A stretch of DNA of 64,000 bases from the NCBI GenBank assembly GCA_000621905.1, contig JHXB01000003.1, forward strand, positions 62,001-126,000, given 5' to 3'. Both the position numbers and the translations under genes were made by a program. The DNA is from Lachnospiraceae bacterium NC2004 (GTDB lineage Bacteria; Bacillota; Clostridia; Lachnospirales; Lachnospiraceae). Below the pieces are notes generated by a model. It had not been told where the DNA came from. It searched no databases and saw nothing but the letters and a program-made list of their open reading frames with translations. Below are positions 1 through 64,000 of the stretch, piece after piece. Position 1 is the first letter of the stretch; each line of letters starts with the position of its first letter.

Positions 1-1444
1 TCGACTTGATATCATAACAGATAACCTTCTTACTCTTGGTAAAAAGCTTATAAAACGCGTCATAAACGCTTGTCTTATTACTATCGTCAGCCTCAATTAC
101 ATAGACTCTATCATCTTCATATGCAAATGAAAGGTTCGCAATATAATAATTCCTGCATGAAAGCGGATTATCATCAATAACCTTGTCTGATTTAGAGGCT
201 GCACCCGACAATAGATCGTCAAATGACAATTGCTTTACGGTAGCCTTAGTTTCAACATTGGCAATATCAATATATATCGAAACCTTGTCAGATTCATTGG
301 CTTTAGTTACATACTCATCAATATCGTTAGCATTTAAGACAATTGTCTCAACTTCTATGTCAGTATTAACCTCTTCTTCGCCAAAATACGAAGCTTCAAT
401 TCCATCAACTGACAGCGAATGAATCTCTAACTCGTTAAACACTTCATCAATTCCGGTTCTCGTTAGATTGAGTGACAAATCATCTAAAGACTCGTCAATC
501 GGAACATCTCTCTTGATTGTTGCAAGCTTATATGAAAGCATTGCAGCCTCTTCACCCGAAAGATTATCGTCATCTCCCGCATAAAGAAGTGCCTTAAATG
601 GCGCACGAGACAAATCATACTTGTCCTTAAGTTCCTTCTTAAGTGCTTCTATACCTGCATTATCAAGGTCTCTTATGGAATCATACAAATCCTTGGTACT
701 GTCGTAAATGTTGGCAAGCTTAACTGCAATCTTGTCACCGATTCCCTTGACACCGGGGATGTTATCTGATGAATCGCCTGCTAAGGACTTGACCATAACA
801 GTCTTGTCAGGAGTGTATCCATATTCCTCCTTAACAAGTTCGGGAGTAAGATACATAGCCTGTTCAGGAACGATATAGTCTTCTCTCTTAACATTGTGGT
901 TCTTGTAAAAATCTAAGACTTTACTCTTACTGCTACTCATCATCCAAAGGGAGATATTGTCATCTACCAACTGTAGATAATCTCTGTCCTTAGTCATAAT
1001 GACAATCGGCACATCCGACTCAAACTTACTTGAAATCGAACCCGCATAGTCATCTGCCTCATAAGTCATTGAAGCAAACTGCTTAATGCCCATCTTGTCA
1101 AGGACCTTCTGACATAATTCAAACTGCTCTTTAAGAGGCTTAGGTGTTGAACTCCTATTGCCCTTATATTCAGAATATATCTCTCTTCTAAATGTATCCC
1201 TTGTGAGATCCCAGCACACAGCCAAATACTTAGGCTTCTGATCCTTAATAATTGCAAACAAAGACTTAAGGAACCCGAATATTCCGTTAGTATATGTGCC
1301 GGATGTAGTCTTCATAAGCTTATGATAAAGCTTCTCCCTATCCTCCTCGGTCTTGGCATATAGTATGTCCTTAGGAAGATTACCATAGTATTGAGTTGAT
1401 AAAAGACTTGATCCGTCTATAATAAGCAAATAATCATTCATCAT
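1..1444 (-). CDS. polA: DNA polymerase I, N-terminal part (cut by left edge)
   Basis: Repair and Okazaki-fragment processing polymerase; 481 codons are visible and the polymerase domain lies beyond the left edge. The first ~300 residues are a 5'-3' exonuclease/flap domain: LLIIDGSSLL at the start, EADDYAGS, TKDRDYLQLV, then the helix-hairpin-helix AGDSSDNIPGVKGIGDKIA. After a linker, the last ~100 residues enter the 3'-5' exonuclease-like domain, where the expected DxE metal motif reads IYIDIANVET, so proofreading may be lost as in many Firmicute Pol I proteins (inference). Start: two ATGs lie at 1444 and 1441; the one at 1444 has AAGGG nine bases upstream and overlaps the end of the zinc-finger gene, suggesting translational coupling. 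Confidence 0.93.
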   Translation of the reverse strand, partial: MMNDYLLIIDGSSLLSTQYYGNLPKDILYAKTEEDREKLYHKLMKTTSGTYTNGIFGFLKSLFAIIKDQKPKYLAVCWDLTRDTFRREIYSEYKGNRSSTPKPLKEQFELCQKVLDKMGIKQFASMTYEADDYAGSISSKFESDVPIVIMTKDRDYLQLVDDNISLWMMSSSKSKVLDFYKNHNVKREDYIVPEQAMYLTPELVKEEYGYTPDKTVMVKSLAGDSSDNIPGVKGIGDKIAVKLANIYDSTKDLYDSIRDLDNAGIEALKKELKDKYDLSRAPFKALLYAGDDDNLSGEEAAMLSYKLATIKRDVPIDESLDDLSLNLTRTGIDEVFNELEIHSLSVDGIEASYFGEEEVNTDIEVETIVLNANDIDEYVTKANESDKVSIYIDIANVETKATVKQLSFDDLLSGAASKSDKVIDDNPLSCRNYYIANLSFAYEDDRVYVIEADDSNKTSVYDAFYKLFTKSKKVICYDIKS

Positions 1445-1898
1445 AATTGATAACCCTTCTGATAGCAGTCGGTGTATAATCGCCTGCCTCAAATAGATAT
1501 GGTCTTGTGCTGTCGTAATAATAATACTGTCCCCGGCTGTTAACCAACATAGAATCTATGTATTCAGCATGTGCTTCCTGCTCAAAGAAACCTAAGATGA
1601 TACCAAACAAAGATACAACAAAACCAACGATTATCATCTGCAACTTGGTTCGTACTTTGAGCTTTCTGATGTTAAGCTGAGACTTAAGATTGTTGTCCAT
1701 CTCCTGCTTAAAGTTAACAGCGATATTGTCCCCATGCTCAAGCCTCTTCATACCCTCAATCATGATATAGCTGATCTCCATCTCTTCATGGCAATCAGGG
1801 CATGATTGAATATGCTTGATGAATGGAACGAGGTTGTCACCAAGTGATTGATGGTTAAGATATGAGTAAATCATAGGACTTGCTTCCCTGCATTTCAC
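1434..1898 (-). CDS. Zinc-finger (zf-HC2-like) single-pass membrane protein
   Basis: About 154 residues. The N-terminus carries an H-x3-C-x2-C motif (HIQSCPDC) after an earlier Cys, as in ZAS-type anti-sigma factors, followed by one membrane helix (~MIIVGFVVSLFGIILGFF) and a short Tyr-rich external tail. I place the start at the GTG at 1898, because GGAGG lies eight bases upstream of it; an in-frame ATG at 1931 has no such site. No sigma factor gene lies beside it, and it overlaps polA by 11 bases, so an anti-sigma role is only a possibility. The function is unknown; a zinc-dependent membrane sensor is the fairest description. Confidence 0.7.
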   Translation of the reverse strand: MKCREASPMIYSYLNHQSLGDNLVPFIKHIQSCPDCHEEMEISYIMIEGMKRLEHGDNIAVNFKQEMDNNLKSQLNIRKLKVRTKLQMIIVGFVVSLFGIILGFFEQEAHAEYIDSMLVNSRGQYYYYDSTRPYLFEAGDYTPTAIRRVINYDE

Positions 1899-2020
1899 AT
1901 CAATCACCTCCAAAAGGGCACAATAACCCATATTTAATACATTGTATCACAAATGAGGGATATAATCTATAAAAAATCGCAAAAAAAGTAGATATTTAGG
2001 GAAGTTTAGAAAAATAAAAA

Positions 2021-2043
2021 AGCGCATCCACAAAGGATACGCT
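2021..2043 (-). terminator. Rho-independent terminator after tRNA-Leu
   Basis: The minus strand shows an AGCGTATCC / GGATGCGCT stem (one G-T pair) with a short loop, followed by a T run. It lies just downstream of the tRNA. Confidence 0.75.
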
Positions 2044-2049
2044 TAATAG

Positions 2050-2132
2050 TGCGGATGGAGGGACTTGAACCCTCACGATGTTGCCACCGGCAGATTTTGA
2101 GTCTGCTGCGTCTGCCATTCCGCCACATCCGC
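2050..2132 (-). tRNA. tRNA-Leu (anticodon CAA)
   Basis: The acceptor stem GCGGATG pairs with CATCCGC, and the discriminator base is A as leucine tRNAs require. The anticodon arm is GCAGA-CTCAAAA-TCTGC, giving anticodon CAA (reads UUG). The variable arm is long (class II), and the T arm contains GGTTCAAGTCC. CCA is not encoded. It has its own promoter and terminator. Confidence 0.95.
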
Positions 2133-2146
2133 AAGCAACATTCGAT

Positions 2147-2175
2147 AATATATCAGATTTTTAGTCATAAGTCAA
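2147..2175 (-). promoter_or_regulatory. Promoter of tRNA-Leu
   Basis: TTGACT, a 17-base spacer, then TATATT on the minus strand, ending 15 bases before the tRNA 5' end. Good sigma-A match and position. Confidence 0.75.
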
Positions 2176-2189
2176 GACTAAAATATATA

Positions 2190-2222
2190 AATGGTTAATT
2201 AGGAGTACCCTAACTAACCATT
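2190..2222 (-). terminator. Probable terminator after the MraY-like gene
   Basis: AATGGTTA(A)TTAGG pairs with CCTAA(C)TAACCATT around a four-base loop, about ten bases beyond the stop codon on the minus strand. The trailing T-rich tract is poor, so it may be a weak terminator or only a stabilising hairpin. Confidence 0.45.
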
Positions 2223-2231
2223 ATACTTAGA

Positions 2232-3185
2232 TTAAATAATCATGCTGAGGTACAAAGCTCCTAAACTCACCATAACCTGAATTATAGCAAATCTTATCAC
2301 AACCTGTGTATTAGACCAACCAAGATTCTTTCTTGCGTGGTCATGAAGCGGAGTTCTTGTATTCTTAAGAATAGATATCTTAAGAAATCGCTTCAAACTA
2401 ACCTTGACAAGTCCTATTCCACCGTCAACAATAATAACTCCGGCAAGTGTAAGATACATAAACGGCATCTTGGTCTGAAGTATTGCTATCGCGATTACCA
2501 ATCCCATCGCTCTTGAACCTGCATCTCCCATAAGCTGTGATGAAGGATTGGCATTAAACCAAAGATACGCAACAAGTGTCGTCATAAAGATTGGTAAAAT
2601 GCTGTTAAATACAGTGCTGTGATCAAGCATCAAAATAGATGTAAGCGTAATAAGAGCAAGGGTTGCAGACAAACTGTCAACTCCGTCTGTACAGTTGGTT
2701 ACGTTAATTGACGCCCAGCAAAGAACCACGATCAAGAATCCATAAAGCGGAACAGGAATCTTGAAACTCACATCCAATATCGCCAATGTAACAATATTGG
2801 AATTAAAGTAGAGATATGTAACCGCTATAAGTAGCGAGATAATAAGGTCTAAGGCGCCTTTTTTATATTCACCCCATGGTACTTTGGCAGCATCATCTAA
2901 GAAACCTGTCATCATACCTAAGAATATAAGCGCAAGATAGATAGAACTCTCCACGCTAACCTTACCAAAAATAAGTGCAATTACTATAAACACCGAAACA
3001 AAAACAATACCAAGACCTCTTGTCTTGCCTCGGGATTTCTCACCGTCAACGGCAAATTCCCTACCCTGATCGGCAGGAAGATACTTATCAAGTCCTTTAG
3101 ATAGCAAAAATGTTAGAAAAAACGCAAACATCGCACCTAAAAACTCAAATATCTTCGAATATTCCATAAAGAAATGCTGTAACAT
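2232..3185 (-). CDS. MraY-like glycosyltransferase family 4 membrane transferase
   Basis: Polytopic membrane protein of ~317 residues in the phospho-sugar polyprenyl-phosphate transferase superfamily (MraY/WecA/TagO). Visible motifs: FLDDAAKV (paired Asp), TNCTDGVDSLS (MraY NxTDGxDxL), GDAGSRAMG, and PLHDHARKNLGW at the place of MraY's PLHHHxE. The HHH triad therefore reads HDH. The start is the ATG at 3185 with GGAGGATATT upstream; the frame is open further upstream but would run into the Nudix gene. It lies 25 bases beyond a Nudix gene and close to a SEDS-PBP fusion, so a role in peptidoglycan precursor or another undecaprenyl-linked polymer is likely. Whether it is the cell's main MraY cannot be decided here. 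Confidence 0.8.
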   Translation of the reverse strand: MLQHFFMEYSKIFEFLGAMFAFFLTFLLSKGLDKYLPADQGREFAVDGEKSRGKTRGLGIVFVSVFIVIALIFGKVSVESSIYLALIFLGMMTGFLDDAAKVPWGEYKKGALDLIISLLIAVTYLYFNSNIVTLAILDVSFKIPVPLYGFLIVVLCWASINVTNCTDGVDSLSATLALITLTSILMLDHSTVFNSILPIFMTTLVAYLWFNANPSSQLMGDAGSRAMGLVIAIAILQTKMPFMYLTLAGVIIVDGGIGLVKVSLKRFLKISILKNTRTPLHDHARKNLGWSNTQVVIRFAIIQVMVSLGALYLSMII

Positions 3186-3210
3186 AATATCCTCCGTTAA
3201 AAAAGCAGGA

Positions 3211-3684
3211 CTACTCCTGCTCTTTTTTAATATAATTTCTGTGATTCTCGATCCATAATCCCTTCTTACGAAGCTGATGATATCTCTCATAAGCATCTTC
3301 TAAAATCTGCTTCTCATTAGCAAACCTTAGCAAATGATAGGCTTCATGGAACTTGTAAAATCCGGAATCCACAAAGTATTCTTCTCTCTGCGGCTTGCTA
3401 TAATAGCTCTCGCCCATCATAAGATACCAATAAACCTGCTTATCAATAAGCTCATCTCCGGCTCTAAAGGTATATTCACTTGTGCCAATGTAACTCTTGA
3501 TAGTTCCTACGGCACCCGTCTCTTCTTTAACCTCTCTTAGAGCAGTCTCCTCATGTGTCTCGCCTTCTTCAACTGTTCCTTTGGGTAACACCCAGCCATC
3601 GTACCTGTTCTTATAATTCTTGTACAATAATAAAATCTTGCCTCTGAATATTACCACACCACCACAGCTAGTTGCTTCTGCCAT
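3211..3684 (-). CDS. Nudix hydrolase
   Basis: 157 residues. A complete Nudix box (G-x5-E-x7-REV-x-EE-x-G) is seen from GTVEEGETHEE through REVKEETGA, after GWVLPKG. Family members cleave nucleoside diphosphates linked to another group; the small size and WVLPKGxxE lead resemble Ap4A hydrolase / RNA pyrophosphohydrolase types, but the substrate cannot be assigned. Start ATG at 3684 has CAGGAGGG upstream. It sits between the SEDS-PBP fusion and the MraY-like transferase on the same strand, so it may be transcribed with cell-wall genes. Confidence 0.88.
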   Translation of the reverse strand: MAEATSCGGVVIFRGKILLLYKNYKNRYDGWVLPKGTVEEGETHEETALREVKEETGAVGTIKSYIGTSEYTFRAGDELIDKQVYWYLMMGESYYSKPQREEYFVDSGFYKFHEAYHLLRFANEKQILEDAYERYHQLRKKGLWIENHRNYIKKEQE

Positions 3685-3783
3685 TGCAATCCCTCCTGTT
3701 ATCGACTGTACGCCGATTATTAATGGGTGTGTTCCTTAAAATCATATACATTATACACGAATATAGTATAATGTTCAATCAAA

Positions 3784-6753
3784 TCATTTATGTTTATTAT
3801 AATATGCATTAAATACACTCTTTGCGATAGGAACAGCAGTCCCGCTTCCTGATCCTCCGTTCTCAACAAGAACAGATATCGCAATGTCAGGATCTTCAAG
3901 ATTAGAATATCCGACAAACCAAGCGTGAGTGTTGTCTCCATGGCCGGTCTCTGCAGTACCGGTCTTGCCTGCATATGTATGCTTCAACCCGCTTAACGCC
4001 GAAGCTGTACCATTATCTACAACTCCTTTAAGAAGCTTCTCCATAATGTATGCCTGATCTTTGGTCATAACCTCTCCATACTCCTCAGGTGAAAACTCCT
4101 TAATTACCCTATTGTCATAACTCTCTATACTGTCAATCAGATAAGGCTTCATCATAACGCCATCATTTGCAATAGCAGCAATAATCATAGCATTAAGTAA
4201 AGGTGTACACAAAGTATCGCCCTGACCAAATGATGTCTGCGGTATATCAGATTTAGGCGAAGAACTTTTAAGTTCAAACCTGCTCTTTGAGTATTCAAAT
4301 GAAATCGGCAGCTCAGAGTTATAAAGAAGCGAATTCGCCGTCTTTCTGTATGACGAAACATCGAGTTTCATACCTATATCAACAAATGCATTGTTGCAGG
4401 AATTAGCCATCGCCTGAGCAAGATTCTGAACTCCATGCACATGGTTACTTGAGCATCTCACCCTAACTCCCTGAACTATCGAAGAACCCTGACAATTGTA
4501 TGAATACTTCTTCCATTTCTTAGGATTCTCCTTGATATATTCAAGGGCTGTCACAATCTTAAAGGTAGAACCAGGCGGATAAAGTCCCCTGCTCGCCCTG
4601 TTTAACAGTGCAGAATCATCCACTTTATTGAGTTCATCCCACACACCTTCTATGTAGTTAGGATTGTAGTCAGGCTTACTTACCATAGCTAGGATTCGAC
4701 CTGTATCAGGCTCAATAACAACAACCGCACCCTTATTCTCGCCAAGCGCATCAGACGCAGCCTTCTGCAATGTGTAATCAAGAGTGGTATAACAGTCGTC
4801 ACCCCTGTTCTTCTTATCACGAAGGTCGTTACCAATCTTTTCTAAAATTCCCGCGTGCGAGGTATAAAGATAATAGTTAGCACTCGCCTCTAATCCCGCC
4901 TTACCGTTGATATCATAACCTACAGCCTGCGCAAATAGATTGTCGTAAGGGTAATTTCTGACATACGAACCGTTAGCTTTAACGGATTTAGCAACCTTCT
5001 TGCCATCTGATGTGATAATAGAACCCTTTATAATCTTGTCCTTGTATATATCTTTTCTTGGATTGTATGAACTTGCCAAGTCAACCCTTGAAGGGACGGC
5101 AACATAGTAGGAAATGTAACCCATAAGTCCCATAAACAGGAATACAAATACATACGCAGTAAGAGTAACCTGTCTGTTAATCTTAAGTCGCTTGGAAGTA
5201 CGCACCATACTGTTAAGAATCCTGTATGCAAGTCCATGCTCCTTACCCTTAGTCTCAGGCTCTGTTTCTTGGATTACTTCGGGAATCTGATTGTAAATGT
5301 CACCGGTATTAAGCGATACAGCACCGCCTGATACCTCATCCGGAATTACAATTCCTTCAACATCCCTATCTTTCTTTCGTTTCCTTCTGACATTTTTAAT
5401 GTCCTCAATCGTTACATCAGCTTCCTCTTCTAAGGCTTCTTCTTTCTCTCTCTCCTTTTGGCTTATCATCAAAAGTCCCTGAACTGTACCAAAAAGAAGC
5501 ATTACACTTGCAACACTACTTCTACCGTAGCTGATCAAAGGAAGTGTAACTCCTGTAAGCGGAATGAACTTAACGGCACCGCCGACATTTAAGAACACCT
5601 GGAATATAAAGCACACACCCATTCCAAGTGCAATAAGCTTATAAAGTGGTCTTGTAGCCTTAATTGCAGCATTTAAAAACATTACAAAGCATGCCAAGAA
5701 TATAAGCAATATACAAAGAACGAATATAGTTCCAAACTCCTCTGCAATCGCTGACAATATAAAGTCGGAATAAACTACAGGAATCGCGTCAACCTTACCC
5801 TCTCCAAGTCCGACTCCAAACCAGTTACCTGTACCAAATGCAAAAAGCGACTGGCATATCTGATAACCCGGGCCATCAATTACAGCCCAAGGATCCTTAA
5901 ATGCAATAACACGATTCTGAACATGAGTAAAAAACTTATACGCAATAACAGATGCAAATGCTCCGCCCAAAAGCCCGCTAACCAATAACGTTAGTCTTCC
6001 TGTAGCAACATAGAGCATAATAAGATATGTCACAAAGAATATCAAAGCAGCTCCAAGATCCCTTTCAAGAACAAGTACAATTACATACGAAGCCGCAATT
6101 GCTGTGGTTATAACAAGACTCTTAAGATCCTGAATCTTAGCAAGTCTGCACGCCACAAAAAGAACGAATATTAATTTGACAAATTCAGACGGCTGCAAGG
6201 TAATCCCATGAATTGAAATCCAGTTGGTAGCACCGTACTCGTCTACTCCCCATACAGCAACCGTTGCAAGCAAGAAGAATCCACCGATTCCATATATCCA
6301 TGTAAGTCTTCTCCATATAGGAAATGCTTTCATGAGAAAAGGAATAACCATCGCACCAAAGAAACAGAAAACCAATGTCATAAACTGCTTTAAAGCATAA
6401 TCTTCAAATGACATTCTTGTAAGCATAACAAGTCCGACAGTCATAAAAAAGAGCATATTGTTCATCAGAACTCTTGATGTACCCTTTAATATCCTGTGGT
6501 ATAAAATCATGGAGAACAATAAAAACAACAACTGTGCCCCATAAAAATATACATACTTAACCTCGCCTTTTTGAATAATGATATCTAAATTAGAGAAGAA
6601 ATGGAACAAAAGAAGAACCCTGTTCTGCTTAAAGAACAGCTTCTTACTTCTCCTCTTAGACTCATTACCTATAAGCTGAAAACAGGTAAGTGTATAAATC
6701 GCCACTAAGATAATATTCAAATATGATGTCAATACTAAAATAATATGTGCCAT
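3784..6753 (-). CDS. Single-chain SEDS (FtsW/RodA) polymerase fused to class B PBP transpeptidase
   Basis: 989 residues combining both halves of a septal or elongasome peptidoglycan synthase. Residues ~1-430 are a multi-pass SEDS domain with ERDLG (~230), the conserved YSDF Asp (~330, the putative catalytic Asp) and PLISYGRSS (~405). Residues ~435-515 are a charged cytoplasmic linker. A further membrane helix (~527-550) leads to a penicillin-binding transpeptidase with SxxK (STFK, Ser729), SxN (SCN, 785-787) and KTG (930-932). A stretch GSIITSDGK at ~577 matches the class B N-terminal box. Both active sites look intact. Start ATG at 6753 has AGGAGATATT upstream. Usually the two enzymes are separate, paired proteins. 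Here they are made one-to-one, between a U32 gene and the Nudix/MraY-like pair. Confidence 0.95.
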   Translation of the reverse strand: MAHIILVLTSYLNIILVAIYTLTCFQLIGNESKRRSKKLFFKQNRVLLLFHFFSNLDIIIQKGEVKYVYFYGAQLLFLLFSMILYHRILKGTSRVLMNNMLFFMTVGLVMLTRMSFEDYALKQFMTLVFCFFGAMVIPFLMKAFPIWRRLTWIYGIGGFFLLATVAVWGVDEYGATNWISIHGITLQPSEFVKLIFVLFVACRLAKIQDLKSLVITTAIAASYVIVLVLERDLGAALIFFVTYLIMLYVATGRLTLLVSGLLGGAFASVIAYKFFTHVQNRVIAFKDPWAVIDGPGYQICQSLFAFGTGNWFGVGLGEGKVDAIPVVYSDFILSAIAEEFGTIFVLCILLIFLACFVMFLNAAIKATRPLYKLIALGMGVCFIFQVFLNVGGAVKFIPLTGVTLPLISYGRSSVASVMLLFGTVQGLLMISQKEREKEEALEEEADVTIEDIKNVRRKRKKDRDVEGIVIPDEVSGGAVSLNTGDIYNQIPEVIQETEPETKGKEHGLAYRILNSMVRTSKRLKINRQVTLTAYVFVFLFMGLMGYISYYVAVPSRVDLASSYNPRKDIYKDKIIKGSIITSDGKKVAKSVKANGSYVRNYPYDNLFAQAVGYDINGKAGLEASANYYLYTSHAGILEKIGNDLRDKKNRGDDCYTTLDYTLQKAASDALGENKGAVVVIEPDTGRILAMVSKPDYNPNYIEGVWDELNKVDDSALLNRASRGLYPPGSTFKIVTALEYIKENPKKWKKYSYNCQGSSIVQGVRVRCSSNHVHGVQNLAQAMANSCNNAFVDIGMKLDVSSYRKTANSLLYNSELPISFEYSKSRFELKSSSPKSDIPQTSFGQGDTLCTPLLNAMIIAAIANDGVMMKPYLIDSIESYDNRVIKEFSPEEYGEVMTKDQAYIMEKLLKGVVDNGTASALSGLKHTYAGKTGTAETGHGDNTHAWFVGYSNLEDPDIAISVLVENGGSGSGTAVPIAKSVFNAYYNKHK

Positions 6754-6761
6754 AATATCTC

Positions 6762-9098
6762 CTAGTCTACTTGCTGGTATCTGTGTCCAAAGTTAACCTT
6801 AACCTTCACCTCATCATTTAATGCGTCAAGCGACTCTATGGTATCCTCGTCCGTAAGTCTTATCATATAACCGCTCGCTGAAACATTTGCCGAATAATCA
6901 TCTTTTGAAAGAACTGTAGGAATATCACTGTATATGACATTTCTTCTTCCAAATGAATTACAGTAAAAGCAATCACTTAAAACCTTAAGTTCCTTGCCTT
7001 TTCTATCGGTTATGGTAGTGTAGTCAGCCTGCTTATTGCAACACTCCATGTTCTTCTTAACACAAAGGTTAGTTGTCATAAGACGCTGCTTCTCGTATAT
7101 AGTCATTATATACGGTCTGTCAACTTTAGCTAACTCATTGATTGTAAGCTCAACCGGCGCAACGATGCCGGTGACTCTTATGCCTTTATCTTCACAAACA
7201 GATATAAGCTTATCGTAAGCAATGCTGTTAAATGCATACAGAGTGTCGTCAATAACTATATCTTTATTAAAGCCTTTATCAAATATCCACCCTAACGAAT
7301 CAAGAGAAGGAATCATAAAGCCTTTAGCTTTATTTAAAGTGTTGATTCCATTTTCAAATATTCCGATATTACCTTCCCTAAACATGTGAGGAAATGCGAT
7401 ATAAATATCGTTAAATTCTGTCTTATACTCTTTATCTAAAGATACAGCCAAAGAGTAAGGAACTACAATAAATGTATCGTCAGCGGTGTAATTCTTGGCA
7501 AGTTCAAACTGATTATAATCACTGACATAAATATAATTCTGGTTTAGATTAACGGATTTAGGATTAGAAACACCCTCCGTCTCTACAATCTCTCTTAAAT
7601 ACTTTTTAGTCGTTACCTCTTCAAGCTCTGATATCGCATTTCTTCTCAATTCATTAATTGCTCCGACAGGAATAAATGCGTCATCTGATATATCTACATT
7701 TATGTTCTTGATATAATACTCCGTACCTCCAAGCTTATTAAAAGCCTTGCTGACCGTATTAATATCAACCGGCGCTTTTATTGCCTTATCAACTACAGTT
7801 TCAGAATAATACTTAGTCTCAACAAGATTAGATAGATTTCTAATGTTAATTACTACCCTCTCGCCTGTCTTGATATCAATATCTAATTCAAGAGGAATCT
7901 TATTGTATTCTTTGTCGCCGGTCTCCATAAGAGTCATACTTTCACTCTTCATCCTATAAAGACTGATGCCGGTTTTAAGTGTCTTAACCTTAGGGCAGTT
8001 AAGACCAACCATACCACCCTTCTTATAGTCGCTAGGCGAAGTAAGAACTATATCGATGTCTTTGTCCTTATCTCTTAACTCAATAATATCGCCTTTATAT
8101 ATATTCTTTAAGGCTTTAAAACTTATACTTCCTTTGCCAAGAGATGCTATATCTCCAATGTGAACACCTTCATGATTAGGTCTCTTCATGCTCATCATGC
8201 ATTTGTCTAAATCACTGAAAAGATATCCTTTATTAAAGCCTCCGCGATTAAACACCTGCTTTAATCTGTCAATGTCCTCATTAAGCTCGCGCTCACTAAC
8301 ATCCTGCCCGACCATATCTATATGTCTTCTGTAAACAGATGTCACAACACCAACATAATCAGGACTCTTCATCCTGCCCTCTATCTTAAGCGAATCAACC
8401 TGAAGCCTTATTATGTCATCAATAAGCCCCAAACCGCACATATCTTTAGGTGAAAATATATGAGTGTCATTATCAAATACATTATATTTAAGCCTGCAAC
8501 TCTGCGCACAACGCCCTCTGTTACCGCTTCTTCCACCTACAGAACTGCTGAGTAAACATTGTCCCGAATAACCGTAACAAAGCGCTCCATGAACAAACAT
8601 CTCTATCTCAACATCGGTAGCCTCTCTTATACTCTTTACTTCTTCATAATTAAGCTCGCGGGCTAACACTATTCTGTCTGCGCCTTCATTTGCCATAAGT
8701 TTAGCACCATATGAAGACATCACGCCCATCTGGGTGCTGACATGAATAGGAAGATTAGGAAAATGCTTGCGGATAAAGTGAAACACGCCCAAGTCCTGAA
8801 CAATCACCGCATCTAGTCCGTGAACATAAAAAGGAAGGAGGTAATCATAAAGCTCACGCTCAATCTCCTCCTCCTTAAGAAGTGTATTAACCGTCAAATG
8901 AAGTGCTAACCCTCTGTTATGCATATAATCAATTGCATGCAGCAGGGTATCTTTATCAAAATTGTCTGCATACGCCCTTGCGCCGAATCTGTTACCGCCC
9001 ACATAAACTGCGTCACATCCGGACTTAACGGCGCTTTTCAATGCGTCAAATGAACCCGCCGGCGAAAGTAACTCCGGCTTCTTAAAACCATTATCCAT
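6762..9098 (-). CDS. Peptidase U32-family protein with C-terminal extension (RlhA-like rRNA hydroxylase)
   Basis: 778 residues. The N-terminal half is a U32 barrel with MFVHGALCYGYSGQC and the signature RSGNRGRCAQSCR. The second half matches in length and place the DUF3656-type extension of E. coli RlhA, which makes 5-hydroxycytidine at 23S rRNA C2501. Shorter U32 proteins (TrhP) act on tRNA and older annotations say collagenase. From size and architecture I favour the rRNA-modifying type, but the substrate is inferred. Several Cys near residues 170-205 and 690-715 could hold an iron-sulfur cluster. The start at 9098 has TAGGAG upstream. It is eight bases upstream of the SEDS-PBP gene, thus co-transcribed. 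Confidence 0.85.
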   Translation of the reverse strand: MDNGFKKPELLSPAGSFDALKSAVKSGCDAVYVGGNRFGARAYADNFDKDTLLHAIDYMHNRGLALHLTVNTLLKEEEIERELYDYLLPFYVHGLDAVIVQDLGVFHFIRKHFPNLPIHVSTQMGVMSSYGAKLMANEGADRIVLARELNYEEVKSIREATDVEIEMFVHGALCYGYSGQCLLSSSVGGRSGNRGRCAQSCRLKYNVFDNDTHIFSPKDMCGLGLIDDIIRLQVDSLKIEGRMKSPDYVGVVTSVYRRHIDMVGQDVSERELNEDIDRLKQVFNRGGFNKGYLFSDLDKCMMSMKRPNHEGVHIGDIASLGKGSISFKALKNIYKGDIIELRDKDKDIDIVLTSPSDYKKGGMVGLNCPKVKTLKTGISLYRMKSESMTLMETGDKEYNKIPLELDIDIKTGERVVINIRNLSNLVETKYYSETVVDKAIKAPVDINTVSKAFNKLGGTEYYIKNINVDISDDAFIPVGAINELRRNAISELEEVTTKKYLREIVETEGVSNPKSVNLNQNYIYVSDYNQFELAKNYTADDTFIVVPYSLAVSLDKEYKTEFNDIYIAFPHMFREGNIGIFENGINTLNKAKGFMIPSLDSLGWIFDKGFNKDIVIDDTLYAFNSIAYDKLISVCEDKGIRVTGIVAPVELTINELAKVDRPYIMTIYEKQRLMTTNLCVKKNMECCNKQADYTTITDRKGKELKVLSDCFYCNSFGRRNVIYSDIPTVLSKDDYSANVSASGYMIRLTDEDTIESLDALNDEVKVKVNFGHRYQQVD

Positions 9099-9113
9099 CG
9101 ATAACTCCTACAT

Positions 9114-9563
9114 TTACTTCTTAGCAGGATCCTTAGTTGAAAGCGAAGAAGCAGACTTGGTCTTGCTTCCCTTAGATGCCTCAAGCTCTAAGACTCTTGA
9201 CTGTGTCTCCATCAACTGATGCTTGTATTCCTCCTGCATCTTAAGCGCAGACTCATACTTAATCTTAGTCTCAATCTGCTCATGCTGTATATCGTAATTG
9301 GTCTTCTCTAACTTCTTGACCTCTTCCTCTAACTTATCTACCTTGTCCTTAGCCTTAAAATAATCGTCGGCAATGTTAAGATTAAGAAGCAATGACTTAT
9401 CATCACCAGAAAGGCGGTTATAATACTCGCTCATCCTGATTTCTGAAATCTTATTGTTGACATAAAGTGCAACTTTCTGCATGTACTCTAAACTCTCTTC
9501 AGCAGAAACATTAACTACCTTGCCATCGATTATAACCTGACCATCTTTCTTGTTATTAATCAT
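9114..9563 (-). CDS. zapA: Cell division protein ZapA
   Basis: About 149 residues. The N-terminal globular part (INNKKDGQVIIDGKVVNVSA, then YMQKVALYVNNKI) matches the ZapA head, and residues ~75-130 form a long coiled coil (KAKDKVDKLEEEVKKLEK). ZapA bundles FtsZ filaments at midcell. The start is the ATG at 9563: GAGGAG lies eight bases before it, formed by the last two codons of ruvB. A GTG at 9572 would have no spacing. The C-terminal Ser/Lys tail (KGSKTKSASS) is an extension beyond typical ~90-residue ZapA. Presence next to the SEDS-PBP gene ties this operon to division. Confidence 0.88.
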   Translation of the reverse strand: MINNKKDGQVIIDGKVVNVSAEESLEYMQKVALYVNNKISEIRMSEYYNRLSGDDKSLLLNLNIADDYFKAKDKVDKLEEEVKKLEKTNYDIQHEQIETKIKYESALKMQEEYKHQLMETQSRVLELEASKGSKTKSASSLSTKDPAKK

Positions 9564-9568
9564 CTTGT

Positions 9569-10573
9569 TCACTCCTCGTATAAATCTATTAATCCCAAAT
9601 GTTCGTAAGCAGCCTTGGTTACTACTCTTCCCTTAGGCGTACGAACAATCAATCCTCTCTGCAATAAAAACGGCTCATATACATCTTCGATAGTCGATGC
9701 ATCTTCACCGATTGACGATGCAAGTGTATCAAGACCTACCGGTCCGCCCGCAAACTTGTCGATAATGCTACGAAGCATATTCTGATCGGTTGTATCAAGC
9801 CCCATGCTGTCAACCTTAAGCATATCAAGGGCATCACTTACAACCTCCTTAGTTATAACTCCGTCGTAACTTACTACCGCAAAATCCCTGACTCTCTTAA
9901 GAAGTCTGTTGGCAAGTCTAGGCGTTCCTCTTGATCTCATTGCAAGCATCTTAGCACCGCTGGCATCTATTGGAACATTAAGCTTATCTGCACTGTTAAT
10001 AATAATCTCCATAAGCTCGTCATCCTCATAGAATTCAAGCTTATCAACAACTCCAAACCTGTCTCTTAAAGGAGCTGAAAGCATACCCGCTCTTGTTGTA
10101 GCACCAACTAACGTAAACTTAGGCAGATTAAGTCTTATAGACTTGGCCATAGGTCCCTTGCCAATCATAACATCAATGGCATAATCCTCCATAGCCGGAT
10201 AAAGAACCTCTTCCACCTGTCTGTTAAGCCTGTGTATCTCGTCGATAAAGAGTACATCCTTCTCCTCTAAGCCATTTAAAATCGCAGCAAGTTCTCCTGG
10301 CTTCTCTATAGCGGGCCCTGATGTAATCTTAATCTTTGAACCCATTTCATTGGCAATAATACTTGCCAGTGTGGTCTTACCAAGTCCCGGAGGTCCATAT
10401 AGTAAAATGTGATCAAGCGCTTCTTCTCTCTGCTTAGCAGACTCAATATAAACATTTAAGTTACTCTTTATGCGTTCCTGGCCTATATAGTCCTTAAGCC
10501 TCTTGGGCCTTAGGTCGCTCTCTATAACTATATCTTCATTGTCATCAAATTCAGTGTTAAGAATCCTACCCAA
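9569..10573 (-). CDS. ruvB: Holliday junction branch migration ATPase RuvB
   Basis: 334 residues, full length for RuvB. It drives branch migration with RuvA. Visible: [12 protein letters not shown] near the N-terminus, Walker [10 protein letters not shown], Walker [10 protein letters not shown], sensor region [18 protein letters not shown], and the C-terminal winged-helix ([16 protein letters not shown]). The start is a TTG at 10573 with GGAGG nine bases upstream; no ATG fits. The stop overlaps the ribosome binding site of zapA. Directly follows ruvA. Confidence 0.97.
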
Positions 10574-10588
10574 AATGTGATTCCTCCA

Positions 10589-11173
10589 TTACAGCAAATG
10601 TTTAAGAGCCAGTTTAAGAATATCTTCAGCTACCATATCATCAGTTACTTCAACCTTGTTAACAGCCTTAGTAGAAGTAGACTTATCATATCCTAATGAG
10701 ATAAGAGCAAGCACCGCATCGCTCTTAGCCTGAACGTTGGTATCAGAAGAGCCTGAAGGGATAACATCAACCCCCTCCTTGATAAGCTTATCTTTAAGCT
10801 CCAATATAATCTTCTGAACCGTCTTCTTGCCGATTCCGGGCGCTTTAAGAGCATCCTCGTCTCCTTCAATGATAGCAGCCTTAAGAGTAGATACAGGTCC
10901 GTTAGAAAGAATGTTAATTCCACCCTTAGGTCCCACTCCGTTGACGCTAATAAGCTTGATAAAGAACTCTCTCTCCTCTAAAGAAGCGAATCCATAAAGC
11001 TCCATCGCGTCCTCTCTGACATTCATATACGTATAAACAGTAACATCATCCTGACCGCTTAAAGTCGCAGCCGTAGCTGATGATGTGAAAATGATAAAGC
11101 CTATTCCATCATGGTCAAACAATATGCCATTGTCTAATATATCAACAACGCTACCCTTGATGTACCCTATCAT
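10589..11173 (-). CDS. ruvA: Holliday junction DNA-binding protein RuvA
   Basis: 194 residues from the ATG at 11173 (GGAGGCAGTT upstream); an ATG at 11200 has no site. Domain I is an OB fold (MIGYIKGSVVDIL); domain II has the double helix-hairpin-helix (FIKLISVNGVGPKGG and LKAPGIGKKTVQKIILELKDK); domain III (ALISLGYDKSTSTKAVNKV) contacts RuvB. First gene of a long minus-strand operon, divergent from the YprB-like exonuclease. Confidence 0.96.
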   Translation of the reverse strand: MIGYIKGSVVDILDNGILFDHDGIGFIIFTSSATAATLSGQDDVTVYTYMNVREDAMELYGFASLEEREFFIKLISVNGVGPKGGINILSNGPVSTLKAAIIEGDEDALKAPGIGKKTVQKIILELKDKLIKEGVDVIPSGSSDTNVQAKSDAVLALISLGYDKSTSTKAVNKVEVTDDMVAEDILKLALKHLL

Positions 11174-11208
11174 AACTGCCTCCAAAACACAATATATCAA
11201 TATAATAC

Positions 11209-11227
11209 CATAAATTTACAATTTATG
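11209..11227. promoter_or_regulatory. Inverted repeat in the ruvA/exonuclease divergent promoter region
   Basis: CATAAAT-5-ATTTATG sits midway between ruvA and the plus-strand exonuclease gene. On the plus strand it is followed by TGATACAAT, an extended -10. Position suggests an operator, but AT-rich inverted repeats arise by chance; no regulator is recognisable. Confidence 0.3.
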
Positions 11228-11270
11228 ATACAATATATTTGAAATTCTTAAGAAAATGAGGACATAATCG

Positions 11271-12335
11271 ATGAGAATAGATTTTACCTACAAAGCTCCT
11301 GATTACAAAGAGATCTTCGACGCTTACAACATCAATATAAACGAAGCACTCTTCTTCGACATCGAGACAACCGGATTTAGTGCAGACACCTCGAGTCTCT
11401 ACATGGTTGGTGCCTCTTATTACGATACTGACAAGTCAGAATATGTAGGAATTCAGTGGTTTGCAGAAAGCAAGGATAAGGTAAAGAGTATTCTCTCGGA
11501 CTTTTTATCATTTGCAAATGAATACTCTACTCTCATACACTATAACGGGGACACATTTGATATTCCTTATCTTAGGGCAACAGCTAAAAAATGCGAGTTA
11601 GAATTCAATTTAGATAGATTAAGAAGTATTGATGTCTATAAAGAAGTAAAGCGTTTTAAGAGTATTCTCGGGCTTGATAATGTTAAATTAAAAACCGTAG
11701 AACAGTTTATGGGACTAAACAGAAACGACAAGTATTCCGGTGGAGATTTGATCAATGTTTACAAGGAATATCTTAAGGATAATGATGACGCCAAGAAAGA
11801 TCTTTTATTATTACATAATCATGACGACATTATAGGTTTGACCAAGATTATTCCTATCCTTTCATATCCTGTGTTTTTTAACAGTTCACCTAAAGTTGTT
11901 GATATAAAGAATACGGGCAGTCACATAGAATTTACGCTTGAAACCAATCTTTTAAAAGATATAACATTTGAAAAAGATGATATTATATACTCTCTTAATC
12001 AAAAAAGCGGTACCATAAGGGTACCAAGATACGAGGGTGTATTAAAGTTCTTCTTTGATAATTATAAAGATTATTATTATCTGCCTCTTGAAGATAAAGC
12101 GATTCATAAGAGCGTAGCTGCATTTGTCGACAAGGAATATAGAGAAAATGCCAAAAAGTCTAATTGCTACACTAAAGAGGAAGGCGTCTTCCTACCTAAC
12201 CCGGGCGGGTATATAAGTCCTTGTTTTAAGATTGATTATTCCGATAAGAGATGCTTCTTCAAGGAAAACACAGATATCTTAGAGAATTATGAATATGCGG
12301 GTGAGTATGTGGGAAAGCTATTACAAGAAAAATAA
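11271..12335 (+). CDS. RNase H-like exonuclease, YprB type
   Basis: 354 residues. A DEDD-type exonuclease fold occupies residues ~20-200: Exo I FFDIETTG (D30, E32), Exo II HYNGDTFDIPYL, and Exo III LLHNHDDIIGL with the last Asp. This matches the RNase_H_2 domain of Bacillus YprB-like proteins. The C-terminal ~150 residues have no recognisable domain. Probably acts on DNA or RNA ends, but the substrate is not known. It has its own promoter region shared with ruvA, so a link with recombination repair is suggested by position only. Confidence 0.8.
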   Translation: MRIDFTYKAPDYKEIFDAYNININEALFFDIETTGFSADTSSLYMVGASYYDTDKSEYVGIQWFAESKDKVKSILSDFLSFANEYSTLIHYNGDTFDIPYLRATAKKCELEFNLDRLRSIDVYKEVKRFKSILGLDNVKLKTVEQFMGLNRNDKYSGGDLINVYKEYLKDNDDAKKDLLLLHNHDDIIGLTKIIPILSYPVFFNSSPKVVDIKNTGSHIEFTLETNLLKDITFEKDDIIYSLNQKSGTIRVPRYEGVLKFFFDNYKDYYYLPLEDKAIHKSVAAFVDKEYRENAKKSNCYTKEEGVFLPNPGGYISPCFKIDYSDKRCFFKENTDILENYEYAGEYVGKLLQEK

Positions 12336-12337
12336 CC

Positions 12338-12393
12338 CGGTGGCCTCGCCACCCTGAGGATAATATGAGCATAATGTGTTATTTCGTAGGGCG
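12338..12393 (+). repeat. 56-bp direct repeat, copy 1
   Basis: Begins with a perfect small hairpin (GGTGGC-CTC-GCCACC) and continues through GAGCATAATGTGTTATTTC. Identical to the copy at 12497-12552, 159 bases apart. It lies in the convergent gap between the exonuclease and acylphosphatase genes. Confidence 0.9.
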
Positions 12394-12461
12394 CCTCGCG
12401 TCTCGTTACTTAATACAGAGCACGGCTGCACATATGCTTAAGTCGGTCCACTTATTATTAA

Positions 12462-12488
12462 AAGAATCTTCGCTCCGCTCAAAATGAC
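12462..12488 (-). repeat. Dispersed GTCATTCTGAGC..GAAGAATCTT motif (degenerate copy)
   Basis: Reads AAGAATCTTCGCTCCGCTC then AAAATGAC on the plus strand. It matches copies at 23139-23163, 23194-23224 and 35358-35384 with small differences. Lies between the two 56-bp repeats. Confidence 0.7.
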
Positions 12489-12496
12489 AAAAAAAG

Positions 12497-12552
12497 CGGT
12501 GGCCTCGCCACCCTGAGGATAATATGAGCATAATGTGTTATTTCGTAGGGCG
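12497..12552 (+). repeat. 56-bp direct repeat, copy 2
   Basis: Exact copy of 12338-12393. Sequence similarity continues beyond it as CGCGTCTCGTTACTTAAT in both copies, so the repeated unit is about 75-80 bases with a divergent middle. Confidence 0.9.
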
Positions 12553-12602
12553 TTGGCGCGTCTCGTTACTTAATGAGTGCAAGCGTAAGCTTAGCACGAA
12601 TT

Positions 12603-12667
12603 TAGTAACGTGAGCAACGCGTCTTCGAGCCGAGAGGCGCCCCGAAGAAATAATACATTATGCTCAA
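12603..12667 (-). repeat. Inverted, diverged copy of the 56-bp element
   Basis: On the minus strand it reads TTGAGCATAATGTATTATTTC and later GACGCGTTGCTCACGTTACT, an imperfect copy of the element. With 12526-12574 it could fold into a long hairpin. No open reading frame of note is present, so this is a REP- or MITE-like element and not an insertion sequence. The rest of the 343-base gap (12394-12461, 12553-12602) holds no gene I can support. Confidence 0.65.
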
Positions 12668-12678
12668 TCTATATCCGC

Positions 12679-12951
12679 TCACACTACCTTAAACCTTCTC
12701 TCATCCTCAACCACTGGAATATTCTTAACATCCATATCAACAATATTGATAAACCTGTCACCTGCAATAGTATCAATCATCATATCAATAGCTCTTCTGT
12801 CCGCCTGCGCTTCCATCTCAACCGTTCCGTCATAACAGTTGTGAACCCAGCCGGTCACGCCATACATCGACGCTGCATGCTTAGAGTGATATCTAAAACC
12901 TACGCCTTGAACATCTCCATAGAACACATAATGCCTTCTTATAACTTCCAT
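12679..12951 (-). CDS. acyP: Acylphosphatase
   Basis: 90 residues, the usual length. It hydrolyses acyl phosphates. The signature GDVQGVGFRYHSKHAA contains the phosphate-binding Arg, and GVTGWVHNCYDGTVE contains the catalytic Asn. The start ATG at 12951 follows the HAD gene's stop with no gap, and the two are likely co-transcribed. Confidence 0.93.
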   Translation of the reverse strand: MEVIRRHYVFYGDVQGVGFRYHSKHAASMYGVTGWVHNCYDGTVEMEAQADRRAIDMMIDTIAGDRFINIVDMDVKNIPVVEDERRFKVV

Positions 12952-12953
12952 AA

Positions 12954-13589
12954 TTAACCAATAACCTCTTTGACTTTCATAGGCAGCTCTTTAAAACTGT
13001 TAACATAAGGAGTACCTTCAGGAACCTCTCCAAAACCATATGCAGCGTGAACAAAAGGATACCCAGCCTTCATAGTAGAGTTATAATCTCCCATTATATC
13101 TCCGACATAAACTGCCTTGTCTAACTCATTTCTCTCAACCACAAGCTTTATATTGACATCTTTATCAAAGCCTGTGTTGCCGTAATTCTCAGTATCATCA
13201 AACATATCATTAAGTCCGTGATATTCCATAAAAGCCTCTATATACCCAACCTGACAGTTGCTGACAACAGCAAGAACGTAGTCTTTCTTGAGTTTTTTAA
13301 GAGTCTCAATCAAGTTAGGATACAATATTCCTCCGTGCTCAATAAGGTACTCATTCTCATGTTTGGTACAGGCAGTCATGAGCTCAATGGCTCTCTCCTT
13401 AGAATCCTCCTTATCGAATACGCTGTAAGCTATCTCGTCCATAGTCTTACCCATAAGGCTGTTAAATCGCTCTTTTGTAACTCTGTAATCAACGCCCAAA
13501 AGCTCTAATTCCTCATTCCAAGAAGCGGCTACAGCCTCTCTTGAATCCCATAAAGTTCCGTCTAAATCAAATAATATGCCCTTCTTCAT
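12954..13589 (-). CDS. HAD-family phosphatase (phosphoglycolate phosphatase-like)
   Basis: 211 residues. HAD motif I is LFDLDGTLWDS, motif II VVSNC, motif III around the Lys of GFDKDVNIK, and motif IV VGDIMGDYNS. The helical cap after motif I (residues ~15-85) places it in the PGP/beta-phosphoglucomutase subgroup. The substrate cannot be deduced. Start ATG at 13589 has AGAGAGGTTTATC upstream. It lies between the macrodomain and acylphosphatase genes. Confidence 0.88.
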   Translation of the reverse strand: MKKGILFDLDGTLWDSREAVAASWNEELELLGVDYRVTKERFNSLMGKTMDEIAYSVFDKEDSKERAIELMTACTKHENEYLIEHGGILYPNLIETLKKLKKDYVLAVVSNCQVGYIEAFMEYHGLNDMFDDTENYGNTGFDKDVNIKLVVERNELDKAVYVGDIMGDYNSTMKAGYPFVHAAYGFGEVPEGTPYVNSFKELPMKVKEVIG

Positions 13590-13601
13590 GATAAACCTCT
13601 C

Positions 13602-14465
13602 TTATAAACTATGCTTAATGCTAAATAATACTGCATCATAAGCCTCTTCATCGTGAGCGACTATAACAACCTTGTCAACGCATTCCGCCTGATCTAAATA
13701 CTCATCAATAGCCTGTAATATAACCTTAGAAGCCTCAACAAGAGGATAATTGCTCTCTCCTGTACTGATAAGTGGAAATGCTACCGTCTTAAGCCTAAGC
13801 TTCTCAGCCTCATCAAGGCAAGCTTGACAGCAAGATGTCAACTCCCTCTCTGCCTGATCTGTAATAACATTATCAATGGTCGGTCCAAATGTATGCGCTA
13901 TATATTTAGCAGGCAGGTTGTACGCCCTGGTGACTCTGGCTTCTCCACATCTTAAGCCTCTTTTTGCACTCTTTACAACACCATAGCATTCCTCTCTAAG
14001 TCTTGTTCCGGAAAGCAAATGAATATGATTATCAAGACAGTTATGATTAGGAATAAAGCAACCAAGCATCTTAGAATCTGTAGAATCAACAATCATATCC
14101 GCATCAAGAAGAGCGATATCGCCCATATAAAGACATATCTTATCACTATGGCAGAACTTAAAGGTTTCGCCCACCTTCATCATTGCCTCGACATCAACCT
14201 TCTTAGGCTCAATATTATATTCTTCATAAACAGAAAGAAGGGAGTCGCAATTAACGATCCCTTGTTTCTTAATCTCTTTAGTTAAGTAATCATCCTGAAG
14301 CTTTAAAAAATCTTCATCGACACTAGCAGATAACCCCGGTGCTCTAACACTCACAAGGCTGTTATACATAAGCTTCTGCTTCTCATAATCTTCAGGTATT
14401 ACTACTTCGAACTTGTCCTTATATTCATAAAGCAACGGCTTTAGAATATCCTTAATATCTGACAT
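13602..14465 (-). CDS. Macrodomain protein of the zinc-type ADP-ribosyl hydrolase family, altered motif
   Basis: 287 residues: a helical N-terminal part (~1-105) and a macrodomain. The family motif is present as MLGCF, then PNHNCLDNHIH with Cys136, His141 and Cys143 as likely zinc ligands, then GTRLREEC. FPLISTGESNYP provides the phosphate loop. Zinc-type macrodomains remove ADP-ribose from proteins. Unusual: the conserved NAAN-type segment of the pocket reads VDSTDSKMLG, with Asp127 and Asp130 where Asn is normal. Catalysis or ligand may differ, or the protein may bind without cleaving. No SirTM-lipoylation partner gene lies nearby. Start ATG at 14465 has TTGGAGTAATT upstream. Confidence 0.85.
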   Translation of the reverse strand: MSDIKDILKPLLYEYKDKFEVVIPEDYEKQKLMYNSLVSVRAPGLSASVDEDFLKLQDDYLTKEIKKQGIVNCDSLLSVYEEYNIEPKKVDVEAMMKVGETFKFCHSDKICLYMGDIALLDADMIVDSTDSKMLGCFIPNHNCLDNHIHLLSGTRLREECYGVVKSAKRGLRCGEARVTRAYNLPAKYIAHTFGPTIDNVITDQAERELTSCCQACLDEAEKLRLKTVAFPLISTGESNYPLVEASKVILQAIDEYLDQAECVDKVVIVAHDEEAYDAVLFSIKHSL

Positions 14466-14484
14466 AATTACTCCAATCGATAAA

Positions 14485-14988
14485 TTATGCTATCCTGTGG
14501 CCTGCATGCTCTGTGATAAAAGCATCAACATCACTATACGGAATATCCAAAGTATAAGCCACTTCACTGTAGAACAGCTTCTCTGCTGTCTTAAACATGC
14601 GCTCTTCGACTTGTGAAAGGTCCTTACCCTTCTTATTGCGCTCTAAACGTCTATCATATAAACCCTTAATAACTTCTACCCAGCAGGTAGTAATGCCGGA
14701 ATTAATTAATTCCTTCAAATGTAAATCTCTTTCTCTGTCGTTATCACAATAATAACCGTCAATATCCTCAATACCATTGACTATATCCCACACTTCTTCA
14801 GCAGGTAAAAGATAACGCATCATAACCTTCTTGTTGTTGACATTGACAAAGATGGTACTACGATCATCATTCATAGGCTTCAATGTATAATACTCCTCTA
14901 CACTATCAAAATCTTCCTTTTCGACTATGTCTACAATTGTACAAACTCCGATGTTCTTGTACATTACAACGTCACCTATGCTATACAT
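14485..14988 (-). CDS. CarD/CdnL-family transcription regulator
   Basis: 167 residues. N-terminal RNA polymerase-interacting domain (YSIGDVVMYKNIGVCTIVDI, then YYTLKPMNDDRSTIFVNV), followed by a helical C-terminal domain (LKELINSGI to VEERMFKTAEKLF). CarD proteins bind the beta subunit and stabilise open promoter complexes, often at rRNA promoters. Start ATG at 14988 with AAAGGAGTAGAAT upstream. The macrodomain gene follows 19 bases downstream. Confidence 0.88.
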   Translation of the reverse strand: MYSIGDVVMYKNIGVCTIVDIVEKEDFDSVEEYYTLKPMNDDRSTIFVNVNNKKVMMRYLLPAEEVWDIVNGIEDIDGYYCDNDRERDLHLKELINSGITTCWVEVIKGLYDRRLERNKKGKDLSQVEERMFKTAEKLFYSEVAYTLDIPYSDVDAFITEHAGHRIA

Positions 14989-15043
14989 ATTCTACTCCTT
15001 TCTATAAGATTTAAAAACAACAACAAAATTATTTTAACATAAA

Positions 15044-15073
15044 AATGAGCATTTGTACCCACAAATGCCCATT
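15044..15073 (-). terminator. Terminator after the RND exporter gene
   Basis: On the minus strand AATGGGCATTTGT pairs with ACAAATGCTCATT (one mismatch) around a four-base loop, followed by a T-rich tract. The remaining gap to the CarD gene should contain its promoter. Confidence 0.75.
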
Positions 15074-15147
15074 TTCTCTCATTTTGTAAAAAATATTCAA
15101 TAAAAATCATTTTCATTATGAAAAATAACAATACAATATTAGAGTTA

Positions 15148-18100
15148 TTAATCGTTATCCCCAACATCTATGACTTTGATATCTCTTCTAAAGAAAATGT
15201 CATAGAGAACCGGAACGATAAATACCGTCATAAGTGTTGCATAGATAAGACCTGAAGCAACTACTATCGCCATTCCCCTACCCATGTCAGAACCGATATC
15301 CTGACTGAATATCATAGCTGACATTGCAAGGATTGTAGTCATAGCAGTCATAAGAATAGGTCTCATACGGGTACGGCCCGCTTCGACAAGTGCTTCCTTC
15401 TTACTTGCTCCACCGATTCTAAGCTGGTTAACGTAATCAACAAACACGATACCGTTGTTAACGACGACACCCATAAGTATCAAGAATCCCATCATAGAAA
15501 CAAGTGACAACTGCTCGCCAAATACCATAAGTCCTATCATACCTCCGGTAAATGCCAAAGGTACGGTAAAGATTACAATAAACGGTGAAAGTAAGCTCTG
15601 GAACTGAGCAACCATTACAAGGTAAATAAATAAGAATCCAAGTCCAATCATAAGGAGCATGTTCTTAACAATCTCATCTACCGACTCAGTCTCACCCTCT
15701 AACTTGACACTGTACCCGTCAGGAACTTTGTATTTCTTAATATCTTTCTTAAGATCACGGCTAAGCAAAGTTACATTGTATCCCTCTTTAGCATTAGCAG
15801 TAACATTGATATATCTGCTCTGGTTATCTCTGTTAATACTTACTAAAGCCTTAGACTCGTTCTTCTTGGCAAACTCAGAAAGCTTATGTTCTTCGGTCTC
15901 TTCCTCGCCATCATCGTTGGTAGTCTTAGTCTCGAATTTGTAGTCCATAAGGTTATCTATATCAATCTCGTCATTTTCATTGACGATTGTAACCTGATAG
16001 TCTTTATCGTCTACATTTAAGGTAATTGCATCCTTGTCTGTCGTAGTTCCTTTAAGGATCTCTTGGTACACCTGAGCTACGGTAAGTCCAAGTCTCGCCG
16101 CCTTATTCTTGTCAACGATGATATTAATCTGATCGTCTCCCTCTTCCTGACCGTTAGATATCTCTTCAAAACCCTCGTAACCCTTCAAGATATCCATAAC
16201 ATCCTCACTTATACTGAGAAGCTTATCGGTATCATTTCCTGTAATCTTAATCGAAAGACCACTTCCGAGCATTGAACCCATATCCATATCAGAAGCCTGA
16301 ACAGTATAGTCTTCAAGGTGCTCGTCTTTCTCCATCATTGCTTCTATCTTCTTGGCAATCTTGGTATTCTTATGTCCGTATCCTTCCTTAAGCTGACAGA
16401 AGAATGACATCGAAGTCAAATTACCCTCATCAACTCCACTGATACCGTAAAGCTGCATCGCACCCGACTGAGCCATAGCACCGACTCTGTCTACACCTTC
16501 AACATCCTTAAGATCCTCTAGCATCTTGTCCGTAAACTCAATTATCTCCTCATTTTCATACTCAGGATTGAATTTAACGTCAACAGACACACTCTCACTA
16601 CCCATCTCAGGGAAAATGATAATTCCCATCGTCACAAGCTTATACGTGCAAAGAACAAGTAATATAATTGCCACAAGAATAGGCACAACCTTAACCTTCA
16701 AGCATCCTCTTAATACCTTCTCGTATCCGTTAAGAAAATGCTCAAACAGTCTGTGATCCTTCTCCTTGCTGTTTCTAAAGAACGTTGCTGACATCGTCGG
16801 AACAACTGTAAGCGCAACTACCAATGAAGCTACCAAACTGTATGTGATTGTGAGACACATATCAATCATCAGCTCTCTTGTAAGTCCATCGGTAAAGAGT
16901 ATAGGCAGGAATACGCAGATTGTTGTGATTGTAGAAGCAGTAATAGCCGCTGCAATCTGCTTAGCACCATAAACAGCCGCTCTTGCAGCAGGCACTCCCT
17001 CCGCCCTAAGTCTATATATATTCTCAATCGAGACGACGGAGTTATCAACAAGCATACCGATACCCAACGCAAGTCCCGAAAGCGATATTACGTTAAATGT
17101 TATGTCTGTAAAGTACATCAAAACCACAGCAAACATAACAGATAAAGGAATTGATATAGCTATGATTACAGTCGGTCTCCAATCCATCAGGAAGAACAAC
17201 AAGACAACCACCGCAAGACCGGCACCGTATACCAAGTTGCTGAGCACCGAGTTAACAATGACGTCTATATACTCACCCTGATCCATTACGACTTCAAACT
17301 TAACACCCTTATATCTCTTCTCAAGATCTTTCATAGTCTCATTACATTTATCTGAGACCTCTGATGTAAATGCTGTAGAAGACTTGGTGATTGACAATAC
17401 TACTGCCTGATTATCTCCAATCTTGGCATACTTGTTAATAGAATCATCAACGATTGTGACATAGGCAACATCAGAAATCTTAACATCACCTACACCATCC
17501 ATCTTCATGAGTACAAGGTTCTTAAGCTCTTCTAAGCTCTCAAATTCCTTACCAACTTTTAATAGATACTGAGTCTTATCATCAGAAATGTAACCTGCCG
17601 GCATGTCAAAGTTCTGAGCAGATAATATCTGAGCAAGTGTATCCATCTCTAAAAGAGCGTTTATATTGGCATTCTTTCTTGCAGTGTCAAGTGAATCTTC
17701 ATATGTCTTCTTGGCGTTCTTTAATTCCTCTTCACTCTGCTTTAATGTAGACTCCGCAGAATTAAGACCTGCGTAAGCGGCACCAAACTGAGTTGCAGCA
17801 GACATCTTACCCTGCTCAACCTTCTCGTAATTGCTTTCAGCCGCCTTCAACGCCTTCTTAACATTCTTAAGAACCGCCTCTGCTGTTAAAAGCTTGGTCT
17901 TACCGTTAGCAAGCTCAGTGTCAATCTGAGGAATACGGGTCTTCTTGGCATTAGCAAGCATGTTAATCGTCTCTTTACTGAAGCCCTTAGCAGCTTCGTC
18001 CTGTCCGATTGCCTTAAGCATATCAACAAGTGCAGATATCTTCTCAGGATGGTCGTTAGCATCCTCAATATCACTAGGAAGTGAATCGTTGTCAGGCTGC

Positions 18101-18993
18101 ATTTTCTTAAATTGCTTTATAGCTTCGTTAATCTTATTATATCCGTCGTTATAACCCTTCTTCTCAGCCTCTAAAGCTGCAATCTGAGCCTTAATAGAAG
18201 CGACCTGTGACTCGTAGGCAGACTTGGTCGCGATAGCCTGATTAAGACCCTTAGTAGCCGTTGCAAGCTGCTTGGTAGTCTTCTTTTCAGTCTTCTCTAA
18301 TTTCTTCTTCTGGCTCTTAATCTCGCTCTTACCGTCTTTAAGCTTGCTTTCGCCATCGGTAATCTTATCAAGCGCATCCGCAAGTTTAGAGTTAACCTTC
18401 TTAAGCACCTTCTTATTGACGGCATCTATCTTCTTCTGATCAAGCCTAATCTCAACAGACTGAGTAACATCACCTGTTGTAGACACACTTGCAACACCGT
18501 CAATTCTTTTAATCTCCGGTACAATCTTATCATTTACAAATTCAGTAAGATCAACTATGTTCTCTCCATCTTTAGTTACACCTGCATACATAGTTGCAAG
18601 CATATCAGATGAAATCTCCATAACTATAGGCTTACCTACCATTTCTGGAAATGTAAGCTGATCCATAGACTGGCTAATCTTAGCCAAAGCCCCTGCCATA
18701 TCTGTGTTCTCCGAGAACTCAAGGAATATCATACTAAAGTTCTCGCCTGACTGTGACTGAATATTCTCAACACCGTTAATTACACCCAGAGTATTCTCTA
18801 AAGGCTCTGAGACCTCACTCTCAACCCTCTCAGGTGGAGCTCCGGGATATGTTGTAATAACAGCTACATACGGCAAATTAATTGTTGGTAAAAGGTCTGT
18901 TTTCATTTTCACAAATGCAACAGCACCCAATACAAGACACATAATAACTAATACTAAGATTAGAAATGGTCTCTTTACGCTGGTTTTAATCAT
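15148..18993 (-). CDS. RND-family exporter with a long coiled-coil insertion
   Basis: 1281 residues, ~250 longer than typical AcrB/SwrC-type permeases. TM1 is at ~8-28; the TM4 motif GIGMLVDNSVVSIENI carries the proton-relay Asp (~650); a second repeat has GVVVNNGIVFVDYVNQLRIGG. The extra mass is at ~195-450 in the first large extracellular loop: Lys/Glu/Ala-rich heptads (KSQKKKLEKTEKK, ASIKAQIAALEAEKKG) return through a second helical stretch (AAESNYEKVEQGK, LKQSEEELKNAKK), i.e. an antiparallel hairpin. No membrane fusion protein gene lies beside it, so the hairpin might stand in for one (inference). The substrate is unknown. Start ATG at 18993 has ATAGGAGCAGTTAT upstream. A terminator follows. 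Confidence 0.9.
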   Translation of the reverse strand: MIKTSVKRPFLILVLVIMCLVLGAVAFVKMKTDLLPTINLPYVAVITTYPGAPPERVESEVSEPLENTLGVINGVENIQSQSGENFSMIFLEFSENTDMAGALAKISQSMDQLTFPEMVGKPIVMEISSDMLATMYAGVTKDGENIVDLTEFVNDKIVPEIKRIDGVASVSTTGDVTQSVEIRLDQKKIDAVNKKVLKKVNSKLADALDKITDGESKLKDGKSEIKSQKKKLEKTEKKTTKQLATATKGLNQAIATKSAYESQVASIKAQIAALEAEKKGYNDGYNKINEAIKQFKKMQPDNDSLPSDIEDANDHPEKISALVDMLKAIGQDEAAKGFSKETINMLANAKKTRIPQIDTELANGKTKLLTAEAVLKNVKKALKAAESNYEKVEQGKMSAATQFGAAYAGLNSAESTLKQSEEELKNAKKTYEDSLDTARKNANINALLEMDTLAQILSAQNFDMPAGYISDDKTQYLLKVGKEFESLEELKNLVLMKMDGVGDVKISDVAYVTIVDDSINKYAKIGDNQAVVLSITKSSTAFTSEVSDKCNETMKDLEKRYKGVKFEVVMDQGEYIDVIVNSVLSNLVYGAGLAVVVLLFFLMDWRPTVIIAISIPLSVMFAVVLMYFTDITFNVISLSGLALGIGMLVDNSVVSIENIYRLRAEGVPAARAAVYGAKQIAAAITASTITTICVFLPILFTDGLTRELMIDMCLTITYSLVASLVVALTVVPTMSATFFRNSKEKDHRLFEHFLNGYEKVLRGCLKVKVVPILVAIILLVLCTYKLVTMGIIIFPEMGSESVSVDVKFNPEYENEEIIEFTDKMLEDLKDVEGVDRVGAMAQSGAMQLYGISGVDEGNLTSMSFFCQLKEGYGHKNTKIAKKIEAMMEKDEHLEDYTVQASDMDMGSMLGSGLSIKITGNDTDKLLSISEDVMDILKGYEGFEEISNGQEEGDDQINIIVDKNKAARLGLTVAQVYQEILKGTTTDKDAITLNVDDKDYQVTIVNENDEIDIDNLMDYKFETKTTNDDGEEETEEHKLSEFAKKNESKALVSINRDNQSRYINVTANAKEGYNVTLLSRDLKKDIKKYKVPDGYSVKLEGETESVDEIVKNMLLMIGLGFLFIYLVMVAQFQSLLSPFIVIFTVPLAFTGGMIGLMVFGEQLSLVSMMGFLILMGVVVNNGIVFVDYVNQLRIGGASKKEALVEAGRTRMRPILMTAMTTILAMSAMIFSQDIGSDMGRGMAIVVASGLIYATLMTVFIVPVLYDIFFRRDIKVIDVGDND

Positions 18994-19056
18994 ATAACTG
19001 CTCCTATCTATTCTTTATGTAACAATTAAAAAGTCATATATTTTATAAAACGCAAA

Positions 19057-19080
19057 TGACTGATGCATTTGCACCAGTCA
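19057..19080 (-). terminator. Probable terminator after the AICAR transformylase gene
   Basis: TGACTGGTGCA pairs with TGCATCAGTCA (one G-T pair) on the minus strand, followed by TTTGCGTTTT, 16 bases past the stop codon. Confidence 0.6.
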
Positions 19081-19096
19081 ATTAAATAGCATGAAA

Positions 19097-20278
19097 TTAA
19101 TGGTGGAATAATCTGATTCCTGTAAAGCACATAGCCATATCATACTTGTCGCATGTGCTTATTACATCATCATCTCTTATAGATCCACCCGGCTCAGCAA
19201 TGTACTTAACACCGCTCTTCTTAGCTCTCTCGATATTGTCTCCGAACGGGAAGAATGCGTCAGAACCAAGGGCTACACCCTCGAGCTTATCAAGCCACGC
19301 TCTCTTCTCCTCGCGAGTCAACACTTCAGGTTTAACCTTAAATATATTCTGCCATACACCATCAGCAAGTACGTCCTCGTACTCGTCTCCGATATACACA
19401 TCAATAGCGTTATCTCTGTTGGCTCTTCCTAATCCGTCAACGAACTGCAATCCCATAACTTTAGGATTCTGTCTCATCCACCAGTTGTCAGCCTTGCTTC
19501 CTGCAAGTCTTGTACAGTGAATTCTACTCTGCTGTCCTGCACCGATACCGATTGCCTGACCACCCTTAACATAACATACAGAGTTACTCTGTGTATACTT
19601 TAATGTAATAAGCGAAATAATAAGGTCAATCTTAGCAGACTCAGGCAAATCCTTATTCTTGGTTACTATATTCTGAGTCAAGAAGTCAGAATCGATGTTT
19701 AATTCATTTCTTCCCTGCTCAAAAGTAATACCGTAAACCTGCTTCTTCTCGATAGGATTAGGTTTATATGAAGGGTCAATCTTAATTACGTTATATCCAC
19801 CCTTCTTCTTAGACTTTAATATCTCTAAAGCTTCAGGCTCATAATCAGGCGCAATAACTCCGTCTGAAACCTCTCTCTTGATAAGATTAGCAGTAGCAAC
19901 ATCACAGGTATCTGAAAGCGCAATAAAATCGCCAAATGAAGACATTCTGTCCGCACCTCTTGCTCTTGCATAAGCAGAAGCCAAAGGTGTAAGTTCTCCC
20001 AAATCGTCAACCCAGTAAATCTTAGCCTCTGTCTCTGTAAGAGGAAGTCCTACAGCAGCACCTGCAGGGCTTACATGCTTAAATGAAGTCGCAGCCGGAA
20101 GGTTAGTTGCAGCTTTAAGCTCGCTTACCAACTGCCATCCGTTAAATGCATCAAGGAAGTTAATATATCCAGGCTTACCGTTTAAAACCTCGATAGGAAG
20201 CTCGCTTCCATCTTCCATATAAATCTTAGATGGCTTCTGATTAGGGTTACATCCGTATTTTAATTCTAAATCTTTCAT
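19097..20278 (-). CDS. Stand-alone AICAR transformylase (PurH C-terminal-domain type)
   Basis: 393 residues, lacking any IMP cyclohydrolase domain. It formylates AICAR with 10-formyl-THF in the penultimate step of purine synthesis. Recognisable: [16 protein letters not shown] at the start; [13 protein letters not shown] with the catalytic Lys-His pair; [37 protein letters not shown] near the end. Start ATG at 20278 has AAAGGAGCCTAAT upstream. It follows the PurO-type cyclohydrolase gene by 11 bases, so the two consecutive activities are co-expressed but not fused. Confidence 0.92.
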
Positions 20279-20289
20279 ATTAGGCTCCT

Positions 20290-21003
20290 TTACTTATTCT
20301 TGTTAACTATTCTGCTCTCGTAACTGCCGTCTGCAATATTGATAAATCTTACAAACAATGAGACTTTGTTGTCCTCATTAAGATTGTCCCATACCAAATT
20401 GGTGAACTCATCAATATCACCCTTAATATCAACAACCTCAGGCTCTCCCTCAAATGAAGGAAGTGGATTACCGTCACCCATATATGTATGAATGAATCTA
20501 CCCTCTCCTGCCTTTGGATTGTCATAAGAAAATGTATATCTGTTACAGCAAGCAGGATCCATATTATTGCTCTTTAATATTGACATAGAGAAATCATAGT
20601 TGCCGTCCTTAATCTCCATAACACCAGATATTCTAGGTGTGAAGTTAGGCTCATCAGGCTCAAATTCTCTACTTCTTAATGACTGCTCAAACGTGAGACC
20701 ATCCTTCATACCATCAAAGATTGTATCAGTCTGGTCACCATTGGTAACAATGGTCTTGTCATCAAGAACTCTAACAGGCGCATATATTATGAGACTTGGG
20801 TCAACAAGCTTAGCAGGATCAAACGCCTCGGTTCTAATTCCTTTACCTTCCTCTACAAATACTCTGTTACGGCTGTTCTCACTTCTACCCATGATAAAGT
20901 AAGCTGTTACGGCTTGCTTGCCGTCCTCACTTCTACCAATAACAATACCTCTTCCAGGGTATGATGTGGAACTAAGCGCTTCCGCTAATGAAACCATATT
21001 CAT
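20290..21003 (-). CDS. purO: IMP cyclohydrolase, PurO type
   Basis: About 237 residues. It closes FAICAR to IMP. The family start [20 protein letters not shown] and the segment [16 protein letters not shown] match PurO (first described in archaea), which is unrelated to the PurH cyclohydrolase domain. Start: the ATG at 21003 has GGAGG nine bases upstream; the longer frame to 21042 lacks a site. A plausible promoter (TTGCAT, 18 bases, TAATAT) lies ahead. Replaces half of PurH together with the next gene. Confidence 0.88.
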
Positions 21004-21085
21004 AATATATGTCCTCCTATATTTACTATCTATTAGAAACATCTAACATATTAACACAACCACCCACAAAAATGCAACACCAAAT

Positions 21086-21120
21086 AACTTACCAGTGGGA
21101 ACAGGCCCCACTGGTAAGTT
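21086..21120. terminator. Perfect 14-bp hairpin between purO and the GH25 gene
   Basis: AACTTACCAGTGGG pairs perfectly with CCCACTGGTAAGTT around a seven-base loop. There is no strong T run on either side, so it may be a barrier or RNA end-protecting hairpin and not a true terminator. Confidence 0.5.
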
Positions 21121-21130
21121 AGCAATAAAA

Positions 21131-21170
21131 AAGGTTCGCGAAGGCGAAACCGTGCCTTTACGCGAACCTT
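21131..21170. terminator. Terminator after the GH25 lysozyme gene
   Basis: AAGGTTCGCG pairs with CGCGAACCTT, with a second inner pairing AAGGC/GCCTT. On the minus strand a TTTTTT run follows, about 18 bases past the GH25 stop codon. Confidence 0.85.
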
Positions 21171-21188
21171 AAAAATGCTATATGTAAT

Positions 21189-23003
21189 TTAATACAAATA
21201 TATCTCGTCCTTACCTACGTAGCCGTTGTATCTCTTAGAGCTTATCACAACAGTAATCTTATAATACTCATTACCGGTGCTGTCCTTATCTTCACCGATA
21301 ATGGTAATCTTGGTGTCCTTAGCAGAAATTGTAGTTACAACCGTTGCATCAGCAGAAGTACTATTCATTACCTTAAGCGACTTCTTAGAAGTCTTGGCTC
21401 TCTGATAAAGAGTTGCGGCACTATTGTATATATATCCGTAATAAGTCTTACCGTCGGTCTTATATGAAACATAGTACCAGGTATTACCGGCGTTATTAAT
21501 CGACTTACAATAATATGTAAGATACTTATTCTTGGCAACCGTAAGAACTGCAGCAGATGACTTGGCAGGAGTCTTTCTTAAAATATACTTCTTGTTAAGC
21601 TTAGCCTGCTTGGTTGCTTTCTGAGAAGTTCTGGCAACAACAGTCGAAGAACTAATAGTGTTAGAGTTAGTGTTGTAATACTTAATATAATAACTGTACT
21701 CCGTACCATCCTCTAAGTTGGTATCAGTGAACTCAGATACCTGCGCGTCTGAGCTTCCTACCAGCGTATAAGTGCCTTTTCTTGCGTTAGAACGATAAAT
21801 GTTATACTTAACGGCGCCCTCGACATCATTCCAGTCAATTGTAATCGAATCTACCGTCTTAGAAACCATCTTGGCGTACTCGAACTTAGGACTCTTGATT
21901 TTAAAAACACCTACCTTAGAGTACTTAGCATAATCTCCCAACCCGGTAACATTTATCTTAGCAGTACCCACATCAACATTATCAGAAAATGTTACTGTGT
22001 AGTCAGTACCTAACGTAAGAGTCTCTCCTTTATAGTTCATCACCGTAATCTCAGGTGTAATCTCTTCTCCTGTATACTGCTGTTCAGGAACCTTGACAAT
22101 CTGCAGATAATTCCTGTATTGGTTGACATTCTTAGAGTACCAGAAATTACAATCCACATTGCCGCTTATACCGCTAACAGAACCGGTGCTCGAATACTGC
22201 CAGAAATCATAAGGACCGGTGTAGGAAGTCTTGGTCGTGTAATTAGCAAGCCATATAGGATACTTAGCCCCTATAGTTGCAGGCTGCATATGATTGTTAA
22301 GCATGCTTCCGTTCGCATAAACCATAGGCTGATAACCGGCAGCCTCTATAGTCTCACAGAACGCCATACATATAGATGTCATCTTGGCTTTAGAAAGGTT
22401 AGCCTTAAAAAGTCTTCCTGTATTAGGACCGGACTCAGATAAAAACTCATAATCAAGCACAAGAGGCATATTAATCGGATAACTTCCTAGGTTGTTAAGT
22501 ATGTGATTAGCCTCTTCTCGTGCCTCAGCCTCAGTAATAGCCTGCGAATATACATACACGCCCACTCTGATACCTGCATCAATACAGCCCTTCATATTGG
22601 AGTTATATTTGGAATCAAGGCCGAGATTACCTGACCCTGCATATCTCATGCCCATTCTGACAAATGCATAATCAATTCCGGCTTTATACGCCTTAGAATA
22701 ACTATTGATTGTGTTGAACTGAGATATATCGACACCATTATAGATATTAAGATTGTCAAATCTTGAATTGTGCGTGTACTTCTTGCCGGTATAGGCATTG
22801 GCCTTAGAATCCACTTTAGATAAAGTGTAAGCACTTGAATCTCCACCTTCATAGAACGATGGGGAAATGTTATCGCCCGTAAGCCTGTTGATACCTGGAT
22901 CAATCTCCTCGGCGTGAGACTTAACATTTGCAAAAGAAAATGAAAGGATAAGAACGAAAGATAAAACAATCATCATACCCTTCTTTAAGATATCAAAAAC
23001 CAT
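21189..23003 (-). CDS. Secreted GH25 lysozyme with Ig-like, Fn3 and SH3-like domains
   Basis: 604 residues. A signal peptide (charged MVFDILKKG, hydrophobic MIVLSFVLILSFSF, cut near SHAEE) sends it outside. Residues ~88-290 are a GH25 muramidase: YNGVDISQFN with Asp92 and LVLDYEF with the catalytic Asp184/Glu186 pair. Then come an Ig-like module (~305-370, ITVMNYKGETLTLG), an Fn3 module (~378-460) and C-terminal repeats that look like SH3-type wall-binding domains (~470-604). It cuts muramic acid-GlcNAc bonds in the cell's own or a foreign wall. Start ATG at 23003 with AGGAGGAAGTTT upstream; the frame runs back to 23093 without a site. Confidence 0.92.
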   Translation of the reverse strand: MVFDILKKGMMIVLSFVLILSFSFANVKSHAEEIDPGINRLTGDNISPSFYEGGDSSAYTLSKVDSKANAYTGKKYTHNSRFDNLNIYNGVDISQFNTINSYSKAYKAGIDYAFVRMGMRYAGSGNLGLDSKYNSNMKGCIDAGIRVGVYVYSQAITEAEAREEANHILNNLGSYPINMPLVLDYEFLSESGPNTGRLFKANLSKAKMTSICMAFCETIEAAGYQPMVYANGSMLNNHMQPATIGAKYPIWLANYTTKTSYTGPYDFWQYSSTGSVSGISGNVDCNFWYSKNVNQYRNYLQIVKVPEQQYTGEEITPEITVMNYKGETLTLGTDYTVTFSDNVDVGTAKINVTGLGDYAKYSKVGVFKIKSPKFEYAKMVSKTVDSITIDWNDVEGAVKYNIYRSNARKGTYTLVGSSDAQVSEFTDTNLEDGTEYSYYIKYYNTNSNTISSSTVVARTSQKATKQAKLNKKYILRKTPAKSSAAVLTVAKNKYLTYYCKSINNAGNTWYYVSYKTDGKTYYGYIYNSAATLYQRAKTSKKSLKVMNSTSADATVVTTISAKDTKITIIGEDKDSTGNEYYKITVVISSKRYNGYVGKDEIYLY

Positions 23004-23138
23004 AAACTTCCTCCTAATATACATAATAAATATGCACCCGCTAATATACCATATGTTAGCACATATATTGTAGGAAAATGTGATAATTACCATTAAAATA
23101 TTTTAGAATATGCTATCCCTCATTCCATTCGGGATAAA

Positions 23139-23224
23139 GATTCTTCGCTTCGCTCAGAATGACAGTTAGGAAGACTCAGATTAACAGTTTTATGTCATTC
23201 TGAGGAACGAAGTGACGAAGAATC
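23139..23224. repeat. Inverted pair of the dispersed GTCATTCTGAG..GAAGAATC motif
   Basis: Left arm 23139-23163 (GATTCTTCGCTTCGCTCAG then AATGAC) and right arm 23194-23224 (GTCATTCTGAGGAACGAAG, TGACGAAGAATC) are imperfect reverse complements separated by ~30 bases; the right arm has six extra bases. It fills the gap between the lysozyme gene and the glycyl-radical gene. Confidence 0.8.
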
Positions 23225-23225
23225 T

Positions 23226-23247
23226 TTGACCTTCGTTAGAAGGTCAA
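23226..23247. terminator. Hairpin next to the inverted repeat
   Basis: TTGACCTTC pairs with GAAGGTCAA around GTTA, followed on the plus strand by TAAAAAAAA and on the minus strand preceded by the T run of the next terminator. It may reinforce termination or belong to the repeat. Confidence 0.45.
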
Positions 23248-23279
23248 TAAAAAAAACCGAGAACTATAATAGTTCCCGG
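23248..23279 (-). terminator. Terminator after the glycyl-radical protein gene
   Basis: On the minus strand CCG-GAACTAT pairs with ATAGTTC-CGG (one internal mismatch), followed by eight T. About 27 bases past the stop codon. Confidence 0.8.
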
Positions 23280-23306
23280 CCTCAAAAACATATATTAAAT
23301 TATAAG

Positions 23307-23552
23307 TTACAACGCCTCATGGAAGGTTCTTGAAATAACATCATCCTGCTGCTCTTTAGTGAGCTTAATGAAGTTAACCGCATATCCTGATACACGAATT
23401 GTAAGCTGTGGATAATTCTCAGGATGAGCCTGAGCGTCAAGCAATGTATCTCTGTTAAGCACATTGACATTTAAATGATATCCACCCTTCTCTGTGTATC
23501 CGTCAAGCATATTTACTAAGTTATCTACCTGATTTGTATTTACTTCTACCAT
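23307..23552 (-). CDS. Free-standing glycyl-radical domain protein (GrcA/YfiD-like)
   Basis: 81 residues corresponding only to the C-terminal end of pyruvate formate-lyase: [18 protein letters not shown], then [15 protein letters not shown] with the radical Gly at residue 56, then [15 protein letters not shown]. coli GrcA (127 residues) is a spare part that restores PFL after oxygen cuts its glycyl-radical tail; this protein is shorter but keeps the whole radical loop. It is not a pflB remnant: it has a clean start with AAGGAGG, its own sigma-A promoter with a palindrome, and a terminator. No PFL or activase gene is in the window. Partner and role are inferred. Confidence 0.85.
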
Positions 23553-23612
23553 AATGTAATCCTCCTTAGAATAAAATATTAAAAACTCATTTTATTGTGT
23601 TAATTTAAAACT

Positions 23613-23625
23613 AGGAATCATTCCT
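23613..23625. promoter_or_regulatory. Palindromic operator candidate of the glycyl-radical gene
   Basis: The 13-base perfect palindrome AGGAATCATTCCT lies ~15 bases downstream of the -10 box. A related half-site AGGAATTATT (23648-23657, minus strand) lies between -35 and -10. The spacing suggests a repressor or redox regulator; none is identified. Confidence 0.45.
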
Positions 23626-23639
23626 GTTTTATTAATTTA

Positions 23640-23668
23640 ATTATAGTAATAATTCCTATTTTTGTAAA
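23640..23668 (-). promoter_or_regulatory. Promoter of the glycyl-radical protein gene
   Basis: TTTACA, 17 bases, TATAAT on the minus strand, ~90 bases ahead of the start codon. Near-consensus sigma-A promoter with a long leader. Confidence 0.8.
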
Positions 23669-23704
23669 GACCCTTTTTTCTTATTTTATGTACTAAATCA
23701 GGTA

Positions 23705-23741
23705 CAAAAAAACCATGCTTGAAATAATCAAGCATGGTTTT
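23705..23741 (-). terminator. Terminator after the chemoreceptor gene
   Basis: AACCATGCTTGA pairs with TCAAGCATGGTT around a five-base loop, with T runs on the minus strand after the stem. Confidence 0.88.
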
Positions 23742-23760
23742 TGATTAAAAAGCCAAAATA

Positions 23761-25812
23761 TTATTCTGAAAGTTTGAAGAAGTCAATAGCTGCGCTCATA
23801 TCCTCATTAATATCACGCATCTCAGCAGTAGAATTCTGTGTATCAGCACATGAATCGGTAACTGCCTGACAAGAAGCAGCAACCTCCTCAGCAGATGCAC
23901 CAAGCTCTTCTGAGATTGCGCCAAGCTCTGTTGTAGCATTGGTAAGCTCAACCTTAATCTGATCAAGAGTAGCTGTCATCTCTCTGATTGTACTAATCTC
24001 ATTGATTGAAGCCTCAACAGAATCAGAAAGAACATTGAACTTATCCTGTGCACGCTCAATATCAGACTGCTCTTTAACGATAACCTCATATACACGATCT
24101 GAGATATCAACAGTTCCGGTAGAGAGTGCGATGACATTCTCGATAATCTGCTTAATCTCTTTAGCAGACTCAGCTGACGAATCAGCAAGTGTTCTAATCT
24201 CATCAGCAACTACAGCAAATCCACGACCAGCCTCACCTGCTCTTGCAGCCTCGATAGAAGCATTGAGAGAAAGAAGGTTAGTCTGAGCTGCAATAGCTTC
24301 AATAGCCTGAACAGCTGAACCAATCTCTGCGATTGCTGAATTGGTCTCGGCAATCTTGTCGGTAATATCCTTCATAGCACTAACTGATTCGTTAGCTCCG
24401 GCATATACGGAATTCATACAATCAGTAGCGTCATTGTTGGCATTCTTGATGGTCTGTGAAGCATCAAACAATATCTGAACATTACTATTAAGATTCTCAA
24501 CACTTCTTCCAAGCTCGCCGGCCTTCTCAGCCATAAGCTGTGCATTCTCGGCAACACCTTGAGATGTCGTTGCAACCTCGTTGATAGCAAAATTGATCTG
24601 TGATACAGAATCAACGTTATTACCGGTCATATCATCTACACTGATAATCGCATTATTAAGAACATTCGCAGAGTTCTTAACCGAACGCATCGAGGTATCA
24701 AGTGCGCCTTTAAGTGTATGGAACGCATTGATGATACCGACTGTTTCTCGAATAATTGATGTCTGGTTACATTCAACAGTAACATCACCGGTACTGAGCT
24801 GCTCAATTGATCCTGCGACAGATGTAAGAGGCTTAGAAATCATTGCTCCTACAAATATGGCAATGATTACAAAAATCACAATACATACAGCTGAAACTAT
24901 AATGACAGTATTCTTAAGTCTGTTAATACTTGACATTACATCATCTACATCAGCAGTAAGAACCGCTATATATGCCTCTCCTGCACCAACATAATATGCA
25001 GCAATCTTATCTGTTCCCTTGTATTCGTATTTGATAGCTGCAGGCTCAGGATGCTTACCTTCTGCAAGTTCTGCAACAAGTCCCTTAACTGCTGCATTTT
25101 CAACAGGATTACCAATCTTAGACTCATCCGGATGGAAAAGCATGGTTCCTTCACGATCTACATAGTAAATATATGCTGACTTATATCCAAGCGTAGAAAC
25201 ATCAGATACATTACCAGCTGTTCCAGATACAAGTGTTGCTCCACCAACATATCCTATAGGGGTATCACCCTCCATAACAGGATAATACATAGACATAACA
25301 AGCTGTCCGGTTGAAGGGGACTCCATAATACCTGTATTAAGCACTCCGTCTGCTCCGAGCATAGATTCCTGAAGTGACTTAAGAGAATCACCCTCTCTAA
25401 GCACCTTACCTATAACCGCCTCAACAGGGTGAGTCACAACCTTGGTATTCCAATCCGCTATATAAAGACCTTCCCATCCTTCAAGACTTGCAAAATAGTC
25501 CAATGTATACTGCTGCGCTTTAGCTACAATTACAGCATCGTTAGGATTCTTAAGTGCTTCCTTAACGATAGGCGCTGTAGAATATGTCTGAAGAAGCTCT
25601 TCGTTCTTCTTAGTTACATAATCAAATGCAATTCCTGATTCATTAACAATCGAAACCAAAGAATTGTTGGTATTCTTCTCCATATCCTTAGAAGACTTAC
25701 CAATAAGAATCGCACTCAAGATTACCGAAGATATCAAGAGTGGCACAATAGCATACAAAATGAGTGTTGTACGCATTGACATAATTGATGATTTCTGAGT
25801 TTTTCTAGCCAT
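23761..25812 (-). CDS. Methyl-accepting chemotaxis protein with dCache-type sensor
   Basis: 683 residues. TM1 (~[21 protein letters not shown]), a large extracellular double-Cache-like region (~45-295, with [10 protein letters not shown] and [14 protein letters not shown]), TM2 (~[20 protein letters not shown]), HAMP, and a cytoplasmic signalling coil. The conserved tip [20 protein letters not shown], then [13 protein letters not shown], contacts CheA/CheW. The ligand is unknown. Start: the ATG at 25812 with GGAGAGAGGGAT upstream; the frame is open to 25872 but without a site. It has its own sigma-A promoter; I found no FliA-type promoter. It probably signals to the che proteins at 54743-59116. 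Confidence 0.93.
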
Positions 25813-25901
25813 ATCCCTCTCTCCTTTGCTTCTATATTGGGTATCCCCACCACAAAATAATCGAATCGACATACGAACCGCGATTCAACTTACCAAGTAC
25901 A

Positions 25902-25930
25902 ATTATACCTCGAAGCCACATCAAAATCAA
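25902..25930 (-). promoter_or_regulatory. Promoter of the chemoreceptor gene
   Basis: TTGATT, 17 bases, TATAAT on the minus strand. A second TATAAT lies at 25944-25949 without a clear -35. Confidence 0.7.
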
Positions 25931-25952
25931 CAATTTTATGGAAATTATACCA

Positions 25953-25973
25953 AAAATGTGTGCATTTTGCACA
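25953..25973 (-). terminator. Probable terminator after prfC
   Basis: TGTGCA-AAA-TGCACA on the minus strand followed by CATTTTT, 30 bases past the prfC stop codon. Confidence 0.55.
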
Positions 25974-26002
25974 AAACGGTCATTAACCTTTTTAATACTA
26001 AT

Positions 26003-27595
26003 TTAATTCTTCTTGAATTCTTCAAGCTCTAATCCTTCATTATTGTCAAGAACCATATTGATAATCCACTCATTTGTAAAGAGAAGAAGCGGATTCTCCT
26101 TCATATCCTTGACCTTCTTGACATCATTAAGCCTCTTAAGCGTATTAAGATCAAGCGATGTATCCTTAACCCATCTGATGTAACCATAAGGCAAAGGCTC
26201 TAACCTGACATCGCATCCGTATTCATTTTCAAGACGATACTTTAATACATCAAACTGGAGTACACCTACTACTCCAGCAATTATCTCGCTCATTCCAAGC
26301 TGATAATCCTGAAACAGCTGAACAGCACCCTCTTGTGCAATCTCAGTAACGCCCTTCATAAACTGCTTTCTCTTCATAGAATCAAGCTGTACAAGTCTCG
26401 CAAAGTGTTCCGGTGCAAATGTAGGAATACCCTCATATTCAAACTTCTTACCGGGAGCACAGATAGTGTCACCTATTGAGAAAAGTGCAGGATCAAATAC
26501 ACCGATAACATCGCCTGCATAAGCCTCGTCAACAACCTTTCGGCTTGATGCCATAAGCTGCTGTGGCTGCGACAGTTTAAGCTTTCTCTTGCTCTGGACA
26601 TGATATACATCCTTAGAAGCGTCGAACTTACCTGAACATATACGCATAAACGCGATTCTGTCCCTGTGATTCTTGTTCATATTAGCCTGAATCTTAAAGA
26701 CAAATGCAGAAAAATCCTCACTCATCGGATCAATCAAACCTTCAGAACTCTCTCTTGGAAGTGGTGAAGTTGTCATCTTAAGGAAATATTTCAAGAAATT
26801 CTCTATACCGAAGTTATTAAGTGCAGAACCAAAGAATACAGGGCTAAGCTCTCCCTTGCTTACCTTCTCCATATCAAGCTCATCAGACGCGCCGTCCAAT
26901 AACTCAATCTCCTCAGTAAGCTTCTCATACTGCATGTCGTCAACTATATTTCTAAGTTCAGCGTCATCAATCGACAAATCTGTCTCTATTGCAGACTTGG
27001 CTCCACCTGAAGAAATAGCCTGAAATGTAGATACTATCTTAGATTCTCTGTCATAAACACCTTTAAAAGCCTTACCGGAACCGATAGGCCAGTTGATAGG
27101 ACAAGTCCTGATTCCTAAAACATTTTCGATATCATCAAGAAGGTCAAATGTATCCATTGCCTCTCTATCCATCTTATTGATAAATGTAAAAATCGGGATA
27201 TGCCTTAATGTACATACCTTGAAAAGTTTGATAGTCTGCGCCTCAACACCCTTAGAAGCATCGATAACCATAACTGCGGAATCCGCTGCCATCAAAGTTC
27301 TATATGTATCCTCCGAGAAATCCTCATGTCCCGGTGTATCAAGAATATTGATGCAATAATCGTCATACTCAAACTGCATAACCGACGAAGTAACAGAAAT
27401 ACCTCTCTCCTTCTCAATATCCATCCAATCTGATACTGCATATTTAGAATTGGCTTTGCCCTTTACCGAACCTGCGGTGTTGATTGCTCCTCCATAGAGA
27501 AGAAACTTCTCGGTTAATGTGGTCTTACCCGCATCCGGATGGGAAATGATAGCAAAGGTTCTTCTTCTGTTAATTTCATTAGTAATGTCTGACAT
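26003..27595 (-). CDS. prfC: Peptide chain release factor 3
   Basis: 530 residues, full length. GTPase that recycles RF1/RF2 from the ribosome. G1 is SHPDAGKTTLTEKFL, the switch region has ERGISVTSSVMQF, G3 DTPGHEDFSEDTYR, G4 FINKMDRE. The long GTPase domain is followed by domain II and a C-terminal domain (GCDVRLEPLPYGYIRWV). Start: the ATG at 27595 with AAAGGATATATC upstream; an upstream ATG at 27610 lacks one. Last gene of the relQ transcription unit. Confidence 0.96.
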   Translation of the reverse strand: MSDITNEINRRRTFAIISHPDAGKTTLTEKFLLYGGAINTAGSVKGKANSKYAVSDWMDIEKERGISVTSSVMQFEYDDYCINILDTPGHEDFSEDTYRTLMAADSAVMVIDASKGVEAQTIKLFKVCTLRHIPIFTFINKMDREAMDTFDLLDDIENVLGIRTCPINWPIGSGKAFKGVYDRESKIVSTFQAISSGGAKSAIETDLSIDDAELRNIVDDMQYEKLTEEIELLDGASDELDMEKVSKGELSPVFFGSALNNFGIENFLKYFLKMTTSPLPRESSEGLIDPMSEDFSAFVFKIQANMNKNHRDRIAFMRICSGKFDASKDVYHVQSKRKLKLSQPQQLMASSRKVVDEAYAGDVIGVFDPALFSIGDTICAPGKKFEYEGIPTFAPEHFARLVQLDSMKRKQFMKGVTEIAQEGAVQLFQDYQLGMSEIIAGVVGVLQFDVLKYRLENEYGCDVRLEPLPYGYIRWVKDTSLDLNTLKRLNDVKKVKDMKENPLLLFTNEWIINMVLDNNEGLELEEFKKN

Positions 27596-27621
27596 GATAT
27601 ATCCTTTCAAATGTATAATTA

Positions 27622-29712
27622 TTAGCGAATATTATCAGCCGCCTGCTCCCAGTCACTGATATAACGCTTTAATTCACCCAAAATATAATTCTTTACCTTA
27701 GTCTCTAAGAGCACTCCCTTACTGTTTTGGAACTTATAGAAACCTATAGCCTCTCTTACGGTTCCTTCAATAAATTCCTTCTGAACGTAATTAAACACGT
27801 TTGATATCTTAGCAAATTCAAGAATATTGTCAACCTTATATTGGCTGTTTTTGGATTTCTTCTTGTATTCGTTCCATTTGCCTATAATATCTTTATTCAT
27901 GATATTATTGATATCATCAAAATAATGTCCGCACTGAGATATTGCGAACTTCTCATAGTCGGCAAAATCCTTGTCCCACTCAAGATAGATGGATCTAACC
28001 TTAGAAGTTACGGCGTTAGATTGACTACTTAAGTGACTAAGCAATGTCTCTTTAACCCAAGCACGGCCATCTAAACCGTTAACACGAACAAAAGTATACT
28101 TATCAGCCATTTTCTTATCCATCATCGCTTTATTGACAAATAATATAACCCACTCAACGTACTCATTCTTGCCATAGTATGGAACATAGTACTTGTCATA
28201 GAATGCTTGCGCATCTTCACTTGGAAGCCTATTAGTATAAGCGCATTGTGACCTGACATAATTGTACTCAGTTTCCAGCTGCTTACTCCAAAGCCCCATA
28301 AATGGTGAAATCTCTCTTGAGCAATCAGAATTAAAAGAACTACCTATAAGCCCAAGCACTTCCTTCTCTCTCTTAGCAACAATGTCTGACTGTCTGTTTT
28401 GAAGCTTTTCTTCAAGTTCTTTCGTAGATGATTTATATAAAGATCTAATCCCTGATTCGCAATTAAGCCATACTATCTTATCATAAAATTCTATACTGCT
28501 TCTGAGATTTTTCTTTATGGCATCATTTCTTGCAAAATCGGAAACTCCCGTAAGAACAACACCCTTTGTTCCATCATAGTTTTTAAGCTTATTAACAAGA
28601 AGCTTCTCATAATCTTCGACTATCTCATCTACAGAATCATCAACGTATTCATTCTTAAATTCCGAAACGACCAATTCGACATTCTTCTCAGGCTCGCATA
28701 CATCCTCGTAATACTCGGACATAACGAACTTAAGCTTCTCATCAAATATTGTCGGATAGTATCTGTAATCACCCCTATGGAGCTCTGCAGTAATCATATC
28801 TTCTTCCAACTTCAAAGTAATATTGGCCAAATCAGAAGCATTGAGGTCAGATATCTCTTTAAAGCTGTCATTTAATACATTAAGGTAATCCTCAAAGAAA
28901 ATGTCAACTGTCTCCTTAACCTTATTGACATACTGCTCCTTAATATACTCAATTGCCCTGACCATCACGCTTGAAGCCTCATTGATAATAAGTTCTTCAA
29001 GAGCGTCTTCACTTGCCGGTTTAGACTTATTCTCAATATTCTGCTTTAAGTTACTGACAAAACTATCCTCTTTAATTGTAACAACCTTGACATCATGTTC
29101 CGGAATATCAATCTTTATAAAGCTCTTAGGTACTTCATATGGAGTTAAATCTTCTTTGTACCATTCAATCTTAAGGTTAATAATCTCATCTCTTACAGAA
29201 TCAAATCCCGCAAAACACTTCTTAATCTCAGCCACACACGTGTCGTTGTAATTAGACTCTTTAAGATTGTTAACAAGATAGCTTCCAAGCTTATCAACAT
29301 CCTCTTCACATGTATAGAAATAGCCTTTAATAACCTTATGATCAGCAAGATTCATAGCCTCTTCTGAAGCTCTTGCATTAAGATATTCAATGACCTGATC
29401 GGTCAACTCATGAACCATATCATCAAATGTACGGGTGCATTTATGAAATGTAGTCGCATTCTCAGCATAGAACTTAATCTTTTCGTTAACGAAATCAGCC
29501 AATGTACTGTTTAAACTGTCATATTCCGTCGTTATCTCTCTAATTGCAGCAAGTGATCCCGACAACTCACCACTGTCTGAACTAACGCTCATAAGCTTGG
29601 TCTGAAGTCCTTTCATCCCTTCGCAAATGCTACTTAACCCGTAATATTCAGCAATCCTAATGCTAGTGCCCATCTTCTTAAGTAATGAAGTTTTCAATTG
29701 CGATACTGTCAT
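27622..29712 (-). CDS. Unknown soluble, mostly helical protein
   Basis: 696 residues; I do not recognise the family. There is no signal peptide, no membrane helix, no P-loop and no metal motif. Composition is acidic and Lys-rich with long helical stretches (DLANITLKLEEDM, STKELEEKLQNRQSDIV), which suggests an extended scaffold. A short hydrophobic strand pattern KGVVLTGVSDFARND and KIVWLNCESG (~395-430) may mark a small alpha/beta core. Start: the ATG at 29712 with GGTGGAGATAT upstream. It lies 36 bases downstream of the membrane protein with an MprF-type tail and 26 bases upstream of prfC on one strand, so it is probably made together with that membrane protein. Function unknown. Confidence 0.75.
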   Translation of the reverse strand: MTVSQLKTSLLKKMGTSIRIAEYYGLSSICEGMKGLQTKLMSVSSDSGELSGSLAAIREITTEYDSLNSTLADFVNEKIKFYAENATTFHKCTRTFDDMVHELTDQVIEYLNARASEEAMNLADHKVIKGYFYTCEEDVDKLGSYLVNNLKESNYNDTCVAEIKKCFAGFDSVRDEIINLKIEWYKEDLTPYEVPKSFIKIDIPEHDVKVVTIKEDSFVSNLKQNIENKSKPASEDALEELIINEASSVMVRAIEYIKEQYVNKVKETVDIFFEDYLNVLNDSFKEISDLNASDLANITLKLEEDMITAELHRGDYRYYPTIFDEKLKFVMSEYYEDVCEPEKNVELVVSEFKNEYVDDSVDEIVEDYEKLLVNKLKNYDGTKGVVLTGVSDFARNDAIKKNLRSSIEFYDKIVWLNCESGIRSLYKSSTKELEEKLQNRQSDIVAKREKEVLGLIGSSFNSDCSREISPFMGLWSKQLETEYNYVRSQCAYTNRLPSEDAQAFYDKYYVPYYGKNEYVEWVILFVNKAMMDKKMADKYTFVRVNGLDGRAWVKETLLSHLSSQSNAVTSKVRSIYLEWDKDFADYEKFAISQCGHYFDDINNIMNKDIIGKWNEYKKKSKNSQYKVDNILEFAKISNVFNYVQKEFIEGTVREAIGFYKFQNSKGVLLETKVKNYILGELKRYISDWEQAADNIR

Positions 29713-29748
29713 ATATCTCCACCTACACATTCCTTATAATTATGATAT

Positions 29749-32100
29749 CTACTTAGTCAAATCATGATGTTCACAGATAACAATATACTCATCTTCCCAG
29801 AGTTCAGGATGATATTTTAAAGCTGCAGTCTTATAGTTCTTACATGCAAAAATATCCTTATAATATCTTCCTACAAATGACATCCATCTCGTCTGACGCT
29901 GGCTTAAGGACTCTATAATCTCATCATCCGGGAATAATCCCATACCGGCCCAGTTAACACCATCGTGTTTAAGTGTTTCAAATGCTTCATGCATCAGAAG
30001 CTCCATAAGATTCTTAGATGCGTCCTTAGACTTTCTTCCCGCTTCACATGAATATCCTTTACCGTCAGCAACAGGACAAAAGACAAGGAACCCCTCAATC
30101 TCTCCTTGCTTGTTCTGTGCATAAAAATATCTTCTGTCAGTATCATGCTCAAAATCCAAAATCACCGGAAGAAGCGTATCTCTCTGTCTTCGCTTATAAA
30201 CAGTGAATTTCTCTGAATTCCTGCTATCAAGCCAGTTGTCATTAAGAGCTGTCATCTTACTCTCAAGGTCCGCATCAGATTGATCATGATAACAATACTC
30301 GTTAATTACAACTCCGTATTTATCCTGAATCTGCTTCTTCTGTACAGCTCTTGACTGCTCACTTCTAACCTTTAACTTAGTCAGATTAAATCTTGGCTCT
30401 GAACCACATCTGACTGATTTAAATCCATATTCATTAAGCTTAGAGCTAAGCGAATCAGAAACATTAAGCATAACAATACTGAGTTTCTTGTTGATGCACA
30501 TCTCCTTAAAACTGTCAATGATAGGAAGAATATTGTCATCATCCGCAATCGGTCCACCCGGAACAATCGCTTCCTTGCCGACAATCCTATATGGGATGTA
30601 CCCTTCAATACCTTCAACACTATAAATCTTTCTTCCGACATCAAGCGCCTGATAATTGGCACTGTTTGTGGAAATGCTGTAAACAAGCGTCCTGATATCA
30701 CGAACTTTAATCTCTTCCGGCTGTTCTGTAACAGGCTCTTCTGTAGGTTCTTCAACTACCTGTTCAGCTATCTCTTCTGTAACTTCTTCTGTAACAGGCT
30801 CCTCAGTTGTTTCTTCAACTGTCTCTTCTACTACCGGCTCCTCAGCTGTCTCTTCAACTGCCTCTTCTACTACCGGCTCCTCAGCTGTCTCTTCAACTGC
30901 CTCTTCTACTACCGGCTCCTCAGCTGTCTCTTCTACTGTCTCTTCCTGAACAGCCTCTTCGATTACTTCATCAACAATAGGTTCTTCAATCGTCTCTTCT
31001 ACAGCAGCCTCTACAACTACCTCTTCTGCTGTTTCTTCTATAACTTCTTCTGTAACCTGCTCCTCGATTACTTCTTCAACAACCTCTTCCTGAACAGGTT
31101 CCTCAATTACTTCTTCTACAACCTCTTCAACAGGCTGTTCTTCGGCTACTTCCTCAACAATCTCTTCCTGAACCGGTTCCTCAATTGCTTCTTCAGCTAC
31201 AGGCTCCTCAACCGTCTCTTCAACATTTGCCGAAACTTCCTCTTCTATCGGCTCGTCATCTTCAATCATCTCCTGCCCATTAGACAAATGCTTGATACCC
31301 TCGGCAATCTTCTTGCCTGCATTCATGCAAATGTATCCGAAGCTCTCAATAACCTTAGACTCGCCCTTAGAATAACTTACATTACAATAAACCCCCATAA
31401 GTACGGCAATTATAATGTTAATCCACATAAAACAGCCGATATATTGATCCATATTACCATGAATCATAGGGACAGCATTAATTCCGCTCTCTGTCACCCC
31501 GCGTTTAAACATAATCCCGATAATTCTTAAAAAACAGGATCCCGTTGTAACATCGCTGCCAAGCTGCTTATAAAGGATATGAAGCGTATACGCGGCGCTT
31601 ATCCACTGCATAAACACATATATCACAAGCCCAAATATCGTTCCGATAGAAAAATGATACTCGAACCTCTTCTTGTACATGGAATTCCACATAATCAAGA
31701 GCACAAGCGTCACTACCATCATTACCACGATGACATATTGAGCTATATTCGGCATAAATCCGCCATTGGCACTGAGCAGTATCAAAACCACCGTCATAAG
31801 ATTGACAGCAGAGTCCACATAAAATGTGAAAAGTTTAGAGGTAAGTATCCCCGGAAGGCTTATAATTCCTATAATCACTAAGCCTCTAATTATGAGCCAG
31901 GTAATCTGGCTACTCTCATAAAACGAATAATCTCTGTTATATTGAGGTACAAGTGAGCATATAAGCGTAACAATATATGTCACAAAGAGAGCTATAAATA
32001 AAAGTGTCTTTCGAGTCTTAGCTACATTTCTAGTATCCCTTTTATCAACAAATATTGAGTATTTACTTGATTTATCCGGTTTAGCTACCTGTTCCTTCAT
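29749..32100 (-). CDS. Multi-pass membrane protein with acidic EEPV-type repeat and MprF-type (DUF2156) C-terminal domain
   Basis: 783 residues. The N-terminal third has about six membrane helices (first near KTLLFIALFVTYIVTLI, last near MWINIIIAVLMGVYCNV). Residues ~280-463 are a low-complexity run of Glu, Val, Pro, Thr and Ala built on EEPV/VEEV units. The C-terminal ~320 residues resemble the acyltransferase-like part of lysyl-phosphatidylglycerol synthase: YIPYRIVGKEAIVPGGPIAD, WLDSRNSEKFTVY, and GVNWAGMGLFPDDE. MprF links aminoacyl-tRNA to membrane lipid. The fold is suggested by motifs but activity is inference, and the acidic spacer is unusual. Start: the ATG at 32100 has AAGGA nine bases upstream. 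Follows relQ by 19 bases. Confidence 0.75.
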   Translation of the reverse strand: MKEQVAKPDKSSKYSIFVDKRDTRNVAKTRKTLLFIALFVTYIVTLICSLVPQYNRDYSFYESSQITWLIIRGLVIIGIISLPGILTSKLFTFYVDSAVNLMTVVLILLSANGGFMPNIAQYVIVVMMVVTLVLLIMWNSMYKKRFEYHFSIGTIFGLVIYVFMQWISAAYTLHILYKQLGSDVTTGSCFLRIIGIMFKRGVTESGINAVPMIHGNMDQYIGCFMWINIIIAVLMGVYCNVSYSKGESKVIESFGYICMNAGKKIAEGIKHLSNGQEMIEDDEPIEEEVSANVEETVEEPVAEEAIEEPVQEEIVEEVAEEQPVEEVVEEVIEEPVQEEVVEEVIEEQVTEEVIEETAEEVVVEAAVEETIEEPIVDEVIEEAVQEETVEETAEEPVVEEAVEETAEEPVVEEAVEETAEEPVVEETVEETTEEPVTEEVTEEIAEQVVEEPTEEPVTEQPEEIKVRDIRTLVYSISTNSANYQALDVGRKIYSVEGIEGYIPYRIVGKEAIVPGGPIADDDNILPIIDSFKEMCINKKLSIVMLNVSDSLSSKLNEYGFKSVRCGSEPRFNLTKLKVRSEQSRAVQKKQIQDKYGVVINEYCYHDQSDADLESKMTALNDNWLDSRNSEKFTVYKRRQRDTLLPVILDFEHDTDRRYFYAQNKQGEIEGFLVFCPVADGKGYSCEAGRKSKDASKNLMELLMHEAFETLKHDGVNWAGMGLFPDDEIIESLSQRQTRWMSFVGRYYKDIFACKNYKTAALKYHPELWEDEYIVICEHHDLTK
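30814..30933. repeat. Three tandem 39-bp repeats inside the coding region
   Basis: The unit encodes the 13-residue block EETAEEPVVEEAV. Three copies lie head to tail with almost no changes, inside the longer acidic EEPV region. In-frame units of this kind can change copy number by slippage without breaking the gene. Confidence 0.85.
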
Positions 32101-32119
32101 TATCTGCATTCCTTAAGTT

Positions 32120-32848
32120 CTAATTAATATCGTCAATCTCCGCCCAGAGATTCTTTCTCTCTAAGACCTGATGGTCAGAGAATATGCGCTTCCTTATGCG
32201 AAGCATATCTTCATCCGTCTGCGCGATAATGTCCGCACAGGCTTTAAGTTCCGCCGATATTGAATCGGCATCCTTAACATTCTTCTTATATCTCAAATGA
32301 TGATCTAAACTCGCCCAAAAATCCATCGCGATAGTTCTTATCTGAACCTCAACCCTCATAGGTCTGGTCGCATCAGCGAAAAACACCGGTATCTCAACAA
32401 TCAAATGTAGACTTCTGTACCCATTAGGTTTAGGATTCTCGATATAATCCTTCATCTTGATAAGCTTGATATCGTCCTGACGAATAAGCATACCCGCAAC
32501 AGTATATATATCATCTATAAATGAGCATGTAACCCTGATACCTGCAACATCATTAAGATAAAGCGGTATAGATTCCACACACACCGGCACATCAAGTTTC
32601 TTAAGCTTCTTGGCAATACTTATAGGCTCCTTAATCCTTGAGTGAATATTCTCGATTGGATTTCTCTCATACCTCGATCCTAAGTCATCATTAAGCACCT
32701 CAAGCTTAGTCTGAACCTCTCTGATTGCACAGCGATACATCATCATAAGCTGATCAAACTTAAATTCTCTCTCAACCGTCTCCTTACGGTCCGGGTCTAA
32801 AAGACTCTCCAAATAATATCCTACTCTTCCGTCATGTCCGTCGTTCAA
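32120..32848 (-). CDS. relQ: Small alarmone synthetase, RelQ type
   Basis: 242 residues. It makes (p)ppGpp without a hydrolase domain. Synthetase motifs: KEPISIAKKLKK, DVAGIRVTC, KDYIENPKPNGYRSLH, and VEVQIRTIAMDFWASLDH with the catalytic Glu, Gln and Arg. The C-terminal helices fit RelQ, which forms tetramers. The start is a TTG at 32848, with GGAGG nine bases upstream; no ATG fits. Heads a unit with the MprF-tail protein, the unknown 696-residue protein and prfC; divergent from hisS. Confidence 0.92.
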   Translation of the reverse strand: MNDGHDGRVGYYLESLLDPDRKETVEREFKFDQLMMMYRCAIREVQTKLEVLNDDLGSRYERNPIENIHSRIKEPISIAKKLKKLDVPVCVESIPLYLNDVAGIRVTCSFIDDIYTVAGMLIRQDDIKLIKMKDYIENPKPNGYRSLHLIVEIPVFFADATRPMRVEVQIRTIAMDFWASLDHHLRYKKNVKDADSISAELKACADIIAQTDEDMLRIRKRIFSDHQVLERKNLWAEIDDIN

Positions 32849-33013
32849 ATGAATTCGCCTCCGTTAAAGGATTGTATAACATACCACATTACATAATAAC
32901 ATAAAATGAAAATTAGTGCTACTGTCCACACAGTTTTTCTTGTGATTTTTGATAAAATGTGGTATTTTACTTAAGTATTGTTTAAAATGCTTAATAAAGA
33001 AAGGACATTACTT

Positions 33014-34255
33014 ATGAAATCAACTCCTTTAAAAGGTATGAGGGACTATCTCCCAAATGAAGTCGAAATCAGAGATTACCTCATGAATACTATTCTTAAC
33101 ATATACAAAGACGCAGGATTCAAGAGAATTACAACCCCTGCTGTTGAAGACATTTCCAATCTTCTAAAGAGTGATGGTGGTGAGAACTTAAGTCTCATTT
33201 TCAAAATACTTAAAAGAGGCGATAAGCTTGACAGAGAGCTTGCTACGGAAGGCGTTCAGGAGAACGACCTTACAGATATGGGATTAAGATACGACCTTAC
33301 TCTTCCACTTTCAAGATATTACGCCAACAACAGAAATGATCTCCTCTCACCTTTTAAGGTTATTCAGATGGACAGAGTTTATCGCGCTGAACGCCCACAA
33401 AAAGGTCGTTTAAGAGAGTTCATGCAGTGCGATATAGATATCTTGGGCAATTCATCCCCTGATGCTGAGGTTGAGCTTATCCTTACAACCGCTAAAGCAT
33501 TAAAAGCCATCGGAATTGACAAGTTCAAAGTTAAGATTAACGACAGACGCATCTTAAAGAGTATATTCGCTTACTCAGGATTTGATGAGGCAGACAACGA
33601 AAAACTCGCTATTATATTTGACAAACAAGACAAGATTGGTATGGATGGAGTAAAGTCAGAGCTTGAGGCCGCTTTATTTGACGCAGCCGCTATAGATAAG
33701 TTCATGAACCTCTTCTCTAACGGCTCGTTAAGTCTTGATGATATTGCAAATGTTACCGAAGCGTCATTTATCACAGATTTACAATACATAATCGACACCG
33801 TTAACGCTGCAAGTGGCAACGCTTACGAAGTTGAATTCACCCCTTCGCTAGTTAGAGGTCAGGGTTATTATACCGGTACCATTTTCGAGGTTGAGGCTGA
33901 AGGATATTCAGGTGCTTGTGCCGGCGGTGGTAGATATGACAACTTAATCGGTAAGTTCTTAAATGAAGATATTCCTGCTGTCGGTTTCTCGATTGGATTT
34001 GAGAGAATATTCGGAATCCTTATGGAGAAGGAATATAAGATTCCTGGCGAAAAGCCTATTATCGCACTCTTCTACAATCCGGAGAACTACTGCGATGCGT
34101 TAAAGAAGGCAGAAGAATTAAGAAATGACTACAAGGTGTCAACATTTGCCCGTCCTAAGAAACTCGGCAAGTTCCTTTCTAAGCTCGAAGCACAAGGATA
34201 CAACGGTTACGCTGTTTTTGAGGAAGAAGACGGCATAAAAATGTTTGACGAATAA
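33014..34255 (+). CDS. hisS: Histidine-tRNA ligase (short C-terminal domain)
   Basis: 413 residues from the ATG at 33014 (GAAAGGACATTACTT upstream). A class II synthetase core: PLKGMRDYLPNE at the start, motif 2 VYRAERPQKGRLREFMQCD, motif 3 AVGFSIGFERI, and GGGRYDNLIGKF. The histidine-binding motif normally reading LVRGLDYY is LVRGQGYYTG. The C-terminal anticodon domain (~65 residues) is short. HisZ, the synthetase-like partner of HisG, is the alternative, but motif 2 is intact and no his biosynthesis gene lies nearby, so I favour the tRNA ligase. I see no T-box leader upstream. Confidence 0.78.
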   Translation: MKSTPLKGMRDYLPNEVEIRDYLMNTILNIYKDAGFKRITTPAVEDISNLLKSDGGENLSLIFKILKRGDKLDRELATEGVQENDLTDMGLRYDLTLPLSRYYANNRNDLLSPFKVIQMDRVYRAERPQKGRLREFMQCDIDILGNSSPDAEVELILTTAKALKAIGIDKFKVKINDRRILKSIFAYSGFDEADNEKLAIIFDKQDKIGMDGVKSELEAALFDAAAIDKFMNLFSNGSLSLDDIANVTEASFITDLQYIIDTVNAASGNAYEVEFTPSLVRGQGYYTGTIFEVEAEGYSGACAGGGRYDNLIGKFLNEDIPAVGFSIGFERIFGILMEKEYKIPGEKPIIALFYNPENYCDALKKAEELRNDYKVSTFARPKKLGKFLSKLEAQGYNGYAVFEEEDGIKMFDE

Positions 34256-34366
34256 CATTTATGGTGCTAGAATTTAAAAGATTGTAAAGCAGGTGCGCTT
34301 ATATTCGCAATAATCGTCTATATCGTCACTGTTTTAAAATAAATACTAATATAAAGAGGTGTAAAC

Positions 34367-35278
34367 ATGAGTAAAAGTTTTGATGATTTACTTGCAACAG
34401 TCAAGTCATGCAGTCTTAAAAAGCTCGTTGTAGCTAACGCTGCAGATGACGCTGTACTTGAGGCCGTAAGAGCCGCTAAGGATCGCAATATTGCAGATTC
34501 TATTCTCTGTGGTGATGAGGACAAGATTAAGGCAATCGCTGCTGAGTACAAGATTAACGTTGATGATTTCGAAATCGTTGATGTTAAAGATCCTATCGAA
34601 GCTACAATGACAGCTGTTAAGATGGTTCATGACGGCGAGGCAGATATGTACATGAAGGGATTAGTTGATACCAAGACCTTCTTAAAGAGCGTACTTGACA
34701 AGGAAGTTGGTCTTCGTACCGAGAAGACTCTTTCACACGTTTGTGTATTTGAGATCAAGGGTTGTGACAGACTTCTCTTCTTATCTGATGTTGCATTTAT
34801 CCCATATCCTGATCTTGAGACCAAGGCTCAGATTATCAAGAACACTGTAGAAATTGCACACGCTTGTGGAGTTGAGAATCCTAAGGTAGCACCACTTGCT
34901 GCTGTTGAGGTTGTTAACCCTAAGATGCCTGCTACAGTTGACGCTGAGGCATTGACCAAGATGAACGAGGAAGGCAAGATCACCGGATGTATCGTTGACG
35001 GACCTTTATCATTTGACCTTGCATACGATCCTGTTGCTGCAAGACACAAAGGTACTGAGGACAGAAAGATCGTTGGAGACGCTGATGTACTCCTCTTCCC
35101 TGACATTGATTCAGGTAATATCACATATAAGACTCTTGTTCACTGTGCTGATATCAAGAATGGTAACGTTCTTACAGGAACCAAGAAGCCTGTTATCTTA
35201 ACTTCAAGATCTGATGAGTTCGAGACTAAGCTTAACTCAATCACATTGGCTGCTATCATTGCAGAGAAGTTAAACTAA
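34367..35278 (+). CDS. ptb: Phosphate butyryltransferase
   Basis: 303 residues, the usual length. Converts butyryl-CoA and phosphate to butyryl-phosphate in butyrate fermentation. The PTA/PTB fold is recognised by LVVANAADDAVLEAV, ADMYMKGLVDTKTFLKSVL, FLSDVAFIPYP and the C-terminal DVLLFPDIDSGNI. A phosphate acetyltransferase or a branched-acyl variant is possible. No butyrate kinase gene lies beside it, which is unusual because the two are commonly adjacent. Start ATG at 34367 with AAGAGGTGTAAAC upstream; a strong terminator follows, so it is monocistronic. Confidence 0.88.
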   Translation: MSKSFDDLLATVKSCSLKKLVVANAADDAVLEAVRAAKDRNIADSILCGDEDKIKAIAAEYKINVDDFEIVDVKDPIEATMTAVKMVHDGEADMYMKGLVDTKTFLKSVLDKEVGLRTEKTLSHVCVFEIKGCDRLLFLSDVAFIPYPDLETKAQIIKNTVEIAHACGVENPKVAPLAAVEVVNPKMPATVDAEALTKMNEEGKITGCIVDGPLSFDLAYDPVAARHKGTEDRKIVGDADVLLFPDIDSGNITYKTLVHCADIKNGNVLTGTKKPVILTSRSDEFETKLNSITLAAIIAEKLN

Positions 35279-35291
35279 TTATATAATTATT

Positions 35292-35323
35292 AAAGGTCGG
35301 AGCATGCGCTCCGACCTTTTTTT
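35292..35323 (+). terminator. Terminator after ptb
   Basis: AAAGGTCGGAGC-ATGC-GCTCCGACCTTT followed by T run. Confidence 0.93.
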
Positions 35324-35357
35324 ACACATATTATAACCAGTCATACTTGGCTATGTT

Positions 35358-35384
35358 GTCATTCTGAGCGCAGCGAAGAATCTT
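35358..35384 (+). repeat. Dispersed GTCATTCTGAGCGCAGCGAAGAATC motif
   Basis: A clean copy (GTCATTCTGAGCGCAGCG then AAGAATCTT) in the convergent gap between ptb and purL. See also 12462-12488 and 23139-23224. Confidence 0.75.
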
Positions 35385-35390
35385 AAAATA

Positions 35391-35419
35391 AAAACACCCC
35401 CGGAGAATTCCTCCGGGGG
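35391..35419 (-). terminator. Terminator after purL
   Basis: CCCCCGGAG pairs with CTCCGGGGG around five bases, with TGTTTTT following on the minus strand; 14 bases past the stop codon. Confidence 0.9.
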
Positions 35420-35432
35420 TATATGTTATACA

Positions 35433-38400
35433 TTATTTAAAGTAACTTACTCCAGATTCAAATATCTTCATATCCTGCTCGCCAACTACATTGACTGCAA
35501 CGCTTCTTCCGATACGCTCAACATGAGCCATCTTACCTAATACTCTTCCGTCAGGACTTAAGATACCCTCGATAGCTCCGTAAGAACCATTGATGTTATA
35601 ATCCTCATCCATTGTAGGCTGTCCTTCAGGTGTTGCATATACTGTAGCAACCTGTCCGTTGGCATAAAGCTTGTCAATCCACTCTTTAGATGCAACAAAT
35701 CTACCCTCACCATGTGAAGCAGGAATTGTATATGTTCCGCCTAAGGTTGCAAGTCTGAGCCATGGGCTCTTATTAGACACAACCTTGTTGTAAATCATCT
35801 TAGACTGGTGACGACCAATGCTGTTGTATGTAAGTGTAGGCGAATCATCGCTCTGGGTCTTGATCTCGCCATATGGCACAAGACCAAGCTTAATCAATGC
35901 CTGAAATCCGTTACAAATACCGAGCATAAGTCCGTCTCTCTCATTAAGAAGCTGCATTACAGACTCCTTAATCTTAGCATTTCTAAAAGCTGTAGCGAAG
36001 AACTTAGCTGAACCTTCAGGCTCATCACCTGCAGAGAATCCTCCAGGGAACATAATCATCTGAGCGTCGTTGATGCATTTGACAAATGTATCTACTGAAT
36101 CTCTGATGCCCTCGGCACTCATATTCTTAAACACCTTAACTACAGGCTCTGCACCTGCTAAGCTAAACGCCTTAGCGGTATCATACTCACAGTTGGTACC
36201 CGGGAATACAGGAATAAATACCTTAGGTACTGCAACTTTATGCTTGTTGACATATATCTCTTTAGCGTCGTATAAGTCCTCTCTTACTTCGCTAGGATCA
36301 ACCTCTGATCTTGTAGGATAAACCTTCTCAAGCTTGCCTGTCCAAGAAGCAATAGCCTCATCAATAGGAAGCTCCATTCCGTTATACTTAATAACTGCAC
36401 TGTCATCAACAGTTCCGATAAGCTTATATCCGTCAAACTGGTCAAGAAGCTCAGGTCTTACAGAAAGAAGAATCGCTCCGTAATTCTTAGCGGTAAGCTC
36501 GTCAATTGTAAGATCATCTTCTAACTTAACACCCTTCTTGTTACCGAATGCCATCTTAGAAACAGCCTCAACAATACCACCGAAGCCGATTGCATAAGAT
36601 GCTCCAACCTTGCCGGTCTTAATAACAGCATTAACCTTGTCATACATAGCCATCAAAGCATCATAGTCAAGAAGCTCGTACTCGTCTCTTGGAACATTAA
36701 AGAGGATAAGCTTGTTGCCATCCACCTTAAGATCAGGTGTTACTACGTCCTTCTCGTGTGCAACATCTACTGCAAATGATACAAGTGTCGGAGGAACATC
36801 TATGTCGTTAAATGTACCTGACATCGAATCCTTACCACCGATTGAAGGAAGTCCAAATCCAAGCTGTGCGTCAAATGCACCAAGGAGTGCTGTAAACGGC
36901 TCGCCCCAACGATACTTGTCAGTTCCAAGTCTCTTAAAGTATTCCTGGAATGTAAATCTAATCTTCTTATAATCACCACCTGAAGCAACAATCTTAGCAA
37001 CAGAGTGAACAACCGCATAAATAGCGCCGTGATATGGGCTCCAGCTTGTGAGATATGGATCGTATCCGTAACTCATCATTGTGATTGTATCAGTATCTCC
37101 CTTTAATACAGGAAGCTTAGCAATCATAGTCTGTACAGGCGAAAGCTGATAAGTACCACCAAATGGCATAACAACGGAACCTGCACCGATTGAACCGTCA
37201 AATCTCTCAACCAAGCCCTTCTTAGAGCATACATTTAAGTCAGATAATGTATCAAGCCATACCTTCTTAACATCACCATCTGTAGGATGCTCGTTAAAGT
37301 TGTCATCTTCCTTCTTAGGAAGAGTTACATATACATCATTCTCCTGATGAGCTCCGTTGGTATCAAGGAAAGCTCTCGATACATTGACAACTTCCTTGCC
37401 TCTCCATGAAATAACAAGTCTAGGATCCTCGGTTACTACAGCAACCTTGGTAGCCTCTAAGTTCTCTTCTTCAGCATACTTCATGAACTGATCTACATCC
37501 TTAGGATCAAGAACAACAGCCATTCTCTCCTGAGACTCAGAAATAGCAAGCTCTGTTCCGTCAAGACCTGCATACTTCTTAGGAACTTTATCAAGATCTA
37601 TCTTAAGTCCGTCTGCTAACTCACCGATAGCAACAGACACACCACCTGCACCGAAATCATTACATTTCTTGATAAGTGCAGATACCTCTTCTCTTCTGAA
37701 TAATCTCTGTAACTTACGCTCTGTAGGTGCGTTACCCTTCTGAACCTCTGCACCGCAAGTGTCAAGTGACTCTGTTGTATGAGCCTTAGAAGATCCTGTA
37801 GCTCCACCACAACCGTCACGACCTGTTCTTCCACCTAACAATACGATGATATCGCCGGGATCAGAGTTAAGTCTCTTAACTGCGCGTCTTGGAGCAGCAC
37901 CCATAACAGCACCGATCTCAAGTCTCTTGGCAACATAATTAGGATGATATACCTCATCAACAAGTCCTGTTGCAAGACCAATCTGGTTACCATATGAACT
38001 GTAGCCATGTGCAGACTCAGTAACAATCTTACGCTGTGGAAGTTTACCAGGCATAGTATCCTTGATGTGTGCAGTAGGATCTGCAGCACCGGTAACACGC
38101 ATAGCCTGATATACATAAGAACGACCTGAAAGTGGATCTCTTATCGCTCCACCAAGACAGGTAGCAGCTCCACCAAATGGCTCAATCTCAGTAGGATGGT
38201 TATGAGTCTCATTTTTAAATGAAACAAGCCACTCTTCTGTCTTACCGTCAATCTCAACAGGTACAACGATTGAGCAGGCATTAATCTCGTCTGACTCTTC
38301 CTGATCGTCAAGCTTGCCTTCGCTCTTAAGCTTCTTCATAGCGAGAAGCGCAATATCCATCAGGCATACAAACTTGTCGTCTCTTCCTTTATATAATTCG

Positions 38401-39185
38401 TCAAATGTCTGAAGGTACTTATCATAAGTATCCTTGATTGGCTTCTGATAGAAACCGTCCTCGAACTCAACATTCTTAAGCTCTGTAGAAAATGTTGTAT
38501 GACGGCAGTGATCTGACCAATATGTGTCAAACACTCTGATCTCAGTCATTGAAGGATCACGATTCTCTTCATTCTTATAGTAGTTCTGGATATGAAGGAA
38601 ATCCTTAAATGTCATCGCAAGTCCCAAAGAATCGTAAAGCTCTTTAAGTGGCGCCTCTTCCATATCCTTAAATCCGTCAAATATCTTAACATCGTCAGGC
38701 TCGTCAAATGTCTGAACCAATGTCTCAGGCTTATCAAGTCCTGTCTCTCTTGAATCTACAGGGTTAATACAATGCTCTGTAATCGCCTTCTTGTCATCTT
38801 CGCTAAGCTCGCCCTTAATAACATAAGTGGTTGCAGAACGAATAATAGGCTCTTCATTCTCGTTAAGGAGCTTAACACACTGCTCTGCAGAATCTGCTCT
38901 CTGATCAAACTGACCAGGTAAATACTCTACCGAGAATACCGTATCAGCCTTATCATAAGAGAACTCCTCTTCATATATATCATCTACCGGAGGCTCTGAA
39001 AACACTGTCTTAAGTGCCTTCTTGTAAGTCTCATCAGAGATATTCTCTACATCATATCTCACTAATACCCTTACTTCACTAACTGTCTTAATACCCAAAT
39101 ACCCTCTGATGTCTGCTAAAAGCTCCTTAGCATGAACCGCATAGGCAGGCTTTTTCTCGACATAAACTCGTCTTACGTTGCTCAT
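35433..39185 (-). CDS. purL: Phosphoribosylformylglycinamidine synthase, large single-chain form
   Basis: 1250 residues joining PurS-like, PurL and glutaminase (PurQ-like) parts. Makes FGAM from FGAR, glutamine and ATP. The central synthetase has NETHNHPTEIEPFGGAAT and GGRTGRDGCGGATGSS. The glutaminase begins at FPGTNCEYDTA, with the nucleophile in LGICNGFQAL (Cys ~1091) and the HVER His/Glu near residue 1221. Start: the ATG at 39185, with GGAGG nine bases upstream. Strong promoter with a palindrome over the likely transcription start. Divergent from carB. Confidence 0.96.
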   Translation of the reverse strand: MSNVRRVYVEKKPAYAVHAKELLADIRGYLGIKTVSEVRVLVRYDVENISDETYKKALKTVFSEPPVDDIYEEEFSYDKADTVFSVEYLPGQFDQRADSAEQCVKLLNENEEPIIRSATTYVIKGELSEDDKKAITEHCINPVDSRETGLDKPETLVQTFDEPDDVKIFDGFKDMEEAPLKELYDSLGLAMTFKDFLHIQNYYKNEENRDPSMTEIRVFDTYWSDHCRHTTFSTELKNVEFEDGFYQKPIKDTYDKYLQTFDELYKGRDDKFVCLMDIALLAMKKLKSEGKLDDQEESDEINACSIVVPVEIDGKTEEWLVSFKNETHNHPTEIEPFGGAATCLGGAIRDPLSGRSYVYQAMRVTGAADPTAHIKDTMPGKLPQRKIVTESAHGYSSYGNQIGLATGLVDEVYHPNYVAKRLEIGAVMGAAPRRAVKRLNSDPGDIIVLLGGRTGRDGCGGATGSSKAHTTESLDTCGAEVQKGNAPTERKLQRLFRREEVSALIKKCNDFGAGGVSVAIGELADGLKIDLDKVPKKYAGLDGTELAISESQERMAVVLDPKDVDQFMKYAEEENLEATKVAVVTEDPRLVISWRGKEVVNVSRAFLDTNGAHQENDVYVTLPKKEDDNFNEHPTDGDVKKVWLDTLSDLNVCSKKGLVERFDGSIGAGSVVMPFGGTYQLSPVQTMIAKLPVLKGDTDTITMMSYGYDPYLTSWSPYHGAIYAVVHSVAKIVASGGDYKKIRFTFQEYFKRLGTDKYRWGEPFTALLGAFDAQLGFGLPSIGGKDSMSGTFNDIDVPPTLVSFAVDVAHEKDVVTPDLKVDGNKLILFNVPRDEYELLDYDALMAMYDKVNAVIKTGKVGASYAIGFGGIVEAVSKMAFGNKKGVKLEDDLTIDELTAKNYGAILLSVRPELLDQFDGYKLIGTVDDSAVIKYNGMELPIDEAIASWTGKLEKVYPTRSEVDPSEVREDLYDAKEIYVNKHKVAVPKVFIPVFPGTNCEYDTAKAFSLAGAEPVVKVFKNMSAEGIRDSVDTFVKCINDAQMIMFPGGFSAGDEPEGSAKFFATAFRNAKIKESVMQLLNERDGLMLGICNGFQALIKLGLVPYGEIKTQSDDSPTLTYNSIGRHQSKMIYNKVVSNKSPWLRLATLGGTYTIPASHGEGRFVASKEWIDKLYANGQVATVYATPEGQPTMDEDYNINGSYGAIEGILSPDGRVLGKMAHVERIGRSVAVNVVGEQDMKIFESGVSYFK

Positions 39186-39212
39186 CAATCGTAACCTCCG
39201 AAATATATATTG

Positions 39213-39228
39213 GTGTTTTTAAAAACAC
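39213..39228. promoter_or_regulatory. 16-bp palindrome at the purL transcription start
   Basis: GTGTTTTTAAAAACAC, a perfect palindrome 9-24 bases downstream of the purL -10 box, in the place of a repressor operator. It does not recur upstream of purO, and it is unlike the B. subtilis PurBox. Confidence 0.5.
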
Positions 39229-39236
39229 TCCACTGT

Positions 39237-39265
39237 ATTATAGATGAATTTGTCATAAGGTGCAA
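39237..39265 (-). promoter_or_regulatory. Promoter of purL
   Basis: TTGCAC, 17 bases, TATAAT on the minus strand, about 50 bases ahead of the start codon. Confidence 0.82.
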
Positions 39266-39332
39266 CCATTTAAACGGGATTATCTTCATTTTCATTTTTT
39301 AATAATTTATGGTAGCATTTATCATTCATTAG

Positions 39333-39341
39333 TGATATAAT
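39333..39341 (+). promoter_or_regulatory. Extended -10 promoter candidate of carB
   Basis: TGATATAAT on the plus strand, ~97 bases ahead of carB, with a poor -35. The ~95-base leader (39345-39438) holds no attenuator hairpin with a T run that I can see. Confidence 0.5.
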
Positions 39342-39438
39342 ATGTAAGATTATGGGTACAACACATTGTGGTTACTTGATTTCTACCACATTATTTAGTA
39401 TTTCATGGTCGTTTACAATATTAAGGAGGATTTTAAAC

Positions 39439-42400
39439 ATGTCTAAACGAACCGATATCAAGAAGATTCTTATCATTGGATCCGGTCCTATCATCATAGG
39501 TCAGGCGTGTGAGTTTGACTACTCTGGTACCCAGGCTTGTAAGGCACTTAGAAGTCTTGGATACGAGATTGTATTGGTTAACTCCAACCCTGCTACTATC
39601 ATGACCGATCCTGAGATGGCTGATGTAACATACATTGAGCCATTGAACACAGAGAGATTAGAGCAGATTATCGCCAAGGAGCGCCCAGATGCGTTGCTTC
39701 CTAACCTTGGTGGTCAGTCAGGTCTAAATCTTGCATCTGAGTTATATAAGGAAGGCATACTTGACAAGTACAATGTCGAAGTAATCGGTGTTCAGGTTGA
39801 CGCTATCGAGCGTGGCGAGGACCGAATCGAATTCAAGAAGGCTATGGATAAGCTTGGAATTGAGATGGCAAGAAGCGAGGTTGCTTACTCTGTTGAAGAG
39901 GGACTCGAGATTGCAGATAAACTTGGCTATCCTGTTGTTCTTCGTCCTGCGTACACAATGGGTGGCGCCGGCGGCGGACTCGTATATAATAAGGATGAGC
40001 TTAAGACAGTTATGGCTCGTGGTCTTCAGGCAAGTTTGGTTGGCCAGGTTCTTGTTGAAGAATGCGTTACCGGTTGGGAAGAGTTAGAGCTTGAGGTAGT
40101 TAGAGATAAGGACGGCAATATGATTACCGTCTGCTTCATCGAAAATGTTGACCCTATGGGTGTTCATACCGGTGACTCTTTCTGTACCGCTCCTATGCTT
40201 ACTATTTCTGAAGATCTTCAGAAGAGACTTCAGGAGCAGGCGTACAAGATTGTTGAGTCTATCGAAGTTATTGGTGGTACTAACGTACAGTTCGCACATG
40301 ACCCTGTTTCAGACAGAATTATTGTTATAGAGATTAACCCTCGTACTTCTCGTTCATCTGCACTTGCATCTAAGGCAACAGGATTCCCTATCGCTTTAGT
40401 ATCTGCTAAGCTTGCATGTGGTCTTACTCTTGCTGACATTCCATGTGGTAAGTACGGAACACTTGATAAGTACAAGCCGGACGGTGACTACGTTGTAGTT
40501 AAGTTCGCAAGATGGGCTTTTGAGAAGTTCAAAGGCGTTGAGGATCACTTAGGTACACAGATGCGTGCCGTAGGTGAGGTTATGAGTATCGGTAAGAATT
40601 ATAAGGAAGCATTTCAGAAAGCAATCAGATCTTTGGAGAAAGGTCGCTATGGTTTAGGACATGTTAATGATTATGATACATTGAGCAAGGAAGAGCTCAT
40701 GAAGAGACTTGTTACTCCTTCAAGTGAGCGTCATTTCCTTATGTATGAAGCTATCAGAAAGGGTGCTACTGTTGAGGAACTTCACAATACAACCCATGTT
40801 AAGAATTACTTCATCGAGCAGATGAAGGAGCTTGTTGACGAAGAAGAAGAACTTCTTAAGAGCAAAGGCTCTCTTCCATCTGACGATCTCCTTATCCAGG
40901 CTAAGAAGGATGGTTTCTCAGACAAGTACTTATCTGAGATTTTAGAGATCAGCGAAGATGACATCAGAAACAAGCGTATCGAGCTTGGTGTTGATGAAGC
41001 TTGGGATTCAGTACACGTTAGCGGTACAGAGGACAGCTCATACTTCTACTCTACTTACAATGCTCCTGACAACAACCCTATCGCTGAAGGCAAGCCTAAG
41101 ATTATGATTCTTGGCGGCGGTCCTAACAGAATTGGTCAGGGTATTGAGTTTGACTACTGCTGCGTTCACGCTGCACAGTCACTTAAAGCACTCGGTTTCG
41201 AGACTATCATCGTTAACTGTAACCCTGAGACGGTTTCAACAGACTACGATACATCAGATAAGCTTTATTTCGAGCCTCTTACATTAGAGGATGTATTAAG
41301 CATTTACAATAAAGAGAAACCTGTAGGCGTTATCGCTCAGTTCGGTGGACAGACACCTCTTAACTTAGCTGCAGATCTTCAGAAGAACGGCGTTAAGATT
41401 CTTGGTACCGCTCCTGAAGTTATCGATCTTGCTGAGGATAGAGATTTGTTCAGAGAGATGATGGATAAGCTTGAGATTCCTATGGCTGAGTCAGGAATGG
41501 CTTCAACCGTTGAGGAAGCTATCAAGATTGCCGAAGAGATCGGTTATCCTGTTATGGTTCGTCCTTCTTACGTTCTTGGCGGACGTGGTATGGAGGTCGT
41601 TTACGATTCAGAAAGCATGAAGGACTACATGGCTGCTGCTGTTGGTGTAACACCAGACAGACCTATCCTTATCGATAGATTCTTAAATCACGCTCTTGAG
41701 TGTGAGGCAGATGCTATCAGTGACGGTGAGCATGCTTATGTTCCTGCTGTTATGGAGCATATCGAGCTTGCAGGTATCCATTCAGGAGATTCAGCTTGTA
41801 TTATTCCTTCTAAGCATATATCAGAAGAGAACCTTAAGACTATTAAGGAATATACTCGTAAGATTGCCGAGGAGATGCATGTTGTTGGTCTTATGAATAT
41901 GCAGTACGCTATCGAAAATGATAAAGTATTCGTGTTAGAGGCTAACCCAAGAGCATCTCGTACTGTTCCATTGGTTTCTAAGGTTTGCGGAATCAAGATG
42001 GTTCCACTTGCTACAGAGATTATCACTATGGAGCTTACAGGTAATTCATCGCCTGTTCCTAACTTGAAAGAGAGAGAGATTCCTTACTACGGTGTTAAGG
42101 AAGCAGTATTCCCATTCAACATGTTCCAGGAGGTTGACCCTATTCTCGGACCTGAGATGCGTTCAACCGGTGAGGTTCTTGGTATTTCTAACTCAGTCGG
42201 TGGAGCTTTCTACAAGGCTCAGGAAGCTACTAAGGCTACCCTCCCACTTGAGGGATCAGTTCTTATCTCTGTTAATCGTTCAGATAAGCCTGAGGTAGTT
42301 GAACTTGCACAGAGCTTCCACGATAGCGGATTTAAGATTATCGCTACCGGTACTACTTACGAGTTAATCGTTAAAGCCGGTATTCCTGCTGAGAAGGTTA

Positions 42401-42657
42401 AGAAGCTTGACGAAGGTAGACCTAATATCCTTGATCTTATAACCAATGAGCAGATTCAGTTCATCGTTAACACTCCTATCAGCAAGAACAGTATGAACGA
42501 TGACAGTTACTTAAGAAAGGCTGCTATCAAGTCTAAGATTACTTACATCACCACTATGGCTGCTGCTAAGGCTGCTGCAGATGGTATCAGACACGTAAGA
42601 GAGCATGGAAGAAGCCCTGTTAAGTCATTACAGGATTGGCATTCTATCATTAAGTAA
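39439..42657 (+). CDS. carB: Carbamoyl-phosphate synthase large subunit
   Basis: 1072 residues, full length. Makes carbamoyl phosphate for pyrimidines and arginine. Two homologous ATP-grasp halves: the first starts KKILIIGSGPIIIGQACEFDY with YTMGGAGGG; the second has IMILGGGPNRIGQGIEFDY and SYVLGGRGMEVVYD. The C-terminal MGS-like domain (~930-1072, SFHDSGFKIIATGTTYEL) is the allosteric site. Start: the ATG at 39439 with AAGGAGGATTTTAAAC upstream; the upstream ATG at 39352 lacks a site. No carA lies next to it in this window. Confidence 0.97.
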   Translation: MSKRTDIKKILIIGSGPIIIGQACEFDYSGTQACKALRSLGYEIVLVNSNPATIMTDPEMADVTYIEPLNTERLEQIIAKERPDALLPNLGGQSGLNLASELYKEGILDKYNVEVIGVQVDAIERGEDRIEFKKAMDKLGIEMARSEVAYSVEEGLEIADKLGYPVVLRPAYTMGGAGGGLVYNKDELKTVMARGLQASLVGQVLVEECVTGWEELELEVVRDKDGNMITVCFIENVDPMGVHTGDSFCTAPMLTISEDLQKRLQEQAYKIVESIEVIGGTNVQFAHDPVSDRIIVIEINPRTSRSSALASKATGFPIALVSAKLACGLTLADIPCGKYGTLDKYKPDGDYVVVKFARWAFEKFKGVEDHLGTQMRAVGEVMSIGKNYKEAFQKAIRSLEKGRYGLGHVNDYDTLSKEELMKRLVTPSSERHFLMYEAIRKGATVEELHNTTHVKNYFIEQMKELVDEEEELLKSKGSLPSDDLLIQAKKDGFSDKYLSEILEISEDDIRNKRIELGVDEAWDSVHVSGTEDSSYFYSTYNAPDNNPIAEGKPKIMILGGGPNRIGQGIEFDYCCVHAAQSLKALGFETIIVNCNPETVSTDYDTSDKLYFEPLTLEDVLSIYNKEKPVGVIAQFGGQTPLNLAADLQKNGVKILGTAPEVIDLAEDRDLFREMMDKLEIPMAESGMASTVEEAIKIAEEIGYPVMVRPSYVLGGRGMEVVYDSESMKDYMAAAVGVTPDRPILIDRFLNHALECEADAISDGEHAYVPAVMEHIELAGIHSGDSACIIPSKHISEENLKTIKEYTRKIAEEMHVVGLMNMQYAIENDKVFVLEANPRASRTVPLVSKVCGIKMVPLATEIITMELTGNSSPVPNLKEREIPYYGVKEAVFPFNMFQEVDPILGPEMRSTGEVLGISNSVGGAFYKAQEATKATLPLEGSVLISVNRSDKPEVVELAQSFHDSGFKIIATGTTYELIVKAGIPAEKVKKLDEGRPNILDLITNEQIQFIVNTPISKNSMNDDSYLRKAAIKSKITYITTMAAAKAAADGIRHVREHGRSPVKSLQDWHSIIK

Positions 42658-42673
42658 TAATATAATATAATTT

Positions 42674-42700
42674 GGCCTCGCTGATTGGCGAGGCCTTTTT
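42674..42700 (+). terminator. Terminator after carB
   Basis: GGCCTCGC-TGATTG-GCGAGGCC followed by TTTTTG. Confidence 0.92.
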
Positions 42701-42721
42701 GTAAAACGAAGGAGACAGTAT

Positions 42722-43675
42722 ATGAGTGACAGAGTGAGTTTAAAGGGCCGCACTGCAAGGCGTATAGTTCGTCTTTATAATCATTTGCCTAAGATTGGGC
42801 CTCTTGCACAGAGTGGAGAGCTAAGAAAGCGTTTAAGTGAACGTGAGAAGGATTGGCAAGTGCCTGAAGGGCTTAAGCTTAGTATAGTTGATCTTGACGA
42901 ATGTAACCTTGAGCTTTTAACTTCTATTGAGAACGGTGTTTCATATGCCGACCCGGATTCTAACTATGAGGATGTTGAGGCTACAGACGGCATTATTCTT
43001 CATATTCATGGCGGTGGGTACTACAATAAGATTCACAACGGCTACAGGGATATGGCAGCTCTTTATCACAATCTAAGCGGAGGACTTGATGTAGCTAGTC
43101 TTGATTACAGGGTTGCTCCCGATAACCCCTACCCTGCCGCTTTAATAGATGCTGTAAGAGCATACAGATGGATTATTGAGAATGGATACGACCCTAACGA
43201 GATTGTTGTTTGCGGAGATTCAGCAGGTGGCGGATTAACTCTCTCACTCTGCTTATATCTTAGAGACAACGAGATGCCACTTCCTAAGAAGATAATTACA
43301 ATGTCCGCGTGGACTGACCTTACCAAGAGCGGCGATTCATATAAATACAATTACAATTTAGACCCGGTGTTCGGCGGTTCAAAGGACACTTTGGTATATA
43401 TGGATGTGTATTATAAAGACAATGATCCGACTAATCCTTACATTTCTCCTATTAATGGTGATTTTACAGGATTCCCGCCTATGCTTATGCAGGTTGGGGA
43501 GCTTGAGATGTTACTCAATGATACTACCGATGTTGCCGCTAAAGCTAAAGAATGCGGCGTTGATGTCAAATTACATGTATATCCCGGCATGTTTCATGAT
43601 TTTCAGATGGGGCTTAATACTTACCCTGAATCAGAATCTGCCTGGGAAGAGATAAAAGAGTTCTTAAATCAATAA
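42722..43675 (+). CDS. Alpha/beta hydrolase of the hormone-sensitive-lipase family
   Basis: 317 residues. HSL oxyanion motif HIHGGGYYNK, nucleophile GDSAGGGL (Ser within GDSAG), acid in GELEMLLND and His in GMFHDFQMG, so the triad is intact. Probably an esterase or deacetylase acting on small acyl esters; the substrate is not clear. No signal peptide, so cytoplasmic. Start ATG at 42722 with AAGGAGACAGTAT upstream. It lies shortly after the carB terminator and has no obvious partner. Confidence 0.88.
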   Translation: MSDRVSLKGRTARRIVRLYNHLPKIGPLAQSGELRKRLSEREKDWQVPEGLKLSIVDLDECNLELLTSIENGVSYADPDSNYEDVEATDGIILHIHGGGYYNKIHNGYRDMAALYHNLSGGLDVASLDYRVAPDNPYPAALIDAVRAYRWIIENGYDPNEIVVCGDSAGGGLTLSLCLYLRDNEMPLPKKIITMSAWTDLTKSGDSYKYNYNLDPVFGGSKDTLVYMDVYYKDNDPTNPYISPINGDFTGFPPMLMQVGELEMLLNDTTDVAAKAKECGVDVKLHVYPGMFHDFQMGLNTYPESESAWEEIKEFLNQ

Positions 43676-43700
43676 AAGGTGGGCTTTTAGCCCACCTTTT
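43674..43700. terminator. Bidirectional terminator between the hydrolase and GlsB-type genes
   Basis: AAAAGGTGGGC-TTTTA-GCCCACCTTTT; A/T runs on both sides serve both converging genes. Confidence 0.88.
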
Positions 43701-43720
43701 ATATTCTGGTTTCTTACCTT

Positions 43721-43963
43721 CTAACTTCTTATCTTTCTTACAACCCATATAAGAAGACAAGCACCGATTATGGTTATTATTATTCCACCGATGAAACCAC
43801 TTGAATGTATACCTATGATTCCAAGAACAACGCTACCTACTATACCGCCTACAATTCCAAGTGCGACGTTATAGATAAGCGAACCTTCGCTATCCATTAT
43901 CTTACCGGCTATAGTTCCGGCTATTCCTCCGGATATTATACAAAGTATAATTGCTACAAGCAT
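43721..43963 (-). CDS. GlsB/YeaQ/YmgE-family small membrane protein
   Basis: 80 residues, three hydrophobic Gly-rich helices (LCIISGGIAGTIAGKIM, ALGIVGGIVGSVVLGIIG, GGIIITIIGACLLIWVV). The pattern fits the transglycosylase-associated / GlsB stress-response family, whose biochemical role is unknown. Start: the ATG at 43963 with GGAGGAATATAAG upstream; the TTG at 43978 overlaps the Shine-Dalgarno region. Follows a small unknown gene by 19 bases. Confidence 0.87.
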   Translation of the reverse strand: MLVAIILCIISGGIAGTIAGKIMDSEGSLIYNVALGIVGGIVGSVVLGIIGIHSSGFIGGIIITIIGACLLIWVVRKIRS

Positions 43964-43982
43964 CTTATATTCCTCCAATTAA

Positions 43983-44222
43983 TTATCTGGCGGATCTCAT
44001 CATCTCTGCAACTTCCTTAAGCATCTGAACATCACTCTCAGTAAGTTTGACATTACTTGCGATATTCTGTCCCTCAGCAGTTGTTATACTAATCTCAATA
44101 ACACTGCCAGGAGCCAATTCTGTATTAGATACAGCCCTCAAAAATGCAGGAAACTTAGGATGATTCTCTGTAAATGTCTGCCATTTCTTCTGTAATTCAA
44201 AAACTAAACCTGGATTAAACAT
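43983..44222 (-). CDS. Unknown 79-residue protein downstream of paaK
   Basis: Family not recognised. N-terminal helix FELQKKWQTFTENHPKFPAFL, a middle of beta-like strands (GSVIEISITTAEGQNIAS) and an acidic C-terminal helix (TESDVQMLKEVAEMM). Soluble. The start ATG at 44222 directly follows the paaK stop, with AGGAAAGTAATT upstream, so it is translationally linked to paaK. A small accessory protein of the aryl-CoA pathway is conceivable, but there is no direct evidence. Confidence 0.75.
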   Translation of the reverse strand: MFNPGLVFELQKKWQTFTENHPKFPAFLRAVSNTELAPGSVIEISITTAEGQNIASNVKLTESDVQMLKEVAEMMRSAR

Positions 44223-44224
44223 AA

Positions 44225-45547
44225 TTACTTTCCTATCTTACTATCCTCGTAAAGCTTACGATTATCAATAACTCTGACTGCCTTACCTTCAGAACGAGGT
44301 ACAGTCTTAGGTGCAACAAGGTTAACCTTAACCAAGATTCCAAGCATACCCTTTAAGTCAGACACAAGCTTCTTCTCTCTTCTAGCCTGCTCGTCGGCGT
44401 TTTTAGGAGGGTTGTTAGGTAACCACTCAACGTCACACGCGATAGTATCTGAGTTGTTAACACGGTCAACAACCAACTGATAATTAGCCTCGTAACCATT
44501 CTTAAGAAGAACAGCCTCAATCTGTGAAGGGAATACGTTAACACCCTTGACAACCATCATGTCGTCACTTCTTCCAAGTGGCTTACTCATACGGATGTGA
44601 GTTCTACCACAAGAACACTTCTTTCTTGAAAGAACGCAGATATCACGAGTTCTGTATCTAAGAAGTGGAAATGCTTTCTTGGTGATACAGGTAAATACTA
44701 ACTCACCCTTCTCTCCCTCAGGAAGCACCTCTCCGGTTACAGGGTTGATAATCTCAGCAATGAAGTGATCCTCATTGATATGCATACCAGCCTGCTCTTC
44801 ACACTCAAATGAAACGCCAGGTCCGCTAATCTCTGTCAATCCATAGATATCATAAGCCTTGATGTTAAGTGCTTTCTCAATGTTATGACGCATCTCTTCC
44901 GTCCACGCCTCGGCACCAAAGATACCTGCCTTAAGATGAAGGCTGTCAAGCACTCCACGCTCAGCGATACTCTCTCCTAAGTATGCAGCGTAAGAAGGAG
45001 TACAGCAAAGTACAGTCGACTGTAAATCCTGCATGAACTGAATCTGTCTGTCGGTATTACCTGATGACATAGGAAGCGTCATAGAACCAAGCTTATGTGA
45101 ACCACCATGAAGTCCTGCACCACCAGTAAACAAACCATAACCATAACATACCTGAACAACATCCTTATTAGTAGCACCTGCTGCAACTAATGCTCTCGCA
45201 CAACAAGTCTCCCATAAGTCGATGTCGTCTTCTGTGTAAAATGATACAACTCGTCTTCCGGTTGTACCTGATGTAGACTGAATACGAACTACATCCCTTC
45301 TGTCAACTCCAAGTAATCCATAAGGATACTGATCTCTTAAATCGTCTTTGGTAATAAAAGGAAGCTTATGTAGATCCTCAATTCCATTGATATCCTCCGG
45401 TTTAACCCCCATGTCATTCATTCTTTCACGATAAAATTCAACATTATCGTAAACGTGACGCACCTGCTCTTTAAGTCTCTCACTCTGGAGCTTCTTGATC
45501 TCCTCAACAGGCATAGTCTCAATCTCAGGATTGAAATACGATCCCAT
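44225..45547 (-). CDS. paaK: Phenylacetate-CoA ligase (aryl-acetate type)
   Basis: 440 residues, full length. AMP-binding motif IQSTSGTTGRRVVSFY, later YGLTEISGPGVSFEC, and RTRDIC before a Cys-rich segment. Forms or consumes aryl-acetyl-CoA with ATP/AMP. Next to iorAB it may run in the direction that recovers energy from arylacetyl-CoA or supply the CoA ester for reductive carboxylation to aromatic amino acids (inference; direction not decidable). Start ATG at 45547 with AGGAGGATATTAAG upstream. Confidence 0.93.
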   Translation of the reverse strand: MGSYFNPEIETMPVEEIKKLQSERLKEQVRHVYDNVEFYRERMNDMGVKPEDINGIEDLHKLPFITKDDLRDQYPYGLLGVDRRDVVRIQSTSGTTGRRVVSFYTEDDIDLWETCCARALVAAGATNKDVVQVCYGYGLFTGGAGLHGGSHKLGSMTLPMSSGNTDRQIQFMQDLQSTVLCCTPSYAAYLGESIAERGVLDSLHLKAGIFGAEAWTEEMRHNIEKALNIKAYDIYGLTEISGPGVSFECEEQAGMHINEDHFIAEIINPVTGEVLPEGEKGELVFTCITKKAFPLLRYRTRDICVLSRKKCSCGRTHIRMSKPLGRSDDMMVVKGVNVFPSQIEAVLLKNGYEANYQLVVDRVNNSDTIACDVEWLPNNPPKNADEQARREKKLVSDLKGMLGILVKVNLVAPKTVPRSEGKAVRVIDNRKLYEDSKIGK

Positions 45548-45590
45548 CTTAATATCCTCCTATTATATAAAATATGCGTAAAAAGTAGGC

Positions 45591-46163
45591 TTAAGCATTT
45601 CTTCCAAGCTCAAATGCCTTCTTATTAAGCTCTAAAAACTTCGGTGGCACGCAAGCTTCTAAAGCCTGAAGCCACTCTTCTTCTGTAATATCTTTAAAGT
45701 ACTTACTAAATCTTGCCATAAGCACGATATTGGCTGCTTTAATTGAGCCTGCCTCTCTTGCTATTGATAACGCGTCAAATGCGTCAACCTTAGCGCCTGA
45801 AGCCTCCATCTTCTCAACCAAACCTTCCGGATAACTCATAGCTCCTGTAATAACAGGCATAGGGTCGATAGTCTGTGAATTGACAACAACCTGTCCGCCA
45901 GGCTTAAGAAACTCCATCTGTCTTGCAGCCTCTAAAAGCTCAAAAGATATAACATAATCAGCCTCACCCTTATCAATAATAGGTGAGTATACCTTATCTC
46001 CAAATCTTACATAAGTTACAACCGAGCCACCTCTCTGGCTCATACCGTGTACCTCAGATACCTTAACATCAAGTCCTTTTAAAAGGGCAACATGACCAAG
46101 GAGCTTACTTGCAAGCAAAGATCCCTGTCCGCCGACACCAACAATCATAACATTAGTAGTCAT
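45591..46163 (-). CDS. iorB: Indolepyruvate ferredoxin oxidoreductase, beta subunit
   Basis: 190 residues. The 2-oxoacid oxidoreductase gamma-type domain is recognised by VMIVGVGGQGSLLASKLLG and EVHGMSQRGGSVVTYVRFG. Pairs with IorA to oxidise aryl-pyruvates to aryl-acetyl-CoA with ferredoxin. The start ATG at 46163 overlaps the iorA stop (TAATG), with GGGAGGAGC upstream, so the subunits are coupled. Confidence 0.95.
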   Translation of the reverse strand: MTTNVMIVGVGGQGSLLASKLLGHVALLKGLDVKVSEVHGMSQRGGSVVTYVRFGDKVYSPIIDKGEADYVISFELLEAARQMEFLKPGGQVVVNSQTIDPMPVITGAMSYPEGLVEKMEASGAKVDAFDALSIAREAGSIKAANIVLMARFSKYFKDITEEEWLQALEACVPPKFLELNKKAFELGRNA

Positions 46164-47902
46164 TAGTTTGCTCCTCCCTTCTCAAATGCATCAAATCTAC
46201 AAAGCTGGCTACATACATCACAGCCTACGCACTGTGTTGAATCAACAAATGCCTTGCCATCCTTAAATGAAAGCGCAGGACATCCAATCTTCATGCAGGC
46301 TTTGCAGCTCTTACATTTGTCAGGATTAACCTTGATAGGTGGGTTATGTTTAACATATTTAAGCAATGCACATGGACGCCTTGAAATAATAACAGACGGC
46401 TCCTCTGCAGCCAACTCTTCCTTAACTACTCTGTCACACTCTTCAAGGTCATATGGATCAACGACAACCACACGATTGTAACCCATAGCATGGCAAAGTG
46501 CCTCTAAATCAATCTTGCCGGCAGGATCACCCTTGATATTATATCCTGTTGTAGGATTCTGCTGATGTCCTGTCATACCGGTAATACTGTTGTCCAAAAT
46601 GATAACAGTAGAATTACTCTGGTTATAAGCGATATTGGCAAGTCCTGTCATTCCTGAGTGCATAAATGTGGAATCACCGATAACAGCAACTGTTCTACCC
46701 TCGCTGTCCTTACCGAGAGCCTTGTTAAATCCATGAATAGAGCTTACAGAAGCTCCCATACAAGCTGTCATCTCAATTGCATTAAGAGGCGCAACTGCTC
46801 CCAATGTATAACATCCGATATCGCCAAGTACGGTAACCTTGTTCTTGGTAAGTGTATAGAACATTCCTCTGTGTGGGCAACCTGCACACATAACAGGAGG
46901 ACGGTTAGGTAAATCAGCAATCGGCTTACATGACTCCTTAGCAGGAAGTCCCAATTTATCAGCAATAAGGCTCTGTGAGAACTCATCTATCATAGGAAGA
47001 ACGTCCTTACCTGTAACTTTAAGTCCTAACGCCTTACAGTGATTCTCGATAATAGGATCAAGCTCTTCAAGTACAATAAGCTTGTCGACTTCATTTGCAA
47101 AATCAATAATCTTCTTAACAGGAAGTGGATTAGTCATACCAATCTTAAGCACTGAAGCGTTGTCACCATATACCTCCTTGGCATACTGATAACATGTGCT
47201 TGAGCAAATGATACCGACACTCTTGTCACCCCACTCAATCCTGTTAACAGGTGCTGTCTCTGCCCACTCGGTAAGCTTTACTGTTCTCTCCTCAACGAAT
47301 GGATGTCTCTTCTTAGCAAAGCCAGGCATCATAACATATTTAGCGATATTCTTCTCATATGGTTTACCCTCAGGCACAACTCTGTCTGATGTCTCTACGA
47401 TACTCTGAGAGTGAGCAACTCTCGTACACATCTTCATAATGACAGGGGTATCATATTCCTCAGAAATCTGAAATGCCAGCTTAGTGAATTCAATAGCCTC
47501 TGCTGAATCTGAAGGCTCAAGCATAGGCACCTTAGATGCGATAGCGTGATGACGGCTGTCCTGCTCATTCTGTGACGAATGCATTCCCGGATCATCTGCT
47601 ACGCAGATAATAAGTCCGCCGTTAACACCTGTATAAGATATGGTATAAAGAGGGTCAGCGGCAACATTCAAGCCAACGTGCTTCATAGCACAAAAACTTC
47701 TCTTACCTGCCAACGATGCACCAAATGCAACCTCAAGGGCCACCTTCTCGTTAGGAGCCCACTCACAATAAACCTCGTCGTATTTAGCAAGTTCCTCAGT
47801 CACCTCTGTTGAAGGTGTTCCGGGATATGAGCTTGCCAACGATACTCCGGCCTCATAAAGTCCTCTTGCAAATGCTTTATTTCCAAGCATCAATTCTTTC
47901 AT
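46163..47902 (-). CDS. iorA: Indolepyruvate ferredoxin oxidoreductase, alpha subunit
   Basis: 579 residues. An N-terminal pyrimidine-binding domain (LGNKAFARGLYEAGVSLASS), a TPP-binding domain (LGDIGCYTLG, VIGDSTFMHSGMTGL, VIILDNSITGMTG), and a C-terminal pair of 4Fe-4S clusters (CKSCKACMKIGC and CVGCDVCSQLC). Strictly anaerobic aromatic amino acid catabolism. Start: the ATG at 47902 with AGGTGACTACATT upstream; the frame is open to 48001 but without a site. Confidence 0.95.
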   Translation of the reverse strand: MKELMLGNKAFARGLYEAGVSLASSYPGTPSTEVTEELAKYDEVYCEWAPNEKVALEVAFGASLAGKRSFCAMKHVGLNVAADPLYTISYTGVNGGLIICVADDPGMHSSQNEQDSRHHAIASKVPMLEPSDSAEAIEFTKLAFQISEEYDTPVIMKMCTRVAHSQSIVETSDRVVPEGKPYEKNIAKYVMMPGFAKKRHPFVEERTVKLTEWAETAPVNRIEWGDKSVGIICSSTCYQYAKEVYGDNASVLKIGMTNPLPVKKIIDFANEVDKLIVLEELDPIIENHCKALGLKVTGKDVLPMIDEFSQSLIADKLGLPAKESCKPIADLPNRPPVMCAGCPHRGMFYTLTKNKVTVLGDIGCYTLGAVAPLNAIEMTACMGASVSSIHGFNKALGKDSEGRTVAVIGDSTFMHSGMTGLANIAYNQSNSTVIILDNSITGMTGHQQNPTTGYNIKGDPAGKIDLEALCHAMGYNRVVVVDPYDLEECDRVVKEELAAEEPSVIISRRPCALLKYVKHNPPIKVNPDKCKSCKACMKIGCPALSFKDGKAFVDSTQCVGCDVCSQLCRFDAFEKGGAN

Positions 47903-47957
47903 AATGTAGTCACCTAGTTCCTTAAATGTAATATTTGTACGAAAAACGCCACTGTCA

Positions 47958-47986
47958 ATAATACCACAAATCCGTTGGTTTGTAAA
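47958..47986 (-). promoter_or_regulatory. Promoter of the iorAB-paaK unit
   Basis: TTTACA, 17 bases, TATTAT on the minus strand, ~55 bases ahead of iorA. Confidence 0.7.
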
Positions 47987-48006
47987 TGTAAAAGAAGTCA
48001 TAAAAA

Positions 48007-48027
48007 AAGATGGCTAAAAGCCATCTT
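48007..48027 (-). terminator. Terminator after the 67-residue protein gene
   Basis: AAGATGGC pairs with GCCATCTT around five bases, with a TTTTTTT run on the minus strand, immediately past the stop codon. Confidence 0.88.
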
Positions 48028-48030
48028 AAA

Positions 48031-48234
48031 TCAACCTATACGCAATCGAATCCTAAGAACATCTCCCTTAGCGGATAAACCATTAATCTTGAAGTTCTTG
48101 TAGCCATCCGGAATATCCTTACACATACCGGAAAAAGCAGCCCCCTTATCATAACTAAGTAAAAATATCTCAACATTCTGGTCAACCGGAATCATACCTG
48201 CTGCCAAAAGATCGTTTAATTCCACTGAAGTCAT
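48031..48234 (-). CDS. Unknown 67-residue protein
   Basis: Family not recognised. Starts MTSVELNDLLAAGMIP, then beta-like strands (NVEIFLLSYDKG, FKINGLSAKGDVLRIRLRIG). Soluble and basic at the end. Start: the ATG at 48234 with GGAGG nine bases upstream. It has its own terminator and lies between tsf and iorA without an evident partner. Confidence 0.7.
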   Translation of the reverse strand: MTSVELNDLLAAGMIPVDQNVEIFLLSYDKGAAFSGMCKDIPDGYKNFKINGLSAKGDVLRIRLRIG

Positions 48235-48308
48235 ATAACCACTCCTCCACACGAAGTTTTTAACAACTTTATTGTACCATAAAATGCCAAAATAAGAAAC
48301 CTTAAAAT

Positions 48309-48338
48309 GAAAAAAACCCGAGAAAAATATCTCGGGTT
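48309..48338 (-). terminator. Terminator after tsf
   Basis: AACCCGAG pairs with CTCGGGTT around eight A/T bases, followed on the minus strand by TTTTTTT. Confidence 0.9.
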
Positions 48339-48361
48339 AAAATACTATAATTAAGCCTCTA

Positions 48362-49291
48362 TCAGCCCATCTGAGCAGCAACTTCTGCAGCGAAGTCCTC
48401 ATTCTTCTTCTCAAGACCTTCACCAGTCTCAAAACGGATGAATCTCTTGATTGAAAGTGAAACGCCCTCAGCCTTAGCAACTGACTCGATATACTTAGCA
48501 ACTGACTGCTTACCGTCTTCTGCCTTAACATATACCTGATCTACTAAGCAGATCTCTTTCATCTCTTTGTTGAGACGACCAACGATCATCTTCTCGATGA
48601 TATTGTCTGGCTTACCTGCATTCTTAGGATCGTTCTTAGCTTCCTGAGTAAGAATCTCTTTCTCCTTCTCAAGGTAATCAGCGTCAACCTCATCCTGAGT
48701 AGTATACTTAGGATTCATAGCTGCAACCTGCATAGCTACATTTCTAAGAGCTTCCTTAATAGCATCGCTGTTACCGTCTGTATCAGCCTCTACCAATACG
48801 CCAATCTTACCGCCGGCGTGGATGTAAGATACAACCAAACCGTCAGTGCTAACCTTCTCAAAACGACGAATAGAAAGCTTCTCTCCGATAGTTGCAGTCA
48901 TGTTAGCAAGCTCAGCCTCGATAGTCTGGCTGCCATCCTCTGCATTTGAAGCCATGAAAGCGTCCATATCAGCAACATCATTAGCTAATACCTGCTTAGC
49001 TACGCTCTCAACATAGTTCTGGAACTTCTCGTTCTTAGCAACGAAATCTGTCTCTGAGTTAACCTCAACGATTGCAGCCTTCTTAGAGTCGTCAGAAACA
49101 ACAGTCTTAACGATACCCTCAGCAGCAATACGGCTAGCCTTCTTAGCAGCCTTAGCGAGACCGTTCTCTCTAAGCCAATCTACGGCTTTTTCCTTGTCTC
49201 CGTCAGTCTCTGTAAGAGCTTTCTTACAATCCATCATACCTGCACCGGTAATATCTCTTAATTCTTTAACGTCCTTAGCTGAAATAGCCAT
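48362..49291 (-). CDS. tsf: Elongation factor Ts
   Basis: 309 residues. Nucleotide exchange factor for EF-Tu. UBA-like N-terminus VKELRDITGAGMMDCKKAL, the EF-Tu-binding VNSETDFVAKNEKFQ, and the C-terminal VDQVYVKAEDGKQSVAKY. Follows rpsB by 84 bases in the conserved rpsB-tsf pair. Start ATG at 49291 with GGAGGTACATTATA upstream. Confidence 0.97.
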   Translation of the reverse strand: MAISAKDVKELRDITGAGMMDCKKALTETDGDKEKAVDWLRENGLAKAAKKASRIAAEGIVKTVVSDDSKKAAIVEVNSETDFVAKNEKFQNYVESVAKQVLANDVADMDAFMASNAEDGSQTIEAELANMTATIGEKLSIRRFEKVSTDGLVVSYIHAGGKIGVLVEADTDGNSDAIKEALRNVAMQVAAMNPKYTTQDEVDADYLEKEKEILTQEAKNDPKNAGKPDNIIEKMIVGRLNKEMKEICLVDQVYVKAEDGKQSVAKYIESVAKAEGVSLSIKRFIRFETGEGLEKKNEDFAAEVAAQMG

Positions 49292-49375
49292 TATAATGTA
49301 CCTCCTAATATATAATCTTTAAAAAAGGCTCTGCTCTGATTAAGAACAAAGCCTGCAAACTCAAATGTCAAATGA

Positions 49376-50104
49376 TTATGCGTCCTGCTCCTCAGCCTCA
49401 TCATCTGATGACTCAGCGTCAACACCCTGATTAGCCTCGATAACAGCGTCAGCCATCTTAGAAACGATAAGCTTAACTGCACGGATAGCATCATCATTAC
49501 CAGGGATAACATAATCAAGCTCTTCAGGATCACAGTTAGTATCAGCGATACCTACCAAAGTGATTCCAAGTGAATGAGCCTCCTGAATACAAATGTGCTC
49601 TTTTCTAGGATCAACAACGAAGATCATATCAGGAATATCCTTCATGTCCTTGATACCGCCAAGGTTCTTCTGAAGCTTCTCCATCTCTTTCTTAATCTGA
49701 ATAACTTCTTTCTTAGGAAGTACGTCAAATGTACCATCCTCTTCCATCTTCTCGTACTTCTTCAAAGTGTTGATACGAGTCTTGATAGTCTTGAAGTTAG
49801 TAAGCATACCACCTAACCATCTCTGGTCAACATAGTACATACCGCAACGCTCTGCCTCAGTCTTAACTGAATCCTGAGCCTGCTTCTTGGTACCTACGAA
49901 TAATACCTTACCACCGTTAGCTACACAGTCCTTAACAGCATTGTAAGCCTGATCTACCATACCAACAGACTTCTGAAGGTCGATGATGTAGATACCGTTA
50001 CGCTCTGTGTAGATGTATGGAGCCATCTTAGGGTTCCATCTTCTTGTCTGATGTCCAAAGTGAACACCTGCTTCGAGTAATTGTTTCATTGAAATAACGC
50101 TCAT
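49376..50104 (-). CDS. rpsB: 30S ribosomal protein S2
   Basis: 242 residues. [20 protein letters not shown] at the start, [16 protein letters not shown], and [20 protein letters not shown]. The C-terminus has an acidic tail ([11 protein letters not shown]). Start: the ATG at 50104 with GGAGGATATT upstream; the frame upstream to 50146 lacks a site. Its own promoter lies just past the upstream MltG-N-like gene, with a ~110-base leader. Confidence 0.97.
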
Positions 50105-50223
50105 AATATCCTCCTTTAGGTTATTCATTCGCATCTTTAAAAGCACAGGAAACCAATACTGGCACCACTCCTGCCAAACCGGATGCGTGTTTTATAGTAG
50201 TTGTGCGAAAATCACACTTGTCG

Positions 50224-50252
50224 ATTGTAACACAAACCAAAAGGATATGCAA
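50224..50252 (-). promoter_or_regulatory. Promoter of rpsB-tsf
   Basis: TTGCAT, 17 bases, TACAAT on the minus strand. The -35 box lies inside the 3' arm of the preceding terminator stem. The leader (50105-50220) may carry autoregulatory structure (GGCAGGAGTGGTGCC), not proven. Confidence 0.68.
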
Positions 50253-50270
50253 GCAAAATCTTGCATATCC
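50243..50270 (-). terminator. Terminator of the fla/che operon end
   Basis: GGATATGCAAG pairs perfectly with CTTGCATATCC around six bases, followed by TTTTGG on the minus strand, 21 bases past the MltG-N-like stop codon. Confidence 0.72.
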
Positions 50271-50291
50271 CGTATAAAAATTCACATTTTA

Positions 50292-50861
50292 TTAATTAGC
50301 CGTAACCATCTTAGCGATTGTATCGTAATCAGCACCCTGCTTAACTGTATATGTACCAGGCTGCAATCTCTCAGAATAGCCGTGATTGTAGCACAGATAG
50401 TGGTTGAACTTGTCTGCATCATCAACTACACCGTAGTAATATAAAAGTGACGCTAACTCTTCTGAATACATTCCCTGATTGATTACAAATGTTACATCCT
50501 TCTTCTTAGACTTCTTCTTGTCTGATTTGTCGGACTTCTTAGCCTCAGTTGTAGCCTCTTCGGTAGTAGCCTCCTCTGTGGTAACTTCAGCCTCCGTAGT
50601 AGTTTCCTCGGTGGTCGCATCTTCCTTAGCCTCAGTAGAAGCATCCTTATCATCTTTAGCGTCACCGCTTGCCTCATCAAACAAAGCATCAAGTTCCGCA
50701 TCTGTCTTACTTGCCTCAACAAGTCCTAACTGCTTGGCTTTACTTATAATCTCTTCATCCGTAAGGTCAGCCTTGTCGCCACCCGCATTACCGATAAGCA
50801 TAATAATTGCAGCGAAGACAATACCTACTCCTAATCCTCGCAAAAAATAACTAAATTTCAT
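50292..50861 (-). CDS. Membrane-anchored protein with MltG N-terminal-like (LysM-like) domain
   Basis: 189 residues. N-terminal membrane helix (LGVGIVFAAIIMLIG), a Thr/Glu/Lys low-complexity stretch (~70-125), and a C-terminal ~65 residues (VTFVINQGMYSEELASLLYY, VVDDADKFNHYL, LQPGTYTVKQGADYDTIA). This last part resembles the small domain that precedes the catalytic YceG domain of endolytic transglycosylase MltG; the catalytic domain itself is missing. It may bind the wall near flagellar bases (inference). Overlaps the SwrB-like gene by 11 bases; start ATG at 50861 with GGAGAGAACA upstream. Confidence 0.6.
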   Translation of the reverse strand: MKFSYFLRGLGVGIVFAAIIMLIGNAGGDKADLTDEEIISKAKQLGLVEASKTDAELDALFDEASGDAKDDKDASTEAKEDATTEETTTEAEVTTEEATTEEATTEAKKSDKSDKKKSKKKDVTFVINQGMYSEELASLLYYYGVVDDADKFNHYLCYNHGYSERLQPGTYTVKQGADYDTIAKMVTAN

Positions 50862-51543
50862 TGTTCTCTCCTCTATTCAAATCAATTACGAGCTGAACCT
50901 CTCCAACTCCCATATTAAGCTCTTTGGCGATAGCGATGGTATCTTCACCGCCGTCATACATGGCAAGAATCTTCTCATTACGAAGTCTGCTCTCTTCATT
51001 GCCTTCAGTGTCAAATGAAGGCACCATAGCTTCTTCCTGACTCTTAACCATACGCTCAATATCTTCTTTGATCTGATTCTCCTTGGTGTCTGTTGCTATG
51101 ACCTTGGCAATCTTGTCTTTATCCTCATCAGGCACAACTCTCATAACATCCTGCTGCATAGCAAAAAGCCTCTCGGCAGATGTACTGACATAAGCCTTTA
51201 AAGAACCCGACTTATCCTCAATCATATCATAGAGAAATGATAACTCTTTCCTTGACTTCTCAATGTCTCCAAGCACCTGCTCAGCAAGCTCATTAATCTC
51301 TAACATTCTCTTGTTAGCTGAATTGACCATCTCTGTATCGGTCTCATCAACAAGGCGCTCACTGTAATCTCTGACCGAAGTCCTTATGCTGTCTTGAAGC
51401 TTACTCATCTCTTCATCATCAAGCTCATAATCATTGAGTTTAACAATGCCCTTAGTCGGTGCCTCGTCCTTATCAAAGAATATAAAGCTGATAATAATCA
51501 GACAAATGCCTATAATAGTCAAAAAAACAGTTAACGCGCTCAT
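50851..51543 (-). CDS. SwrB-like flagellar-locus membrane protein
   Basis: 230 residues. One N-terminal helix (SALTVFLTIIGICLIIISFIF), a long coiled middle (~40-190), and a C-terminal helix-turn-helix-like segment (ILAMYDGGEDTIAIAKELNM then GVGEVQLVIDL). This architecture and the place between fliA and rpsB match Bacillus SwrB (YlxL), a protein that promotes assembly of the flagellar export apparatus, though the sequence is longer (230 versus ~167). Homology is inferred from layout; identity would need a profile search. Start ATG at 51543 with TAGGAGACTTTATAAA upstream. Confidence 0.62.
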   Translation of the reverse strand: MSALTVFLTIIGICLIIISFIFFDKDEAPTKGIVKLNDYELDDEEMSKLQDSIRTSVRDYSERLVDETDTEMVNSANKRMLEINELAEQVLGDIEKSRKELSFLYDMIEDKSGSLKAYVSTSAERLFAMQQDVMRVVPDEDKDKIAKVIATDTKENQIKEDIERMVKSQEEAMVPSFDTEGNEESRLRNEKILAMYDGGEDTIAIAKELNMGVGEVQLVIDLNRGENNEI

Positions 51544-51566
51544 TTTATAAAGTCTCCTATCGTAAA

Positions 51567-51908
51567 TTATAATTCAATATCAATATGGACAACATGCTTC
51601 TTCTTGTCCTTATGTGTCTCATTAGATTCATCTTCTTCTGAAGAATCCTTATCTCTCGCCTTCCTGCGGTTAATACCTCCATCGCCGGCATACTCGTTGC
51701 TACCCTTGTTTCTGGCATCCATGGCACTCTGCGAAAACTCCAAAGTATCCTTCTGCACAACAGTATCACGTCTTATCTCCTGTGCCTTCTCCTCAGCATC
51801 CGCAAACTTAATATGTTCTGCCGCAGCCCTGGTGTTCTCATTGTTCTGCACCTGAGCAACATCATTGGTCATAGGTATTGCCATCTGCATTGTAACGGGT
51901 GTAACCAT
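51567..51908 (-). CDS. Small unknown protein of the flagellar operon
   Basis: 113 residues, no membrane helix. The first ~20 residues are Met/Thr-rich (MVTPVTMQMAIPMTNDVAQV), the middle is helical (HIKFADAEEKAQEIRRDTVV), and the tail is highly charged. Not a family I recognise. Start: the ATG at 51908 with AGGAGG eight bases upstream; the earlier GTG at 51917 overlaps that site. It lies between the FapA-type and SwrB-like genes in one operon, so a motility-related function is likely. Confidence 0.65.
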   Translation of the reverse strand: MVTPVTMQMAIPMTNDVAQVQNNENTRAAAEHIKFADAEEKAQEIRRDTVVQKDTLEFSQSAMDARNKGSNEYAGDGGINRRKARDKDSSEEDESNETHKDKKKHVVHIDIEL

Positions 51909-51935
51909 ACCGACCACCTCCTGACATATAAATAA

Positions 51936-53549
51936 TTAATAAGCTTTAACACGAATATCAGCACCATCTCTGATAAGCTTACAATATCTCGTCTCCGTCT
52001 TAATGTGAGATTGTACGTCAGCAATAGTAACTTCCACACCTGGATACAATAGACCTTCCACATCCACCATACCATTGGAATTGGCGGCTATCTCCTCCTG
52101 GTAAAGCTCCAAAAGCTTGACACTCTCTTCGAATTCTTTGGTTGATGCATCGACCGCGGTCTTGGCATTCTTTAATGCAAGCATCTTCTCAGGTGGAAGC
52201 TTATCTCCCTTTGCAAGCTTCTTGGAGTACATATCCACAATCTTCTGGTTATTCTCGATATCCCTCTGGATATCCGGCATCTTCTTGTTAAGAAGATGAC
52301 ATTTCTCTACTATTTCTGGATCGGCACCAACTTCAAGCTTGGTAACCGTACCCATGTCTGAACCACCGACTTTAAGCGATATTCTGCTTCTTGAACATAC
52401 CTTACCGCCTGTAATCAAGCCTTTTTTACCGTCAACAATGACATCTCCATTGGCAGCCACTTCACTGTGCATAATAGCCTCAGTAACAACGCCGCCCTTA
52501 CATTTGACAACGCAGTTCTCAATGAACTTGGCGTAAACATTGCCACCGGCTTCAATAACTCCCTTATTGGAGCCCTGAATACCTCGTTGAACAACAACCT
52601 GTCCTCCGGCTATTATGGTAGCTCCTTCCACAACACCTTTGACATTGACATCTCCGCTCGCTTTAATTGTAAAACCGGTTCTGACATTGCCCTTTATGTT
52701 GATATTGCCTTCGTAATCGATATCACCCGTTGAAGAGTCGACATCCGCTAACACCTCATATACATCAGAAACAGACACCCTATCACCATCAAGGCTAACG
52801 TGTCCGTCAATATCCGAAAAGAGCTGAAGCCCATCTTCAGACTCAATTATATTCTTACCATGCTTAAGTGTCAAATGTTTAACTTTACGGGGAACAATCG
52901 GATTACCAAAAACATCCTCACCCTTTTCACCTACATCTTCAGGATATAAAGTCGCAAGCAAATCTCCCTTAGCCACATGATTAATCGCATCGAGATGATG
53001 GAAATCAACACTTCCATCGTCGTTCATGGTCGGTTTAGCCTTTCTGTCGGTCTCGAAGTTATACTCAATCCTTGCATCATCACCATGTCTTGGTGCAGCA
53101 CCTTTAGCAACAATGTAAGTCTTACAATACTGTCTGTGATGCAGAAAGTTCCTGATAACCTCTCTTCTAACGCCGGCTCTTACACTTCGCTGTTCAAGCA
53201 TCTTCTCAATATGGTCTACATCAAGAAGGCTTCCGCTGTAATTGTTAGAAGCGGGGTAAAACCTCGCTACCACCGTCATCCTGTCACCCGAAATCTGAAA
53301 GTTCATCTTCTCTTCAACAGGAAGCTCCTGGGTATTGGAAACCTTAACCATAACAGGTTCCGAATCCAATCCTTCAATAGCAGCATTTATAGCAGTTATA
53401 TCATAATCATAAATGTTCTCAGACTCAATATATTGGGACACCTCTTTAATCTCAAGCGAGCGTCCTCCATCCATAGGAGGAAACAGTTTGAGGTAGGTGC
53501 CATCGTCTTTAACAATTAATTGAAAAAATGAATTCTTGTACGCTGCCAT
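51936..53549 (-). CDS. FapA-type (DUF342) polymer-like beta-helix protein
   Basis: 537 residues. DUF342 proteins have an N-terminal globular part and a right-handed beta-helix of short repeats: GDIDYEGNINIKGNVRTG, FTIKASGDVNVKGVVEG, ATIIAGGQVVVQRGIQG are visible at ~250-340. The C-terminal part is a coiled coil (~425-505, HLLNKKMPDIQRDIENNQKIVD). Cytoplasmic. Found in motility loci in many Firmicutes, with a role in flagellar assembly or positioning not well fixed. Start ATG at 53549 with GGAACGAGGGATTCTC upstream. Confidence 0.85.
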   Translation of the reverse strand: MAAYKNSFFQLIVKDDGTYLKLFPPMDGGRSLEIKEVSQYIESENIYDYDITAINAAIEGLDSEPVMVKVSNTQELPVEEKMNFQISGDRMTVVARFYPASNNYSGSLLDVDHIEKMLEQRSVRAGVRREVIRNFLHHRQYCKTYIVAKGAAPRHGDDARIEYNFETDRKAKPTMNDDGSVDFHHLDAINHVAKGDLLATLYPEDVGEKGEDVFGNPIVPRKVKHLTLKHGKNIIESEDGLQLFSDIDGHVSLDGDRVSVSDVYEVLADVDSSTGDIDYEGNINIKGNVRTGFTIKASGDVNVKGVVEGATIIAGGQVVVQRGIQGSNKGVIEAGGNVYAKFIENCVVKCKGGVVTEAIMHSEVAANGDVIVDGKKGLITGGKVCSRSRISLKVGGSDMGTVTKLEVGADPEIVEKCHLLNKKMPDIQRDIENNQKIVDMYSKKLAKGDKLPPEKMLALKNAKTAVDASTKEFEESVKLLELYQEEIAANSNGMVDVEGLLYPGVEVTIADVQSHIKTETRYCKLIRDGADIRVKAY

Positions 53550-53565
53550 GAGAATCCCTCGTTCC

Positions 53566-54333
53566 TTAACCTAGTAATAACTCCATATGGTCGCCAAGCT
53601 TGTCTTTCATCTTACCAAGTGCCTTGGTGTGAAGCTGGGAAACCCTGGATTCAGATACATCCATTATCTGACTAATTTCTTTAAGAGTAAGTTCTTCATA
53701 GTAATAAAGCTGTATAACCCTACATTCTTTCTCAGTTAACTGACTTAATGCCTCTCCTAATACCCTCTTAACCTCATCCTGCTCAAACGCAAGCTCCGGT
53801 TGCTCTGCAACCGCTCTTCTTGTCCCCTGTGCTTTAACTTCTGTCCCTTGTTCTAAATAATCCTCCAAAGACTGAACACCGGAAATCTTGGTCTGCCCTT
53901 CCCAGTCATAAAACTCATCAACAGAAATACCAAGTTCCTCCGCAACCTCCTCATCGGTCGGAGGATGCTTTAATTTAGCTTCAAGATCAATATATGCCTG
54001 TTCAATCTTCTTCTGTTTCTGCCTTACAGAACGCGGAATCCAATCCATCTTCCTGATAGAATCAAGAATCGATCCCCTAATCCTCAATGATGCATAAGTT
54101 TCAAACTTAATTCCTTTACCATAATCAAACTTATCGATAGCATCAATCAAACCAAATATGCCATATCCTACAAGATCATCAAACTCAACCGCATATCCCA
54201 AATACATACTGAGTCTTCCCGCAACAATCTTAACAAGCGGAACATACTCTAATATAAGTTGTTCTCTTACAGCCGCAGTCTTCTTGGCGGCATATTGTTC
54301 CCATAGCTTATTTCTAGCCTTGTCCTTATCCAT
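53566..54333 (-). CDS. fliA: RNA polymerase sigma factor FliA/SigD
   Basis: 255 residues, full length for sigma-28. Region 2 is DDLVGYGIFGLIDAIDKFD and KFETYASLRIRGSILDSIRK; region 3 IEQAYIDLEAKL; region 4 ESRVSQLHTKALGK. Directs late flagellar and chemotaxis genes. Start ATG at 54333 with GGAGGGAATTT upstream. No FlgM-like gene is near. I did not find a clear FliA-type promoter in this window. Confidence 0.95.
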   Translation of the reverse strand: MDKDKARNKLWEQYAAKKTAAVREQLILEYVPLVKIVAGRLSMYLGYAVEFDDLVGYGIFGLIDAIDKFDYGKGIKFETYASLRIRGSILDSIRKMDWIPRSVRQKQKKIEQAYIDLEAKLKHPPTDEEVAEELGISVDEFYDWEGQTKISGVQSLEDYLEQGTEVKAQGTRRAVAEQPELAFEQDEVKRVLGEALSQLTEKECRVIQLYYYEELTLKEISQIMDVSESRVSQLHTKALGKMKDKLGDHMELLLG

Positions 54334-54386
54334 AAATTCCCTCCATGTTCGGATAAATCATCCATGAAAAAATCCTAGGAAGTCAA

Positions 54387-54707
54387 TTAGTTCTCTTCTT
54401 CATCCTCGTCTTCATCATATTCGTCGTCCTCATCTTCTCCCTCAAAGATGTCATTCTTCTTGGCTTTATCAATCATCGCCTGAATCATAAGACGCCTAAC
54501 TATACTCTGTGCAATCGAGCCCACAACATAGAAGAAAATGATAGTAATAAACAACCTTAACATCGAATCCATAAAGGATATCTTAGCGTATATATCATAT
54601 ACGCACACGATAAATGCAGGGACCAGCACAATGATAGGTCTTAAATATTTAAGCTTACCACTGGCCGGATCCTCAAAATTCTCAATTTGCTCAGACGTAA
54701 TCTTCAT
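54387..54707 (-). CDS. Small two-TM membrane protein with acidic tail
   Basis: 106 residues. Two hydrophobic helices (~RPIIVLVPAFIVCVYDIYA and MLRLFITIIFFYVVGSI), then a basic stretch and a strongly acidic C-terminus (EGEDEDDEYDEDEDEEEN). Function unknown. Start: the ATG at 54707 with GGAGAGTGTT upstream. Lies between cheD and fliA, within the fla/che operon. Confidence 0.75.
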   Translation of the reverse strand: MKITSEQIENFEDPASGKLKYLRPIIVLVPAFIVCVYDIYAKISFMDSMLRLFITIIFFYVVGSIAQSIVRRLMIQAMIDKAKKNDIFEGEDEDDEYDEDEDEEEN

Positions 54708-54742
54708 AACACTCTCCATTTATTAATAATATAGACCAATAA

Positions 54743-55228
54743 TCAAATGAATGTTACCTCTCGTCCGACTGCTCTTATCTCAAACTTGCCGCTCTCAGGA
54801 TAGAACTCAACGGTTCGTCCGTAGTTTTTACCTGTGTCATCGGCAATAATCGGAATATTATATTGTTTGAGAATAGTCCTAACTGCCTCAGCATTTCTAG
54901 TACCTATTCCCGAAATCTCTGAACCGGAAGAAAAATTAAACATTGTAGCTCCACCGGCAACCTTAGCAACCAGTGATGAACGCCTAACTCCTTCCTTCTC
55001 TAATAATCCAATAAGATCCTCAAGACCTGTATCAACGAACTTAGCTCTATGTTCGTTGTTACGAATCTTGGTCGAATCCGGAAGCATAGCATGTAACATA
55101 CCGCAAATCTTCTTATTGCGATCATACAAAACTACACCGACACACGAACCAAGTCCAAGTGTCAAAATAGAATCAGGCGCCTTGCATATGTTTAAATCAG
55201 CCATACCAACTCTAATTCTTTCACTCAT
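54743..55228 (-). CDS. cheD: Chemoreceptor glutamine deamidase CheD
   Basis: 161 residues. It deamidates glutamines on chemoreceptors and binds CheC. The catalytic Cys29 lies in LGLGSCVGVVLYD and His46 in GMLHAMLPDS. Start ATG at 55228 with GGTGGTAAATTGC upstream. Adjacent to cheC, its stimulating partner. Confidence 0.95.
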   Translation of the reverse strand: MSERIRVGMADLNICKAPDSILTLGLGSCVGVVLYDRNKKICGMLHAMLPDSTKIRNNEHRAKFVDTGLEDLIGLLEKEGVRRSSLVAKVAGGATMFNFSSGSEISGIGTRNAEAVRTILKQYNIPIIADDTGKNYGRTVEFYPESGKFEIRAVGREVTFI

Positions 55229-55249
55229 GCAATTTACCACCTTATGTAA

Positions 55250-55864
55250 TTATATACCTAACTTGTCAATAATCTTCTCGTATGATTTCAAGTCAGGAAT
55301 CATAATAAAATAACCATCAATATCATCTGTAGCATCGTCAAATGACGAATCAATCAACAATGCCATGTCTCCAACCTTGCCAAATTCAATAGCCGGAACA
55401 CTGAGAATTGCACCTGCCATATCGAATGCAAGATGTGGCACGTCAGACTTGATGTCAAAACCAGTGATAGTCGAAATTGATGACATATATGCACCGGTAA
55501 TGATATTACCAATCTCTTTAAGCGCTGACTTATCCATATCTGCAAAATGCATACTCTCTGTATCCTGCCCCAAGACAAAGTCAGCCAATCTTCTTGCGGA
55601 AGCCTGAGTCATGGCAAACATCATCATGCCATTAACAGAACCCTCAAATGTCACAAGAATGCCGACAATAGGCTCCTCAGGTCCACCTATAAGATCAGAC
55701 AATTTAGCAAGCTCAACCATCATAACCTTAGGCATAGCCATAGTTACTTTACGATTAAGCATATCGGATAATGCCGTTGAAGCGTTACCGGAACCAATGC
55801 TGCCAAGCTCTCTAAGTGCGTCATACTGTGACTCCGTAATATCGCTATAACTTTCTAACGCCAT
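55250..55864 (-). CDS. cheC: CheY-P phosphatase CheC
   Basis: 204 residues. Two D/S-E-x3-N-type active sites: LRELGSIGSGNASTALSDML near the N-terminus and ALKEIGNIITGAYMSS at the middle. Dephosphorylates CheY-P and activates with CheD. Start: the ATG at 55864 with AGGTTGGTGGATTTT upstream. Follows cheW. Confidence 0.94.
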   Translation of the reverse strand: MALESYSDITESQYDALRELGSIGSGNASTALSDMLNRKVTMAMPKVMMVELAKLSDLIGGPEEPIVGILVTFEGSVNGMMMFAMTQASARRLADFVLGQDTESMHFADMDKSALKEIGNIITGAYMSSISTITGFDIKSDVPHLAFDMAGAILSVPAIEFGKVGDMALLIDSSFDDATDDIDGYFIMIPDLKSYEKIIDKLGI

Positions 55865-55906
55865 AAAATCCACCAACCTTTCGTTAAGGAAGCTTGTGTC
55901 CCTTAA

Positions 55907-56371
55907 TTAAACATCTTCAGCAATGACAGCGTTAATGTTCAATAAAGAAATCAAATCATCACCGTTCTTACCAACACCAAGTAAATAATCGTTAGCTTCT
56001 TCCTTATTCTTGTCGTATGATCTCTTCTCAATAACATTGTCATAGAGAGTTACTACTTCTCTAACTTCATCAACTCTGATACCAACAAGCGCCTGTGCTT
56101 CAGTCTTAACGATGATGATACGCGTCTTGTTGGTCTCAACATCATCAGCAAGGCCAAACTTCTTACGCATACTCATAACCGGTATAACCTCACCACGAAG
56201 ATTAATTACTCCCTCGAAATAAGGCTGCGCCTTAGGTACTCTGGTTATTCTCTGCATTCTTACAATGTTGTCAACATACTGAATGTCAATTCCGTACTGC
56301 TCATCATCAATCTTGACAACAATGTACTGTGTGCTCTCTATAACTTCTCCATTAATATCTATCTCAGCCAT
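55907..56371 (-). CDS. cheW: Chemotaxis adaptor CheW
   Basis: 154 residues, full length. CheW fold: QYIVVKIDDEQYGIDIQYVD, RVPKAQPYFEGVINLRGEVI, and IGIRVDEVREVV-type core (VGIRVDEVREVV). Couples receptors to CheA. Start ATG at 56371 with ACAGGAGGTATATAGAT upstream. Confidence 0.96.
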   Translation of the reverse strand: MAEIDINGEVIESTQYIVVKIDDEQYGIDIQYVDNIVRMQRITRVPKAQPYFEGVINLRGEVIPVMSMRKKFGLADDVETNKTRIIIVKTEAQALVGIRVDEVREVVTLYDNVIEKRSYDKNKEEANDYLLGVGKNGDDLISLLNINAVIAEDV

Positions 56372-56390
56372 ATCTATATACCTCCTGTTG

Positions 56391-58520
56391 TTATACTAAA
56401 GCATTGGCATCTAAGATCAATGCCACCTCACCATCACCAAGGATGGTTGCACCGCTGATAATCTTCTCGATATTGATATACTTACCAAGTGGCTTGATAA
56501 CTATCTCCTGCTGTCCGATAAGATTATCTACAACGAGTCCTGCCTGCTTATCACCTTTAGAAACAATAACAACTGTGATATTGTCCTCTGTCTCCTCTCT
56601 TGGTGGGAAATCAAGCAAGTCGTAAAGTCTTACAAGAGGAATGACTGTTCCACGAAGATGTATAACCTCCTTAGACTTGACATACTTAATGTCACTGACT
56701 GCAACATCCTCAATAGTCTCGATAGAGTTAAGAGGAATTGCATACTTCTCTTCGCCAAGCTCAATCATAAGAGCCTGAATAATAGCAAGTGTAAGTGGAA
56801 GTCTGATTGTAAATACACTTCCCTCGTCTTTCTTAGAACGCACCTCAATATCACCGCCGAGTCCTTCAATCTTGCTTCTAACAACGTCAAGACCAACTCC
56901 ACGACCGGATACATCTGTAATCTTCTCTGCGGTAGAGAAACTTGGAAGGAATAAAAGATCGATGATATCCTTGTCTTCCATCGCCTCTGCCTGTTCTTCG
57001 GTAATAGTACCTCTCTCAATAGCCTTAGCGCGAACCTTCTCAACATCGATTCCGCCACCATCATCCTTAACCTCGATGACAACGTTATTACCAACCTGAG
57101 AAGCGTTAAGATAGATAGAACCCTGCTCCGGCTTACCGAGCTCTTTACGACGCTCAAGGCTCTCAATACCGTGATCGGCTGAGTTACGAAGCAAATGCAT
57201 CAAAGGATCGCCAATCTCATCAATAACGGTACGATCAAGCTCTGTATCCTCACCTGACATATAGAGTTCCATAGGCTTGTCAAGTTTCTTAGAAAGATCT
57301 CTGATCATACGAGGGAAACGATTGACAACGCTCTCAATAGGTACCATCCTAACCTTCATAATTGACTCATGCAAGGTTGTAGTAATACGCTCTAAGTATT
57401 CAATCTGCTCAGTGAAGCTCTGTGAATCTGTAGATGCAGTATCACTCTCACTAACGCTGACAAGACCATTCTTAGCAATGATAAGCTCGCTGACCTGATT
57501 CATAAGATCGTCAAGTTTCTCAATATCAACTCTGACTGAACGGTTAACAACAGGCTTACCTGATGACTTAGCCGGTGCCTTCTTGTCTTCTTTAGCCTTC
57601 TTAGCAGCTGCCGCAGACGGCTTAGCACTCTCTTCGCTCTTACTCTCCTGAGCAGCATCCTGCTTAGCGTCTGAATCAGCCTTAGCGTCACCGCCAACAA
57701 TCTCTGCTACATTAAGCTTACCGATTGCAACCTTCTCAATCTCAGATACGGTCTTGATAGCTGCAACCACTTTGTTCTCAGTTGCATCTGTAATGAGAAT
57801 AACACTGAAATCAAGGTCGAACTTCTCATCTTCTATATCCTGAACCGTAGGAACTGACTTAACTACCTCACCTAGCACTTCAAGCTCCTTGAATACAAGG
57901 AATGCTCTCGCAGCCTTAAGCAAGCAGTTCTCCTGAATATAGACGGTAATACCGTAAACATTCTTATTCTGCTCGTCAGCTTCCTTAATTGCATTCTTCT
58001 CAAAGTCTGCAAATGATATATCTAAGTACTTCTTAGCAACGTTATCTCCACCGCTTGATTGAGAAGCCGCCTCTTCTTTCTTAGGTTCCTCAGCCTTAGG
58101 TGCACTCTCTGTCTTAGGTGCAGCCGCAGCCGGCGCCTTGCCTTCCTTCATTGAAATCAACGCATTAACAATATCATCATTGGTCTCGTCACCCTCAGAA
58201 GATGTATTGATAATATTGTCCTGATATGCCTCAAGAGCATCAAGACCTCTGAAAAGTAAATCTACAAGATCCGGAGTAACCTTCATATTACCATCTCTGA
58301 TAACCGAGAATACATCCTCCATCTTGTGTGTAAGGTTCTGCATATTAACGAATCCCATTGTACCTGCCATACCTTTAAGAGTATGAGCCGATCTAAAAAT
58401 CTCGTTAATAGTGTCTGCGTTGTCAGGTTCCTTCTCAAGCACCATAAAATGATCGCTTAAGCTTTGCAAATGTTCTTTTGTTTCATCGATAAAAATTTCT
58501 AAGTATTGACTAGTATCCAT
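56391..58520 (-). CDS. cheA: Chemotaxis histidine kinase CheA
   Basis: 709 residues. P1 phosphoacceptor His46 in FRSAHTLKGMAGTMGF. P2-like region (~160-280). Dimerisation P3 (RVDIEKLDDLMNQVSELII). ATPase P4 with N box DEIGDPLMHLLRNSADHGIE and G1 DDGGGIDVEKV, then ITDVSGRGVGLDVV. P5 CheW-like regulatory domain at the end. Linkers are rich in Ala, Lys and Glu. Starts at 58520, overlapping the cheB stop (TAATG). Part of the cheB-A-W-C-D run. Confidence 0.97.
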   Translation of the reverse strand: MDTSQYLEIFIDETKEHLQSLSDHFMVLEKEPDNADTINEIFRSAHTLKGMAGTMGFVNMQNLTHKMEDVFSVIRDGNMKVTPDLVDLLFRGLDALEAYQDNIINTSSEGDETNDDIVNALISMKEGKAPAAAAPKTESAPKAEEPKKEEAASQSSGGDNVAKKYLDISFADFEKNAIKEADEQNKNVYGITVYIQENCLLKAARAFLVFKELEVLGEVVKSVPTVQDIEDEKFDLDFSVILITDATENKVVAAIKTVSEIEKVAIGKLNVAEIVGGDAKADSDAKQDAAQESKSEESAKPSAAAAKKAKEDKKAPAKSSGKPVVNRSVRVDIEKLDDLMNQVSELIIAKNGLVSVSESDTASTDSQSFTEQIEYLERITTTLHESIMKVRMVPIESVVNRFPRMIRDLSKKLDKPMELYMSGEDTELDRTVIDEIGDPLMHLLRNSADHGIESLERRKELGKPEQGSIYLNASQVGNNVVIEVKDDGGGIDVEKVRAKAIERGTITEEQAEAMEDKDIIDLLFLPSFSTAEKITDVSGRGVGLDVVRSKIEGLGGDIEVRSKKDEGSVFTIRLPLTLAIIQALMIELGEEKYAIPLNSIETIEDVAVSDIKYVKSKEVIHLRGTVIPLVRLYDLLDFPPREETEDNITVVIVSKGDKQAGLVVDNLIGQQEIVIKPLGKYINIEKIISGATILGDGEVALILDANALV

Positions 58521-59116
58521 TACTGCACCCCAACTTTCTTTACAATTTCGTTAGCAATTTCAGTAAGCGGAACGACTTTATCAGTAAGTCCCGCCTCATA
58601 TACCGCTCGTGGCATTCCATAGATAATGCTAGTGGATTGATCCTGCCCGATAGTATAAATACCTCTGTTGTTTTTTAGATTTTGAATTCCGACTGTTCCA
58701 TCAGCGCCCATGCCCGTCATAACGACGCATACAATAGTGCGTAAACTGGTGTCGCACAATGACTCGTACACATAGTTGGCACAGGGTCGTACTCCTTCCC
58801 GAGGGGGTTCATCTGAAAGATTCAGATAATACTTTCGGTGACGCTCTCTCACCTTCAGATGCATACCTCCCTTGGCAATGTAAACATTGCCATTCTTGAT
58901 AACATCGCCCTCCTGTGCCTCCTGCACCTTGACATCACTCAGATCATCAAGCCTCATAGCCAGTGAATTGGTAAAACCTGAAGGCATATGTTGTACCACT
59001 ATAACACCTGCGTTCAGATTCCCCGGAAGCTTGGGGACGACCGATTGCAATGACTTAGGACCACCAGTAGATGAAGCAATCACAACCAAATTGTTAACAT
59101 CTAAAGAATTCGGCAT
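58520..59116 (-). CDS. cheB: Receptor methylesterase CheB, catalytic domain only
   Basis: 198 residues. The catalytic triad is in place: Ser16 in IASSTGGPKSLQ, His43 in VVQHMPSGF, Asp139 in VMTGMGADG. The protein begins directly at the catalytic domain: the N-terminal receiver (~120 residues) and linker of ordinary CheB are absent. The start ATG at 59116 has TTAGGAGGTAATCT upstream, and the 205 bases ahead contain no in-frame or out-of-frame receiver remnant, so this is not a truncation caused by a frameshift here. Without a receiver it cannot be switched on by CheA directly. Confidence 0.93.
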   Translation of the reverse strand: MPNSLDVNNLVVIASSTGGPKSLQSVVPKLPGNLNAGVIVVQHMPSGFTNSLAMRLDDLSDVKVQEAQEGDVIKNGNVYIAKGGMHLKVRERHRKYYLNLSDEPPREGVRPCANYVYESLCDTSLRTIVCVVMTGMGADGTVGIQNLKNNRGIYTIGQDQSTSIIYGMPRAVYEAGLTDKVVPLTEIANEIVKKVGVQ

Positions 59117-59275
59117 AGATTACCTCCTAAGTATTTAATTGTATCATTGCATCGAATAATAAATGATGATGTTTCCAAAACGGATCCATAAATCTACTAT
59201 TCAATCTGTTAGCATTATACCACAATCTACACTACTCATAAGTGCATAGTAACCTCATAATACTAATAAATTGCA

Positions 59276-59304
59276 AAAAAATAACGCAGGACGTACATCC
59301 TGCG
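59276..59304 (-). terminator. Terminator after the SleB-like hydrolase gene
   Basis: CGCAGGA pairs with TCCTGCG around six bases on the minus strand, followed by TTATTTTTTT. The 59117-59275 gap holds a TATAAT (59214-59219) likely serving cheB, but with no good -35 box. Confidence 0.8.
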
Positions 59305-59321
59305 CATAAATCCATATCAAA

Positions 59322-59855
59322 TTACTTAAACTGATGAGCTCCAATCTTAAGTCTGCATCCTGCAACATATCTGCTGAAGAAATGATATCCCTTCATACTC
59401 TTGGTCTTACCACCGACACATACACTCTTCTTACCTGAAAGTGAAGCCTTAGCAGCCTTTAAACACTCCTTGTATGCAGACCCCTTCTTGAATCCGGTCT
59501 TAGAATACTTAGATAAAGCACTCTTAAGCATACCATTCCTTGCAGGAGTAAACTGACCACTCTGATAGATAACACCTGTAATGCTGTTAGGGAAGCTCTT
59601 AGACTCCATTCTGTTCTTGATAACAATACCTACAGCAAGCTTACCTGCATAGCTCTGATTACCGGCTTCGCAGAAAATGATAGATGCCATGTACTTAAGC
59701 TCGTTAGCAGAGTATGATGCTTCATTCTCTCCACCTTCAACTACTGCTACATCGCTCTCCTCTGTTGCAGCCTCTGCAGCTGCCTTATATGATGTTATAT
59801 TAAACATAACCGCTATAACCAATATACCCGCCAAAAGATTCTTTAATAACTTCAT
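59322..59855 (-). CDS. Secreted cell wall hydrolase, SleB/CwlJ-type domain
   Basis: 177 residues. Signal peptide (MKLLKNLLAGILVIAVMFNI, cut near AAAEA). The domain ASIIFCEAGNQSYAGKLAVG includes the probable catalytic Glu; further conserved VIKNRMESKSFPNSITGVIY and QFTPARNG. SleB-type enzymes are lytic transglycosylases of spore cortex, but stand-alone versions act on vegetative walls. Start: the ATG at 59855 with AAGGAGTTACTT upstream. It has its own promoter and terminator and splits the fla/che cluster between the PilZ gene and cheB; it may open the wall for flagella, or be an insertion. Confidence 0.88.
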   Translation of the reverse strand: MKLLKNLLAGILVIAVMFNITSYKAAAEAATEESDVAVVEGGENEASYSANELKYMASIIFCEAGNQSYAGKLAVGIVIKNRMESKSFPNSITGVIYQSGQFTPARNGMLKSALSKYSKTGFKKGSAYKECLKAAKASLSGKKSVCVGGKTKSMKGYHFFSRYVAGCRLKIGAHQFK

Positions 59856-59915
59856 AAGTAACTCCTTAAACATTCCTTATCATTTCTTAAATAATTTGTT
59901 AACATTTATGTAACA

Positions 59916-59943
59916 ATTATAACATTTTATTAAAACTTGTCAA
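59916..59943 (-). promoter_or_regulatory. Promoter of the SleB-like hydrolase gene
   Basis: TTGACA, 16 bases, TATAAT on the minus strand, ~60 bases ahead of the start. Consensus hexamers. Confidence 0.85.
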
Positions 59944-59952
59944 GGAAATATT

Positions 59953-59980
59953 AAAAAAAGGTCCGCATACAGCGAACCTT
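59953..59980 (-). terminator. Terminator after the PilZ gene
   Basis: AAGGTTCGC pairs with GCGGACCTT (one mismatch) around five bases, followed by TTTTTTT on the minus strand. It ends the flhA-flhF-flhG-PilZ unit. Confidence 0.82.
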
Positions 59981-60037
59981 AACCTTTCAAAACTACTATA
60001 AACAGTACGTTTATAAATCTTAAAAAAATTTTAAAAA

Positions 60038-60727
60038 TTATACTGAACTTCTCTTTTTTCTCTCCTGTTCGAAAATATAACCTATAATTAAATCCCTCTC
60101 AACTTCAGATATCTTTTTAAACTGCGTTCGACACTCAAAAACCCTTGGATTATTAGGACTCGGCCTTGCGCTTATGATATCTCCGTATAGATAGAACTCT
60201 CTATAGTTATCCTTTATCTCAAGAACCAGCTTAAACTGCATATAGGAGTCCTTTAAAACGCCGGTAGGAACTACAAATCGCATACCGCCACCGCTAAGGT
60301 CAACAATAACTCCGTCCTTCCACTCGAGCTCCTTCATCTGCTCAATTGTGTATTTCTCATCAACCTCAGCTTCTCTGTACTTCATAGGAAGCATACAGTC
60401 ATATCTGTAATACTCTCTTCGTTGTACTTTCTTAAGAGGGGTCCTTATCTCCAACTTAAGGACAGGCATGTTGTTCTCTCTGGTTCGTTCTATTACAACG
60501 AAATCTCCCGCGTAAAGGCCCTTACTTGTATAATAAGTACAGTTAAAACGCTTATTTACTTCAAGGGGAACAACACGTGTTCCAAGTGTTGGCATAAGAA
60601 TCTTAAGCTGCGTACTGCTCACAATGTCAACTATCTGGCTTAAATAAACGCTTTTTCTCTCACCACTTCTAGGCTCTTTGGTATCAACGATATCAACTTT
60701 ATCACCAATATTAAGTCCACTTAACAC
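60038..60727 (-). CDS. PilZ-domain c-di-GMP receptor, YcgR-like
   Basis: 229 residues. An N-terminal YcgR-type domain (LNIGDKVDIVD to RTRENNMPVLKL) and a C-terminal PilZ domain with the ligand motifs QRREYYRYDC (RxxxR) and DLSGGGMRF (DxSxxG). Binds c-di-GMP and probably slows the flagellar motor. Start: a GTG at 60727 with AAGGAGGGGACAGT upstream. It follows flhG by 35 bases. Confidence 0.92.
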   Translation of the reverse strand: MLSGLNIGDKVDIVDTKEPRSGERKSVYLSQIVDIVSSTQLKILMPTLGTRVVPLEVNKRFNCTYYTSKGLYAGDFVVIERTRENNMPVLKLEIRTPLKKVQRREYYRYDCMLPMKYREAEVDEKYTIEQMKELEWKDGVIVDLSGGGMRFVVPTGVLKDSYMQFKLVLEIKDNYREFYLYGDIISARPSPNNPRVFECRTQFKKISEVERDLIIGYIFEQERKKRSSV

Positions 60728-60762
60728 ACTGTCCCCTCCTTTCGTAATAGTAAAAATCTATA

Positions 60763-61656
60763 TTAAGATCTACTCTTGTTAGACCTTATAAGATTCATAA
60801 ACATTCCCACAAATCCTGATGTCTTATCGGCACCTTCAACATCAAGAAGCTGTTCTGCTATACGTTTCATAGATTTAGAAGATGTTGAGTTAGGAAATGA
60901 TAACGACACCGGCTGTTGCTTTAATACAGCCTTAGTGGCGCTCATATCCTGTGGTATGCATCCAAGATAATCAAGCTTGATGTTCAAAAACTGAGATGCA
61001 ACAATGCTGATATTACTGAATAAAGTCTCACCCTCCTTGTCGCTCTCAACTCTGTTAGAGACAACATGGATAGACTTATCGTCAGCAACAAACTCCTTAC
61101 GCCTGTTAAGCGCTTTAAGTAAAGCATATGCATCCATCGTAGATGTAGGCTCCGGAGTAAGAACTACAAGCACCTCAGGACTACAAAGAACAAACTCCTG
61201 AACCGCGTCAGATATACCCGCACCTGTATCTACAATAATAACATCGGCAATCCTGTCAAGTCTCGAAACTTTAGAAACAAAAATCTGAAGATCCGACTTG
61301 TCGAGATTAACAAGCTCACTTACACCCGAACCACCGGATATAAAACCAATTCCCTCAGGTCCTTCAGTTACAACATCCTCTATATTCATATCCTTATATA
61401 TAAGATCAGAAATGTTGTATTTAGGGTGTATTCCCAACATTACCTCGATATTAGCCAACCCAAAATCCGCATCAATAATAACAGTCTTTTTGCCCATTTT
61501 CTGCATTTGCAAAGCAAGATTAAGAGAAAGACTGGTCTTACCTACGCCTCCCTTACCACTTGTGACAGTGATAACTCTCGCGTTGGTACTGATCTGAGTC
61601 TTAGCGGTCTCATGTTGGGCTCTGATAAGGTTTCTTAATTCATCTGCCTGATCCAT
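60763..61656 (-). CDS. flhG: Flagellar number regulator FlhG (MinD-like ATPase)
   Basis: 297 residues. Deviant Walker A TSGKGGVGKTSLSLNLA, then VIIDADFGLANIEVMLG and ADVIIVDTGAGISD. Works with FlhF to set flagellar number and place. The N-terminal DQADELRNLI segment corresponds to the DQAxxLR motif that stimulates FlhF GTPase. Start: the ATG at 61656, with GGAGG upstream inside the flhF end; start and flhF stop overlap. Confidence 0.95.
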   Translation of the reverse strand: MDQADELRNLIRAQHETAKTQISTNARVITVTSGKGGVGKTSLSLNLALQMQKMGKKTVIIDADFGLANIEVMLGIHPKYNISDLIYKDMNIEDVVTEGPEGIGFISGGSGVSELVNLDKSDLQIFVSKVSRLDRIADVIIVDTGAGISDAVQEFVLCSPEVLVVLTPEPTSTMDAYALLKALNRRKEFVADDKSIHVVSNRVESDKEGETLFSNISIVASQFLNIKLDYLGCIPQDMSATKAVLKQQPVSLSFPNSTSSKSMKRIAEQLLDVEGADKTSGFVGMFMNLIRSNKSRS

Positions 61657-62888
61657 CACTCACCGCCTCCAATCAATTGCTTAGCTATCTCCTGAGCATT
61701 AAGAGTCTCAATGTCCTTAGGAACATCCTGACCGGAAGTCGTATAAGAAATTGGCGCACCGGTATCTAAGCGTATATTTAATATATTACCATAACAACCC
61801 GTCTCATCGAGTTTGGTAAATAACAAGCGATATTCAGACATATCTTTATATGTCTCTACTATCTGCTTTAGGTCTTTGTATTTGGTTGTTGCTGAGAGAA
61901 CAAGGTAAACCTCTCTTAACTCTTCATCAACACACTCTATCAAATCGGCAAGCTCATCACACTGCTCCTGATTCCTAGGGCTTCTTCCCGCGGTATCAAC
62001 TAAAAGTAAATCATATCCGTAATAGTCCTTGACAGCCTCTTCCATATCCTTAGGTGTATAAACAACTCTGATAGGCATCTCAAGCATCTTGGCATACTGC
62101 TTAAGCTGATCGATTGCAGCAATTCGATACGTATCCGAGGTTATAAGAGCAACCTTCGCCTTCTTCTCAAGCTTAAAAACAGCCGCAATCTTAGCTATAG
62201 TCGTAGTCTTACCGACGCCTGTAGAACCTACAAAGAAGCATATTCTAGGCTTGTTACCTTCCTCAAGATTGATAATCTCAGGCTGGCCAAGCTTTAATAC
62301 GATACGTTGATAAACCTTAGAAAGCACAGAATCTAAGGTCTCCTTCTTATCAGGCACATTCTCGATGTCCTCTAAGAGCATATCTATGTACTTCTCATTA
62401 ATCTCGTTGTTTATAAACTTATTATGAAGCAAATGCTGAATCTTGCTTCCCTGATTCTTATGTTTAGAATCCTCTTCCTTAACCTCTTCCTTAACTTCCT
62501 CCGGAATATCAACCTTAATTTCGGAAGACTCTTTAGGCTCATTAACTATCTGTTTCTCAAGCATATCGGTAAGATTGTCAAGCTTCTGCTCAATAGCTGA
62601 AGATCTCCTCTTAGAAGCAACAGCAGAAGCTATAGAAGCTCCGCCGTCCTTCTGCGTCTTAAGAGCTTCCTCAATGATTCTGGTTGCATTTTCAGTGACA
62701 TCTTCTTTGGCACTCGTCTTCTCTTCGACAGCAGCCGTAACCTCAACTAAAGGTTTCCTAAAAATCCTAAATATCCCCTTAGGTTTGGTCGTCTTAATAT
62801 TCATAATAACTGCGGATCCACCAAGTTCTTCTTTAGCTTTATTAATAGCATCAATCTCAGTGGCCGCCTCAAATTTCTTAATTATCAT
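61656..62888 (-). CDS. flhF: Flagellar SRP-type GTPase FlhF
   Basis: 410 residues. A basic N-terminal B domain (MIIKKFEAATEIDAINKAKE), a linker of Glu/Lys (~85-145), helical N domain, and a G domain with FFVGSTGVGKTTTIAKI, TSDTYRIAAIDQLKQYAK, and DLLLVDTAGRSPRN. Localises the first flagellar components. The start ATG at 62888 lies within the end of flhA (11 bases of overlap), with GGTGAGCTTAA upstream. Confidence 0.96.
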   Translation of the reverse strand: MIIKKFEAATEIDAINKAKEELGGSAVIMNIKTTKPKGIFRIFRKPLVEVTAAVEEKTSAKEDVTENATRIIEEALKTQKDGGASIASAVASKRRSSAIEQKLDNLTDMLEKQIVNEPKESSEIKVDIPEEVKEEVKEEDSKHKNQGSKIQHLLHNKFINNEINEKYIDMLLEDIENVPDKKETLDSVLSKVYQRIVLKLGQPEIINLEEGNKPRICFFVGSTGVGKTTTIAKIAAVFKLEKKAKVALITSDTYRIAAIDQLKQYAKMLEMPIRVVYTPKDMEEAVKDYYGYDLLLVDTAGRSPRNQEQCDELADLIECVDEELREVYLVLSATTKYKDLKQIVETYKDMSEYRLLFTKLDETGCYGNILNIRLDTGAPISYTTSGQDVPKDIETLNAQEIAKQLIGGGE

Positions 62889-64000
62889 TTAAGCTCACCA
62901 TTCCTATAGATTGTAACTCAACATCAGAGTCTATCTCATTATACGATATAACAATCAAATCTGCAAAGTAATCTGCAGTTAATTTCTTATAATACATTCT
63001 CACAATCGGAGAAGTGATGATAATAGGGTTCGTACCCCTCTCCTCCAAGCTGTGAATCATAGCATCCGTAGCATTAAGGATACCCTGCGTAATATCAGGA
63101 TCAAGTGCAAGAATATCGCCCTGCTCCGTATGTTTAACGGCACCCAACAGTTCCTTCTCAATGTTAGGATCAAGAGTCGCTACGGTTGTAGTCTCGTTAG
63201 GTGCAAAGTATTTATTGGATATAGCCCTCTTAAGCGCCTGTCTTGCATATTCGGTAAGAAGGTCTGTATCCCTTGTACTTGCGGCATAATCTGCAAGCGT
63301 CTCAAATATCGTGACAAGATCCCTTATAGATATACCTTCCTTAAGAAGATTCTGCAATACCTTCTGAATATCACCGATTCCAAGCAACTTAGGAACAAGT
63401 TCGTCAATAAGAGCCGTATTGTTCTCTTTGATATTGTCGATGAGACTCTGTACATCCTGACGGGTAAGAAGCTCATCAATATGCCTTCTGATAATCTCAG
63501 TAAGGTGAGTAGCAATGATAGACGGAGGATCGACAACAGTATATCCAACCGATTCCGCTCTCTCCCTCTGAGCCTCTGTAATCCATATAGCAGGCAAATG
63601 AAATGAAGGCTCAAATGTAGGAATACCTGTAATCTCTTCCTCTACAAAACCCGGATTCATAGCCATATAGTGGTCAAATAAGATCTCACCTTCACTAACC
63701 TGAATACCCTTAATCTTGATGATATACTGGTTAGGATTGAGCTGAATGTTATCCCTAAGACGAATAATAGGAACAACCGCACCAAGCTCTAAAGCTATCT
63801 GCCTCCTTATCATAACGACACGATCAAGAAGATCTCCACCCTGGTTGACATCGGCAAGAGGTATAATTCCATATCCAAACTCAAGCTCGATAGGGTCGAC
63901 AGAGAGCAATGACGTGACATTCTCGTGCCGCCTGATCTCCTCTGCCTCTTCCTCGGCTTCCATAACTTCTTCTTCAACAGCCTCAACCTTCTTAGCACCT
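62878..64000 (-). CDS. flhA: Flagellar export gate protein FlhA, C-terminal part (cut by right edge)
   Basis: About 374 codons are visible; the frame is open to the edge and the membrane half lies beyond. The visible part starts in the charged linker (VEAVEEEVMEAEEEAEE) and covers the cytoplasmic domain that docks chaperones and export substrates: FGYGIIPLADVNQGGDLLDR, IRRQIALELGAVVPIIRLRD, WITEAQRERAESVGYTVVDP. Flagellar type: the gene leads directly into flhF. Confidence 0.96.
   Translation of the reverse strand, partial: GAKKVEAVEEEVMEAEEEAEEIRRHENVTSLLSVDPIELEFGYGIIPLADVNQGGDLLDRVVMIRRQIALELGAVVPIIRLRDNIQLNPNQYIIKIKGIQVSEGEILFDHYMAMNPGFVEEEITGIPTFEPSFHLPAIWITEAQRERAESVGYTVVDPPSIIATHLTEIIRRHIDELLTRQDVQSLIDNIKENNTALIDELVPKLLGIGDIQKVLQNLLKEGISIRDLVTIFETLADYAASTRDTDLLTEYARQALKRAISNKYFAPNETTTVATLDPNIEKELLGAVKHTEQGDILALDPDITQGILNATDAMIHSLEERGTNPIIITSPIVRMYYKKLTADYFADLIVISYNEIDSDVELQSIGMVSLNDN

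Follow-up and report, generated by a model that had tools for sequence, protein, structure and literature searches.

SEDS polymerases and the class B PBPs that act as crosslinkers are normally separate partner proteins. How, then, can a single open reading frame of a Lachnospiraceae genome carry both, is such a gene real, and where does it come from? These questions are raised by a locus in the window analysed here, a stretch of 64,000 nucleotides from Lachnospiraceae bacterium NC2004 (contig JHXB01000003.1, positions 62,001 to 126,000), for which an earlier note, made from the letters, proposed that both enzymes are joined in one polypeptide.

Domains and active sites of the fused chain

Positions 3784-6753 of the minus strand form one unbroken open reading frame of 989 aa, whose ATG lies at 6753 and whose stop codon ends at 3784, and Pfam domains for both halves are found in it (Table 1). 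The proposal is thus confirmed: a SEDS glycosyltransferase and a class B PBP are encoded in a single chain, and this is a real gene fusion. The start codon is preceded by a Shine-Dalgarno site (TAGGAGATATTATG, -7.3 kcal/mol). All three domain scores exceed their Pfam cut-offs (26.4 bits for SEDS, 27 for PBP_dimer_2 and 22.1 for Transpeptidase). In the SEDS half, Asp330 stands in the large extracellular loop and aligns with the catalytic Asp of the FtsW/RodA HTDF motif. The C-terminal half has a transpeptidase domain with the SxxK, SxN and KTG motifs and no GT51 domain, as a class B PBP does, and PBP_dimer_2 together with the alignment to PbpA makes it one of the PbpA type. The residue numbers predicted for both active sites (Asp330; Ser729-Lys732; Ser785-Asn787; Lys930-Gly932) proved exact.

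It is to be noted that the chain begins with an N-terminal extension, with hydropathy maxima at residues 4-22 and 67-85, which the split relatives described below also carry. A linker before the PBP helix had been foreseen at about 80 residues; it is indeed present, but about 97 residues separate the final SEDS helix from the PBP helix. An AlphaFold run with two sequences gave a pLDDT of 34 and was unusable.

Table 1. Features of the fusion gene and its neighbours, in positions of the window
Feature	Position	Strand	Evidence or remark
Divergent MraY, true start probably an inner ATG	2232..3296	-	TIGR00445 91 of 192 bits
NUDIX hydrolase, conserved downstream neighbour	3211..3684	-	also in L055, L056, L057, L052
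SEDS-PBP fusion gene, 989 aa	3784..6753	-	one open frame; Pfam domains; active-site residues
Transpeptidase domain, residues 675-981; STFK 729-732, SCN 785-787, KTG 930-932	3811..4731	-	PF00905 178.7 bits; aligns with PbpA of M. tuberculosis, among others
PbpA-type dimerisation domain (PBP_dimer_2), residues 577-652	4798..5025	-	PF21922 41.5 bits
PBP transmembrane helix, about residues 528-550	5104..5172	-	hydropathy
Hydrophilic linker, residues 431-527, presumably cytoplasmic; SEDS C-tail and PBP N-tail	5173..5463	-	hydropathy; dN/dS 0.20 against G202
Met516, sole in-frame ATG of the linker; weak Shine-Dalgarno	5206..5208	-	start-site scoring
SEDS (FTSW_RODA_SPOVE) glycosyltransferase domain, residues 100-426	5476..6456	-	PF01098 212.6 bits
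Catalytic Asp330 codon (SDF motif)	5764..5766	-	alignment with HTDF Asp of solved FtsW/RodA chains
N-terminal extension, residues 1-90, two hydrophobic helices preceding the SEDS Pfam domain	6484..6753	-	hydropathy
U32 family protein (TrhP-like), conserved upstream neighbour	6762..9098	-	profile match
ZapA cell-division protein, upstream of the fusion	9114..9572	-	PF05164 56.9 bits

A third synthase and its neighbourhood

To which of the known synthases does the fused chain belong? The earlier note had framed it by FtsW-PBP3 and RodA-PBP2 and advised looking for separate genes of these kinds. Both pairs are present: the dcw cluster encodes an FtsI/SpoVD-like PBP and an FtsW-like SEDS protein, and the mre cluster a PBP2-like protein and RodA. 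The genome has three SEDS genes in total, and also two class A PBPs and one DacA-type carboxypeptidase. As a side observation, the PBP2-like protein encoded at locus L076 (7119-10025) is unusually long, with 968 aa, and matches its profile in several stretches. The framing holds insofar as a SEDS protein and a class B PBP are joined, but the fusion belongs to neither pair. It has no PF03717 (PBP_dimer), and its equivalog scores stay below the cut-offs (mrdA 272 of 455 bits, ftsW 227 of 337.5, rodA 188 of 336.7), as do those of the genome's other two pairs, which yet carry PF03717. Since the FtsW/FtsI-like and RodA/PBP2 pairs are encoded elsewhere, the fusion is, judged from these matches, the third synthase of the genome, and one of the PbpA type. 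The PBP half matches mycobacterial PbpA structure chains (3un7, 147 bits) as well as the PbpA dimerisation domain; mycobacterial RodA and PbpA, however, are two proteins, and lie in a different gene neighbourhood from the NC2004 fusion.

All four intact fusions found in the family share the locus ruvA-ruvB-zapA-U32-(SEDS-PBP)-NUDIX, the genes of the other genera being assigned by resemblance of translated open reading frames. From the nearby zapA, the cellular role of the fusion is perhaps in division. Past the NUDIX gene, downstream of the fusion, lies a divergent MraY, and the genome encodes no other PF00953 protein; the dcw cluster is without mraY, the gene being placed outside it, and the congener G200 is arranged alike (L052, 7667-8635). 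The genome gives no match to SpoIVA at cut-off, which suggests, without proving it, a non-sporulating species; a Spo0A-type protein is present.

Repeated origin in Lachnospiraceae

The same fusion was to be sought in related genomes, and it is found intact in three other genera. Among 200 Lachnospiraceae genomes, at least 180 have the SEDS/PBP pair or a fusion at E <= 1e-40, and at least four, among the matches listed, have both domains in one uninterrupted frame (NC2004 itself, G127, G045 and G073), as is also the case in Rhodococcus; the matches were ranked by score with full-length fusions first, and very divergent fusions could escape. The linkers of the four are 87-113 residues long and share no obvious sequence similarity. 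Four other full-length matches, G182 and G120 in the family sample and G349 and G480 in an order sample, are not fusions, because stop codons part their in-frame genes. Split pairs with the PBP in the SEDS frame and one or two stop codons between were observed at L015, L066, L060 and L013. Nearly all split pairs examined are offset by +1 in frame, and most overlap.

Did fusion occur once or repeatedly? On a joint tree of both halves the fusion state needs four changes, forced by well-supported branches; if the long branch of G073 is left out, the SEDS tree and the PBP tree each need three. A single clade of NC2004, its congener G202 and G127 is rejected (AU test, p-AU 8.9e-6). These trees would require genes to have fused independently at least three or four times in the family, and the fusion of NC2004 appears to have arisen recently, within its genus. 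In principle the genes could have fused once, early, and split many times since, but at the cost of many more changes.

A probable route from overlapping genes to one chain

The genus sample of five genomes (NC2004, G200, G201, G202 and G203) holds fused and split forms side by side. G200, G201 and G203 have pairs orthologous to the NC2004 fusion (SEDS 66-69%, PBP 60-62% identity), that of G200 with the same neighbours. In contrast to NC2004, each pair consists of two genes with overlapping ends, in which the PBP gene is offset by +1 and has its own start within the SEDS tail, with Shine-Dalgarno matches of -8.3, -5.9 and -14.5 kcal/mol, respectively. The fused gene has no counterpart of this start; only Met516/Val517 are left, with a weak site (-4.1).

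With a probability of roughly 0.85, we consider that the fusion is real, that it arose recently within the genus, and that one membrane protein provides both halves of a third SEDS-class B PBP synthase. Its ancestor would have been two adjoining genes with overlapping ends and frames offset by +1; an indel may then have joined the frames, and the separate start of the PBP would have disappeared. The SEDS half is supposed to polymerise lipid II and the PBP half to crosslink the strand, as in separate pairs. From what is known of the families, the linker would tie two ends both expected in the cytoplasm, so that the usual topology is kept. This cytoplasmic linker of about 97 residues would mainly secure 1:1 production and proximity of the partners and would add no new reaction. 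The earlier note went further, in that one chain forces a 1:1 complex: the covalent link does fix 1:1 synthesis, while pairing within a chain rather than between chains is only inferred.

Does the joining itself matter? It might be that the fusion, though real, is a neutral accident which leaves function unchanged and is tolerated since the pair is always made together, a reading which is compatible with our preferred one apart from this point and to which we give nearly an even chance. Indeed, the fusions are scattered and rare (at least 4 of 200 family genomes) and have split sisters, and overlapping genes join through small changes. The join, however, recurs at one locus, and its linkers keep to a narrow range of length, even if drift and topology could explain both. 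It seems unlikely, on the other hand, that selection has repeatedly made the join at the zapA-NUDIX locus to give a dedicated third synthase, perhaps a vegetative division enzyme, in which the linker sets the coupling of SEDS and PBP.

Another possibility is that the gene is fused and its products work as separate enzymes, the PBP being freed by internal initiation at Met516 or by cleavage of the linker. This codon is the sole in-frame ATG of the linker, is conserved in G202 and stands just before the PBP helix, and the linker is hydrophilic and fast-evolving. Its Shine-Dalgarno site is nevertheless weak, with -4.1 kcal/mol where the fusion start has -7.3 and the PBP starts of the congeners reach -14.5, and we regard such a separation as doubtful.

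Both enzymes in one translated frame, the preferred reading, are supported by the fourth congener. A scan of genome contigs found L004, which is G202, as the sole relative. G202 (CAMVPR010000022.1) is 93% identical to NC2004 across the SEDS part and has no SEDS stop; its linker runs in frame as far as the contig end at residue 510, and the PBP resumes one base further on, at the start of another contig. The two contigs, C22 (end of L050) and C70 (start of L051), do not overlap, and a gap of one base within the linker parts them; this unread base, at residue 511, is covered by no other G202 contig, and joining the contigs without it would shift the frame. Between NC2004, whose assembly consists of 56 contigs, and G202, dN/dS is 0.02 for the SEDS part, 0.20 for the linker (0.07 in its SEDS-tail and 0.40 in its PBP-tail part) and 0.03 for the PBP, and third codon positions hold 32 of the 66 linker differences. 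From the value across the linker, the linker appears to be translated in both genomes. The loss of a stop codon between residues 430 and 520 by sequencing error, which would have undone the fusion, is contradicted by G202, whose linker is free of stops despite the contig break, and a sequencing error as the cause of the fusion is very unlikely. Although one false indel could suffice to merge genes like those of the congeners, which overlap with a frame offset of +1, and although G202 is itself split over two contigs, an assembly or sequencing artefact is hardly credible, as G202 keeps the same frame, with the substitution pattern given above, through the SEDS part and nearly the whole linker, the ancestral PBP start is absent from both genomes, and three other genera have intact fusions.

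Natural and engineered fusions

SEDS-PBP fusions as a kind are already known: single open reading frames encoding them exist, with the genome of Rhodococcus RHA1 cited as an example (PMC10449877). Three Rhodococcus plasmid records have a fusion in a single CDS, one of which is WP_109336180.1 on pRB29. Like that of NC2004, it reads SEDS first and then class B PBP; unlike it, the Rhodococcus fusion is plasmid-borne, comes from an actinomycete and shows 28.5% identity over the matched part, whereas the NC2004 fusion occupies a chromosomal-type locus conserved across Lachnospiraceae and has split sister species. For both E. coli RodA-PBP2 and B. subtilis SpoVE-SpoVD, fusions made by engineering are reported to be functional, so that the join is compatible with activity (PMC10449877). 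The E. coli construct, like the NC2004 fusion, is one chain with SEDS first, and it is reported to be a functional synthase (PMC10449877), but it is man-made and of PBP2 type, while that of NC2004 is natural and of PbpA type.

The new element is that the fusion has arisen recently and more than once, beside sister species in which the genes are split; a literature search found no report of a Lachnospiraceae fusion or of its recurrence, though one may have been published. A single genus that holds the same orthologous pair in fused and in split form provides a natural comparison set for the coupling of polymerisation and crosslinking. Together with the several independent joins at this locus, it allows a direct comparison of how a covalent link affects activity, stoichiometry and the response to beta-lactams.

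Viral contigs were scanned once as well and yielded no relative. Long matches also came from records grouped as phages, of which the best, MT835478.1 (L041, 2983-5791), is a split pair and not a fusion; labelled 'Bacteriophage sp.', this record is an unannotated faecal contig with a Lachnospiraceae-like SEDS/PBP pair, and is probably bacterial DNA.
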